Source: an uncultured Candidatus Saccharibacteria bacterium
GTDB lineage: Bacteria; Patescibacteriota; Saccharimonadia; Saccharimonadales; Saccharimonadaceae
Reading direction: 5' to 3'
Assembly: GCA_946804195.1 (NCBI GenBank)
Contig: CAMPEU010000021.1
Location: forward strand, 1 to 38,622
DNA length: 38,622 nucleotides
Both the position numbers and the translations under genes were made by a program. The stretch's first letter is position 1. Every line of letters begins with the position of its first letter. Below, piece by piece: positions 1-38,622 of the stretch. The notes beneath the pieces are model-generated. The model was not told the origin of the DNA. It saw only the letters and a program-made list of their open reading frames with translations, and did not search any database.

Positions 1-211
1 ATAACTTTTCGTACTCAGTACAATACGTTTTTTTCGTAATTACGAGCTCCTCGCTAGACTTTTTACTTGTTGAGGTGTTTGATTTTTCCGCACCTTTCGA
101 TCCATCGGCCACTATGAAATTCTGCCAAAAAATAAATCCAACCGCTCCTACTAATCCAAGTGTTAGTACGCCAATAATAATTGCGTGTATGCTACCTCGT
201 TGATTCTTCAC
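1..211 (-). CDS. small N-terminally anchored membrane protein (truncated by window edge)
   Basis: Only the first 70 codons are present; the gene runs off the left edge. Translation begins at a GTG directly after the TGA of the LOG-family gene, with a strong AGGAGG about 7 bases upstream (revcomp of about 219-224). The protein starts VKNQRGSIHAIIIG and continues with one hydrophobic helix (about residues 8-30) followed by a polar Ser/Thr/Lys-rich stretch, so an exported domain on a short N-terminal anchor is expected. Short proteins beginning with this kind of RGS-(I/A)-H plus hydrophobic segment are, as far as I recall, common in Saccharibacteria. Function is unknown. It is the last visible gene of the carbon operon and is probably translationally coupled to the LOG gene. 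Confidence 0.75.
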   Translation of the reverse strand, partial: MKNQRGSIHAIIIGVLTLGLVGAVGFIFWQNFIVADGSKGAEKSNTSTSKKSSEELVITKKTYCTEYEKL

Positions 212-820
212 TCAGCCCCTCCTCTCGTAGTGACCTTCTAGGTATTTATCAGTGCCATCATGTTCAAAGTCTTCGTATTTTTCATCAAGAGCTTTCAGCA
301 CCTTTGCAATTAAGCGTTTGGGGTTAGTGTCATAGATAACGTCTTTTGCACCAGGGGCTTCGATCTTTTCCAAAAGTGTCGGTATGTAATCTGCGGTACC
401 TCCGCTGCCCAGTAGCACTGCACAGACCTTGCGACTCTCTAGCGCTGTCGCAAATTCATGCAAGCTCCCCATACGCCCACCAACTGTGATAACAGCGTCA
501 GAACTACGAACCAAGTAAACATCACGACCCACATACTCCAGGCCTGTGAAATTAATATAGTCAAACTCTTTCGTAGGTAGTTTATAGACGCCAACATGCT
601 CACGAAAGGAACTTGCTGGACTGAACCCAACGGACACGCCAGCGGCATCCTTAACGCTCGCAAAGCCCATTGCGGCGTAATGAGGTAGACCCGTTGTTGC
701 TCCCGTCAAAAGCGATTTTCTTGCTTCGGCAACTGCCTTGCCCAAGTCGTACGCTAGCTGATGCGACGCAGTTACTGTATCGCCGCTTGCTGCACCCGAA
801 ATACAAATTTGATATTTCAT
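212..820 (-). CDS. LOG/SLOG-family Rossmann nucleotide-binding protein
   Basis: A 202-residue protein with the Rossmann-like layout of the LOG/SLOG superfamily: an N-terminal beta strand with a small-residue loop (QICISGAASGD), an LTGATTGLPHYAA loop, and VGGRMGSLHEFATAL near residues 112-126 in place of the LOG signature PGGxGTxxE. LOG proteins hydrolyse nucleoside 5'-monophosphates to a base and ribose 5-phosphate, but the SLOG superfamily also holds nucleotide sensors, so activity is not proven. The signature is altered (GGRMGS for GGxGT) while the glutamate remains. The start is firm: a GGAGGTGA ribosome-binding site sits 7 bases upstream and the ATG overlaps the TGA of the PfkB gene by 4 bases (ATGA). 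Its place after rpiB, rpe, transketolase and sugar kinases fits a source of ribose phosphate, which is inference. Confidence 0.8.
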   Translation of the reverse strand: MKYQICISGAASGDTVTASHQLAYDLGKAVAEARKSLLTGATTGLPHYAAMGFASVKDAAGVSVGFSPASSFREHVGVYKLPTKEFDYINFTGLEYVGRDVYLVRSSDAVITVGGRMGSLHEFATALESRKVCAVLLGSGGTADYIPTLLEKIEAPGAKDVIYDTNPKRLIAKVLKALDEKYEDFEHDGTDKYLEGHYERRG

Positions 821-2322
821 TCCCTCACCTCCGTAACTTTGTAATCATCAGGAGCATTCTTCAAATATTCATCAAGTTTGTCGCGGGACAACAATCCTGC
901 CTGTGCGCCCATTTTTTGCACGACACTCATACTATTTATTGGCGCCCACGTCAGAGCAATATCCATAGATTCACCAAGCGCCAACGCGGCAATAATCGTG
1001 GATGCAAACGCATCACCAGCACCCGTACGATCGAGAGGTGGCGCCGGATCGGGATAATTTGGAATAGTGACGAGGTTTTGGTCATATGAGGCATACGATC
1101 CATTTGGACCATCAGTAATAACGACAATTTGCGGACCGAGATCGTGTAACCCATTCGCTAGTTCGCGCACGGACTCATGTGACTTTCCTGTCACATCCAT
1201 CGCTTCTTCACGATTCATGATGACAATATGCGCTCGTTTATAAATTGAAGCTAACTTTTGCAGGCCCCACTTAAAATGATATGTACCCGGCTGGAATGCT
1301 AATTGAATATCTTGATGCTCGTCGAGGTATTCTATCAATTGTTCGTGCATCGGCCATGAATCTTCACCGCAATGAGCTAGATAAACCCAATCCGGCTTTT
1401 TCTCAGGTTCCTTAAACTCGTATTTATACGGTTCACTCTTCACTAACATCGTCCTATCCGAACCGTAACGTAAAACATACCAATACGTTGATTTTGTATT
1501 TGGTTGCGTGACCATTAATGCCGTATCAACGCCTTCGCTTCGCAGGTGATCAAGTGATTCCCTGCCAGGCTGATCATCACCTAGCCATGCCAGCAGCATC
1601 GAATCGACACCAAGTCGAGCGCAAGAAATTGCAGCATTTGGCGATGGACCAACCGATTTGATGATATCCACATGATCATATGATGGCTTTTGACCAAACG
1701 GAAGGCTGAGCCGCTTGGTGCCGTCCTCATCGGTATCTATGCGCGCCGATTCTTCACTTAGTTGAATAAATGCATCTGTAAAAATATCCCCTATCGCAAG
1801 TATAAGAGGGCTATTATCTGATATGGGTTCATGCGCACTAGGATATTCTTCATCATAAGATTGCTTTAGACCAATTTCATCAGCTAATTGATGAACAACT
1901 TCGTCATGCGTCCTGTCGTGCTCTGCGTAGCGCCGTATAATCTCGGCACGCAGGTGACGTTGTGCGTGACCCAGCGTCCTGTCGCCATACTCTAGCTGAT
2001 GGTGAGAGTTTTCGATAACATCCTGTAAATTAAACGACACAAGCTCGTCATTAAACGCAAGAATAACAAAATCACAAGCCATAAATTGACGTCGGGACGC
2101 TTCGTTCTTGGCAAAATTATTCAGAGCATAATATGCTTCTTCACCCGTGGTATGCGCGGTATCTAGTCCCAGCCTACGCAATACGCGATGCCCCTGTTCT
2201 GTGATGTCACCTAATAATTTCGCATCAACCCCGGCCCCGCCAGTCGCTTTTTCAAGCGCTGCGAGATTTGCCGAAAACAACGGATGATCATTACCCAGAA
2301 GTTGTTTTAATGCTCGTGTCAT
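817..2322 (-). CDS. PfkB-family sugar/nucleoside kinase with extra N-terminal domain
   Basis: A 501-residue protein. Residues from about 172 onward form a PfkB/ribokinase-fold kinase: ILAIGDIFTDAF opens the fold, a GPSPNAAISCARLG segment matches the first PfkB signature, and DRTGAGDAF at 431-439 is the second signature holding the catalytic Asp. Family members phosphorylate ribose, nucleosides, fructose phosphates or similar sugars with ATP. Residues 1-165 are extra: mostly helical, rich in His/Arg/Glu, containing GHRVLRRLGLDTAHTTGEEA, and unlike any kinase lid I know. Usual PfkB enzymes are about 300-340 residues. The start has no ribosome-binding site but follows an extended -10 (TGATACAAT, 2332-2340) by 9 bases. 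The end overlaps the LOG gene by 4 bases. Substrate is unknown. Confidence 0.85.
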   Translation of the reverse strand: MTRALKQLLGNDHPLFSANLAALEKATGGAGVDAKLLGDITEQGHRVLRRLGLDTAHTTGEEAYYALNNFAKNEASRRQFMACDFVILAFNDELVSFNLQDVIENSHHQLEYGDRTLGHAQRHLRAEIIRRYAEHDRTHDEVVHQLADEIGLKQSYDEEYPSAHEPISDNSPLILAIGDIFTDAFIQLSEESARIDTDEDGTKRLSLPFGQKPSYDHVDIIKSVGPSPNAAISCARLGVDSMLLAWLGDDQPGRESLDHLRSEGVDTALMVTQPNTKSTYWYVLRYGSDRTMLVKSEPYKYEFKEPEKKPDWVYLAHCGEDSWPMHEQLIEYLDEHQDIQLAFQPGTYHFKWGLQKLASIYKRAHIVIMNREEAMDVTGKSHESVRELANGLHDLGPQIVVITDGPNGSYASYDQNLVTIPNYPDPAPPLDRTGAGDAFASTIIAALALGESMDIALTWAPINSMSVVQKMGAQAGLLSRDKLDEYLKNAPDDYKVTEVRE

Positions 2323-2331
2323 ACTATAAAA

Positions 2332-2340
2332 ATTGTATCA
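2332..2340 (-). promoter_or_regulatory. extended -10 promoter of the 501-residue PfkB gene
   Basis: On the minus strand TGATACAAT is an extended -10 (TGn plus TACAAT) 9 bases before the ATG at 2322. A weak -35 (TGGTCA) lies 17 bases upstream. No Shine-Dalgarno is visible, so a leaderless or almost leaderless transcript is likely. It could act as an internal promoter of the operon. Confidence 0.5.
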
Positions 2341-2374
2341 TGCTTATCCTTACATGACCATGAATTAGAGATAG

Positions 2375-3352
2375 CTATAGTGCTTGCTCGTGTAGTGGCA
2401 TACTGTGCAGTTTTACGCCATGTTGCAAAATGCCCGTCTTTGCACCGATGTGCTGAACAACAGATGTCGAATTTGCACTTGCAAAAACAATACTGTCAAC
2501 CAAAGATTCACCAGTTGCCCACTGTGACAAAAAGCCAGAACCAAACGCATCTCCTGCGCCAGTTCGATCTATCACCTTTACGTCTTGATACATACCGGCC
2601 TTTACGATTGTCTTACCGTCGCTAGCACAAACGCCATTCGGACCGTCGCTTACGATTGCAATCTTTACGTAACTCAAGGCATGCACCGTTAGCTCTTCGG
2701 ATGAGGTTCCCTCAACCAATTGCGCCATTTCTTCTTTGTTCACAGACAAAACATCAACATCTTCGAGCAGTGCGCGGAGTTTTGCTGGATGTGCTAATTC
2801 ACGCTTGCCGGGATTAAACATAATTTTCATGCCTTTTTTCTTTGCCTGATTGAATAGTTTGTCCAATACCTCGAAACAACCCGCCATCGATGAAACATAT
2901 AACCAGTCGGCATCAATTTGAGACAAATCAAAATTCTTTGAATGATAATGCGTTGACGCACCACGATACGTCAAAATTGTTCGTTCACCCGTAGGTGCGA
3001 GAAGTAATACTGAATAACCCGTATTATACTTTTCGTTGTAGCTAACATGTGACGTGCCTATTCCTTCGCGATCCAGATCGTCAAGTACCGCCTGTCCAGC
3101 AGGATCATGACCAATCGTACCCATGAATATTGCGTGTATTCCCTGTCGCGCAAATGTCACAGAGGCATTAGTCGCACCACCACCTGTCGCAAAGGTTACG
3201 TTATTAACATCTGCTTTGCCGCCAAGCTCTAATCTCATGAACTGTTCGTGTGTCGATGTATCGCTCACTGGTTCAAATTCTTCGCTATGGCTCAAAAACA
3301 CATCCTGAACCGCCGCCCCTACTGATACGATTTTTATATTCTTCCCACTCAT
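2375..3352 (-). CDS. PfkB/ribokinase-family carbohydrate kinase
   Basis: A 325-residue cytoplasmic kinase of normal PfkB length. It opens with IKIVSVGAAVQDVFL, has the first PfkB signature around GGGATNASVTFARQG (residues 57-71) and the catalytic/anion-hole signature DRTGAGDAF at 262-270. Family knowledge: ATP-dependent phosphorylation of a sugar hydroxyl; the subfamily and sugar cannot be read from sequence alone. The frame stays open upstream to an ATG at 3403, but ATG 3352 is chosen because the fold begins right after it and a -10 (TATACT, 3361-3366) lies 8 bases before it. Its neighbours are an unknown protein, the aldolase and a second PfkB kinase. A role as ribokinase or as the missing phosphofructokinase is possible. 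Confidence 0.85.
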   Translation of the reverse strand: MSGKNIKIVSVGAAVQDVFLSHSEEFEPVSDTSTHEQFMRLELGGKADVNNVTFATGGGATNASVTFARQGIHAIFMGTIGHDPAGQAVLDDLDREGIGTSHVSYNEKYNTGYSVLLLAPTGERTILTYRGASTHYHSKNFDLSQIDADWLYVSSMAGCFEVLDKLFNQAKKKGMKIMFNPGKRELAHPAKLRALLEDVDVLSVNKEEMAQLVEGTSSEELTVHALSYVKIAIVSDGPNGVCASDGKTIVKAGMYQDVKVIDRTGAGDAFGSGFLSQWATGESLVDSIVFASANSTSVVQHIGAKTGILQHGVKLHSMPLHEQAL

Positions 3353-3360
3353 ATACGACC

Positions 3361-3386
3361 AGTATACCATGAGCGCTTTCGCCCCC
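3361..3386 (-). promoter_or_regulatory. promoter of the 325-residue PfkB kinase
   Basis: On the minus strand TTGGGG and TATACT (3361-3366) are separated by about 16 bases. The -10 ends 8 bases before ATG 3352, which gives a leader of only one or two bases. This supports 3352 rather than 3403 as the start. Confidence 0.45.
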
Positions 3387-3410
3387 AATATTTCTCCACC
3401 CATTCAACAG

Positions 3411-4088
3411 TTATCTTCGAGGTTTTCTGCGATTGAAATACGTCCGCATGGTGTCGGATAACGAGAATCCAAATGCATCACTCAACATGTATGCATTATT
3501 CAACGATTCACCGGCAGTCCGTGCGGTATCTTTTCGCTTGAGCTCATTCCAATAAGCGGCCGTGTGTGGTGTTTTTTCTGGAAATATTGTCCTTTTCCAC
3601 GCCTGGCGCGCTGACTCATAATCAGGCAATGCTTGAACCTCGCGATACGTTGGCAAATCAATGACTGGTATTGAGTCAGATTCTTTGATATTGCCCGCAG
3701 TGTGTAATATCGATGCAATAGCAAGATCTGCAGCGAAATTACCCGGTATACAATACTCTAACTCAGCACGCTCATCCGCAAATTCCTCACCTGTATAGCG
3801 CAAAATAAGTGCCGCCTCTCGTGCTTTTAAATGTCTACCGCGTTCGATAAACGATTTGAAATTTTTATATTCTCTGGGAACATTATCGTCGGGCTGGTAA
3901 TCAAGTGGCGCATCCACCCAATCATCGAGTGACCATGTGAGAAATTTATCAATATTATTTTGATCATATTCAATATCAAACGATAATACGTCTGATAGAT
4001 ATGAGTCAAATTTTCCGCTCAGAGAATACCGTGCAATGTCGTCTAGTTCATTGCCCGTAGCGGTAACGGTCTCTCCTCGTAACTTCAT
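3411..4088 (-). CDS. hypothetical protein in the carbon operon
   Basis: A 225-residue soluble protein that I do not recognise. It has no signal peptide or membrane helix and is rich in Asp, Glu, Tyr and Trp (for example FLTWSLDDWVDAPLDY near residue 50), with a basic tail FNRRKPRR. The open frame begins at 4124 inside the aldolase gene, but ATG 4088 is preferred because a perfect TATAAT (4095-4100) ends exactly 6 bases before it and no ribosome-binding site precedes either start. It lies 7 bases after the aldolase stop and before two PfkB kinases, so a link to sugar metabolism is plausible but unproven. The acidic, aromatic-rich make-up resembles other unknown proteins in this window (16233-16763, 21414-22106, 25440-26153), but I see no clear shared motif. 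Confidence 0.7.
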   Translation of the reverse strand: MKLRGETVTATGNELDDIARYSLSGKFDSYLSDVLSFDIEYDQNNIDKFLTWSLDDWVDAPLDYQPDDNVPREYKNFKSFIERGRHLKAREAALILRYTGEEFADERAELEYCIPGNFAADLAIASILHTAGNIKESDSIPVIDLPTYREVQALPDYESARQAWKRTIFPEKTPHTAAYWNELKRKDTARTAGESLNNAYMLSDAFGFSLSDTMRTYFNRRKPRR

Positions 4089-4094
4089 GAGTCT

Positions 4095-4100
4095 ATTATA
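4095..4100 (-). promoter_or_regulatory. -10 element (TATAAT) 6 bases before ATG
   Basis: A perfect TATAAT on the minus strand overlaps the end of the aldolase gene. Transcription would begin at or next to the ATG at 4088, giving a leaderless message. The -35 is weak. Confidence 0.5.
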
Positions 4101-5007
4101 CGACTGCTTTGCCCTCGGAACCAAATGCTTTTATTTTTTCCTCGACGACTTTTTGGACTTCCTTGTAGACGGTAGGCATTAGTTTCACGACAGCAAATTC
4201 ATCAGGATTATCCTTTAGTACCTTCTCGAGTGTATTTCGGAATGCAATGCGCATATCGCTATTAATATTTATCTTGCTAACACCAATCTTTGCCGCTTCT
4301 TCAAAATAGTGCAGGGGCGTACCCGATCCACCATGCAGGCTGATGTGACAATCTAGCTCATCGCGAATGTTTTGTAGTAATTCTAGATCAAGCTGCTTTG
4401 GAACGGGATATTTTCCGTGCAGGTTTCCAACAGCCGCTGCAAATGTATCGATTCCCGTCGATTCACAAAAATACTTAGCGTCATCTGGAGTACTGAACGT
4501 TTTTTTGATTGCCTCGAAATCGATCTTTTCATCATGTAAGTTTGATGAGCCGCCAAAATAATGCGGCTCACTTTCGACGAGCGCACCTGTAAATTTTGCG
4601 TACTCTACAACTTCCTTAGTCTTTTCAATAATCTCTTTTAGACCGGCGTCATGATTTTCTTGACTAATATCAATGTGTATAAATTCAAATCCTGCATCTA
4701 TCGCACGCTTACAATCATCTACCGTCGGGCTGTGATCAAGATTGATATACATTTCGATACCATACTCTTGCTTATAATTATCAACCATGTCCCGAATGTT
4801 CTCTAGGCCAATAGCCTTCACTTCACCACTACTAACTTCAACCAATACGGGAGACCGGAGCTTTTGGGCGGCACGTGCGACTGCAATCAATGTTTCTTGA
4901 TTATCGATATTAAAAGCACCGATAGCAAAACCTTGGCGACGGGCACGCTGATACAAATGCCTTGCTCGCATTGTATTTGTCCTTATATACGGAATTGTTA
5001 AACTCAC
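4096..5007 (-). CDS. fba: class II (zinc-dependent) fructose-bisphosphate aldolase family
   Basis: A 303-residue class II aldolase. Visible residues: INLDHS with Asp91 (catalytic acid) and His92 (zinc), a glutamate in LVESEPHYFGG (145-147), His197 in GNLHGKYP, His225 in SLHGGSG, and KININSD for phosphate binding. These cleave fructose 1,6-bisphosphate (or tagatose, or sedoheptulose bisphosphate) to dihydroxyacetone phosphate and an aldose phosphate. The segment following His92 (FIHIDISQENHDAG) differs from the common MIDGSH version, so exact substrate is open. The start is a GTG supported by GAGGGGG 5 bases upstream; an ATG at 4971 is an alternative. It lies 18 bases after the transketolase C-subunit gene, in the same operon, and links pentose phosphates to triose phosphates. 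Confidence 0.88.
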   Translation of the reverse strand: MSLTIPYIRTNTMRARHLYQRARRQGFAIGAFNIDNQETLIAVARAAQKLRSPVLVEVSSGEVKAIGLENIRDMVDNYKQEYGIEMYINLDHSPTVDDCKRAIDAGFEFIHIDISQENHDAGLKEIIEKTKEVVEYAKFTGALVESEPHYFGGSSNLHDEKIDFEAIKKTFSTPDDAKYFCESTGIDTFAAAVGNLHGKYPVPKQLDLELLQNIRDELDCHISLHGGSGTPLHYFEEAAKIGVSKININSDMRIAFRNTLEKVLKDNPDEFAVVKLMPTVYKEVQKVVEEKIKAFGSEGKAVV

Positions 5008-5025
5008 TATCGCCCCCTCGTTAAA

Positions 5026-6018
5026 TTATCTATGATATTGCGGTGTCGTGTCTACAAAATGCTTGATATCCTTTGCCATTTTATCACCAGTTAACCCAAA
5101 AAGCTCAAGCAATTCATCAGGTGAACCCGATTCACCAAATCTATCATGCACACCAATACGCAGTAATGGAGTTGGTAGTTTCTCGGATAATAATTCTGCG
5201 ATGCCACCACCAAAACCTGCAGCAAACTGCGCTTCTTCCGCCGTAACTACTCGCCCAGTTTTTTGCACACTTGCCAAAATCGTACGGTCGTCCAGGGGCT
5301 TAATAGTCGGTACATGAACGACTTCGGCCTTGATGCCTTGTTCCTCTAAAATCTTTGCCGCGACGAGTAGCTGATATGTCATCGTACCTGTTCCGAGAAG
5401 GCTAACATCACCACCTTCGCGCAATACATATGCTTTGCCAATTTCGAAGGGAGAATCGTCGGTGCTAAAGATCGGTGTCTTTTCGCGAGCCAAACGTAAA
5501 TATGACGGTTTACCATTTTTTGCAATTGCGATAGTCGCTTTTTCGGCCTCAACGCTATCACCAGGTGCAACAACAGTCATGTTTGGCAAGACACGCATCA
5601 GCGCAATGTCTTCGAGCATTTGATGAGTAGCGCCGTCGGGACCGACACTGACACCCGCGTGACTACCAATGATTTTGACCGGCTGATCATTCAAGCAAAT
5701 TGTCGTACGAATTTGTTCCCAATTACGCCCCGGGCTAAACGCAGCATAGCTACTCGTGAACGGGACTTTGCCCGCCCGAGCCATACCACTAGCAACCGTT
5801 ACTAAGTTTTGCTCAGCGACGCCAATCTCGACGAATCTATCCGGAAAGGCTTCTTTAAACTTACTCATTTGAGTGCTATCCGTCAGATCGGCACATAGTG
5901 CAACGACATTCTCATCAATCTCACCAGCGACCTTCAAGCCACGACCAAAACCGGCACGCGTCGGCTCACGCTCGACATCGTCGGCATATATATTACGCTT
6001 TAATGGATAGTGGCTCAT
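5026..6018 (-). CDS. transketolase, C-terminal subunit
   Basis: A 330-residue protein holding the pyrimidine-binding and C-terminal domains of a split transketolase. EIGVAEQN carries the glutamate (Glu69) that activates the thiamine diphosphate ring; GKVPFTSSYAAF and GSHAGVSVGPDGATHQ (active-site His) follow, and the C-terminal domain ends with GVHDRFGESGSPDELL. With its partner subunit it moves two-carbon ketol units between pentose, hexose and triose phosphates. The start overlaps the N-subunit stop by 4 bases (ATGA), with AGGAGA 6 bases upstream, so the two subunits are translated in a coupled way. The split form (about 290 plus 330 residues) is known from archaea and several bacterial groups including CPR. 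Confidence 0.93.
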   Translation of the reverse strand: MSHYPLKRNIYADDVEREPTRAGFGRGLKVAGEIDENVVALCADLTDSTQMSKFKEAFPDRFVEIGVAEQNLVTVASGMARAGKVPFTSSYAAFSPGRNWEQIRTTICLNDQPVKIIGSHAGVSVGPDGATHQMLEDIALMRVLPNMTVVAPGDSVEAEKATIAIAKNGKPSYLRLAREKTPIFSTDDSPFEIGKAYVLREGGDVSLLGTGTMTYQLLVAAKILEEQGIKAEVVHVPTIKPLDDRTILASVQKTGRVVTAEEAQFAAGFGGGIAELLSEKLPTPLLRIGVHDRFGESGSPDELLELFGLTGDKMAKDIKHFVDTTPQYHR

Positions 6019-6875
6019 TCATGCTCTCCTGTAATCTTGCCATCCAGTGTGCGCAACTTGTGCAGTGCATCCTTTGCCTCGTCACTACTCGGCGGCTTAC
6101 CGTGCCAACGATAATCATATTCCATGAAATCAACACCTTTACCGGGAATCGTGTGTGCAATAATAACGCTCGGCTTTGTTGTAATGGCACGCGCCATACT
6201 GGCAGCGTCACGAATACTCTCGACATTGTGGCCATCAATTTCCTGCACATGCCAACCAAACGCTTCCCATTTGCCGTGCAGATCTTCCAGCGGCATCACT
6301 TCATCGGTTGGACCGTCAATTTGTATATTATTTCTATCGATAAATACAATTAATTGTGACAATTTATACTTCCCAGCAAACATCGCAGCTTCCCAAATAT
6401 TACCCTCGTTCAATTCACCATCACCTGTAATGGCGTAGACGAATCTTCTAGAGTTTTTATCGAGATACTGCAGGGTATAGGCAACACCAGCCGCCTGCGA
6501 CAGTCCACTGCCCAAGGGCCCGCTCGTGTTCTCAAGTCCTGGTAACTTTGTACGCTCGGGGTGTCCCTGTAATCTACTGCCGAGTTTGCGTAATGTTTTC
6601 AACTCGTTTCGCTCGAAAAATCCCGCATGTGCCATGGCGACATATTGGATTGGTACACAGTGACCATTGCTGAGAAAAAAGAAATCGCGCTCGTTCCACT
6701 CGGGATTCTTAGAATCATATTTCATAATATCGAAGTACAGTGTCGTGACTAATTCAGCCAAGCCCAAAGGACCCGCACTATGCCCGCTACCTGCGTGCTC
6801 TAGCATAGTAATCAAATCTTCTCGTAGCGCGTAAGCCTTGTGCTCTAATTCAATAATCGTTGGCTGCATCTTCAT
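6015..6875 (-). CDS. transketolase, N-terminal (TPP-binding) subunit
   Basis: A 286-residue thiamine-diphosphate-binding half of transketolase. It shows GSGHSAGPLG near the N-terminus (residues 29-38), NTSGPLGSGLSQAAG (116-130), and the Mg-TPP motif beginning GDGELNEG at 151 and ending in the NN at 182-183. An open frame with TTG begins at 6878, but ATG 6875 is preferred. That ATG shares one base with the TGA stop of rpe (TGATG), and ATG 6869 is a further alternative. It pairs with the following gene to form the complete enzyme of the non-oxidative pentose phosphate pathway. Confidence 0.93.
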   Translation of the reverse strand: MKMQPTIIELEHKAYALREDLITMLEHAGSGHSAGPLGLAELVTTLYFDIMKYDSKNPEWNERDFFFLSNGHCVPIQYVAMAHAGFFERNELKTLRKLGSRLQGHPERTKLPGLENTSGPLGSGLSQAAGVAYTLQYLDKNSRRFVYAITGDGELNEGNIWEAAMFAGKYKLSQLIVFIDRNNIQIDGPTDEVMPLEDLHGKWEAFGWHVQEIDGHNVESIRDAASMARAITTKPSVIIAHTIPGKGVDFMEYDYRWHGKPPSSDEAKDALHKLRTLDGKITGEHE

Positions 6876-7519
6876 CAAATTGCGCCTTGTTTGTTCAATT
6901 CACTCATGAGTGCATCGTAAGCGGCTTTGGGATCAGCCGCTTGCTGGATGGCCTTTCCCACGTAGAGCACGTCAACACCACCCTGTGATAAGTTAAATGC
7001 AATCTCTACAGTTACGCCACCATCCCAACCGATTTCAGCCCCATTATTTATATTCTTTATCAAGCGGATTTTTTCGAGCTGCATCATACTAGCAGTTCCA
7101 CCGTATTTACCCAGATCACCGCTAAATATCATGACGTGATCCGCTACTTCAATCAAACCAGCTACATCAGACGGCACAGTCGAACGCATCAAAGCCAGGC
7201 CAGCTTTAATACCTGCTGCTTTCACTTTCTGCAAAATCGGCAACAAATCTACTTGAGCTTCGGAATGGAAAATAATCAAACTTGGATGCATTGATATCAA
7301 CAAATCAACATATTGATTAGGATCTCCAACCATTGCATGAATATCAATTTGCCAACCCTGCGGCCACCAAATTTGATTAACCGGGATCGTTTGCGTAGGA
7401 GCGAAAGACCCATCACTAAAATCAACATGTACGCGATTAACAAATGTATGGATTTTCTCTAGGCCGGCTTTGTATTCCTCCGGAGTTGATGAAAGAACAG
7501 CTGGAACAATAAGACTCAT
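6875..7519 (-). CDS. rpe: ribulose-phosphate 3-epimerase family (divergent)
   Basis: A 214-residue TIM-barrel enzyme of the ribulose 5-phosphate 3-epimerase family. The metal-binding set is intact: His31 and Asp33 in RVHVDFSDG, His61 in DIHAMV, and Asp166 in IGWDGGV; FHSEA (84-88) matches the family FHxEA. The usual phosphate-lid loop MTVNPGFGGQ is replaced by IFSGDLGKYGGT (131-142), so specificity may differ (another ketose phosphate is possible). The ATG shares one base with the rpiB stop (TAATG), and the stop shares one with the next start. It would convert ribulose 5-phosphate to xylulose 5-phosphate for the transketolase encoded next. Confidence 0.82.
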   Translation of the reverse strand: MSLIVPAVLSSTPEEYKAGLEKIHTFVNRVHVDFSDGSFAPTQTIPVNQIWWPQGWQIDIHAMVGDPNQYVDLLISMHPSLIIFHSEAQVDLLPILQKVKAAGIKAGLALMRSTVPSDVAGLIEVADHVMIFSGDLGKYGGTASMMQLEKIRLIKNINNGAEIGWDGGVTVEIAFNLSQGGVDVLYVGKAIQQAADPKAAYDALMSELNKQGAI

Positions 7520-7974
7520 TATACTAATTCATCCAATTCTGCATTTCGACGTTTGTAACGTACCGCACCTGCAAATTCCGTATGCAGCCACGTATCGACT
7601 ATATCTTGCCAGATTCGTTCATCCTCACGCTGCAATACACGAGCGGGCAGGCACAAAACGTTGCTATCGTTATCGTTACGAGTCATTCGTGCCTCTTCGG
7701 CATCCCAGATCACGCTCGCTCGAATACCACGAAACCGATTAGCCGCCATGGCCATCCCCTGACCGCCGCCACAAATCAAAATAGAGCGCGGGTCCTTGCC
7801 TTCATCACTAATCATTCTCAGTACCGCTGCATGCGCAAATTGAGGAAAATCATCTTTCGGATCCAACTCCCTTGAACTAACGTCCTCTACCTCAATACCT
7901 CGTTTTACAAGATAAGCAAACACATCGTCTTTTAAATTAAACCCGACATGATCAGCACCCAAGTATACCTTCAT
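7519..7974 (-). CDS. rpiB: ribose-5-phosphate isomerase B family
   Basis: A 151-residue RpiB/LacAB-fold isomerase, first gene of the operon. GADHVGF carries the conserved Asp8-His9 pair, and ILICGGGQGMAMAAN carries the catalytic Cys68. Two positions differ from the familiar form: the Thr after CG (CGTGIG) is Gly here, and the His of REHNDAN that helps ring opening aligns with Asp101 in RNDNDSN. The Arg/Asn phosphate-binding framework remains. RpiB enzymes interconvert ribose 5-phosphate and ribulose 5-phosphate, and relatives act on allose or galactose phosphates. The start is preceded by TATACT (7981-7986) at exactly 6 bases and by no ribosome-binding site. Confidence 0.82.
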   Translation of the reverse strand: MKVYLGADHVGFNLKDDVFAYLVKRGIEVEDVSSRELDPKDDFPQFAHAAVLRMISDEGKDPRSILICGGGQGMAMAANRFRGIRASVIWDAEEARMTRNDNDSNVLCLPARVLQREDERIWQDIVDTWLHTEFAGAVRYKRRNAELDELV

Positions 7975-7980
7975 AACTAT

Positions 7981-7986
7981 AGTATA
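7981..7986 (-). promoter_or_regulatory. -10 element of the rpiB-rpe-tkt operon
   Basis: TATACT on the minus strand ends 6 bases before the rpiB ATG at 7974. It is the likely main promoter of the downstream operon and predicts a leaderless first gene. No convincing -35 is seen. Confidence 0.5.
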
Positions 7987-8013
7987 AGCATAAGCTCTTA
8001 TTGGAGCAAGATG

Positions 8014-9039
8014 CTAAGCCTCTTTTTTAACTTGTTTACCGATATCAGCGACAAGTTCAACGAGGCGATTACTATAGCCCCACTCATTGTCGTACCAAAT
8101 TGCAATTTTTATCAAATTACCTCCTACGACCTTAGTGAGTAATAAATCAACAACGCCAGAATGACTATTGCCAATGTAATCACGGCTCACGAGTGGTTCT
8201 TCACTCACGCCTAAAATCCCTTGATAAAACGGCTCCTTAGCTGCTTTTTTAAATACGCTATTCACCTCTTCTACCGTCACGTCTCTGCTCAAAAGTGCAG
8301 TTACATCACTAATCGATACCACAGAAGTCGGGACACGAATGGATAGTCCATCAAACTTTCCCTTTAACTGCGGAAGTGTCTTTGTTACTGCAATCGCCGC
8401 ACCCGTTGTTGTTGGTACCATGTTTTCTGCGGCATTACGACCTTCACGAAGGTCTTTGTTTGGTGCATCCTGTAATACCTGGCTGGCAGTATAACTATGG
8501 ACAGTCGTGAGCAAAGATTTTTCAACACCAAACTCACTATCCAATATTGCCATCACAACACCCAGACTATTCGTCGTACAACTAGCGTTACTGACAACAT
8601 TAGTAGAGCCTTCTACCTTGTCATCGTTTGCACCCAAAACTAGCGTATCAACACCATCCGACTTTGAGGGACCACTAATAACGACACGTTTTGCTCCACC
8701 GCCGGTAATATGTTTCTCGGCATCTTCCCTTGCGGTGAAACGGCCCGTCGATTCAATGACAACATCTACTTCCAACTTGCCCCATGGTAATGCTGTCGGA
8801 TCTTTCTCGGCGAGAACTTTTATTTTTTTATCATCAACGATAATATTCTCATCATCGTAACTGACATCATGTTGATAGGTGCCGTAATTACTGTCGTGTT
8901 TTAACAAATACGCTAACGTCTTTGTGTCGGTTAAATCATTAATTGCAACGATTTCTAAATCCTTGCGCTCAAACGCAATCTTGAAGGCATTACGCCCGAT
9001 ACGACCAAAACCATTAATTCCTAACTTCGCTACTGTCAT
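8014..9039 (-). CDS. gap: glyceraldehyde-3-phosphate dehydrogenase, type I
   Basis: A 341-residue classical phosphorylating GAPDH. It has the NAD-binding GINGFGRIGR (residues 7-16), Asp35 in AINDLTD (typical of NAD preference), the catalytic SNASCTTN with Cys154, and the partner His181 in TTVHSYT; WYDNEWGYSNR near the C-terminus completes the family pattern. It oxidises glyceraldehyde 3-phosphate to 1,3-bisphosphoglycerate with NAD. The start is ATG 9039 with a GGTGG about 8-10 bases upstream and a separate promoter. The gene ends 40 bases before rpiB, which has its own -10, so gap is a neighbour rather than a proven member of the pentose operon, but it takes up the triose phosphate that operon would make. 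Confidence 0.97.
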   Translation of the reverse strand: MTVAKLGINGFGRIGRNAFKIAFERKDLEIVAINDLTDTKTLAYLLKHDSNYGTYQHDVSYDDENIIVDDKKIKVLAEKDPTALPWGKLEVDVVIESTGRFTAREDAEKHITGGGAKRVVISGPSKSDGVDTLVLGANDDKVEGSTNVVSNASCTTNSLGVVMAILDSEFGVEKSLLTTVHSYTASQVLQDAPNKDLREGRNAAENMVPTTTGAAIAVTKTLPQLKGKFDGLSIRVPTSVVSISDVTALLSRDVTVEEVNSVFKKAAKEPFYQGILGVSEEPLVSRDYIGNSHSGVVDLLLTKVVGGNLIKIAIWYDNEWGYSNRLVELVADIGKQVKKEA

Positions 9040-9083
9040 GTGTCATTCCCACCTTTAAGCATTAGTACTTTTTCACTATCAAT

Positions 9084-9111
9084 TGTATATCAGAGTAGCT
9101 CTATCATGCAA
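9084..9111 (-). promoter_or_regulatory. gap promoter
   Basis: On the minus strand TTGCAT (9106-9111) and TATACA (9084-9089) are 16 bases apart, with an upstream TGA giving an extended -10. It gives a leader of about 40 bases that includes the GGTGG ribosome-binding site. It lies in the 122-base divergent region shared with rel. Confidence 0.5.
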
Positions 9112-9149
9112 ATAGACCTTGGCTAATTTAATCTTTGTTACGACTACTC

Positions 9150-9155
9150 TATAAT
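9150..9155 (+). promoter_or_regulatory. -10 element of the rel/spoT-like gene
   Basis: A perfect TATAAT ends 6 bases before ATG 9162. The intervening GGAGTT is too close to the start to act as a normal ribosome-binding site once transcription begins 6-7 bases after the -10, so a leaderless message is likely. Confidence 0.55.
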
Positions 9156-9161
9156 GGAGTT

Positions 9162-10700
9162 ATGAAAAAGCGTCAGGTCATAACACTAGCTGCCGAGCTT
9201 TACGACGAGAATCAGCTCGCCGAATTAGATCATGCTATCGATTTTGCAACCGAAAGACATGCAGACCAGAGGCGCATGAGTGGCGAACCGTATATTTCCC
9301 ACCCCCTTGCGGTTGCCCATATGTTAATCGAATGGGGGATGGATATTGACAGCGTCCTTGCGGGCGTCCTCCATGATACCGTTGAAGATACGGACGTAAA
9401 ACTTGATGAAATTGAAAATCTCTTTGGACATGATGTTTCATTCCTGGTAGATGGCGTCACCAAGGTCAGTAAGGCCCGTGCAGGTATGCGCGACCTTGAT
9501 AGCTACCTGCCCCAGACAAAAGATAACCTGTCCAAACTACTTATTGCTGTTAGCCAAGATGTCCGAGTAATCATCATTAAACTCGCCGATCGTTTGCATA
9601 ATTTAGAAACTCTGCAATATCTACCCGTTGATCGACAAAAAAAGATAGCGCGCGAAAGCCTTGCAGTTTTTGCCCCAATGGCAGACCGACTAGGTATGGG
9701 ACGCGTACGCATGCAGCTCGAAGAGTTAGCATTTAGCTACTTAGATAATGGGGAGTTCGACCACCTAAAAAAATTGATGAAGAAGCGCCTCGGCAAAAGC
9801 ACGCGCAAACTCGGAGCTGTGCGCGTCGAAGTCGAAAAAGAACTAAAGAATGAAAAGATTAAATTCGAGATCAATGGTCGCGTAAAAAGTATCTATAGCT
9901 TGCACAAAAAACTTAAAAAAGTAAACGGCAATATAGATGACATTTACGATCTCATGGCCCTGAGAATCATCGTCGACGACAACGAAACGTGCTATCGAGT
10001 ACTTGGCATACTGCATGGCATGTATCAGCCGATGATAGCCCGAATCAAGGATTACATAGCAGTCCCAAAACCAAATGGCTATCAAAGCTTACACACGACA
10101 GTTATCACGCCAAACGAACAGATCGTTGAGTTCCAAATCCGCACCCATGAAATGCATAATTACGCGGAGCGTGGACTCGCCGCTAGCTTTCATTATCACG
10201 AACAAAAATCAGCAAAGGCTTACACTCGTAAAAAGACAGCTGTCCACCTACCTACGGAATTGCAGTGGATTACTCAGATGCAGGAGGTTGCTGGGCGCCT
10301 ACGAGATGGAGAAAAAATTAGTCGTAGCCAATTGAACGTTGATTTATTCGGTGACAGAATATTTGTCTTTTCACCAAAGGGCGACATTTACAACTTACCC
10401 GAAGGCGCATTGCCGCTAGACTTTTCCTATTTAGTACATAGTGATGTCGGTAAGCATTCGTACAGCTTCCGCGTTAATGGCGTTATCCATCCTTTTGATA
10501 AACCTCTCCAAAACGGTGATGTCGTAGAAGTCACAACACGTAAAATATCTCAGCCAAAAAGTGACTGGCAAGAACTCGTAACAACAACACATGCTCGATC
10601 AAAACTGCGTGTACAGCTACGAAAGCTTGGCGTACTACAGGCAGTCAGTAGCGCCGCAGCAATCATCCGCGACAAAACAATACGCAAGAAAAAGAAATAA
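9162..10700 (+). CDS. rel: RelA/SpoT-family (p)ppGpp synthetase/hydrolase lacking the usual C-terminal end
   Basis: A 512-residue bifunctional-type stringent response enzyme. The HD hydrolase domain shows RMSGEPYISHP and AGVLHDTVEDT, both needed for Mn-dependent ppGpp hydrolysis, plus KLADRLHNL. The synthetase domain shows RIKDYIAVPKPNGYQSLHTT and VEFQIRTHEMH. A TGS domain follows (DRIFVFSPKGDIYNLP...). The protein stops soon after TGS, about 200 residues short of typical Rel (about 730), so the helical, zinc-finger and ACT regions are absent. The frame is open from a TTG at 9135, but ATG 9162 is chosen because the TATAAT lies 6 bases before it. It is divergent from gap. How it senses ribosomes without those domains is unclear. 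Confidence 0.93.
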   Translation: MKKRQVITLAAELYDENQLAELDHAIDFATERHADQRRMSGEPYISHPLAVAHMLIEWGMDIDSVLAGVLHDTVEDTDVKLDEIENLFGHDVSFLVDGVTKVSKARAGMRDLDSYLPQTKDNLSKLLIAVSQDVRVIIIKLADRLHNLETLQYLPVDRQKKIARESLAVFAPMADRLGMGRVRMQLEELAFSYLDNGEFDHLKKLMKKRLGKSTRKLGAVRVEVEKELKNEKIKFEINGRVKSIYSLHKKLKKVNGNIDDIYDLMALRIIVDDNETCYRVLGILHGMYQPMIARIKDYIAVPKPNGYQSLHTTVITPNEQIVEFQIRTHEMHNYAERGLAASFHYHEQKSAKAYTRKKTAVHLPTELQWITQMQEVAGRLRDGEKISRSQLNVDLFGDRIFVFSPKGDIYNLPEGALPLDFSYLVHSDVGKHSYSFRVNGVIHPFDKPLQNGDVVEVTTRKISQPKSDWQELVTTTHARSKLRVQLRKLGVLQAVSSAAAIIRDKTIRKKKK

Positions 10701-10707
10701 TAAATTA

Positions 10708-11148
10708 CTACGTACGTGACAACAGGTCGTGCTGCTGCACATAATCAGCAACCTTCTTGAATCGTGGTCTATCCTCGAATCTATCAGTTGCCTCTATTAA
10801 TGGAACCCATTCGTAACTTTCGTGTTCCCAGCTAACAACTACATCTGGCGTGTGATCGAGTTTTATCAAATAGATCAAGTGAGTAACCGATGTATCTTGA
10901 TCTTTGTAGTAATTTGTTTCACTCCATACCAACACCAAGTCTCGTCCATCAATATCGATATCGGTCTCTTCCTTAATTTCCCGAGCAGCTCCGTCACGCT
11001 CCAATTCGCCATTGTCCACAAATCCGCCAGGTAGATCCAAGGTATGCGACCTTTCTGGCTGTTGCGTATGCACACCAATCTTTAGTATCAACAAGTCGTC
11101 CTTTTCGTTTACAATCAGAACTTTTGATGTTGCTACTACTTTGGTCAT
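10708..11148 (-). CDS. Nudix hydrolase
   Basis: A 146-residue Nudix-fold hydrolase. The Nudix box is clear: GGFVDNGE then AAREIKEETDI, matching Gx5Ex7REUxEExGU except that Asp replaces the late Gly. These enzymes split nucleoside diphosphates linked to another group, releasing a phosphate-containing product; the substrate cannot be assigned. The ATG overlaps the TGA of ppa by 4 bases, so it is co-translated with inorganic pyrophosphatase. That pairing makes sense if the Nudix reaction releases pyrophosphate (for example dNTP or NTP clean-up), which is inference. The gene converges on rel with only 7 bases between the stops and no evident terminator. Confidence 0.88.
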   Translation of the reverse strand: MTKVVATSKVLIVNEKDDLLILKIGVHTQQPERSHTLDLPGGFVDNGELERDGAAREIKEETDIDIDGRDLVLVWSETNYYKDQDTSVTHLIYLIKLDHTPDVVVSWEHESYEWVPLIEATDRFEDRPRFKKVADYVQQHDLLSRT

Positions 11149-11675
11149 TTTTTATTCCAGCGTTCGATCGATTCGTGTATTACGGCCTTTGCTTCTTCAG
11201 CATCACCCCAACCTTTTACTACTGTTGTGCCGGGTTTTTTCAAGTCCTTATAATGACTAAAGTGAAAATCAATCTGCTTGATAAGTTGTGCCGGTAGGTC
11301 ATCAAGTGTATTAATGGCATTGCCTGTATTCCGATCATCGGCCGGTACGACAACGACCTTGTCATCTACTTCACTATCATCTTCGAACTTCATAACGCCA
11401 ATAATCTTTGCCTCAAGAAATATGCCTGTTGGTAATGGTTCGTCAGTAATAATGAGTGCGTCTAATTCATCTCCATCCTCATCGAGCGTTTGAGGAATAA
11501 ATCCATAATTAGTTGGTTTTGCGAAAATTGCAGGCTCAACACGATCTAGTTGCATAACTGCCAAATCACGGTTCCATTCAACCTTATGATTGCTACCAGC
11601 CGGAATCTCGACAACTACATTAACAACCCCACCATCAACATCTCCAGGGGTAAGTATTTTATTAAAATCTGCCAT
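11145..11675 (-). CDS. ppa: family I inorganic pyrophosphatase
   Basis: A 176-residue soluble pyrophosphatase of the usual bacterial length. The family signature is present as DEDGDELDALI (metal-binding aspartates), preceded by AKPTNYGFIPQTL and preceded further by VEIPAGSNHKVEWN (Lys for phosphate). It hydrolyses pyrophosphate to two phosphates, pulling biosynthetic reactions forward. The start is ATG 11675 with GGAG 6 bases upstream, and a TGCTATACT extended -10 lies at 11711-11719. It heads a two-gene operon with the Nudix hydrolase. Confidence 0.95.
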   Translation of the reverse strand: MADFNKILTPGDVDGGVVNVVVEIPAGSNHKVEWNRDLAVMQLDRVEPAIFAKPTNYGFIPQTLDEDGDELDALIITDEPLPTGIFLEAKIIGVMKFEDDSEVDDKVVVVPADDRNTGNAINTLDDLPAQLIKQIDFHFSHYKDLKKPGTTVVKGWGDAEEAKAVIHESIERWNKK

Positions 11676-11710
11676 AATTTCTCCGTCTCATTAATAAATA
11701 TTCACTCAAC

Positions 11711-11719
11711 AGTATAGCA
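11711..11719 (-). promoter_or_regulatory. extended -10 promoter of ppa
   Basis: TGCTATACT on the minus strand, about 35 bases before the ppa start, leaves room for a short leader with its GGAG site. The same extended -10 sequence is found before trxB. Confidence 0.5.
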
Positions 11720-11811
11720 AATCCCCTCTAACTACCCAATTCGATAGAGTGAAGAATCTCATACGAACCTCATGCACGTCTTTTCGTATAGCAATGCTCG
11801 TACGTACTCGC

Positions 11812-11817
11812 TATAAT
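11812..11817 (+). promoter_or_regulatory. -10 element of the GDPD gene
   Basis: A perfect TATAAT ends exactly 6 bases before ATG 11824, and no ribosome-binding site is present. This decides the start over the longer open frame that begins at 11749. Confidence 0.55.
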
Positions 11818-11823
11818 AAAACT

Positions 11824-12498
11824 ATGCTAATCATTGGTCACCGAGGCGCAGCTGGACTTGCCGCCGAGAACACCCTTGAGGCCCTACAGGTGGGTATTGA
11901 CGCCGATGTGGATATGCTCGAGTTCGATGTTCGTCTGACTTCGGATAAAGTACCTATACTCGCGCATGATTCAAAACTGCACGGTCATCGTATCAGCCAA
12001 ACCAGATATTCAAAACTGCGCAAGGCCGGACCCGTAACAACACTACGCAATGTCTTGGATAAACTATTTGGACAAATTTATCTAAATCTTGAATTCAAAC
12101 CCGTCAACGGTGTGGATGTTGTTTTTGATTTAATCAAAAAAAATTACATCAAAAAGCCCGATGACTGGAATAGCCTCCTCGTTTCATCATTCCACGCCTC
12201 CGTACTCGTACGACTACGACGACGTAGTCGAAACATCAATCTATCACTGCTTCATAGCATTAATCCATTTTCGTTTATGATATACAATCGTACACTGCAT
12301 TTATCTGCCGCAGGCTGGCACAGATTACACTACAATAAACTCTCGATACAACTAGCACGCAAAATGGATATCTTTACCTATGTCTACACAGTTAATCGTC
12401 CGCAAACGGCACTACTGTTTAGCCGCAGAAAAGTCGATGGCGTTGTCACGGATTTTCCCGATCGCATTTCTCGTGCGCTCAACAAAAAAAACAAATAA
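11824..12498 (+). CDS. glycerophosphodiester phosphodiesterase
   Basis: A 224-residue GDPD-family TIM barrel. The catalytic set is clear: HRG at residues 6-8 (GHRGAAGLAAENT), the Glu-x-Asp pair in MLEFDVRLT, His in LAHDSKL, and LNLEFKP. A C-terminal VDGVVTDFPDRI closes the barrel as in the family. It hydrolyses glycerophosphodiesters such as those left after phospholipid deacylation to glycerol 3-phosphate and an alcohol, so it could help salvage host lipid. There is no signal peptide in the form starting at 11824, which suggests a cytoplasmic enzyme; the longer frame from 11749 is very basic but not a clear signal. It is convergent with trxB, 8 bases apart. Confidence 0.9.
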   Translation: MLIIGHRGAAGLAAENTLEALQVGIDADVDMLEFDVRLTSDKVPILAHDSKLHGHRISQTRYSKLRKAGPVTTLRNVLDKLFGQIYLNLEFKPVNGVDVVFDLIKKNYIKKPDDWNSLLVSSFHASVLVRLRRRSRNINLSLLHSINPFSFMIYNRTLHLSAAGWHRLHYNKLSIQLARKMDIFTYVYTVNRPQTALLFSRRKVDGVVTDFPDRISRALNKKNK

Positions 12499-12506
12499 GA
12501 GACTCT

Positions 12507-13448
12507 TTACTGTGCGTGTTTGAGTTCGTCTAAATATTCTCGAATCGATAAGGCAGCTGTCGCACCTTCGCCAACCGCACTAGCGATTTGCATAGTCGCA
12601 CCACTTCGCACATCACCGCTAGAAAATACACCCTCCAGGTTTGTTTCTAACTTCTCATTCGTTTTGATGAGGCCACGTTCATCGAATTCAATACCACTAT
12701 CCGACAAAAACTGTGTGTTGGGTTTTAATCCAACAAACACAAATACACCGTCAGTATCAATTCTCACATCCTCATCGCCTTTTTTAGCATTCACATGAGT
12801 AACCTTACCGTCGGTTGCAACAATTTCCTCCGGGCTAATACCTAGGTGAATTGTCACTTTGCCTTCATCCACAAGCTTTTGCAAGTCCTGTTGTAATACG
12901 TCACTCGCCTTTACTGTGCTGCGAACCAACAAATCAATATGAGTCGCAAAGCGTGTCAAAAAGATTGATTCTTGAACCGCTGAATTACCACCGCCCACAA
13001 CAACTAATCGCTTCTCACGATAGAATGCTCCGTCACATGTCGCACAATAATGCACTCCCCGTCCATAGAACTCTTTTTCACCGGGTATACCTAATTTGTT
13101 ATAGTCACTACCTGTCGCGATGAGGACTGTTTTTGCTTGCACGGGTTGACCATCAATAATCACAGTCTTTGTTTTGTCATCATTTACCGTCAGCTTGCTG
13201 ACTTCGCCAAATTCAATCTTTGCACCAAACCGTTCGGCCTGTTGCTGTAATTCCCCGGCCAATTTCATACCCTCTACGCCCTTTGGAAATCCTGGATAAT
13301 TATCGATAACATCAGTAATTGCCGCCAAGCCACCAATGACACCCTTTTCGTAAAGAACGGTTTGAATATCCTCGCGAGTCGTATAAACTGCCGCCGCTAG
13401 TGAGCTGGGTCCTGCGCCGATCATAAGTGTTTCTAATATTTCTGTCAT
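12507..13448 (-). CDS. trxB: thioredoxin reductase
   Basis: A 313-residue low-molecular-weight thioredoxin reductase. It has an FAD-binding GAGPSSLAAA at 11-20, the redox pair Cys135/Cys138 in HYCATCDG, a second Rossmann motif VVGGGNSA, and a C-terminal FAD segment SGDVRSGATMQIASAVGEG. It uses NADPH to reduce thioredoxin. The second dinucleotide site lacks an obvious run of basic residues, so NADPH versus NADH is not settled. A weak AGGA site precedes ATG 13448, and the upstream region holds a 15-base palindrome. It follows the FKBP gene by 28 bases, and sits in the respiratory/redox cluster. Confidence 0.93.
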   Translation of the reverse strand: MTEILETLMIGAGPSSLAAAVYTTREDIQTVLYEKGVIGGLAAITDVIDNYPGFPKGVEGMKLAGELQQQAERFGAKIEFGEVSKLTVNDDKTKTVIIDGQPVQAKTVLIATGSDYNKLGIPGEKEFYGRGVHYCATCDGAFYREKRLVVVGGGNSAVQESIFLTRFATHIDLLVRSTVKASDVLQQDLQKLVDEGKVTIHLGISPEEIVATDGKVTHVNAKKGDEDVRIDTDGVFVFVGLKPNTQFLSDSGIEFDERGLIKTNEKLETNLEGVFSSGDVRSGATMQIASAVGEGATAALSIREYLDELKHAQ

Positions 13449-13455
13449 ATAATTC

Positions 13456-13472
13456 CTATACTAAGTATAGCA
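13456..13472 (-). promoter_or_regulatory. trxB promoter with palindromic -10 region
   Basis: The minus strand reads TGCTATACTTAGTATAG. This is an extended -10 (TGCTATACT) inside a perfect palindrome of 7-base arms around one central base (13456-13470). It is about 8-20 bases before the trxB start. Confidence 0.45.
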
Positions 13473-13476
13473 GGGT

Positions 13477-14040
13477 TTACTTTAACTCTTTTACTTCAAC
13501 AATAAATGCCAGTGGACCGAATGGGCGACCGCTGCCGGTATCTTCATTGCCATAGGCCATATCGCCAGGAATTAGCAGCTTGACCGTTGAACCCACTTTG
13601 ACACCAGTCAATCCCTTAGTCCATCCCTCGATAACCCCTGCCAGACTAAACTCAACAGGCGTCACAACTCCATCCTTATTTGAACTATCGAACATTTTGC
13701 CATCAGAAGTCCAGCCAAAGTAATTCGCCGAAAGTGTTGAGTCAGCCTTTAGCACCTTACCGTCACCTTGCCTGAGAACCTCTACTTGCAACTTGGTTAC
13801 CTTATCAGCATTAAATGGAGTCGCCTCGTAACCCTTGAGGGGGCGATTCGCCTTCATAGCCTCTTCCTGTAGCTTCTTGCTCTCTTCTAACTGTTTTTGG
13901 TAGTTATCCAATGCCACCTGTTGGTCCGTAGCTTGATTTTGATTTGCAACTACCACAATAAAAAAGGAACCGATTGTTCCCACCACCATTACTACCGCAA
14001 TGACCCAAATACCTATACGCTGACTATTAGTCGTCGTCAT
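13477..14040 (-). CDS. membrane-anchored FKBP-type peptidyl-prolyl isomerase
   Basis: A 187-residue protein with three parts: an N-terminal transmembrane helix (about residues 9-33), a Gln/Glu/Lys-rich stretch likely to be coiled coil (about 36-65), and a C-terminal FKBP domain (about 80-187). The FKBP hallmarks are GKMFDSSNK, PVEFSLAGVIEGWTKGL, GSTVKLLIPGDMAYG and PLAFIVEVKELK. Such proteins speed proline isomerisation and act as chaperones; the anchor places this one on the outer face of the membrane. A strong AAGGAGAGG lies 6 bases before ATG 14040, with an extended -10 TGATATAAT further up. It could help fold exported proteins such as the pilins or oxidase subunits, which is inference. 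Confidence 0.9.
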   Translation of the reverse strand: MTTTNSQRIGIWVIAVVMVVGTIGSFFIVVVANQNQATDQQVALDNYQKQLEESKKLQEEAMKANRPLKGYEATPFNADKVTKLQVEVLRQGDGKVLKADSTLSANYFGWTSDGKMFDSSNKDGVVTPVEFSLAGVIEGWTKGLTGVKVGSTVKLLIPGDMAYGNEDTGSGRPFGPLAFIVEVKELK

Positions 14041-14067
14041 GAATAACCTCTCCTTTTCGTTTACACC

Positions 14068-14076
14068 ATTATATCA
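14068..14076 (-). promoter_or_regulatory. extended -10 promoter of the FKBP gene
   Basis: TGATATAAT on the minus strand lies 28 bases before the FKBP start and next to the NDH-2 stop. The leader it gives is long enough to hold the AAGGAGAGG site. Confidence 0.55.
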
Positions 14077-15270
14077 TTATTTGTTACTTTTTTTCGGGGT
14101 TGGAGTGAAATAATCATCTTCAACAACGATCTGCGCATGCCATGCACCAAGTGCTTGACCCAGCGGTAATATATCATGATAACCCATCAAATCAGCTGCA
14201 CGCCGCAACAGCGATGCGGGCCATCCGTATAAACGAATCCAGTGCCATTCGAACGCCGCCCAGCTCTCTCCCACAGGCACTACAACAGGTGGCAAAACTG
14301 CCCTGTATTTTTTCGGTTTCTTTCCGTCTCGACGTCGCTTTATATTCTTTGAAATAAATATCGCATCATGTAGTGCAGTTTGAGCTAGCCCACTAAACGG
14401 TGTTGCGGCGTTATCACCAATGACATATATTCCATCCTTGGTGCGTAATTGTTCATCTACGATAACCTTGCCATTTTTTGCGAGCTCAAAATGATCTGTA
14501 TTTGCCGTAAAGAATGGATTGTTAGCCACGCCAGATGTCCAAATGACAGTGTGACTCTTTAATGGCTTACCGTTAACCATCAGCCCGTCGACACTCGCCG
14601 ATTCAACTTTTTCATTCAAGCGAACAGTAACACCGATCTTTTCTAAGCGTTGCTTTACCTTCGCACTGGTTTTTTCACTCATCTTCGGCAGCAAACGTGG
14701 CATCGCTTCAAGAATTGTTATACGAACTTTACCATGTGGTACTTTGTAATGTTTACATAGTCGCTTAATATATTGTCCCATCGCAGCGGCTAACTCGATA
14801 CCAGTTGGACCGCCGCCAATAATGACATACTGCTTTTCAACCTCGTGCTCCTCGGCAATTGCTTGGTATAGATGATGCTTGAGCTTTTGAATCTCTTCCT
14901 CGGACTTTATGCCATACGCAAATTCGTCCAAGCCTTTAATACCAAAGTATGTCGTCACCGAGCCCAGCGCCAGTACCAGACGATCATAGTGATATACATT
15001 GCCGCCTTTGCTAGCGAGTGACTTGGTTGTTGGATCAACTTCACTAATGCTGTCGATTACGACGTCTACATTGAGCTTGCTAGAAAATATAGTTCCTAAT
15101 GGTACCCACGATTGCAAATGACTATGACCCGTTGCCGTGCCATATAGGGCGGGAAAATACTGAAAATCGGGCTTGTCACTAATGAGTGTAATTTGATTAG
15201 TCTTATCGTGCGACAACTTCAAGGCTGTCTTTACGCCGGCAAAACCGCCGCCAACTATTGTAATATTCAT
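14077..15270 (-). CDS. ndh: type II NADH:quinone oxidoreductase (NDH-2-like)
   Basis: A 397-residue FAD-dependent pyridine nucleotide oxidoreductase of the NDH-2 type. It has FAD-binding GGGFAG at 7-12, an NADH-binding GGGPTGIELA at 152-161, and an FAD-contacting YVIGDNAATP near residue 289. A C-terminal region with aromatic and basic residues (WHWIRLYGWPASLLRRAADL) is suited to membrane attachment, as in NDH-2. It would pass electrons from NADH to quinone without pumping protons. A weak AGGA and a TATGAT 8 bases upstream precede ATG 15270. The neighbouring cyoE and cyoABCD supply the terminal oxidase, which strengthens the NDH-2 call over sulfide:quinone reductase; the CxxC pair expected in the latter is not evident. 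Confidence 0.88.
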   Translation of the reverse strand: MNITIVGGGFAGVKTALKLSHDKTNQITLISDKPDFQYFPALYGTATGHSHLQSWVPLGTIFSSKLNVDVVIDSISEVDPTTKSLASKGGNVYHYDRLVLALGSVTTYFGIKGLDEFAYGIKSEEEIQKLKHHLYQAIAEEHEVEKQYVIIGGGPTGIELAAAMGQYIKRLCKHYKVPHGKVRITILEAMPRLLPKMSEKTSAKVKQRLEKIGVTVRLNEKVESASVDGLMVNGKPLKSHTVIWTSGVANNPFFTANTDHFELAKNGKVIVDEQLRTKDGIYVIGDNAATPFSGLAQTALHDAIFISKNIKRRRDGKKPKKYRAVLPPVVVPVGESWAAFEWHWIRLYGWPASLLRRAADLMGYHDILPLGQALGAWHAQIVVEDDYFTPTPKKSNK

Positions 15271-15298
15271 TACATCCTATCATAAGCAATATTGTCGC

Positions 15299-16162
15299 TT
15301 ACTTCAAGTAACCACCTATACCTACTGCAAAAAGCGTCGCCAGCAACACATATATCGATGACATGAACATCCGTCGAGCCCATTGTTCATCAGCCTCATC
15401 AATATGGACAATTCCGTTTACCGTCCAGTACAATCCCGCTACAACCATGACAATCAAATAGGGATTATATGCCGCACCGATAAAAGCCAATGTAGGTGTA
15501 AGTACCAAAAAGACCAATACCCAAAACATCATCTGACGACGCGTACTCGTGTTGCCGTATTTCACTGACCAAACCGGTAAACCGGCCTTTTTATAATCGT
15601 CCCGACGAAAAATCGAAATTGCATAAAAATGCGGTAATTGCCAAACCATTAACATGACAAACAAAACAACGGCAACAATATCGAGCTGACCCATAACGGC
15701 CGTATAGCCCGCAACTGGCGGCAATGCTCCACATACCCCGCCAATTATTGTGCTTAATGGCGTTTTGCGTTTTGCAAGACCATACACAACCACATACCAA
15801 AAATACGCCAATATGCCCAAGCTAGCTGTTAAGACATTCGTCCATATGGCGAGGGAACCAAACCCGACAACACCCAGCACGACCGCATAGATAATTGCAT
15901 TTTGAATACTAATATTACCAGCTGCGACTTCCCGACCGCGTGTACGTTTCATGCGAGCATCAATATCACGATCAATGATATTGTTCACGACACAAGCTGA
16001 TGCGATAACAAACGCTATACCGAACGTAATCCCGATAAAAATCCGTAGCGAAAAGCCTGCGTAACTCGAAGCCAAAAAAAATCCTGCAACAGCCGCTAGC
16101 GTATTGCTCAGCGTAATACCAGGCTTCATCAGCTGTAAATATGATTTCGTTCGTCGTTCCAT
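15299..16162 (-). CDS. cyoE: protoheme IX farnesyltransferase (heme O synthase)
   Basis: A 287-residue UbiA-family membrane enzyme with about nine helices. The prenyl-diphosphate motif NNIIDRDIDARMKRTRGR (Asp-rich, residues about 61-78), the YGLAKRKTPLSTIIGGVCGA segment, and WQLPHFYAISIFRRDDYKKA are all typical of CyoE/CtaB rather than other UbiA members. It adds a farnesyl group to heme B to make heme O for the bo3 oxidase encoded nearby. A GTG at 16165 is directly upstream of the ATG chosen. A TAGAAT (16171-16176) lies 8 bases before the ATG. No heme biosynthesis gene is in the window, so heme B may have to be imported or taken from a host. Confidence 0.93.
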   Translation of the reverse strand: MERRTKSYLQLMKPGITLSNTLAAVAGFFLASSYAGFSLRIFIGITFGIAFVIASACVVNNIIDRDIDARMKRTRGREVAAGNISIQNAIIYAVVLGVVGFGSLAIWTNVLTASLGILAYFWYVVVYGLAKRKTPLSTIIGGVCGALPPVAGYTAVMGQLDIVAVVLFVMLMVWQLPHFYAISIFRRDDYKKAGLPVWSVKYGNTSTRRQMMFWVLVFLVLTPTLAFIGAAYNPYLIVMVVAGLYWTVNGIVHIDEADEQWARRMFMSSIYVLLATLFAVGIGGYLK

Positions 16163-16232
16163 CACCGTCTATTCTATGTCAGACTTCCGTACAAACAAAA
16201 TGGCAGCCCTCTTCGATTCGCATACGAGCAAC

Positions 16233-16763
16233 CTAATCTTCTCGACGATGCCGACCACCAGAACGACCCGTCACCTCTTTTAACGCATGTATCATCGCAA
16301 GTAATCCGCGCTGTTCTGTTCGATCGATAGGCACAGTAGAATAAAGTTGTTGCCTCTTGTCTACGTCGACACTTTTATGGGCTACAATTAACCGATTTTC
16401 ATCCGGGTAATTAATCTTTACCCTGTAATAACTTTCAACATCTTTACCGTCAATATCACGATATTCCATCCGAATAGCAAGGAGTGCCTTTTCGGCATCC
16501 TCGACATTATACGGATTACGTCCGTCCAGTCTCATCTCTACATATTCGGGCGCATCGATTGCGTACGATTCCAGGATAGAACCGACAAGCGCCAGTTCAT
16601 CCTGCGACAGCTTGAAGAACATTGATCGTATATCTAATGATGGATATTCTTGCTCGATATGGCGGATTGTAAATAACTGATCAGTATCGTCAAACAATTG
16701 AATAGCAAACTTCTCATATGCAGAGAGACTGTCATAATTATCCGGTTGATTCTCGGCAGACAT
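16233..16763 (-). CDS. hypothetical acidic soluble protein
   Basis: A 176-residue protein that I do not recognise. It has no membrane helix or signal peptide. The N-terminal half is acidic (DNYDSLSAYEKFAIQLFDDT); a middle segment reads LSQDELALVGSILES, and a basic tail SGGRHRRED closes it. It lies between the cyoABCD operon and cyoE, in the same orientation. It has its own -10 (TATAGT, 16770-16775) 6 bases before the ATG, which is also the only start with such support. The position suggests but does not show a link to the oxidase. Confidence 0.7.
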   Translation of the reverse strand: MSAENQPDNYDSLSAYEKFAIQLFDDTDQLFTIRHIEQEYPSLDIRSMFFKLSQDELALVGSILESYAIDAPEYVEMRLDGRNPYNVEDAEKALLAIRMEYRDIDGKDVESYYRVKINYPDENRLIVAHKSVDVDKRQQLYSTVPIDRTEQRGLLAMIHALKEVTGRSGGRHRRED

Positions 16764-16769
16764 GAGTAT

Positions 16770-16775
16770 ACTATA
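16770..16775 (-). promoter_or_regulatory. -10 element (TATAGT) 6 bases before ATG
   Basis: TATAGT on the minus strand ends 6 bases before ATG 16763. There is no ribosome-binding site, so this is another predicted leaderless start. Confidence 0.45.
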
Positions 16776-16813
16776 CCACTTTTATGGTAGTCTGGAAAAA
16801 GTATACAGGTTCC

Positions 16814-17404
16814 TTATTCTTCGAAAAGTTGTTTGAATTTTATGTCTATCTGCTCGACGTAACGTCTATATGCCAGATGTGCAATTCCTAGACCTGCCTT
16901 GAAATGGGCACTATGATTTGCCTCGGTAAACATCGCATCACTAATACTGTCAACAAAGTTGCGCAGCGGGCGCGGATAATCCTTTGGACCAGTAGCGGGA
17001 CTGAACGCGCCTCGGGCATACGCATTCCGACCAATAGACTCAATCCGATCGGCATACTCGCTATACCCCCAATATTCATCAGTGAAAACATCGTCAATGT
17101 ACGGAGCAAGTGCGCTATCCGTACCACCACCGAGCCGCCGATTATTAACCATCATTCCAACTGCAATGCCGTATTCAAATTGTTCGCTACTATATAGCAA
17201 CGGCAAATCGCTCGTCGAACTTGCCTGCAACGCGTGATGAGTTAAATGATCAATGACATGCTGCATTGAACGAGTTTCTAGTTGCTCGCACCATACGTTC
17301 TCGACGTAAGCTAACTCCGATCCCGCGATTGATACCTCTTCGCTCAGGTCAACAATAACACGACGTAAATCAATAACGTTACCGCCAAATTGCGATGTAC
17401 TCAT
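16814..17404 (-). CDS. hypothetical soluble protein
   Basis: A 196-residue cytoplasmic protein of unknown function. It is rich in Asp, Glu, Tyr and Ala, and contains GIAVGMMVNNRRLGGGTDSA and DEYWGYSEYADRIESIGRNA. No known fold signature or membrane segment is seen. It begins 66 bases after the cyoD stop on the same strand and ends 50 bases before the next unknown gene, so the two unknowns form a small insert between the oxidase subunits and cyoE. A weak CATTAT hexamer lies 6 bases before the ATG. A second ATG, out of frame by 4 bases, lies just upstream. Confidence 0.7.
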   Translation of the reverse strand: MSTSQFGGNVIDLRRVIVDLSEEVSIAGSELAYVENVWCEQLETRSMQHVIDHLTHHALQASSTSDLPLLYSSEQFEYGIAVGMMVNNRRLGGGTDSALAPYIDDVFTDEYWGYSEYADRIESIGRNAYARGAFSPATGPKDYPRPLRNFVDSISDAMFTEANHSAHFKAGLGIAHLAYRRYVEQIDIKFKQLFEE

Positions 17405-17470
17405 TCATTGATAATGACAGAAATTGCGTTAATTACAAATTATATCGTAAAAACTAAGCATGCAAGAAAT

Positions 17471-17812
17471 CTAGAAGCCCTTGTCGTATTCAGTCAACAT
17501 AAATTTCGTTTTTTCAGCCGGTGAAAAATGCATCATACGTTCATTCAAATTATTCATAATCCATATTGATCCTACAACAACAATTATCAGTATTAACGCC
17601 ATGAACCAGAATGATAGTTGCTTGAGTCTTGGCCCCACTTCGTCTCCCAAGTGCAAAAAATACATTAACTGAACCGCTAGCTGAGTAATTGCCAGAATAC
17701 CCAAAATGACAAGTATCAGGGGATGAGCCGCGTTGTCGATGACCAAGAAATACGCAACCAATGTTAATGCAAGTGACAGTGCGAATCCCATGATATACCT
17801 TTGTATCGTCAT
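17471..17812 (-). CDS. cyoD: cytochrome bo3 quinol oxidase subunit IV
   Basis: A 113-residue small membrane protein with three predicted helices: GFALSLALTLVAYFLV, LILVILGILAITQLAVQLMY, and FWFMALILIIVVVGSIWIM. Its length and FLHLGDE segment match CyoD/QoxD. It helps assemble the CuB site of subunit I. The longer open frame reaches 17878, but ATG 17812 is chosen because it overlaps the cyoC TGA by 4 bases (ATGA), matching the coupled layout of the operon. Confidence 0.92.
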   Translation of the reverse strand: MTIQRYIMGFALSLALTLVAYFLVIDNAAHPLILVILGILAITQLAVQLMYFLHLGDEVGPRLKQLSFWFMALILIIVVVGSIWIMNNLNERMMHFSPAEKTKFMLTEYDKGF

Positions 17813-18402
17813 CTTACAACTCCCATCATATACACAACCGTAAAGACAAAAATCCAAATGAGATCTAGGAAGTGCCAAAACAAACCAAACAGAGTTAATT
17901 GCCTAGTCAATTTGCTGGTGATTCCGCGTCGCCAAATCGTATACGCGAGAACACTAAGCCATAGTAAACCAATAAATACATGTAAACCATGCGTACCGAC
18001 AAGCGTAAAGAACGCTGACAAAAATGCACTCGTCTGAGGACCATGCCCCTCACTAATGAGTTTCGTAAATTCACTGACTTCAATAAAAAGGAAAGTTGCC
18101 CCTAGGACAAAAGTCACGCCTAGTCCGATGAGTACTTGGCGGATGTTCTTTTGAGTCATTGCGATAAGCGCCAAACCGCATGCGAAACTACTCGTCAACA
18201 AGATCAATGTTTCGGCCAAAACGAGTGGCATTTCATATATATCCCTACCGGCAGGGCCACCCGCAGTTGCATCACGTAAAACAGCAAATGTTGCGAATAG
18301 TGTCGCGAACAGCAAACAATCCGTCATGAGATACAGCCAAAAGCCGACAGATGTCTTTGATAGCAATCGTTTCTCTTCTAAGGCTTCCTCTTGTACACTC
18401 AT
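17809..18402 (-). CDS. cyoC: cytochrome bo3 quinol oxidase subunit III
   Basis: A 197-residue membrane protein with five helices, as in E. coli CyoC. Conserved pieces include GFWLYLMTDCLLFATLFATF, the Glu in PLVLAETLILLTSSF, and GTHGLHVFIGLLWL followed by FGLFWHFLDLIWIFVF. Subunit III stabilises subunit I and supports proton uptake. An upstream start at 18420 is possible, but ATG 18402 overlaps the cyoB TGA by 4 bases and fits the family N-terminus. Confidence 0.95.
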   Translation of the reverse strand: MSVQEEALEEKRLLSKTSVGFWLYLMTDCLLFATLFATFAVLRDATAGGPAGRDIYEMPLVLAETLILLTSSFACGLALIAMTQKNIRQVLIGLGVTFVLGATFLFIEVSEFTKLISEGHGPQTSAFLSAFFTLVGTHGLHVFIGLLWLSVLAYTIWRRGITSKLTRQLTLFGLFWHFLDLIWIFVFTVVYMMGVVR

Positions 18403-20384
18403 GCCCGTCGCGTCCTCCACAGCTTCTTTTCAATTGCGGCAACTTGTTCTGCGGTAATTGTTCGCTCTACGTCTTCTCGCATACCTGCACAGATAGCGAG
18501 TACGATCGTCACTACCAACGCGACAGCAGCAAGCCACCACATATACCAGATCACCGCAAATGCTCCGACAAATGCAACAGCCGCAATCCCCGGACCAAAC
18601 CCGCTGTTTTTTGGTATGCGAATATCACTAAACTTAGTAGCCTCTTCACGGACATGCGAAGACTTCATCGCCCAAAAAGCATCACGCTGTTCGACGGCAT
18701 CCAATGCTGCAAAGTTATATTCAGCAATTGGCGTCGATGTAGACCACTCTAGCGTACGACCATCCCACGGATCAGTTCCGACCCTCAGCTCATCGCGTTT
18801 CCAAATACTATAGGCCAACTGCAAAACCTGAAAGAAAACACCTAGCAAAATAATCATCACGCCAACACCCGCCACCACAAAAAGGCCCTGCCACCCCAGA
18901 GATGCATCGTAATGATCCAAGCGACGAGCCGCGCCCATCAAGCCAAGGATATAGAGCGGACCAAATGCCAAAACAAATCCGACTAGCCAACTCCAAAATG
19001 CCGCTACGCCCAAACCTTCGTGTAATCGAAAACCGGTCAACTTTGGCCACCAATACGCCAATGCGGCGAATGCCCCGAACACGACGCCACCGATAATCAT
19101 ATTATGAAAATGCGCGACCAGGAACAGGCTATTGTGTACCTGAAAGTCAATACCGGGTACCGCCAGCAACACGCCCGTTACGCCACCGATAGTGAATGTC
19201 GTGATGAATCCCATAAACCATAACATCGGAGTCTTGAAGCTAATACGTCCTCGAAACATCGTAAATAACCAGTTAAATACCTTAACGCCCGTTGGAATTG
19301 CAATTATCATCGTCATGATTCCAAAAAATGCGTTGACATTTGCACCCGCACCCATAGTAAAGAAATGATGCAGCCAAACAGTAAATGACAGTACGGCAAT
19401 CGCCATAAGCGCCCAAACCATACTGGTATACCCAAATAAACGTTTACGGCTAAAGACCGGCACGATTTCCGAAAACACACCAAATGCAGGCAAGGCTAGT
19501 ATGTAGACTTCAGGGTGTCCCCATGCCCATATCAAATTAACGTACATCATTGGATTGCCTCCTAGGTCACTCGTAAAGAAGTGTGTCTCTATCGTACGAT
19601 CGAGCGTTAGCATACCCAACGTTGCTGTTAGTATCGGGAAGGCGAAAACGACCAACAACATACTACCGATAACCGACCACACAAAAATCGGCATCTTCAT
19701 AGGCGTCATACCTTTGCGTCGCATTGTAAATATCGTTACCAAGAAATTAACGCCGGACAATAAACTACCAATCCCCGCTATCTGCAGTGCCCATATCCAA
19801 TAATCAACCCCCGTCCCTGGACTATACTCTAACCCACTCAACGGAGGATATGCCAACCAACCTGCCGTCGAAAATTCGCCAACCGCCAGGCTAACGTTCA
19901 TCAGTGCCATGCCAGCAAAGAACAGCCAAAAACTAATTGAATTGAGGAGTGGGAATGCTACATCTCGCGCACCAATTTGCAACGGCACGATTAGGTTGAT
20001 GAGACCGAAAATAATGCCCATCGCAACAAAAAATATCATTATCGTACCGTGTGCGGAAAAGACCTGTTGAAACATATCCGCATCTATTGGCCCAGCTCCA
20101 TTTGTTGCAAACAATGCCTGTTGCACGCGCATCATCACTACATCTGCCAAGCCACGTAGCAACATAATTCCCGCAACAACGAGATACATCACTCCGATTT
20201 TTTTAGGATCAAGCGATGTTATCCACGTCTTCCACAACCAACTCCATCGTCGAGTAACGGTCAACAAACCAACAATCAATAATACGCCAAATAAACCGCC
20301 CAATGCACCGAGCACTGTAACAATATTATCAGGAAGCGCGTCTAGACTTAATCGCCCTAGCAGGAAACCCCAATCAATGATCAT
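18399..20384 (-). CDS. cyoB: cytochrome bo3-type quinol oxidase subunit I
   Basis: A 661-residue heme-copper oxidase subunit I, very close in length and sequence to E. coli CyoB. Heme and copper ligands are all visible: His112 in FSAHGTIMIFF (low-spin heme), GHPEVY (CuB His with cross-linked Tyr, D-channel Glu), WLHHFFTMGAG (CuB), and HNSLFLVAHFHN (high-spin heme O and low-spin heme). The K-channel Lys is in IPTGVKVFNW, and the D-channel Asp is in GARDVAFP. It reduces oxygen to water with electrons from quinol and pumps protons. In the quinol site, Arg77, Asp81 and Gln107 are kept, but Met104 stands where E. coli has His98. The start overlaps cyoA by 11 bases. Confidence 0.97.
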   Translation of the reverse strand: MIIDWGFLLGRLSLDALPDNIVTVLGALGGLFGVLLIVGLLTVTRRWSWLWKTWITSLDPKKIGVMYLVVAGIMLLRGLADVVMMRVQQALFATNGAGPIDADMFQQVFSAHGTIMIFFVAMGIIFGLINLIVPLQIGARDVAFPLLNSISFWLFFAGMALMNVSLAVGEFSTAGWLAYPPLSGLEYSPGTGVDYWIWALQIAGIGSLLSGVNFLVTIFTMRRKGMTPMKMPIFVWSVIGSMLLVVFAFPILTATLGMLTLDRTIETHFFTSDLGGNPMMYVNLIWAWGHPEVYILALPAFGVFSEIVPVFSRKRLFGYTSMVWALMAIAVLSFTVWLHHFFTMGAGANVNAFFGIMTMIIAIPTGVKVFNWLFTMFRGRISFKTPMLWFMGFITTFTIGGVTGVLLAVPGIDFQVHNSLFLVAHFHNMIIGGVVFGAFAALAYWWPKLTGFRLHEGLGVAAFWSWLVGFVLAFGPLYILGLMGAARRLDHYDASLGWQGLFVVAGVGVMIILLGVFFQVLQLAYSIWKRDELRVGTDPWDGRTLEWSTSTPIAEYNFAALDAVEQRDAFWAMKSSHVREEATKFSDIRIPKNSGFGPGIAAVAFVGAFAVIWYMWWLAAVALVVTIVLAICAGMREDVERTITAEQVAAIEKKLWRTRRA

Positions 20385-21303
20385 GATTATCGTACCCTTC
20401 TTTTATCCCAGCTTCATGATGCATATACTTATTCATTACTTTAGCATACAAATTTACGTCATGCAGATGAAAATACTGTGGAACATTTGCACTACTTGGC
20501 ACCGCTAATTTCTGATATGAACCCTCATCCATATGGCTATGTTCATCGCCTCCACGAACAGACGCAGTCCACTTTTCGAACTCATCACGAGTATCTAGCG
20601 TTTTTACCATGAAATTCATATCAGCATAACCTTTGCCGCTAATATTGGTATTGCTTCCACGATATTCGCCAGGATTATCAGCAACCAAACTCAAGCGAGC
20701 CGACATACCGTTCATCGCATATATTTGCGAGCCTAAGCTTGGTATCCAAAATGCACTCATCGGACCATCGCTTGTAATATGAAATTCAATCGGAACACCA
20801 ACTGGTATTTTAAGTACGTTGACCGATGCAATATCATAGTCGGGATACAAAAACAGCCACTTCCACTGCATCGCAACCACTTGTACAGTAATAGCCTTTT
20901 CATCTGACTCGAGCGACTTATACGGATCTAGTTGATGCGTACTCACCCATGTAACAACACCCAGGATTGCAATAATAACAATCGGTACGCCCCACCACAA
21001 ACCCTCAAGCCATTTATTGCTATCGTGGTCCGGCGTATATTTAGCCCTGATATTACCCTCTCGGTATCGCCACGCGAATGCACCTATCATAATGAAAACA
21101 GGTACGACCACTACCGCGCTCAAACCAAGCGTAAACAACAATAAATCTTTTTCCGCAGAGGCAATAGCGCCTTGTGGATTTAACACGGCGATGTCCGTGC
21201 CTTGTAACATAATCATGATGGATACTATAGAAATCACCGTAACCAGCAGTAGACTCGCTGCTATGAGCCATGGCCACCTAGATTTTTTCTTCCTCGCCGT
21301 CAT
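20374..21303 (-). CDS. cyoA: cytochrome bo3-type quinol oxidase subunit II
   Basis: A 309-residue subunit II with two N-terminal helices and a cupredoxin-like exported domain. FWIPSLGSQIYAMNGM is the family signature, and the CuA cysteines are absent, as in quinol oxidases. E. coli CyoA is a lipoprotein, but no lipobox cysteine is present here; the first helix (WPWLIAASLLLVTVISIVSI) would act as an uncleaved anchor. The C-terminus is His-rich (GYDNHDH). The open frame reaches 21369, but ATG 21303 is preferred: a TAGAAT (21311-21316) lies 7 bases upstream and the basic MTARKKKSR start precedes the helix directly. It heads cyoABCD. Confidence 0.95.
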   Translation of the reverse strand: MTARKKKSRWPWLIAASLLLVTVISIVSIMIMLQGTDIAVLNPQGAIASAEKDLLLFTLGLSAVVVVPVFIMIGAFAWRYREGNIRAKYTPDHDSNKWLEGLWWGVPIVIIAILGVVTWVSTHQLDPYKSLESDEKAITVQVVAMQWKWLFLYPDYDIASVNVLKIPVGVPIEFHITSDGPMSAFWIPSLGSQIYAMNGMSARLSLVADNPGEYRGSNTNISGKGYADMNFMVKTLDTRDEFEKWTASVRGGDEHSHMDEGSYQKLAVPSSANVPQYFHLHDVNLYAKVMNKYMHHEAGIKEGYDNHDH

Positions 21304-21310
21304 GCTTATG

Positions 21311-21316
21311 ATTCTA
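21311..21316 (-). promoter_or_regulatory. -10 element of cyoABCD
   Basis: TAGAAT on the minus strand ends 7 bases before ATG 21303. No ribosome-binding site is present. It shares a 110-base divergent region with the + strand gene at 21414. Confidence 0.4.
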
Positions 21317-21400
21317 TGATAGACCCTTAAGGCGTCCATGCCAACCCCACGTCCGCCTATCTTAGTCACTGATAACTATGCTGCTAAACGAGAATTCATA

Positions 21401-21406
21401 TACAAT
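21401..21406 (+). promoter_or_regulatory. -10 element of the gene at 21414
   Basis: TACAAT ends 7 bases before ATG 21414, with no ribosome-binding site. It supports 21414 over the open-frame start at 21378. Confidence 0.4.
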
Positions 21407-21413
21407 ACAAGAT

Positions 21414-22106
21414 ATGAAAAATTTTGGCGGTATACCCATAGATCAATTTAATTGGAAAAATGACGATGGAAGCAAATTCGATCCAGACGAGCTATATCCA
21501 GTCATAGATCCAGCCTCAAACCGTCTGTACGGTATCCGCAAGGAAAATGAATCAGAGGTTGTCGTTGTGCAGTCATATAATCCAAGCGGGAACGGCAACG
21601 AAGCGGTAGCTTTTGCACGCATGATGTGGGGAAAGCCCGAGGAATGGGAATACCCAAATATCAATAATCGTCATGTTACATGCATAGGAATACCCCATTG
21701 TGCTACATGCATCAAAAATAACACAGAGTACATCACCGACAGGGCAACAAATTGGAGAGTTCAAATCACCGATCCATTGTCTACTGACCTTATAGCCCGT
21801 CGCCTCATCATGCCCGGTATGGTCGAAGAAACAATCACCGGCCCCCACGCCATAGCAGACATCGCTCCAAAAATTGACTTCTTATATGGCTCGGTTCACG
21901 ATAGGCGTAAGGAGATCGTTCGAAAAGCAATCGCAACCTTTGGTCGACTAATTGATTTCTCTACAATGCGAACCGATGATCCTTTTCAAATGGAATTTAC
22001 AGATATGCAAGTGAACGAATCTGCTTCGCAACAATCCACGGATCATTATCAACGACCAGAAATCCACATAGTAGCGCAGATCAATCGACTATTCGGAAGT
22101 AGATAA
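21414..22106 (+). CDS. hypothetical protein divergent from cyoABCD
   Basis: A 230-residue soluble protein that I do not recognise. It starts MKNFGGIPIDQFNWKNDDG and contains a short cysteine cluster, CIGIPHCATCIKNN, near residues 86-99, which could bind a metal. The rest is rich in Asp, Arg and Ile, with RRLIMPGMVEETITGPHAI in the middle. No membrane helix is seen. It is transcribed away from cyoA across a 110-base shared region. After its stop, 113 bases (22107-22219) hold only the promoter and ribosome-binding site of the next gene. Confidence 0.65.
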   Translation: MKNFGGIPIDQFNWKNDDGSKFDPDELYPVIDPASNRLYGIRKENESEVVVVQSYNPSGNGNEAVAFARMMWGKPEEWEYPNINNRHVTCIGIPHCATCIKNNTEYITDRATNWRVQITDPLSTDLIARRLIMPGMVEETITGPHAIADIAPKIDFLYGSVHDRRKEIVRKAIATFGRLIDFSTMRTDDPFQMEFTDMQVNESASQQSTDHYQRPEIHIVAQINRLFGSR

Positions 22107-22187
22107 AGACGCTGCATAAGTCACACCATAGCTAGAATGGATTACTATACTCTGTACTAAAGTTGCATATATTGCTGAATAATGTGA

Positions 22188-22213
22188 TAAAATACCTTCA
22201 ATAGCACAAGGAG
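22188..22213 (+). promoter_or_regulatory. promoter and ribosome-binding site of the M16 peptidase operon
   Basis: An extended -10 (TGATAAAAT, 22185-22193) is followed by AAGGAG at 22208-22213. The AAGGAG directly abuts ATG 22214 but lies 6 bases before GTG 22220, so the GTG is the better start. Confidence 0.5.
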
Positions 22214-22219
22214 ATGTCA

Positions 22220-23497
22220 GTGTCGCTAGAGACAACAACCACACCGGAAGGCCTGCGTATCTATGTAGATACTATACCTACGGCAGAAACGGCAAAGATT
22301 AATGCCTTTGTTGGCGTCGGAAGCGTGCACGAGCCAGATAAGCTAGCCGGCATTTCACACGCGCTGGAACATTGTGTTCATATCAGTACAAACTTATTTC
22401 CCAATGATCAAGCTTTGGATGAATTCACTGGTATCAACTCCCTTACGGCCAACGCAGACACCTTTTATAATAGAACGTGCTACTACGCTACTGGGCCATA
22501 CGTTGAACCAAATATGCGACGACTGGGTCAGATACTATTTCAACCGACATTCGACCCGACATACATACCCAATGAAATGTCGACAGTTACTCGCGAGGGA
22601 CTAGAACGACGAGATGACGTATACCAACTACACTACATCGCTTCTGATTATGCACTTTTCGGTAAGCCATATGGACGTAATGTAGGTGGTTATGCTGACA
22701 AAATAAACTTCACGCCCAACCAAATGAAAAAATTCTACAAAAAGCACTACACTATGTCCAATATGGCTATAGTTGCCGTCGGTAATATTAGGCTAGAAGA
22801 AGTTTTGCAATATACCGAGAGATATTTTGATCACACACAAACCAAAAAACTACACGTAACACCACCATTGCCGGAAGGAATGGACGTAACAACAACTGGT
22901 TTACTAGGAGCAGGCTCAAGTGCCGTAGTGAGAATTGCGTCACCAATGGATAAATCATTTGTCGATAAATACATAGATAATAAAATCGCTTATAAGGCAG
23001 CTATCCAAGCAATGAATGCATTATGCTATCAACGTTTTCGCACCGATACAGGCATCGCATATGACAGTGAAGTATCTCTAAATGATATCAATGACCTGAA
23101 TGCTTGGTCGATAGTCGGCGATGCTAATGTTGGCGCCGAAAAGATAAAGACAACGGAGTCTCTCTTCAGGGATATCTTTAGTCGTACAAGTAATACTTAT
23201 AGCGAAGCAGCCATAGCATCTGCGGTTGGAAGTACGCGGTCCGATATTTTATGTAGCATGGATTCTGTCGAGGATAGAACCGAGCTATATATACAAAATC
23301 TGGAACAGCAAACTGAGCCAAGAGACCTACGACAAGTAGCCCAGTCGGCGCACAACCTCCAACACGATAGCGTCAGAACCGCAATCGATGAAATTGTTGA
23401 ATATATGGGGAACCACCCCCCGATAACCCATATCACCGGACCCAAAAAAGCAATGAAATCAGTAGATAGAATGATAGGGGTGCACGAGATAGCGTAG
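22220..23497 (+). CDS. M16-family zinc peptidase
   Basis: A 425-residue M16 metallopeptidase (the mitochondrial-processing-peptidase/PqqL/YmxG group). The inverted zinc motif HxxEH is present as HALEH near residue 54 (from 22220), and a glutamate in TREGLERRDD lies about 75 residues downstream, where the third zinc ligand is expected. GKPYGRNVGGY and MAIVAVGNI are further family landmarks. There is no signal peptide, so it is probably cytoplasmic. M16 enzymes degrade or trim peptides and often act in pairs with an inactive partner; no partner is seen here. GTG 22220 is chosen by the AAGGAG spacing. It leads a + strand run with a DUF3445 protein and a ROK kinase. Confidence 0.85.
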   Translation: MSLETTTTPEGLRIYVDTIPTAETAKINAFVGVGSVHEPDKLAGISHALEHCVHISTNLFPNDQALDEFTGINSLTANADTFYNRTCYYATGPYVEPNMRRLGQILFQPTFDPTYIPNEMSTVTREGLERRDDVYQLHYIASDYALFGKPYGRNVGGYADKINFTPNQMKKFYKKHYTMSNMAIVAVGNIRLEEVLQYTERYFDHTQTKKLHVTPPLPEGMDVTTTGLLGAGSSAVVRIASPMDKSFVDKYIDNKIAYKAAIQAMNALCYQRFRTDTGIAYDSEVSLNDINDLNAWSIVGDANVGAEKIKTTESLFRDIFSRTSNTYSEAAIASAVGSTRSDILCSMDSVEDRTELYIQNLEQQTEPRDLRQVAQSAHNLQHDSVRTAIDEIVEYMGNHPPITHITGPKKAMKSVDRMIGVHEIA

Positions 23498-23529
23498 TGA
23501 CATGCGTTTGCACTCGCAACTAATCCACC

Positions 23530-24615
23530 ATGAAACATTCATCAGAACAATCCGCTTGCCCAATGTATTCGACCCAACAACACCGGGGCGATGTAGTCAT
23601 GTCTACCAATTGGGAATACCTGCAGGCTATGAAGATGAACGAGTTCGCTCCCTCTCCCAACATATCCCCCGTAACACATCCTCAGCGGAAGCTTGATGAA
23701 AAACGCTTTGCACCATGGTTTTGGCCCGATAACGAATTGGCCGACGCACTCCACATCCGTCAGGCGGCCTTTCTGAAAAATCAAAAGAGAGTTCTTCATA
23801 CGGCCAATAATAATCCCGAAGTGCAGGCTGCTTCACAACAACTATTAAACTTACAGGCTCATTATTTGAGTGAACACTTCCCAGAAAAATACACGATCGA
23901 GCAAAGTCGCACATTAGGTAAAGTAATCATCAACAGAGCAAGCGAAGATAAAATTGATACATTTAGCATCGACGCCGAAAAAAGTGACTGGCATCCGCTC
24001 GCAATCAGCGGAATGTTAGGCCAGGAAGATATTTGCATTGTAAAAAGAAAGAAGAGCGGACGACAAGTACTCGTTGCCGGTTTTTTAGCGACTCCAACGA
24101 ATTGGAATCTGTCAGATTTCATGAAGGCCGACATGGATACTATTCACCAGCACGTTAGTGGGTATGACGAACCGGTCAGTGAAACCCGAAAATACAAACT
24201 AAAGGACACTGTTGATAAAGTACTCGAATCACTGCGAGAATATCCAGACGGTGTTATTTGTCGCAACAATCAATTCATTGAATATGCAGACTCACTTGCC
24301 CTAGAGCCTAGCGAAGCAAAGAAGATAAAGGCCCATAAAATTGCAAAGAATCTTGGAAGTCGTATATTTCTCCGGACTGAACGAGAAACTCTTGCTCGCT
24401 TACCAAAACCGTACGATAACTTCACGATTTTCACCATCAAACCCCACGTGTTTCACATGGCAGACGTCCGACGATTACGCGGTGATGATTTTGCACGAGC
24501 GGTGCTCACTAATTCCGTTCTCGAATCAGCCTTGAAAATGACAGAGAGTGAATCATTTAATTTCACAAATCCTCTGCAGCAATACTTAACGTCAACCGAA
24601 GAGTCGAAGCAATAA
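23530..24615 (+). CDS. DUF3445 protein, heme-dependent oxidative N-demethylase-like
   Basis: A 361-residue protein with the layout of the DUF3445 family: a KRFAPWFWPDNE opening near residue 58, EDICIVKRKKSGRQVLVAG with TNW and IHQHVSGYDEPV in the centre, and the family signature FLRTERETLARLPK followed by FTIFTIKPHV near the C-terminus. The best-studied member is the alpha subunit of a heme-dependent oxidative N-demethylase, a PAS-like heme enzyme acting on dimethylamine. The redox partner subunits of that enzyme are not encoded here. The start is uncertain: ATG 23530 has no ribosome-binding site, and ATG 23599 is an alternative. It lies 32 bases after the M16 peptidase stop. Heme binding is inferred from the family only. 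Confidence 0.75.
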   Translation: MKHSSEQSACPMYSTQQHRGDVVMSTNWEYLQAMKMNEFAPSPNISPVTHPQRKLDEKRFAPWFWPDNELADALHIRQAAFLKNQKRVLHTANNNPEVQAASQQLLNLQAHYLSEHFPEKYTIEQSRTLGKVIINRASEDKIDTFSIDAEKSDWHPLAISGMLGQEDICIVKRKKSGRQVLVAGFLATPTNWNLSDFMKADMDTIHQHVSGYDEPVSETRKYKLKDTVDKVLESLREYPDGVICRNNQFIEYADSLALEPSEAKKIKAHKIAKNLGSRIFLRTERETLARLPKPYDNFTIFTIKPHVFHMADVRRLRGDDFARAVLTNSVLESALKMTESESFNFTNPLQQYLTSTEESKQ

Positions 24616-24618
24616 TTC

Positions 24619-25431
24619 ATGTATATATCTGTCGACATGGGAGGAACAAATACGAGAATTACAGGCACGACTGATGTAATACATGGCCAGTCGTTCGACA
24701 AACCTATCAAACGCCAAAATACCGGTGATTACGAAAATGATTTACAATTTATTATCAATACATCAAAAAAGATAGCAAAGCGTGGCGGCGCTACAATCAA
24801 AGCTGTCGGCATAGGTACACCCGGTACACCCAACCCTGATCGAACCAAAATTGCATCAGCTATCAACTTACCTCACTGGAATCAACAACCACTCGTTCAG
24901 CCCATTACTAATGCACTCAACTGCCCAGTTTACTATGATAATGATGCCGTCACAGCGGGCCTGAGCGAAGCATACTATGGCACCTGGCAACCGTCCGACT
25001 TTCATTATTTAATTTGGGGTACGGGGATTGGCGGATCCGAAATTAAATTTGATGCAACAGGCGAGGTAAATTATGTAGCAAAACTACATTGGAAAAATCA
25101 CTTTCGTGATTGGACTTTTGAGTGTGGAGGAAAAGCGCTCGATGAAATATATGGACGACAAACAGAAAAACCCTGGGATGATATTTTTGCCAAATTCAGC
25201 GGTCACCTATTGAACTATGTTGCAACATATCAACCGCCCTCCATTGTATTCGGAGGCGGGCTAGCCGAACGATTCGATAATCAAATCGAGATACTGAAGC
25301 GACAAGCGGGCGTCGACATTAACATTAGTAAATTTGGTGGTGATAGTGGAATCAAGGGTGGATTTGGGCTAATCCGCTTTGCTCAAAGCCATAACTTACC
25401 ATCTGTCGATTTAACCGATACGGAGGACTAG
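24619..25431 (+). CDS. ROK-family sugar kinase-like protein
   Basis: A 270-residue ROK/actin-fold protein. SVDMGGTNTRI is the ATP phosphate-binding loop, GIGTPGTPNPDR and VYYDNDAVTAGLSEA carry the sugar-binding Asn-Asp, WGTGIGGS is the second phosphate loop, and IVFGGGLAER closes the site. ROK members phosphorylate glucose, fructose, N-acetyl sugars or use polyphosphate. The usual zinc-binding CxCGxxGCxE motif is missing; the matching region reads FECGGKALDEIYG with one cysteine, so substrate is open. It starts 3 bases after the DUF3445 gene and so is co-transcribed with it. Confidence 0.82.
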   Translation: MYISVDMGGTNTRITGTTDVIHGQSFDKPIKRQNTGDYENDLQFIINTSKKIAKRGGATIKAVGIGTPGTPNPDRTKIASAINLPHWNQQPLVQPITNALNCPVYYDNDAVTAGLSEAYYGTWQPSDFHYLIWGTGIGGSEIKFDATGEVNYVAKLHWKNHFRDWTFECGGKALDEIYGRQTEKPWDDIFAKFSGHLLNYVATYQPPSIVFGGGLAERFDNQIEILKRQAGVDINISKFGGDSGIKGGFGLIRFAQSHNLPSVDLTDTED

Positions 25432-25439
25432 TGGCAACC

Positions 25440-26153
25440 TCAATCGTCTTGAGATTCGGGAATCACAACATCATCAACCTGTTCAATTTTTGCTGAAAAA
25501 TAGTTTACAAACGGTGTCTTTCCCAGGCTCATCCCCTTCTCTTTTGCTTCGTTCAAATTGATCATGCCTGTAAAATCCAACGTATCTTCCTCAATACATG
25601 ACGCAAACGACTGAGCATAATATAGTGCTATACCCGCGCGTAAATCCTGACGCTGAGCATCCGTCAACGGCTGTAATTTTTCAGCCATCACCTCGTGCAA
25701 GCGCTCTAGTTTAATATAAACGTTCGGAAATGTTTCTATGCCCCTCCAAACATTCTGTGCAAAATAATGTGCCAAAAATAATTCTTCGTCCGGGTCCCGC
25801 ATCCTCTTCATTTGATCACTAAAATCCGTATTCGAGCTGGGCAGTAAATGTGTATGCCTATTTAATACCACCGCCCCCATGTATCCGCAGACTGTTGCCG
25901 ACCTCGGAACACGTTCTTCTCGCGCGCGGTCCCAGTCCCTACATAGTAATATGCTTGCATTATGTGTTAGGTATCTCCCGGCAAGGCCCGTAACAGCAAC
26001 TGGCGCCGAATTCATACTAAGAGTTGCAATGAAGTGCTCCCTATCTAGACCATCAACGGACTGAAACCACTCGTTGACCGCATTTTCCACATCCGGATTC
26101 ACTACGTCCCTGTAGGGAAACGATTCCAGCTTTTTGCGTTCGTTTTGGCTCAT
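25440..26153 (-). CDS. hypothetical protein
   Basis: A 237-residue soluble protein of unknown function. It begins MSQNERKKLESFPYRDVVNP and includes RYLTHNASILLCRDWDRARE, LNRHTHLLPSSNTDFSDQ and an acidic end VIPESQDD. No membrane helix, signal peptide or known motif is seen. The frame is open from a TTG at 26177, but ATG 26153 is preferred; a TACACT lies 10 bases upstream and no ribosome-binding site is present. It is convergent with the ROK gene, with 8 bases between the stops, and upstream of it lies pheT on the same strand. Confidence 0.65.
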   Translation of the reverse strand: MSQNERKKLESFPYRDVVNPDVENAVNEWFQSVDGLDREHFIATLSMNSAPVAVTGLAGRYLTHNASILLCRDWDRAREERVPRSATVCGYMGAVVLNRHTHLLPSSNTDFSDQMKRMRDPDEELFLAHYFAQNVWRGIETFPNVYIKLERLHEVMAEKLQPLTDAQRQDLRAGIALYYAQSFASCIEEDTLDFTGMINLNEAKEKGMSLGKTPFVNYFSAKIEQVDDVVIPESQDD

Positions 26154-26211
26154 GTTGACTTCTAGTGTACCACTCAATTACACACATGTATTCAAATTAG
26201 TAAACCTAAAT

Positions 26212-28656
26212 CTATATAACGACTGCGCTCAGCTTTTCGCAAACTTCGCTAACAAGAGAGTCCATAACGGCCGAGACTTCATCGCCCGTGAGAGTTTTTT
26301 CATGAGAAGTTAGGCTAATACGAAGTGTGACGTTCTTTGTATCACCCGTATCCGGTCGATAGATACCCAGCGGACTGATTGCAACCACCAAATCCGTTTT
26401 TGTTAGATTATCATGCACGGCAGATTCAACATCAACATAACTCATGGATTGTGCCACCTGTAGTGTTACGTCACGTTCGGCACTCGGAAACTTACTCAAT
26501 TGTCGATACGACCCTGTTGCCTGACGCACCTCTTTCAATAATGATTCAAAGCTGATTTCGAATCCGGCTGCTAATTTAGGTAGTTTGAAATTCCGTTGTA
26601 TAGCCGCCCCGTACTCACCGACCGCACCTATTACCGTATCCCCTACACGGATTAATGCTCCGCGCTTTTGCTCGAATAATTTACCTTGCTGAAGTGGTAC
26701 ATAGTTGAATTGTAAACCGCTCTTTTTCGCTATAAAATCCGCCAGGGCTTTCGCTTGGTAAAAATCACCCCCTGCAAGAGCTAACGAAACATATTCCTGT
26801 TCGACGGGTACGCCATCCTCGTCAACGCCTGCAGAAATACGATGGCCTTTGCCGATTTCAAAAATAGCAAAATGCTCATATCCTGCCCGTACGTTTGCGT
26901 GAATCTTGTCTAGCAAACTCGGTAAGACAGTTCGTCTGTAATAGTGCAGGTCGGGGCTCAATGCATTTGATAACTGATACGTATCATCCACATTCTGCCC
27001 GGCTCGATCTAATAAATTTTTGTGAACAAAACTATAGGTCAATACTTCATTCGCTCCAGCGCGCGATAAGGTGTCACGTAGTTGTGTTTTTAGTGTACGA
27101 TTCGCACGAACGGGTGCTGGCGTCACCGTTCGTCGTGGCAAATCTTGCGGTAATTTATCAAATCCGTACAAACGACCAACTTCCTCGACAATATCCTCAG
27201 GAATCTCAATATCCGTACGCCAAAATGGTGCAACGTAATTAACATCAAAAGTAAACTCAACATTACCCAGCAATGACTCGATCTCTTTTCGCGATAAATC
27301 AAGTCCCAATCGGTGATTAATAAAATCCTTATCAATTGATTGCGGGGCATGTACGACCAGCTCGCTAAATGTTTGTAAATTCTGATCATCAGCTACCTTG
27401 CTCGCCTGTTGACCACCCGCTACATCAAATACCGACTTGAGTGCAAGATGCATGACAGCGGGAATCTGAAGTGGCGATTGGCCCTTGGTGAATCGTGTCA
27501 CGGCATCGGTAAACAATCCGTGGTGCATACTCGTTCGACGTAACGTAAACATATCAAAGTTCGCACATTCCAGGATAATATTTTTTGTTTCGATAGATAC
27601 TTCGGTTTCGCTACCACCCATAACGCCACCCAATCCAATAACCTTTTTGCCGTCCGTAATAACAATATCGCTATCATTCAGCTCCTCGACTTTACCGTTC
27701 AACAATGCAACTTGTTCGCCCTTGTTTGCCAAGCGTACTCCCAATTTGCCACTCGCGACCTTATCGTAGTCGTATGCGTGCATGGGCTGTGCCGTAATCA
27801 GCATGACGTAGTTTGTCACGTCGACGATATTATTTATCGGCTTACTACCTAGCCGAACCAACTCGGCCTGTAACCAAGTAGGGCTAGGAGCTACTGTGAT
27901 GTCACGTACTGCAACCGCCATAAATCGTGATACCTTATCGGGCACATCATTTTTTACTGTCAATACCAGCCCATCACCATCACTAAACTTCGGCGTATCT
28001 ACGTACCAGTCGGGGCTAACGAATTGATTACCCAAAATACCAGCGATTTCACGCGCCACGCCTAACTGACCAAAGCAATCGGGCCGATGCGTAAACATCT
28101 TGTTCTCGATATCAATAATTGTGTCGTCCAAGTCATAAGCCCGAGCAAAACCAGTACCCGGCTTTATCTCGACATCGTTAGGCTTCCATTCGTTTGCGTC
28201 AATTTCCATGATGCCCTCGTGCGCGTCACCAAATCCTAATTCCTTGGGGCTCGCCAGCATACCATTGCTCATCGCACCGCGCAATTCACGTGCACCTAAC
28301 ACGAATGGTTCAGTATCATCAAACGTCGATGGGACAGTTGCGCCTGGTGGCAACCAAACCGCTAACATGTCGGCACGAACATTTGGTGCACCGCACACAA
28401 CTTGAACCAGGCCATTGTCATCACGTTCAACATCTTTGGACGCGCCACCATCATCCACTTTTGTCAGATTTAGATGATCGGTACCCTTCAATGGAGCACA
28501 CTCAACAACGCGAACAATTGTCGCGCCTTCGTATTTCTTTGCAATATCGATAATTTCCTCGACGCCACCCAGTTGTTGATTTATAAGCGATACTAACTCA
28601 TCAACCGATACATCAAAAGAGGTATATCGTTTAACTATATTTAAACTAACTTTCAT
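26212..28656 (-). CDS. pheT: phenylalanyl-tRNA synthetase, beta subunit
   Basis: An 814-residue bacterial-type PheT of normal length. Order of domains: N-terminal KVSLNIVKRYTSFDVSVDEL, an EMAP/OB-fold tRNA-binding region (VVECAPLKGTDHLNLTKVD, then VVCGAPNVR), B3/B4 editing region (FTHRPDCFGQLGVAREIAG, NIVDVTNYVM, HAYDYDKV), B5 (DIVEEVGRLYGFDKLP), and a C-terminal anticodon-binding ferredoxin-like domain (KFPSAERDVTLQV...). It forms an alpha2-beta2 enzyme that charges tRNA-Phe and edits Tyr-tRNA-Phe. The ATG starts on the base after the PheS stop, with no spacer. Confidence 0.96.
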   Translation of the reverse strand: MKVSLNIVKRYTSFDVSVDELVSLINQQLGGVEEIIDIAKKYEGATIVRVVECAPLKGTDHLNLTKVDDGGASKDVERDDNGLVQVVCGAPNVRADMLAVWLPPGATVPSTFDDTEPFVLGARELRGAMSNGMLASPKELGFGDAHEGIMEIDANEWKPNDVEIKPGTGFARAYDLDDTIIDIENKMFTHRPDCFGQLGVAREIAGILGNQFVSPDWYVDTPKFSDGDGLVLTVKNDVPDKVSRFMAVAVRDITVAPSPTWLQAELVRLGSKPINNIVDVTNYVMLITAQPMHAYDYDKVASGKLGVRLANKGEQVALLNGKVEELNDSDIVITDGKKVIGLGGVMGGSETEVSIETKNIILECANFDMFTLRRTSMHHGLFTDAVTRFTKGQSPLQIPAVMHLALKSVFDVAGGQQASKVADDQNLQTFSELVVHAPQSIDKDFINHRLGLDLSRKEIESLLGNVEFTFDVNYVAPFWRTDIEIPEDIVEEVGRLYGFDKLPQDLPRRTVTPAPVRANRTLKTQLRDTLSRAGANEVLTYSFVHKNLLDRAGQNVDDTYQLSNALSPDLHYYRRTVLPSLLDKIHANVRAGYEHFAIFEIGKGHRISAGVDEDGVPVEQEYVSLALAGGDFYQAKALADFIAKKSGLQFNYVPLQQGKLFEQKRGALIRVGDTVIGAVGEYGAAIQRNFKLPKLAAGFEISFESLLKEVRQATGSYRQLSKFPSAERDVTLQVAQSMSYVDVESAVHDNLTKTDLVVAISPLGIYRPDTGDTKNVTLRISLTSHEKTLTGDEVSAVMDSLVSEVCEKLSAVVI

Positions 28657-29694
28657 CTAAAACTGCCTCAAAAAATCTAATTTAGCTGATTGAAAATGTC
28701 GAACATCTTCTATACTGTGCTTCATCATCACTAAACGATCGACGCCACCACCCCATGCAAAACCAGTGTATACCTTGGGATCAATACCCGCCATCTTTAA
28801 CACATTGGGATGAATCATACCGCAGCCTAATAATTCAATCCAGCCCGACCCGGAGCAAACCGTACAGCCCTCGCCCTCACAAAACGGACAACTGAGCGAA
28901 AACTCAAATGATGGTTCGGTAAATGGAAAATAAAATGGATTAACACGAACATCTAGTTTTGTCTGATAATAACTCTCGAGGAATGTCTTGAGCGTAGCAA
29001 CCAACATGCCGGCATGAACATCCTTGTCGATATATATACCTTCGTGTTGATAAAAAGTATGCTCATGACGTGGATCCAAGTCTTCATTACGAAACACGCG
29101 ATCAATCGATGCGGCCGCTATCGGCTGACCGTCTTCCAACTGTGGTTTTAATTCATGCATGATGCGATTTTGCATCGTACTTGTATGCGCAGGAGCAATC
29201 AGTGGTTCACCATCCTTATCGACTTGCATAGTCATAAACGTATCGAAATCATCACGCGCCGGATGACCCGCCGGAAAGTTCAAAGATTCAAACATGTGAT
29301 ACTGATCATCAATTTCACGCGACTCAAATACCGTGAATCCCATACGACCCAAGATATCGCTCATAATCGCAATCTCGCGCGTTATCGGATGAATCGTGCC
29401 GTGCTCGGCTGGCAAAAGTGATGGCAAGCTACCATTTATATCAAATGGTGCTGTCACATCGATTGGCGTAACGGCCTGATCTAACAACTCCGCCTGGCGC
29501 TTATCTATAGCAGTCTGAAGCGATTTTTTGAGCTCATTAAGTACCCGGCCCGCACCGGCTCGCTCTTCAGGAGGCAAATTCTTTAGTTCTTCAGCAAGCG
29601 CGCGGAGTTCGGGTGCGCGAAGAATTTCTTGTGGTTGCTGACTTTTGCCGATACGTGCCAGCAAATCGTCACGGACGCTATTACTATCAGTCAT
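28657..29694 (-). CDS. pheS: phenylalanyl-tRNA synthetase, alpha subunit
   Basis: A 345-residue PheS with the N-terminal coiled coil (about 1-90) and class II catalytic core: HPITREIAIMSDILGRMGF (motif 1 region), HTSTMQNR, FRNEDLDPRHEHTFYQHEG (motif 2), and GFAWGGGVDRLVMMKHSI (motif 3). A four-cysteine cluster CPFCEGEGCTVC sits before GWIELLGCGMIHP; such clusters occur in PheS of several phyla and may bind zinc. It activates Phe with ATP. TATAAT (29703-29708) lies 8 bases before ATG 29694 and no ribosome-binding site is present. Confidence 0.96.
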   Translation of the reverse strand: MTDSNSVRDDLLARIGKSQQPQEILRAPELRALAEELKNLPPEERAGAGRVLNELKKSLQTAIDKRQAELLDQAVTPIDVTAPFDINGSLPSLLPAEHGTIHPITREIAIMSDILGRMGFTVFESREIDDQYHMFESLNFPAGHPARDDFDTFMTMQVDKDGEPLIAPAHTSTMQNRIMHELKPQLEDGQPIAAASIDRVFRNEDLDPRHEHTFYQHEGIYIDKDVHAGMLVATLKTFLESYYQTKLDVRVNPFYFPFTEPSFEFSLSCPFCEGEGCTVCSGSGWIELLGCGMIHPNVLKMAGIDPKVYTGFAWGGGVDRLVMMKHSIEDVRHFQSAKLDFLRQF

Positions 29695-29702
29695 CTATAC
29701 AA

Positions 29703-29708
29703 ATTATA
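29703..29708 (-). promoter_or_regulatory. -10 element of pheST
   Basis: A perfect TATAAT on the minus strand ends 8 bases before the pheS ATG, so a leader of one or two bases is expected. It overlaps the space after the preceding small membrane protein gene. No phenylalanine codon-rich leader peptide or T-box is seen. Confidence 0.45.
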
Positions 29709-29715
29709 GATTACT

Positions 29716-29961
29716 TCACGCTTGATTGCCAGAAGCAATGACATACCCAACCAGGGCAACGACACCTGCCACTACGATCAGAATCCATAGCCACGCTAGG
29801 CTCGTTGTTCCCTTTGTACCTTTGACGAAAGCAGAGTCCTCGACACCGTCAACCATATCGGCTGGATCGGGTTTCTTGTTTTTTGCTTTCTCACTCAGGT
29901 CCAATGCGATACGCTTCTGTAGTTCACTACGATTTTCAGTTTGCTTTAGAATGATTCCCAT
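29716..29961 (-). CDS. small C-terminal membrane-anchored protein
   Basis: An 81-residue protein with a charged N-terminal part (NRSELQKRIALDLSEKAKNK, likely helical) and one hydrophobic helix near the C-terminus (LAWLWILIVVAGVVALVGYV), so a tail-anchored topology is likely. I do not recognise a family. The open frame starts at 29994, but ATG 29961 is chosen because TATAAT (29968-29973) ends 6 bases before it. It lies 21 bases upstream of pheS on the same strand. Tiny tail-anchored proteins of this type are frequent in CPR genomes. Confidence 0.7.
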   Translation of the reverse strand: MGIILKQTENRSELQKRIALDLSEKAKNKKPDPADMVDGVEDSAFVKGTKGTTSLAWLWILIVVAGVVALVGYVIASGNQA

Positions 29962-29967
29962 ATCGTT

Positions 29968-29973
29968 ATTATA
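29968..29973 (-). promoter_or_regulatory. -10 element (TATAAT) 6 bases before ATG
   Basis: TATAAT on the minus strand, with TTGCAA about 15 bases upstream as a possible -35. It gives a leaderless start at 29961. This promoter is back to back with the aquaporin promoter on the other strand. Confidence 0.55.
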
Positions 29974-30023
29974 CTCACAAATATCAGGTTGCAAAAAATC
30001 TCAGCAGAAATTCAAACTATTTT

Positions 30024-30072
30024 TTGCACATTGAATGGTTATGGTATAATAGCCTCATAATTTCTATATAAG
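30024..30072 (+). promoter_or_regulatory. aquaporin promoter and Shine-Dalgarno
   Basis: TTGCAC (30024-30029), an extended -10 TGGTATAAT (30042-30050) about 15 bases later, and AAGGAGGG (about 30070-30077) 7 bases before ATG 30085. It is one of the strongest promoter/RBS sets in the window and suggests high expression. Confidence 0.65.
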
Positions 30073-30084
30073 GAGGGAATTTCC

Positions 30085-30885
30085 ATGGTTACGAAAAAAG
30101 CCGGCTCGGCTGCCAAAAAGACCACCCGGTCAAACAGCCAATCTAAAACAAATGTAACAGCAGTGCGATCACAAGCTGCCAGGGTTTCAGTACCAAAATT
30201 TAACCTAAATAGTAACGAACTAGCGTCAACATTCATTGGTGAATTTGTTGGTGTATTCGTACTTGTCAGCGCATTTCTCGTAACAAAAGGTGAACCACTC
30301 TATATGGGCTTCGTTCTTGTTGCGTTAGTGATGATGGTAGGCGCCCTTTCAGGCTCTCACCTCAATCCGCTCATTTCAGTAGGTGCTTGGGTCACTCGAC
30401 GACTTAGCCATCTAAAAACCGCAGTATACCTTATCGCTCAGTTCCTCGGTGCTGGTGCGGCATTTGTATTGATGACCACATACCTCAATGGTGTTCAAGC
30501 TGATGCAGCTGCACTCGCACAACCAGTGCGCGAAGTATTTGCTCTCGCTCCACTCACCGATCAAAATTCATGGTTCATCTTCTTTGCGGAAGTACTAGGC
30601 GCCAGCCTCTTTGCATTTGCATTTGCAAGTGTCTACAAGGCATCAGTTGATCGTGTCACACGAGCTTTGACTATCGGATTCGGCTTCTTTGTTGCAGCCT
30701 TGGTTGCAGGCGTTGTCGCTAGCTATGTAGGCGGTCAAGTTGCACTCAACCCAGCAAGCGCCGTCGCAGCATCAGCTGTTGACTGGACAGCAGTTGACTG
30801 GACAGCAGTTCTCGTTTACCTCGCAGCTCCACTACTGGGTGGTGTTATCGGTTTCGCACTCCGCGACGCCGTCGAAACAAAATAG
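30085..30885 (+). CDS. aquaporin/MIP-family channel (divergent)
   Basis: A 266-residue MIP channel with a basic N-terminal tail of about 45 residues (MVTKKAGSAAKKTTRS) and six helices. The first pore motif is NPL (GSHLNPLISVG) instead of NPA; the second is NPA (ALNPASAVAAS) but lacks the Arg that normally follows and forms the selectivity filter. It would be in the cytoplasmic membrane and pass water or small neutral solutes; the altered filter suggests a wider pore. Near the C-terminus the DNA has an exact 15-base tandem duplication (30778-30807), encoding VDWTA twice. It has a strong promoter and ribosome-binding site and ends in a hairpin terminator. Confidence 0.85.
   Translation: MVTKKAGSAAKKTTRSNSQSKTNVTAVRSQAARVSVPKFNLNSNELASTFIGEFVGVFVLVSAFLVTKGEPLYMGFVLVALVMMVGALSGSHLNPLISVGAWVTRRLSHLKTAVYLIAQFLGAGAAFVLMTTYLNGVQADAAALAQPVREVFALAPLTDQNSWFIFFAEVLGASLFAFAFASVYKASVDRVTRALTIGFGFFVAALVAGVVASYVGGQVALNPASAVAASAVDWTAVDWTAVLVYLAAPLLGGVIGFALRDAVETK
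30778..30810 (+). repeat. exact 15-bp tandem repeat inside the aquaporin gene
   Basis: GTTGACTGGACAGCA occurs twice in tandem (30778-30792 and 30793-30807), followed by GTT. It is in frame and encodes VDWTA twice, after the second NPA motif. Identical copies suggest a recent slippage event. Confidence 0.95.
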
Positions 30886-30901
30886 TTTCAACACTACGCA
30901 C

Positions 30902-30932
30902 AATAAACCCCGTGATTATCGCGGGGTTTATT
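30902..30932. terminator. bidirectional intrinsic terminator between aquaporin and rmuC
   Basis: An inverted repeat with 11-base perfect arms (AATAAACCCCG and CGGGGTTTATT) around 9 bases lies between the convergent aquaporin and rmuC genes. GC-rich inner stems and A/T-rich ends allow termination from both sides. It overlaps the last codon and stop of rmuC. Confidence 0.8.
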
Positions 30933-31998
30933 CGTTATCGTTCGTTGGCTTGTCGAGTAATAGCGGCTCAACACTGCCATTACGGCCAGCGATTTTAATA
31001 ATATCTTTATCAACTTTACCCAGTTCTTTATGTGCGCTATTGAAGTGATTCACTGTCGCACCCAACGAACTACCCAGCTTTTGCATAAATGTCTCGAATC
31101 GGCCGATATGCTGACCCAGCTTGCCGACACGCACCTGAATATCCTTTGCCTGCTCTTCGATCTGTAAGCTACGCAGTCCCTGTAATACAGTCTGTAAATA
31201 CGCCATAAAGCTCGTAGGACTCACGATAATGACTCGTTTGTCACGAAACGCGTACTCGATCAAATCCTTGCTGCTGGCTCCGACATTGTTGATCAGCAGA
31301 TCATAATACAAAGCTTCGCTCGGTATGAACATAAATGCAAAGTCCATCGTGTTTTCGCTGGGACGAATATATTCCGCAGTTTCGTCGATACGACCCTTCA
31401 AATCAGTTTTTACCTTTGCGAGTAACTTGTCACGCTCGACTTTGTCTTCACAATCAACCATACGATTATAATTTTCCAAACTAAACTTACTGTCAACCGG
31501 AAGTATCTGGCCTTTTTCCAAAAACACAACGGCATCAACAATTTTTCCATCGCCAAATTTATATTGCATTTGGTATTGCTTCGGGGCCAAAACATTCTCT
31601 AGAACACTTTCTAGATAAAACTCGCCAAACACGCCACGCTGCTTAGGATTTTGCAGGACATTTTGCAAAGTTTTTAGTTCGGTAGCGACATCAACGACGC
31701 GACGATTCGTCTCGTCGAGCTTTGCTAAGCGTCCAGCCACGTCAGCAACCAATTTGGCACTCTCGCTCAATTGTTTTTGTACGGACTTTTGCATGGAATC
31801 TTGCCCGCGCTCTAGTTTATCGCCCATACTTTCTTGTAGTTTTTGAATCGTTCGATTCAATTCTGTCACATCAGTTTTTATCAGATCAACCGAACCACCC
31901 TGTTGCATCTCGCGCATACGTGACAATAATTGCAACACGATGCCGGTAAATATAATAACGACAGCCAACAAGATTACGCCAAAAAAAGTTATATCCAT
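30928..31998 (-). CDS. rmuC: RmuC family protein
   Basis: A 356-residue RmuC-like protein. An N-terminal transmembrane helix (ITFFGVILLAVVIIFTGIVL) is followed by a long coiled coil (about 30-115) and the nuclease-like RmuC core: QRGVFGEFYLESVLENVL, ILPVDSKFSLENYNRM, MFIPSEALYYDLL and VIIVSPTSFMAYLQ. RmuC is linked to DNA recombination and limiting inversions between short repeats, and its fold is related to restriction-type nucleases. The start is ATG 31998 with an extended -10 (TGCTATAAT, 32005-32013) 6 bases before it. The gene ends in a shared terminator. Confidence 0.92.
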   Translation of the reverse strand: MDITFFGVILLAVVIIFTGIVLQLLSRMREMQQGGSVDLIKTDVTELNRTIQKLQESMGDKLERGQDSMQKSVQKQLSESAKLVADVAGRLAKLDETNRRVVDVATELKTLQNVLQNPKQRGVFGEFYLESVLENVLAPKQYQMQYKFGDGKIVDAVVFLEKGQILPVDSKFSLENYNRMVDCEDKVERDKLLAKVKTDLKGRIDETAEYIRPSENTMDFAFMFIPSEALYYDLLINNVGASSKDLIEYAFRDKRVIIVSPTSFMAYLQTVLQGLRSLQIEEQAKDIQVRVGKLGQHIGRFETFMQKLGSSLGATVNHFNSAHKELGKVDKDIIKIAGRNGSVEPLLLDKPTNDNE

Positions 31999-32004
31999 GT
32001 GTAT

Positions 32005-32013
32005 ATTATAGCA
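32005..32013 (-). promoter_or_regulatory. extended -10 of rmuC overlapping the upstream gene's stop
   Basis: TGCTATAAT ends 6 bases before ATG 31998 and covers the last codons and stop of the membrane protein gene ending at 32006. It shows that rmuC is not only dependent on read-through from that gene. Confidence 0.55.
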
Positions 32014-32491
32014 TCGACGCCCAGCGAATCAGGACAACGACGGGGACTACAACTAGTAGCACAACAGCGATTGCTCTGGGGCGTACTAGCCAAGAGAACA
32101 ACGCAAACAATAGCGCAAACAATATCCCATACCATGCAATTGATTCGAACCACACCAAGCCATGAGTCCACTCACCAAGTGGCCAAAGGCAAATAATGGC
32201 AGCAACGACGACGATAATCGGACGATAGGCGCCTAGTTTTACTAAGCCCAATAAACCCGCTACCCCACCGACCAGCATCGAAATAATTCCAGCGGTATTC
32301 GCCGTCATCACGGTGCAGTTTGCACCGGTTGCCTCACCACACGGAATTGCAGACAAAGCGACGTCACGCATAAATAACAAAATCAACCAAGTGACAATAC
32401 CAACGACAAACCCAAGAACCGCAACTCTAATCAGTTGCTGTGGCTGTAGTTCAATTATGCCTCCCCACCGAGATGAAGCCTTTTCGCTCAT
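32006..32491 (-). CDS. hypothetical multi-pass membrane protein
   Basis: A 161-residue membrane protein with about five hydrophobic segments, starting after a short cytoplasmic tail (MSEKASSRWGGIIEL). Between the first two helices is a small loop with two cysteines (IPCGEATGANCTVM), which may form a disulfide outside the cell. The family is not recognised. ATG 32491 has AGGAG about 5 bases upstream and a TAAAAT further up (about 32511-32516). It is followed by rmuC, which has its own promoter. Confidence 0.75.
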   Translation of the reverse strand: MSEKASSRWGGIIELQPQQLIRVAVLGFVVGIVTWLILLFMRDVALSAIPCGEATGANCTVMTANTAGIISMLVGGVAGLLGLVKLGAYRPIIVVVAAIICLWPLGEWTHGLVWFESIAWYGILFALLFALFSWLVRPRAIAVVLLVVVPVVVLIRWASML

Positions 32492-32569
32492 TACATCTCC
32501 TCTGTTTTGTCTATTTTAACACTTACCACCCCTAAGACAAACAGAAAATAAATCATTGATATCAGGCTC

Positions 32570-33049
32570 CTACTTTTTATGGTGGTGGGCGGGGTGTGGT
32601 GCGGTCAAGTACCACAAAGCACCTACGATTGCAGCTAGTACTCCACCAAATACGTCCAACGGAGTGTGAACCAGCGCCAAAACTCTACCGACGCCAACAA
32701 GTACAACCAACACGGCTAAAATTGTCGTTAGCGAGCGTGATCTTGTTTCGAACCAAACAGCCAGCGCGATCGCCGTTACGAACAATGCATGATCCGAAGG
32801 AAACCCAGGATTATCTAAATATGCAGCACCCGGTGTAACACCCAGTAATTCAAACGGTCTCTGAGTTTCGGGCTGGATCAGTGTTGCCATCAGCTTTGCA
32901 ACTAAAAACGCCGTCAGACCCGCCATCAATATGCGTGTATACGCCGTATATTTACGATTATTGGGAATTTTTGCAATTAATGCATACGTACCGACCGCAA
33001 TTACCAGCAAAACAGTCCCGTCTGCAATCAGTTGAATAAACGCTTCCAT
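32570..33049 (-). CDS. PAP2-family phosphatase (undecaprenyl-diphosphatase-like)
   Basis: A 159-residue membrane PAP2 phosphatase with about five helices. The three motif blocks are visible: KLMATLIQPETQRPF (K...RP), GFPSDHALF (PSDH in place of PSGH) and GVGRVLALVHTPLDVFGG (R...H...D). PAP2 enzymes remove phosphate from lipid phosphates; small bacterial ones such as BcrC recycle undecaprenyl diphosphate for cell-wall synthesis. The C-terminus is His-rich (HPAHHHKK). ATG 33049 has TATACT (33059-33064) 9 bases upstream and no clear ribosome-binding site. Confidence 0.88.
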   Translation of the reverse strand: MEAFIQLIADGTVLLVIAVGTYALIAKIPNNRKYTAYTRILMAGLTAFLVAKLMATLIQPETQRPFELLGVTPGAAYLDNPGFPSDHALFVTAIALAVWFETRSRSLTTILAVLVVLVGVGRVLALVHTPLDVFGGVLAAIVGALWYLTAPHPAHHHKK

Positions 33050-33121
33050 ACATCAAATAGTATACGCTCCGTCGACATTTCATGCTACAGTGGTTATGTA
33101 TAAAAGGTGCAGGAGGGCATT

Positions 33122-33688
33122 GTGAATAGAATTATTATTATAGCGTCAGTCACCCTACTTGTGATTTTTGGTGGTGCCGCAATATTTCTGAACTTATCAA
33201 ATTCAAATAACACGGTATTAAACCCCGTCTCGAGCGGTGATGATGATAGTGATTTCACCGCAATAGACGCATGCGACATCCTGACGAGAAAAATCGTTGC
33301 CGATGCATACGGCGGCACGATATCAGGCACAACACCAGTCGAGAATACTACGTCCAGCAACGACCTATTCGTCACAACTTGCAGCTTGACATCATCTTCC
33401 GGTAAAGATTCGAAAAAGGTAACAAACGGTACTGCGACCCTATTAGCACGCATTGCAAGAAATGAACAAGGTGCTAGTAATAATAAACAGGGTTTTCAAA
33501 GCAACCGACCCGCAGAAGCGGTTAATGTTGCGGATATCGGTGACCAGGCCTACTACATCCCTAGCTTTAATCAATTTTACATACTCAAAGGAAACAACTG
33601 GTATATACTATCGAACTACAATACCAGTGTTCTGGATGGTACGCTCGATGATGTCAAAAGTCTTGCTCAAAAGCTAAACTTTAAATAA
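33122..33688 (+). CDS. membrane-anchored extracytoplasmic protein
   Basis: A 188-residue protein with an N-terminal helix (IIIIASVTLLVIFGGAAIFL) and a Ser/Asn/Asp-rich linker, then a globular outer domain. The pattern ACDILTRKIVADAYGG and later C, LARIARNEQGA, VADIGDQAYYIP and FYILKGNNWYIL resembles DUF3558-like lipoproteins, but there is no lipobox cysteine. The match is loose. The open frame starts at 33107, but GTG 33122 is chosen by AGGAGG 5 bases upstream. A TATAAA (about 33099-33104) may be its -10. Two cysteines (ACDIL and TTCSL) could form a disulfide. Confidence 0.75.
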   Translation: MNRIIIIASVTLLVIFGGAAIFLNLSNSNNTVLNPVSSGDDDSDFTAIDACDILTRKIVADAYGGTISGTTPVENTTSSNDLFVTTCSLTSSSGKDSKKVTNGTATLLARIARNEQGASNNKQGFQSNRPAEAVNVADIGDQAYYIPSFNQFYILKGNNWYILSNYNTSVLDGTLDDVKSLAQKLNFK

Positions 33689-33711
33689 TCAATTACTCGT
33701 TTAGTATCTAA

Positions 33712-33909
33712 CTAAGCGCCAAAACCTGATAGCACGTAGAAGAGTACAACTCCGGGCCAAACCGCTGCCTCAACAAATGAGTATATTACCTCACCGCCAT
33801 TCTGTGCGCCTTGCAAAAAATATACAACTGCACCAACATAGGCAACGAATCCAACGAATCCGAACATACCGTTATCGGCAACTACTTTGATTTTTTCTTT
33901 TTTCACCAT
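33712..33909 (-). CDS. small two-helix membrane protein
   Basis: A 65-residue protein with a charged start (MVKKEKIKVV) and two hydrophobic segments: MFGFVGFVAYVGAVVYFLQG and VEAAVWPGVVLFYVLSGFGA. The function and family are unknown. ATG 33909 has AAGGAAA 6-8 bases upstream and an extended -10 TGTTATAAT at 33935-33943, so this is a well-supported small gene. It converges on the previous gene with 23 bases between the stops and no hairpin. Confidence 0.75.
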   Translation of the reverse strand: MVKKEKIKVVADNGMFGFVGFVAYVGAVVYFLQGAQNGGEVIYSFVEAAVWPGVVLFYVLSGFGA

Positions 33910-33934
33910 AATAAATTTCCTTGTTTACCCAGTT

Positions 33935-33943
33935 ATTATAACA
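33935..33943 (-). promoter_or_regulatory. extended -10 promoter of the 65-residue membrane protein
   Basis: TGTTATAAT on the minus strand, about 25 bases before ATG 33909, leaves space for the AAGGAAA site. Confidence 0.55.
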
Positions 33944-33960
33944 TGAGCAGTTTCAGATAA

Positions 33961-34461
33961 CTACAGAGCCCAAGCCGCCCATGTTCCACCGGTGGAGTGT
34001 CCAAGTGATGCGGTACTGCCACTCCACACGATAGCTACGTCCATTATGTCGCACGTGCCCTCACCCGAATAACCCGCAGGTCCCACGCCCGCAGATACCA
34101 CGCCATCAACTATTTTAAAATAATTATTACTTATCGATCTTGCTTGTACGGCATACCTATCATTTGCACTATCGTAACAATAATATAGATTATTTTGATC
34201 TCGATAGGCACCCTTCGTGATATGTATATCTGTACTAGCCGTCGGCGGAAGAGGATATCTACCCGTACTCACTCTCTCGATTTCAAGTTTCTTGGCCATA
34301 TTCGCCAAATCACTTTGCACCGCGGCATCATTAGCCCTAGCGGAGATACCGGTATATGCAACGGTAACGATTGCAGCTAGAATGCCGATGACAACAACGA
34401 CAATCAGGAGTTCAACGATAGTAAAACCCTCTACTCTATTCCATGATGTTTTACTCTGCAT
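33961..34461 (-). CDS. type IV pilin-like protein (pilin 1)
   Basis: A 166-residue pilin-like protein. A short basic leader ending in EG is followed by FTIVELLIVVVVIGIL, the class III signal with Glu at position +5, and then the N-terminal alpha helix with ISARANDAAVQSDL. The C-terminal domain holds YYCYDSANDRY and GEGTCDIMD, a likely disulfide pair. Such proteins are processed by a prepilin peptidase and assembled into pili or act as minor pilins. ATG 34467 abuts an AGAGG, so ATG 34461 (6 bases from that site) is the better start. It begins 15 bases after the pilin 2 stop, in one operon. Confidence 0.85.
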   Translation of the reverse strand: MQSKTSWNRVEGFTIVELLIVVVVIGILAAIVTVAYTGISARANDAAVQSDLANMAKKLEIERVSTGRYPLPPTASTDIHITKGAYRDQNNLYYCYDSANDRYAVQARSISNNYFKIVDGVVSAGVGPAGYSGEGTCDIMDVAIVWSGSTASLGHSTGGTWAAWAL

Positions 34462-34476
34462 CGACATCCTCTTCCC

Positions 34477-35094
34477 CTATGCCCCACTCGGCGGTGTTTC
34501 GTTGCAACTTGTAATACTAGTGTAGGTAATCGATCGTTTGTAATAATCGTTGTTCGTAATATAAGTCGCACCACCCCCTATGGCTACATGATTACACAAA
34601 TAGTACGGGGCGGACATCCAGCTCACCTCTCGATATCCCAAGCGTCGATATCCTACGTCTGTCGAGGGTGATGGCAATACGTTCCATGCACTCAATAGGT
34701 AATCGGTTCCGTTACTCAAATACACATAACAACTGCTCCCATTACCGACACCTTTTAGTGATTGGTCGCTCTGGGGCAGACTCCCCGCGAGCCCTGGAAC
34801 CCACTGGGCAGTCGCCGTTACAGTAGCCCCGGTATACGGACAGTTCGCATCGACGAGAGGGGTCGCACCACCTCCCATAGTAGGTGATGTAACGGGGTAC
34901 TGACCATTAGTAACCTGGTAGATTTGTATTTGCTTATTAACCTGCTCCATGTCACTATATGCTCTCGCCACTTTTGCTCGTGATGAAATACCGGTATACG
35001 CGACGGTTACAATCGCAGCCAGAATGCCGATAACGACAACAACTATCAGTAGTTCAACAATAGTAAAACCCGTTGTTTTGCGTTCGGCCCACAT
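34477..35094 (-). CDS. type IV pilin-like protein (pilin 2)
   Basis: A 205-residue pilin-like protein with the leader MWAERKTTG and the cleavage context G/FTIVELLIVVVVIG, identical in protein to pilins 1 and 3 over about 27 residues. The following helix continues ISSRAKVARAYSDMEQVN. The outer domain has several cysteines (CPYTG, SSCYVYL, YYLCNHV, SCNETP), enough for two disulfides. ATG 35094 has no ribosome-binding site; TGGTAAACT (35101-35109) ends 6 bases before it. It is the first gene of a two-gene unit with pilin 1. Confidence 0.85.
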   Translation of the reverse strand: MWAERKTTGFTIVELLIVVVVIGILAAIVTVAYTGISSRAKVARAYSDMEQVNKQIQIYQVTNGQYPVTSPTMGGGATPLVDANCPYTGATVTATAQWVPGLAGSLPQSDQSLKGVGNGSSCYVYLSNGTDYLLSAWNVLPSPSTDVGYRRLGYREVSWMSAPYYLCNHVAIGGGATYITNNDYYKRSITYTSITSCNETPPSGA

Positions 35095-35100
35095 ACCCCT

Positions 35101-35109
35101 AGTTTACCA
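35101..35109 (-). promoter_or_regulatory. extended -10 of pilin 2
   Basis: TGGTAAACT ends 6 bases before ATG 35094. The same TAAACT with N6 spacing precedes pilin 3, so the two promoters are likely paralogous like the genes. Confidence 0.55.
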
Positions 35110-35128
35110 CAAGCATTTATTACTAATC

Positions 35129-35653
35129 TTACGAACAATCACCGGATTGAGGCAACGCACGGAATTGTGCTATCGCGACACCGCTACCCGTAAAATAATA
35201 CATCCTATCCGTAGCCGCACAGTTCCCGCCCTCGCCTTCATTCTCATCCAGTACATAAGGGTTACCTCTTGCATCACCTTCTCGTAGCGAAGTGAGGTCT
35301 ATCCCGGTGACGGCACCGATTTTGATCAAGTTATCATAATACCGCGTCCAGCAAACGTGTGATTTTGCGAGATCCTTCGGCTCGGTAGCTGATGTATTAT
35401 TAGTTGCACTTATACAGTACCCGGCAGAATAAGACGATCCTGTAATCGAACGTAGGTTTTTACTACTAGATTGCTGCGCAGCAGTAATCGCTTTGTAGTA
35501 CGTATTCATATCAGAGTCTCGTTTAGCGTCATTTGCACGCGTCGTAACACCGGTATATGCCACGGTGACAATAGCGGCGAGGATGCCGATGACGACAACA
35601 ACAATCAAAAGCTCAACAATGGTAAAACCGGAGTTTTTGCGTGTGATTCGCAT
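35129..35653 (-). CDS. type IV pilin-like protein (pilin 3)
   Basis: A 174-residue pilin-like protein. The leader MRITRKNSG is followed by the shared G/FTIVELLIVVVVIG segment and VTTRANDAKRDSDMNTYYKA. Its outer domain reads YCISATNN, KSHVCWTRYY, GGNCAATDRMYYF and ends PQSGDCS, so two disulfides are possible. ATG 35653 has no ribosome-binding site, and TGCTAAACT (35660-35668) ends 6 bases before it. It is the first of three tandem pilin genes; separate promoters for pilins 3 and 2 would allow different expression. No pilus assembly genes lie in the window. Confidence 0.85.
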   Translation of the reverse strand: MRITRKNSGFTIVELLIVVVVIGILAAIVTVAYTGVTTRANDAKRDSDMNTYYKAITAAQQSSSKNLRSITGSSYSAGYCISATNNTSATEPKDLAKSHVCWTRYYDNLIKIGAVTGIDLTSLREGDARGNPYVLDENEGEGGNCAATDRMYYFTGSGVAIAQFRALPQSGDCS

Positions 35654-35659
35654 ATGTGT

Positions 35660-35668
35660 AGTTTAGCA
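35660..35668 (-). promoter_or_regulatory. extended -10 of pilin 3
   Basis: TGCTAAACT on the minus strand ends exactly 6 bases before ATG 35653, with no ribosome-binding site. Confidence 0.55.
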
Positions 35669-35721
35669 TAGGCATTTAACCCACAAAAATCGAATGTCCA
35701 AAGATGATACAGTATGTATAT

Positions 35722-36795
35722 ATGTTTCAAAAATTACAGATGATTGGGTGGAATGACCAACTAGACAAGCTCTGGGCTGACCTCGACCCTCCCGCTTTGT
35801 ACAAACCAGCACGTGTAGTTGCTGATTTTGGTAGTAAACGTATCATCAGTGATGGCGAAACTGAATCAGTTTCGCAAATAAGTGGCAAGCTCGAATACGA
35901 ATCTTCTAAAAATGAACTACCAAAAGTCGGGGATTGGGTCATGACCGAGCTATCTGGCGAGACCACTATCATTCACGGCGTTCTCCCTAGAAGCAATGAA
36001 CTAGCTCGACGATCAGCCGGTACGGCCGTAGAAAAGCAACTCCTCGCCACCAATGTCGACGCTGCGATTATAGTACAAGGTTTAGATAACGACTTTAATC
36101 TACAAAGACTCAAAAGATATCTCTTTCAAATTAGGCAATCAAACATCCGACCAATAATCGTTCTGAACAAGAAAGACCTCAATCCCAACTGGGCTCAATT
36201 AGTAGATGACACAAAACGCGAACTCGGCGTACAAACGGTATTCGCCGTAGATGCCGAGTCGGGCGAAGGGCTCGAACAACTCGACACCGAACTGCTACCG
36301 GGTAAATTAGTAATCATCGTAGGATCCTCAGGGGTTGGTAAATCAACAATCACCAATCAATTACTGGGCCGCGATGCTCAAAAAACCAGCCAAGTTCGGC
36401 AGGATGATTCAAGGGGCCGCCACACAACAACCCATAGACAGGTATTCCGCCTCCCGTCCGGCGCATTACTCATGGATACTCCCGGCATTCGCGAGTTGCA
36501 ACTATGGGGCGAACTAAACGATAATATCAGTCCGTTCATCCAGGATCTATCACTTTACTGCAAGTTCAGCAATTGCCAGCATAATACCGAGCCTGGCTGT
36601 GCCGTGGTAACTGCAATTAACGAAGGTTTGCTCAGTAGCGATGAGCTAGTTTCTTTTAATAAGTTCAAAGACGAACTAGCTTTTTTGCAATCCAAAGTTT
36701 CCTCGGCAGACAAATCGGCATATCGTCAAAAACAACGAAAATTACACATTAAATATCGCAACGCAACAGAGAAAAAACGTAAAGAACGGTACTAA
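35722..36795 (+). CDS. rsgA: ribosome small subunit GTPase RsgA
   Basis: A 357-residue circularly permuted GTPase of the RsgA/YjeQ family. After an OB-fold (VGDWVMTEL) the GTPase motifs come in permuted order: NKKDL (G4), SGEG (G5 region), GSSGVGKSTI (P-loop), DDSRGRHTTTHR (G2) and DTPGIREL (G3). A C-terminal zinc finger follows (YCKFSNCQHNTEPGCAV, the usual Cx5-7HxxEPGC set). It helps mature the 30S subunit. The open frame starts at 35704; ATG 35722 is preferred because an extended -10 (TGATACAGT, 35705-35713) lies 8 bases before it. ATG 35740 is another option. It diverges from pilin 3. Confidence 0.94.
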   Translation: MFQKLQMIGWNDQLDKLWADLDPPALYKPARVVADFGSKRIISDGETESVSQISGKLEYESSKNELPKVGDWVMTELSGETTIIHGVLPRSNELARRSAGTAVEKQLLATNVDAAIIVQGLDNDFNLQRLKRYLFQIRQSNIRPIIVLNKKDLNPNWAQLVDDTKRELGVQTVFAVDAESGEGLEQLDTELLPGKLVIIVGSSGVGKSTITNQLLGRDAQKTSQVRQDDSRGRHTTTHRQVFRLPSGALLMDTPGIRELQLWGELNDNISPFIQDLSLYCKFSNCQHNTEPGCAVVTAINEGLLSSDELVSFNKFKDELAFLQSKVSSADKSAYRQKQRKLHIKYRNATEKKRKERY

Positions 36796-36831
36796 ATATC
36801 CCTACCGTCGCTGGTTTACCCCCTAGCTCGT

Positions 36832-36859
36832 TTGACTAATTGCGAAATAGTAGTATAGT
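36832..36859 (+). promoter_or_regulatory. strong promoter of the MFS exporter
   Basis: TTGACT (36832-36837) and TATAGT (36854-36859) are 16 bases apart, the best consensus pair in the window. The predicted transcript start near 36866 leaves a leader of about 94 bases. Confidence 0.7.
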
Positions 36860-36865
36860 TAGTAA

Positions 36866-36959
36866 CGATTTGTGACCCCTGTAGGATGGAGTAATCTTCA
36901 TGCCGGGATAGCAAAGATCTTTGACATATGGAAGCAGTTCAAGTGGAAGGAATCGCGTT
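36866..36959 (+). other. 94-base leader of the MFS gene with mini-ORFs
   Basis: This untranslated leader is long for the window. It holds an AGGATGGAG followed by ATG CCG GGA TAG (36900-36911), a three-codon mini-ORF with an 8-base spaced GGAG site, and also ATG GAG TAA. Further on, AAAGATCTTT is a 10-base palindrome (about 36913-36922). The true MFS start at 36960 has its own GGAAGGA. A translation-dependent switch is possible; no known riboswitch was recognised. Confidence 0.4.
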
Positions 36960-38588
36960 ATGAATAGCGCAACGAGTACCGAGGCTGGTAAACAGCCGAG
37001 GATCTTACCACTCTTCATCGGCCTACTTGTCGCAATGTTACTTGCGGCACTCGACCAGACAGTTTTCAGTACAGCACTACCGACAATCGTCGGTGAGCTA
37101 GATAGCGTCAACCACATGTTATGGGTCACAACGGCCTACATCCTGGCGTCAACAATCATGCTACCGGTGTACAGTAAGCTCGGCGATCGAGTAAACCGCA
37201 AAATGCTGTTTATTACTGCCATTGCATTGTTTCTCGCTGGTTCAGTCGTAGGCGGACTCGCGCAAAATATGACATGGCTTATTATCGGTCGCGGCATCCA
37301 AGGTATTGGTGGCGGTGGTCTAATGATACTGGCACAGGCAATTATCGCCTATGTCATTCCCGCAAAAGAACGCGGAAAGTACATGGGCTTTATGGGCCTT
37401 GCCTTTGCGGTTCCGTCAATAGCGGGCCCGTTGTTAGGTGGCTGGTTTACCGAAAGTATCGGCTGGCGTTGGGTGTTCTGGATTAATATCCCTATGGGCA
37501 TTCTTGCGCTTGCTTCAGCAGTGATATTCCTACCATCATCAGTGTCATCGATTAAAAAACTCCGAATGGACTATGCTGGCATCGGTTTACTTGCTATCGC
37601 ATCAACAGCGATCGTACTTGTGACAACATGGGGTGGATCGACATATTCCTGGAGTTCGTCGATCATCATTACCCTTATCGCTGTCGCAGTAACGAGTATT
37701 GTCTCGTTTGTGTTCGTTGAACGCAAAGCGACAGATCCGGTAATGCCGGGCAATCTATTCAAGGACCGTAACTTCAATCTTGTTACGGTAACAGGATTGA
37801 TTACCGGTGTGGCTATGTTTGGTGCGTTGGCATATACGCCAACATACTTACAAATGGTCACCGGATCTGGTGCGGCGAAATCCGGGCTTTTGATGACACC
37901 CATGATGGGCGGCCTCTTGTTGATGTCGATCGCCATGGGACAAGTCACTAGTCGTAGAGAGCACTACAAGTGGATTCCGATTACTGGTACGGCAATCGTC
38001 GCGGTTGCACTTTTCCTGCTATCAACCATGACGGCAGGAATGCCAATCTGGCAAATTTGTGTCTATATGGCGCTTATGGGTGCCGGACTAGGCATGAGCA
38101 TGCAAACACTGATACTGATTGTTCAAAATCAGTTCCCGGTCGAGCAAGTCAGCACCGCAACAGGAACAAACAACTATTTTCGTCAAATGGGTGCCTCACT
38201 TGGTGCCGCGCTTGTCGGAAGTATGTTCGTAGCAAACCTGCAGGTGCTGCTAGAAGATCGCTTGCCGAGTATGCCGATGACCGGAAACGGCGGAATGAAT
38301 TCACTAACGCCAGCGATTGTGAAATCATTGCCGTCGGAAGTTCATGATGTCATCATTGTTGCATACAATGATGCATTGACACCGGTCTTTCTGTTGATGG
38401 TGCCATTTGTCCTGGTGGCATTTGTAGTGTTGTTATTCCTCAAGGAAAAGCCACTTTCGCCAGTTATCGTGCACGAGGCTACTGTCAAGTCGCTCGAAGT
38501 CGACGGAATAAACTCCGCCGTTCTTTTGCCAGAAGAATCTACACCTAAACAAAGCGAACGATCCCGCAAGGGTCGTCATCGGTTGTAG
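36960..38588 (+). CDS. MFS multidrug exporter, DHA2 (14-helix) family
   Basis: A 542-residue membrane transporter of the EmrB/QacA group with about 14 helices. It has LDQTVFSTALPTIVGEL in helix 1 (DHA2 motif D1), GDRVNRK (motif A), GRGIQGIGGGGLM (motif B) and GPLLGGWFTESIGWRWVFW (motif C). These proteins expel drugs or toxic compounds against protons. The tail is basic (SERSRKGRHRL). An open frame with TTG begins at 36921, but ATG 36960 is preferred because of AAGGA 8 bases upstream. It has a strong promoter and an unusual leader, suggesting regulated expression. Base use looks slightly richer in GC than in its neighbours, but this was judged by eye only. Confidence 0.92.
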   Translation: MNSATSTEAGKQPRILPLFIGLLVAMLLAALDQTVFSTALPTIVGELDSVNHMLWVTTAYILASTIMLPVYSKLGDRVNRKMLFITAIALFLAGSVVGGLAQNMTWLIIGRGIQGIGGGGLMILAQAIIAYVIPAKERGKYMGFMGLAFAVPSIAGPLLGGWFTESIGWRWVFWINIPMGILALASAVIFLPSSVSSIKKLRMDYAGIGLLAIASTAIVLVTTWGGSTYSWSSSIIITLIAVAVTSIVSFVFVERKATDPVMPGNLFKDRNFNLVTVTGLITGVAMFGALAYTPTYLQMVTGSGAAKSGLLMTPMMGGLLLMSIAMGQVTSRREHYKWIPITGTAIVAVALFLLSTMTAGMPIWQICVYMALMGAGLGMSMQTLILIVQNQFPVEQVSTATGTNNYFRQMGASLGAALVGSMFVANLQVLLEDRLPSMPMTGNGGMNSLTPAIVKSLPSEVHDVIIVAYNDALTPVFLLMVPFVLVAFVVLLFLKEKPLSPVIVHEATVKSLEVDGINSAVLLPEESTPKQSERSRKGRHRL

Positions 38589-38615
38589 ATAGGTAGAGAT
38601 TTCAGTGGAGGTTCG

Positions 38616-38622
38616 GTGCATA
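38616..38622 (+). CDS. possible start of a downstream gene (truncated)
   Basis: Twenty-seven bases after the MFS stop, GGAGG (38607-38611) is followed 4 bases later by a GTG at 38616. Only two codons are inside the window, so nothing can be said of the product. If real, it would be co-transcribed with the MFS exporter. Confidence 0.25.

Follow-up and report, generated by a model that had tools for sequence, protein, structure and literature searches.

A predicted accessory operon of M16 peptidase, HODM-like and ROK-like genes restricted to one genus of Saccharibacteria

The analyzed window of 38,622 nucleotides represents contig C21 of a Candidatus Saccharibacteria genome, which comprises 989 kb (~1 Mb) and is 99.8% complete. 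Between the genes cyoA and pheT, three consecutive open reading frames on the same strand encode an M16 peptidase, an HODM-like protein of the family PF11927 (HODM_asu-like, formerly DUF3445) and a ROK-like protein. The features of this region are the following, with L011, L012 and L013 denoting the corresponding loci of the related genomes G252, G135 and G247:

20374-21369, minus strand: cyoA, opening the divergent quinol oxidase operon and marking the left edge of the insertion site
21378-22106, plus strand: 242-residue protein separating cyoA from the trio, matching no Pfam family and lacking a homologue at this junction in L011 and L012
22214-23497, plus strand: predicted M16B zinc metallopeptidase, 427 residues (Pfam; HxxEH at residues 49-53, E128), orthologues in L011, L012 and L013
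23498-23529, plus strand: short element in the M16-HODM spacer, CATGCGTTTGCA in the window
23530-24615, plus strand: HODM-like protein (haem oxidative N-demethylase alpha-subunit-like), 361 residues, PF11927, RLP at residues 290-292, invariant Cys10-Pro11
24619-25431, plus strand: ROK-like protein, 270 residues, keeping DMGGTNTR, N108-D109 and GTGIGG but devoid of the substrate loop (GE(I)GH / SEGG) and of the zinc motif with its Cys residues
25440-26177, minus strand: 245-residue protein following the trio, matching no Pfam family and lacking a homologue at this junction in L011 and L012
26212-28656, minus strand: pheT, running towards the trio and marking the right edge of the insertion site

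The Pfam calls for the trio are all above the curated cut-offs. Open reading frames and families agree with the initial annotation, which had described a one-strand trio with gaps of 32 bases (M16-HODM) and 3 bases (HODM-ROK) flanked by unknown proteins; only its start at 22220 has to be corrected, since this position lies six bases inside the first frame. On visual inspection, none of the three proteins shows an apparent signal peptide. Elsewhere in the window (33961-35653, minus strand), three consecutive genes encode proteins with near-identical type IV pilin-like N-termini (GFTIVELLIVVVVIGILAAIVTVAYTG).

Each trio protein was used to search a sample of ten genomes of the genus. The whole trio is found in the same order in the window genome (G000), in G252 and in G135. 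Identities to the window proteins amount to 66% (HODM), 65% (M16) and 57% (ROK) in G252 and, over the aligned part, to 59%, 47% and 57% in G135, and the gaps between HODM and ROK are 3, 1 and 0 bases in the three full carriers. In a fourth species (G247; L010, L013), M16 is followed by HODM on a contig of 3934 bases that stops inside the 3' end of the HODM gene. G253 contains a lone HODM gene (46% identity), located on a different contig from cyo and preceded by 440 bases without any M16 frame. An HODM match is absent from G223, G248, G249, G250 and G251, and G223 lacks M16, HODM and ROK together. Within the genus, trio-type M16 and HODM occur together in the same four genomes, with the lone HODM of G253 as the one exception. 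Among the three full carriers, pN is 0.21-0.35 while pS, at 0.72-0.84, is saturated; each gene of the trio is therefore under purifying selection. Given that all genes are intact in two more species at a pN far below the saturated pS, the trio represents more than chance open reading frames.

The spacer between M16 and HODM also contains a shared short element. In their own spacers, three relatives carry [TC]ATGCTTGC[AG] or GTGCTTGCG as a TATGCTTGCA-like element (L011 8828-8920, L012 13360-13409 and L013 2829-2879). The pair score of the element is 52 compared with a maximum of 48 over 200 shuffles, and the motif is not in excess elsewhere in the window. The element could act as a promoter or a regulatory site, or simply reflect common descent.

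In all three full carriers the trio is situated between pheT and cyoA, convergent to the former and divergent from the latter. In G223, G248, G249, G250, G251 and G253, pheT and cyoA are direct neighbours on one strand, separated by a short spacer at most; that of G223 can be read, on the opposite strand, as a small membrane-like protein. The immediate neighbours of the trio differ in each carrier species. G252 has no extra flanking genes, G135 carries a 331-residue gene on one side and a 140-residue gene together with an RNase_T exonuclease on the other, and the 242- and 245-residue proteins of the window, which have no homologue at the site in L011 or L012, are therefore placed outside the conserved unit. 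Accordingly, the pheT/cyoA junction is a gene-turnover hotspot in which the trio stayed whole. Across the subclade, the junction (window 21370-26211; L011, L012, L070) holds different genes in different species. In a pheT tree, G000, G252, G223 and G135 form one clade (100/100), within which the relative order of G223 and G135 is left unresolved, so that both a loss in G223 and a later gain of the trio are possible. Neither a tRNA that would mark an integration site in the window nor an Rfam match between 20000 and 30000 was found. Recent transfer was considered on base composition and rejected, as the GC content of the trio (0.44) gives no signal against that of the window (0.45).

Background synteny around the site is also well conserved, and conserved order alone is therefore weak evidence of shared function. 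One joining event followed by ordinary synteny could give the same picture, which makes it about equally likely to the pathway preferred below that three unrelated genes landed once at the hotspot and have been co-inherited with separate functions. This nearest rival agrees with the genus-only distribution, which requires a single joining event, with the different unknown genes that the junction holds species by species, and with the occurrence of each component without the others: HODM in G253, M16 proteins of the same subfamily away from any HODM in G248, G151 and on contig C1 of the window genome (G000:C1), and a ROK-like protein in G185. It accounts less readily for the replacement of the flanks around an intact trio in three species with saturated synonymous divergence, for the HODM-ROK spacing held at 0-3 bases, and for the joint absence of all three genes from G223.

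The location next to the respiratory genes offers a further interpretation. Quinol oxidase subunits, UbiA/CyoE-like and NDH-2-like genes lie together in the window (14077-21369), and all three complete trios adjoin such a divergent cyo operon. In combination with the invariant N-terminal Cys-Pro, this would be consistent with an accessory of the quinol oxidase, in which the HODM-like protein, as a PAS-type haem protein, would serve as a sensor or store of haem or O2 and, together with M16, adjust the neighbouring cyo respiratory chain. However, cyoB is present in 125 of the 247 genomes of the order, nearly all of them without HODM, six members of the genus combine cyo with a trio-free site, and in G253 HODM and cyo are on separate contigs. 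An accessory role of this kind thus seems unlikely. A specific causal link between the trio and cyo was rejected, given that half of the order has cyo.

Beyond the genus, the initial annotation had suggested a survey across Patescibacteria for any two of the three genes. Such pairing was found within the genus. Of the 247 genomes of the order, two contain PF11927, and a profile search of 380 phylum genomes likewise detected it in two; in both cases these are the window genome and G135. Among the matches listed from searches of the order, no M16 gene lay close to a ROK gene outside the genus. Conservation of the trio is thus confined to one genus among the genomes sampled. Since the trio is conserved outside this genome, in three species in all and as an M16-HODM pair in a fourth, the proposal of a candidate system, which depended on such pairing, stands. 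One scan of genome contigs for relatives outside the phylum returned only the genus relative Candidatus Saccharibacteria HKST-UBA63 (L010), and a plasmid search yielded one distant HODM of Indioceanicola (28% identity) in an unannotated stretch. Searches of phages and viral contigs yielded no such relatives. A defence or phage origin was rejected, as PADLOC defence models matched neither the trio nor the two flanking proteins of the window and PHROGs did not match the trio. A search for papers on an M16/ROK operon in Patescibacteria found nothing; we know of no pathway that joins M16, HODM-like and ROK-like activities, nor, to our knowledge, has the combination of these families been described.

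The first protein of the trio matches Peptidase_M16 (PF00675; 52.6 bits, residues 20-128) and M16_C (PF05193; 55.8 bits, residues 165-337), both above the cut-off. Its zinc site consists of H49-A-L-E52-H53 and E128, located 75 residues past H53, in line with peptidase family M16, which is defined by HxxEH and a third ligand E 74-76 residues downstream. Because H49, E52, H53 and E128 are invariant across four orthologues, the protein is expected to be an active zinc peptidase, and by appearance it is cytosolic. Identity is 47-65% to the orthologues of the genus and 33% to the paralogue G000:C1 of the same genome, which keeps HxxEH and looks active. Like the M16B peptidases MPP-beta, YmfF/YmfH and PqqF, the trio protein displays a chain of about 430 residues, HxxEH with the downstream E, M16 and M16_C domains and an RFRxDTGxxY motif; unlike PqqF, YmfH and YmfF, it scores far under their equivalog cut-offs (40.9 bits against the PqqF model, cut-off 320). 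In G151, a related M16 gene (L056 7416-8687) lies between aldolase-like and transketolase-like genes, and the equivalent cluster of the window (4096-6018) contains no M16.

PqqF-type M16 peptidases act in peptide-maturation clusters. Together with the weak similarity to the PqqF model, this precedent would allow for a RiPP-like cluster in which M16 serves as leader peptidase and HODM as modifying oxygenase. However, a precursor gene would not fit inside the operon of G252, which offers 51 bases before M16 and 93 bases between M16 and HODM, or inside that of the window, and an exporter is absent beside the trio. A peptide-maturation cluster is thus very unlikely.

The HODM-like protein matches PF11927 with 118.4 bits (cut-off 25) over most of its length, and the copy of G253 reaches 146.7 bits. 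R290-L291-P292, corresponding to the RLP motif named for the HODM alpha-subunit family (PMC5809485), is invariant in five HODM-like proteins. Unlike HODM/Dmm, these proteins bear a conserved N-terminal extension of about 55 residues with an invariant Cys10-Pro11. Searches for solved relatives by sequence and by profile gave chance matches only, and a structure model built from two sequences had a mean pLDDT of 32.8. By analogy with the family, haem binding may be inferred. Enzymes of the HODM type are haem enzymes taking methyl groups off amines, as exemplified by HODM / DmmABC with DmmD in R. pomeroyi and P. mendocina, and the reductase of Dmm contains a Fer2 domain. In the whole genome that carries the window this ferredoxin domain was found 0 times, compared with its presence in 12 of 14 control genomes. 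Dmm requires three subunits, none of which is dispensable for activity. Its operon usually includes the GcvT-domain protein DmmD, which accompanied the dmm genes in every case among the screened marine bacteria (PMC5520151). Here, the partners are M16 and the ROK-like protein, with no Dmm reductase, small or GcvT subunit beside the HODM-like gene. Despite the PF11927 match and the RLP signature shared with DmmABC, a classical dimethylamine monooxygenase for methylamine nitrogen is highly improbable, because these subunits are missing beside the gene and the genome has no Fer2 domain.

The third protein matches PF00480 with 68.7 bits in its N-terminal half only. DxGGT, the ND pair with the catalytic Asp and GTGIG (GTGMG in G135) are found in all three trio ROK proteins, which share these motifs, a length of about 270 residues and the C-terminal GGGLA motif with ROK sugar kinases such as the order-wide Saccharibacteria ROK gene and polyphosphate glucokinase. 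Unlike in those kinases, the E/H loop is about five residues shorter and variable, and the zinc motif CxCGxxGC is absent. The E that binds sugar and the H/Cys residues that bind metal belong to this loop, whose E(x)xH site is not retained and reads GEVNY, GGVEH and GKVSY in the three proteins, whereas the order-wide gene mostly keeps the loop E. The label ROK kinase given by the initial annotation is thus borne out for the nucleotide and catalytic motifs but not for the sugar-binding loop. With this loop lost, a sugar substrate is not supported; the protein may be a kinase acting on a different substrate, or no kinase at all. Their nearest outside relative, encoded by a solo gene of G185, joins the trio ROK proteins in a separate clade (support 100/100). 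This relative (L081 8605-9405) is located beside a trpC-like gene and is also devoid of the sugar-binding loop.

What the genus holds is a real, genus-restricted predicted accessory operon of known families in unfamiliar combination. It may handle modified peptides, amines or sugars, as the initial annotation had suggested. With a probability of roughly 0.3, our preferred reading from the sequence features is a clade-specific accessory operon whose products, the M16, HODM-like and ROK-like proteins, would catalyze successive cytosolic salvage or detoxification steps. An ancestor of one Saccharibacteria subclade would have acquired the trio at the pheT/cyoA junction, where purifying selection then kept it, the three proteins acting in turn as a small pathway. 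M16 would cut imported or damaged peptides. From the released amine or amino acid, the HODM-like haem protein would then oxidatively strip an N-alkyl group with O2, receiving electrons from a reductase other than a Fer2 protein, and the ROK-like protein would finally phosphorylate the product, probably not an ordinary hexose. The haem, like that of the adjacent quinol oxidase, would come from scavenging, which has been proposed for another member of the Saccharibacteria with the same oxidase (PMC6031116). Gene order, conservation, site and motifs are observed features, while the order of the steps is a tentative proposal. The HODM of G253 without M16 counts against the preferred pathway, as does the fact that one evolutionary origin of the trio suffices. 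It is rather unlikely, furthermore, that the operon represents a new pathway in the specific sense of a standalone haem N-dealkylase that dispenses with the known Dmm reductase subunits, is coupled to M16 and a ROK-like kinase with a non-hexose substrate and processes N-alkylated peptides or amino acids from the host bacterium.

Saccharibacteria have small genomes in which most biosynthesis is missing. The retention of a three-enzyme module with an O2- and haem-dependent enzyme would therefore suggest that these bacteria draw an unusual nutrient, or a product of damage, from the host or the surroundings. If the preferred reading is true, a PF11927 protein would be placed in a genomic context outside methylamine use, and the ROK family would gain a branch with a changed substrate.
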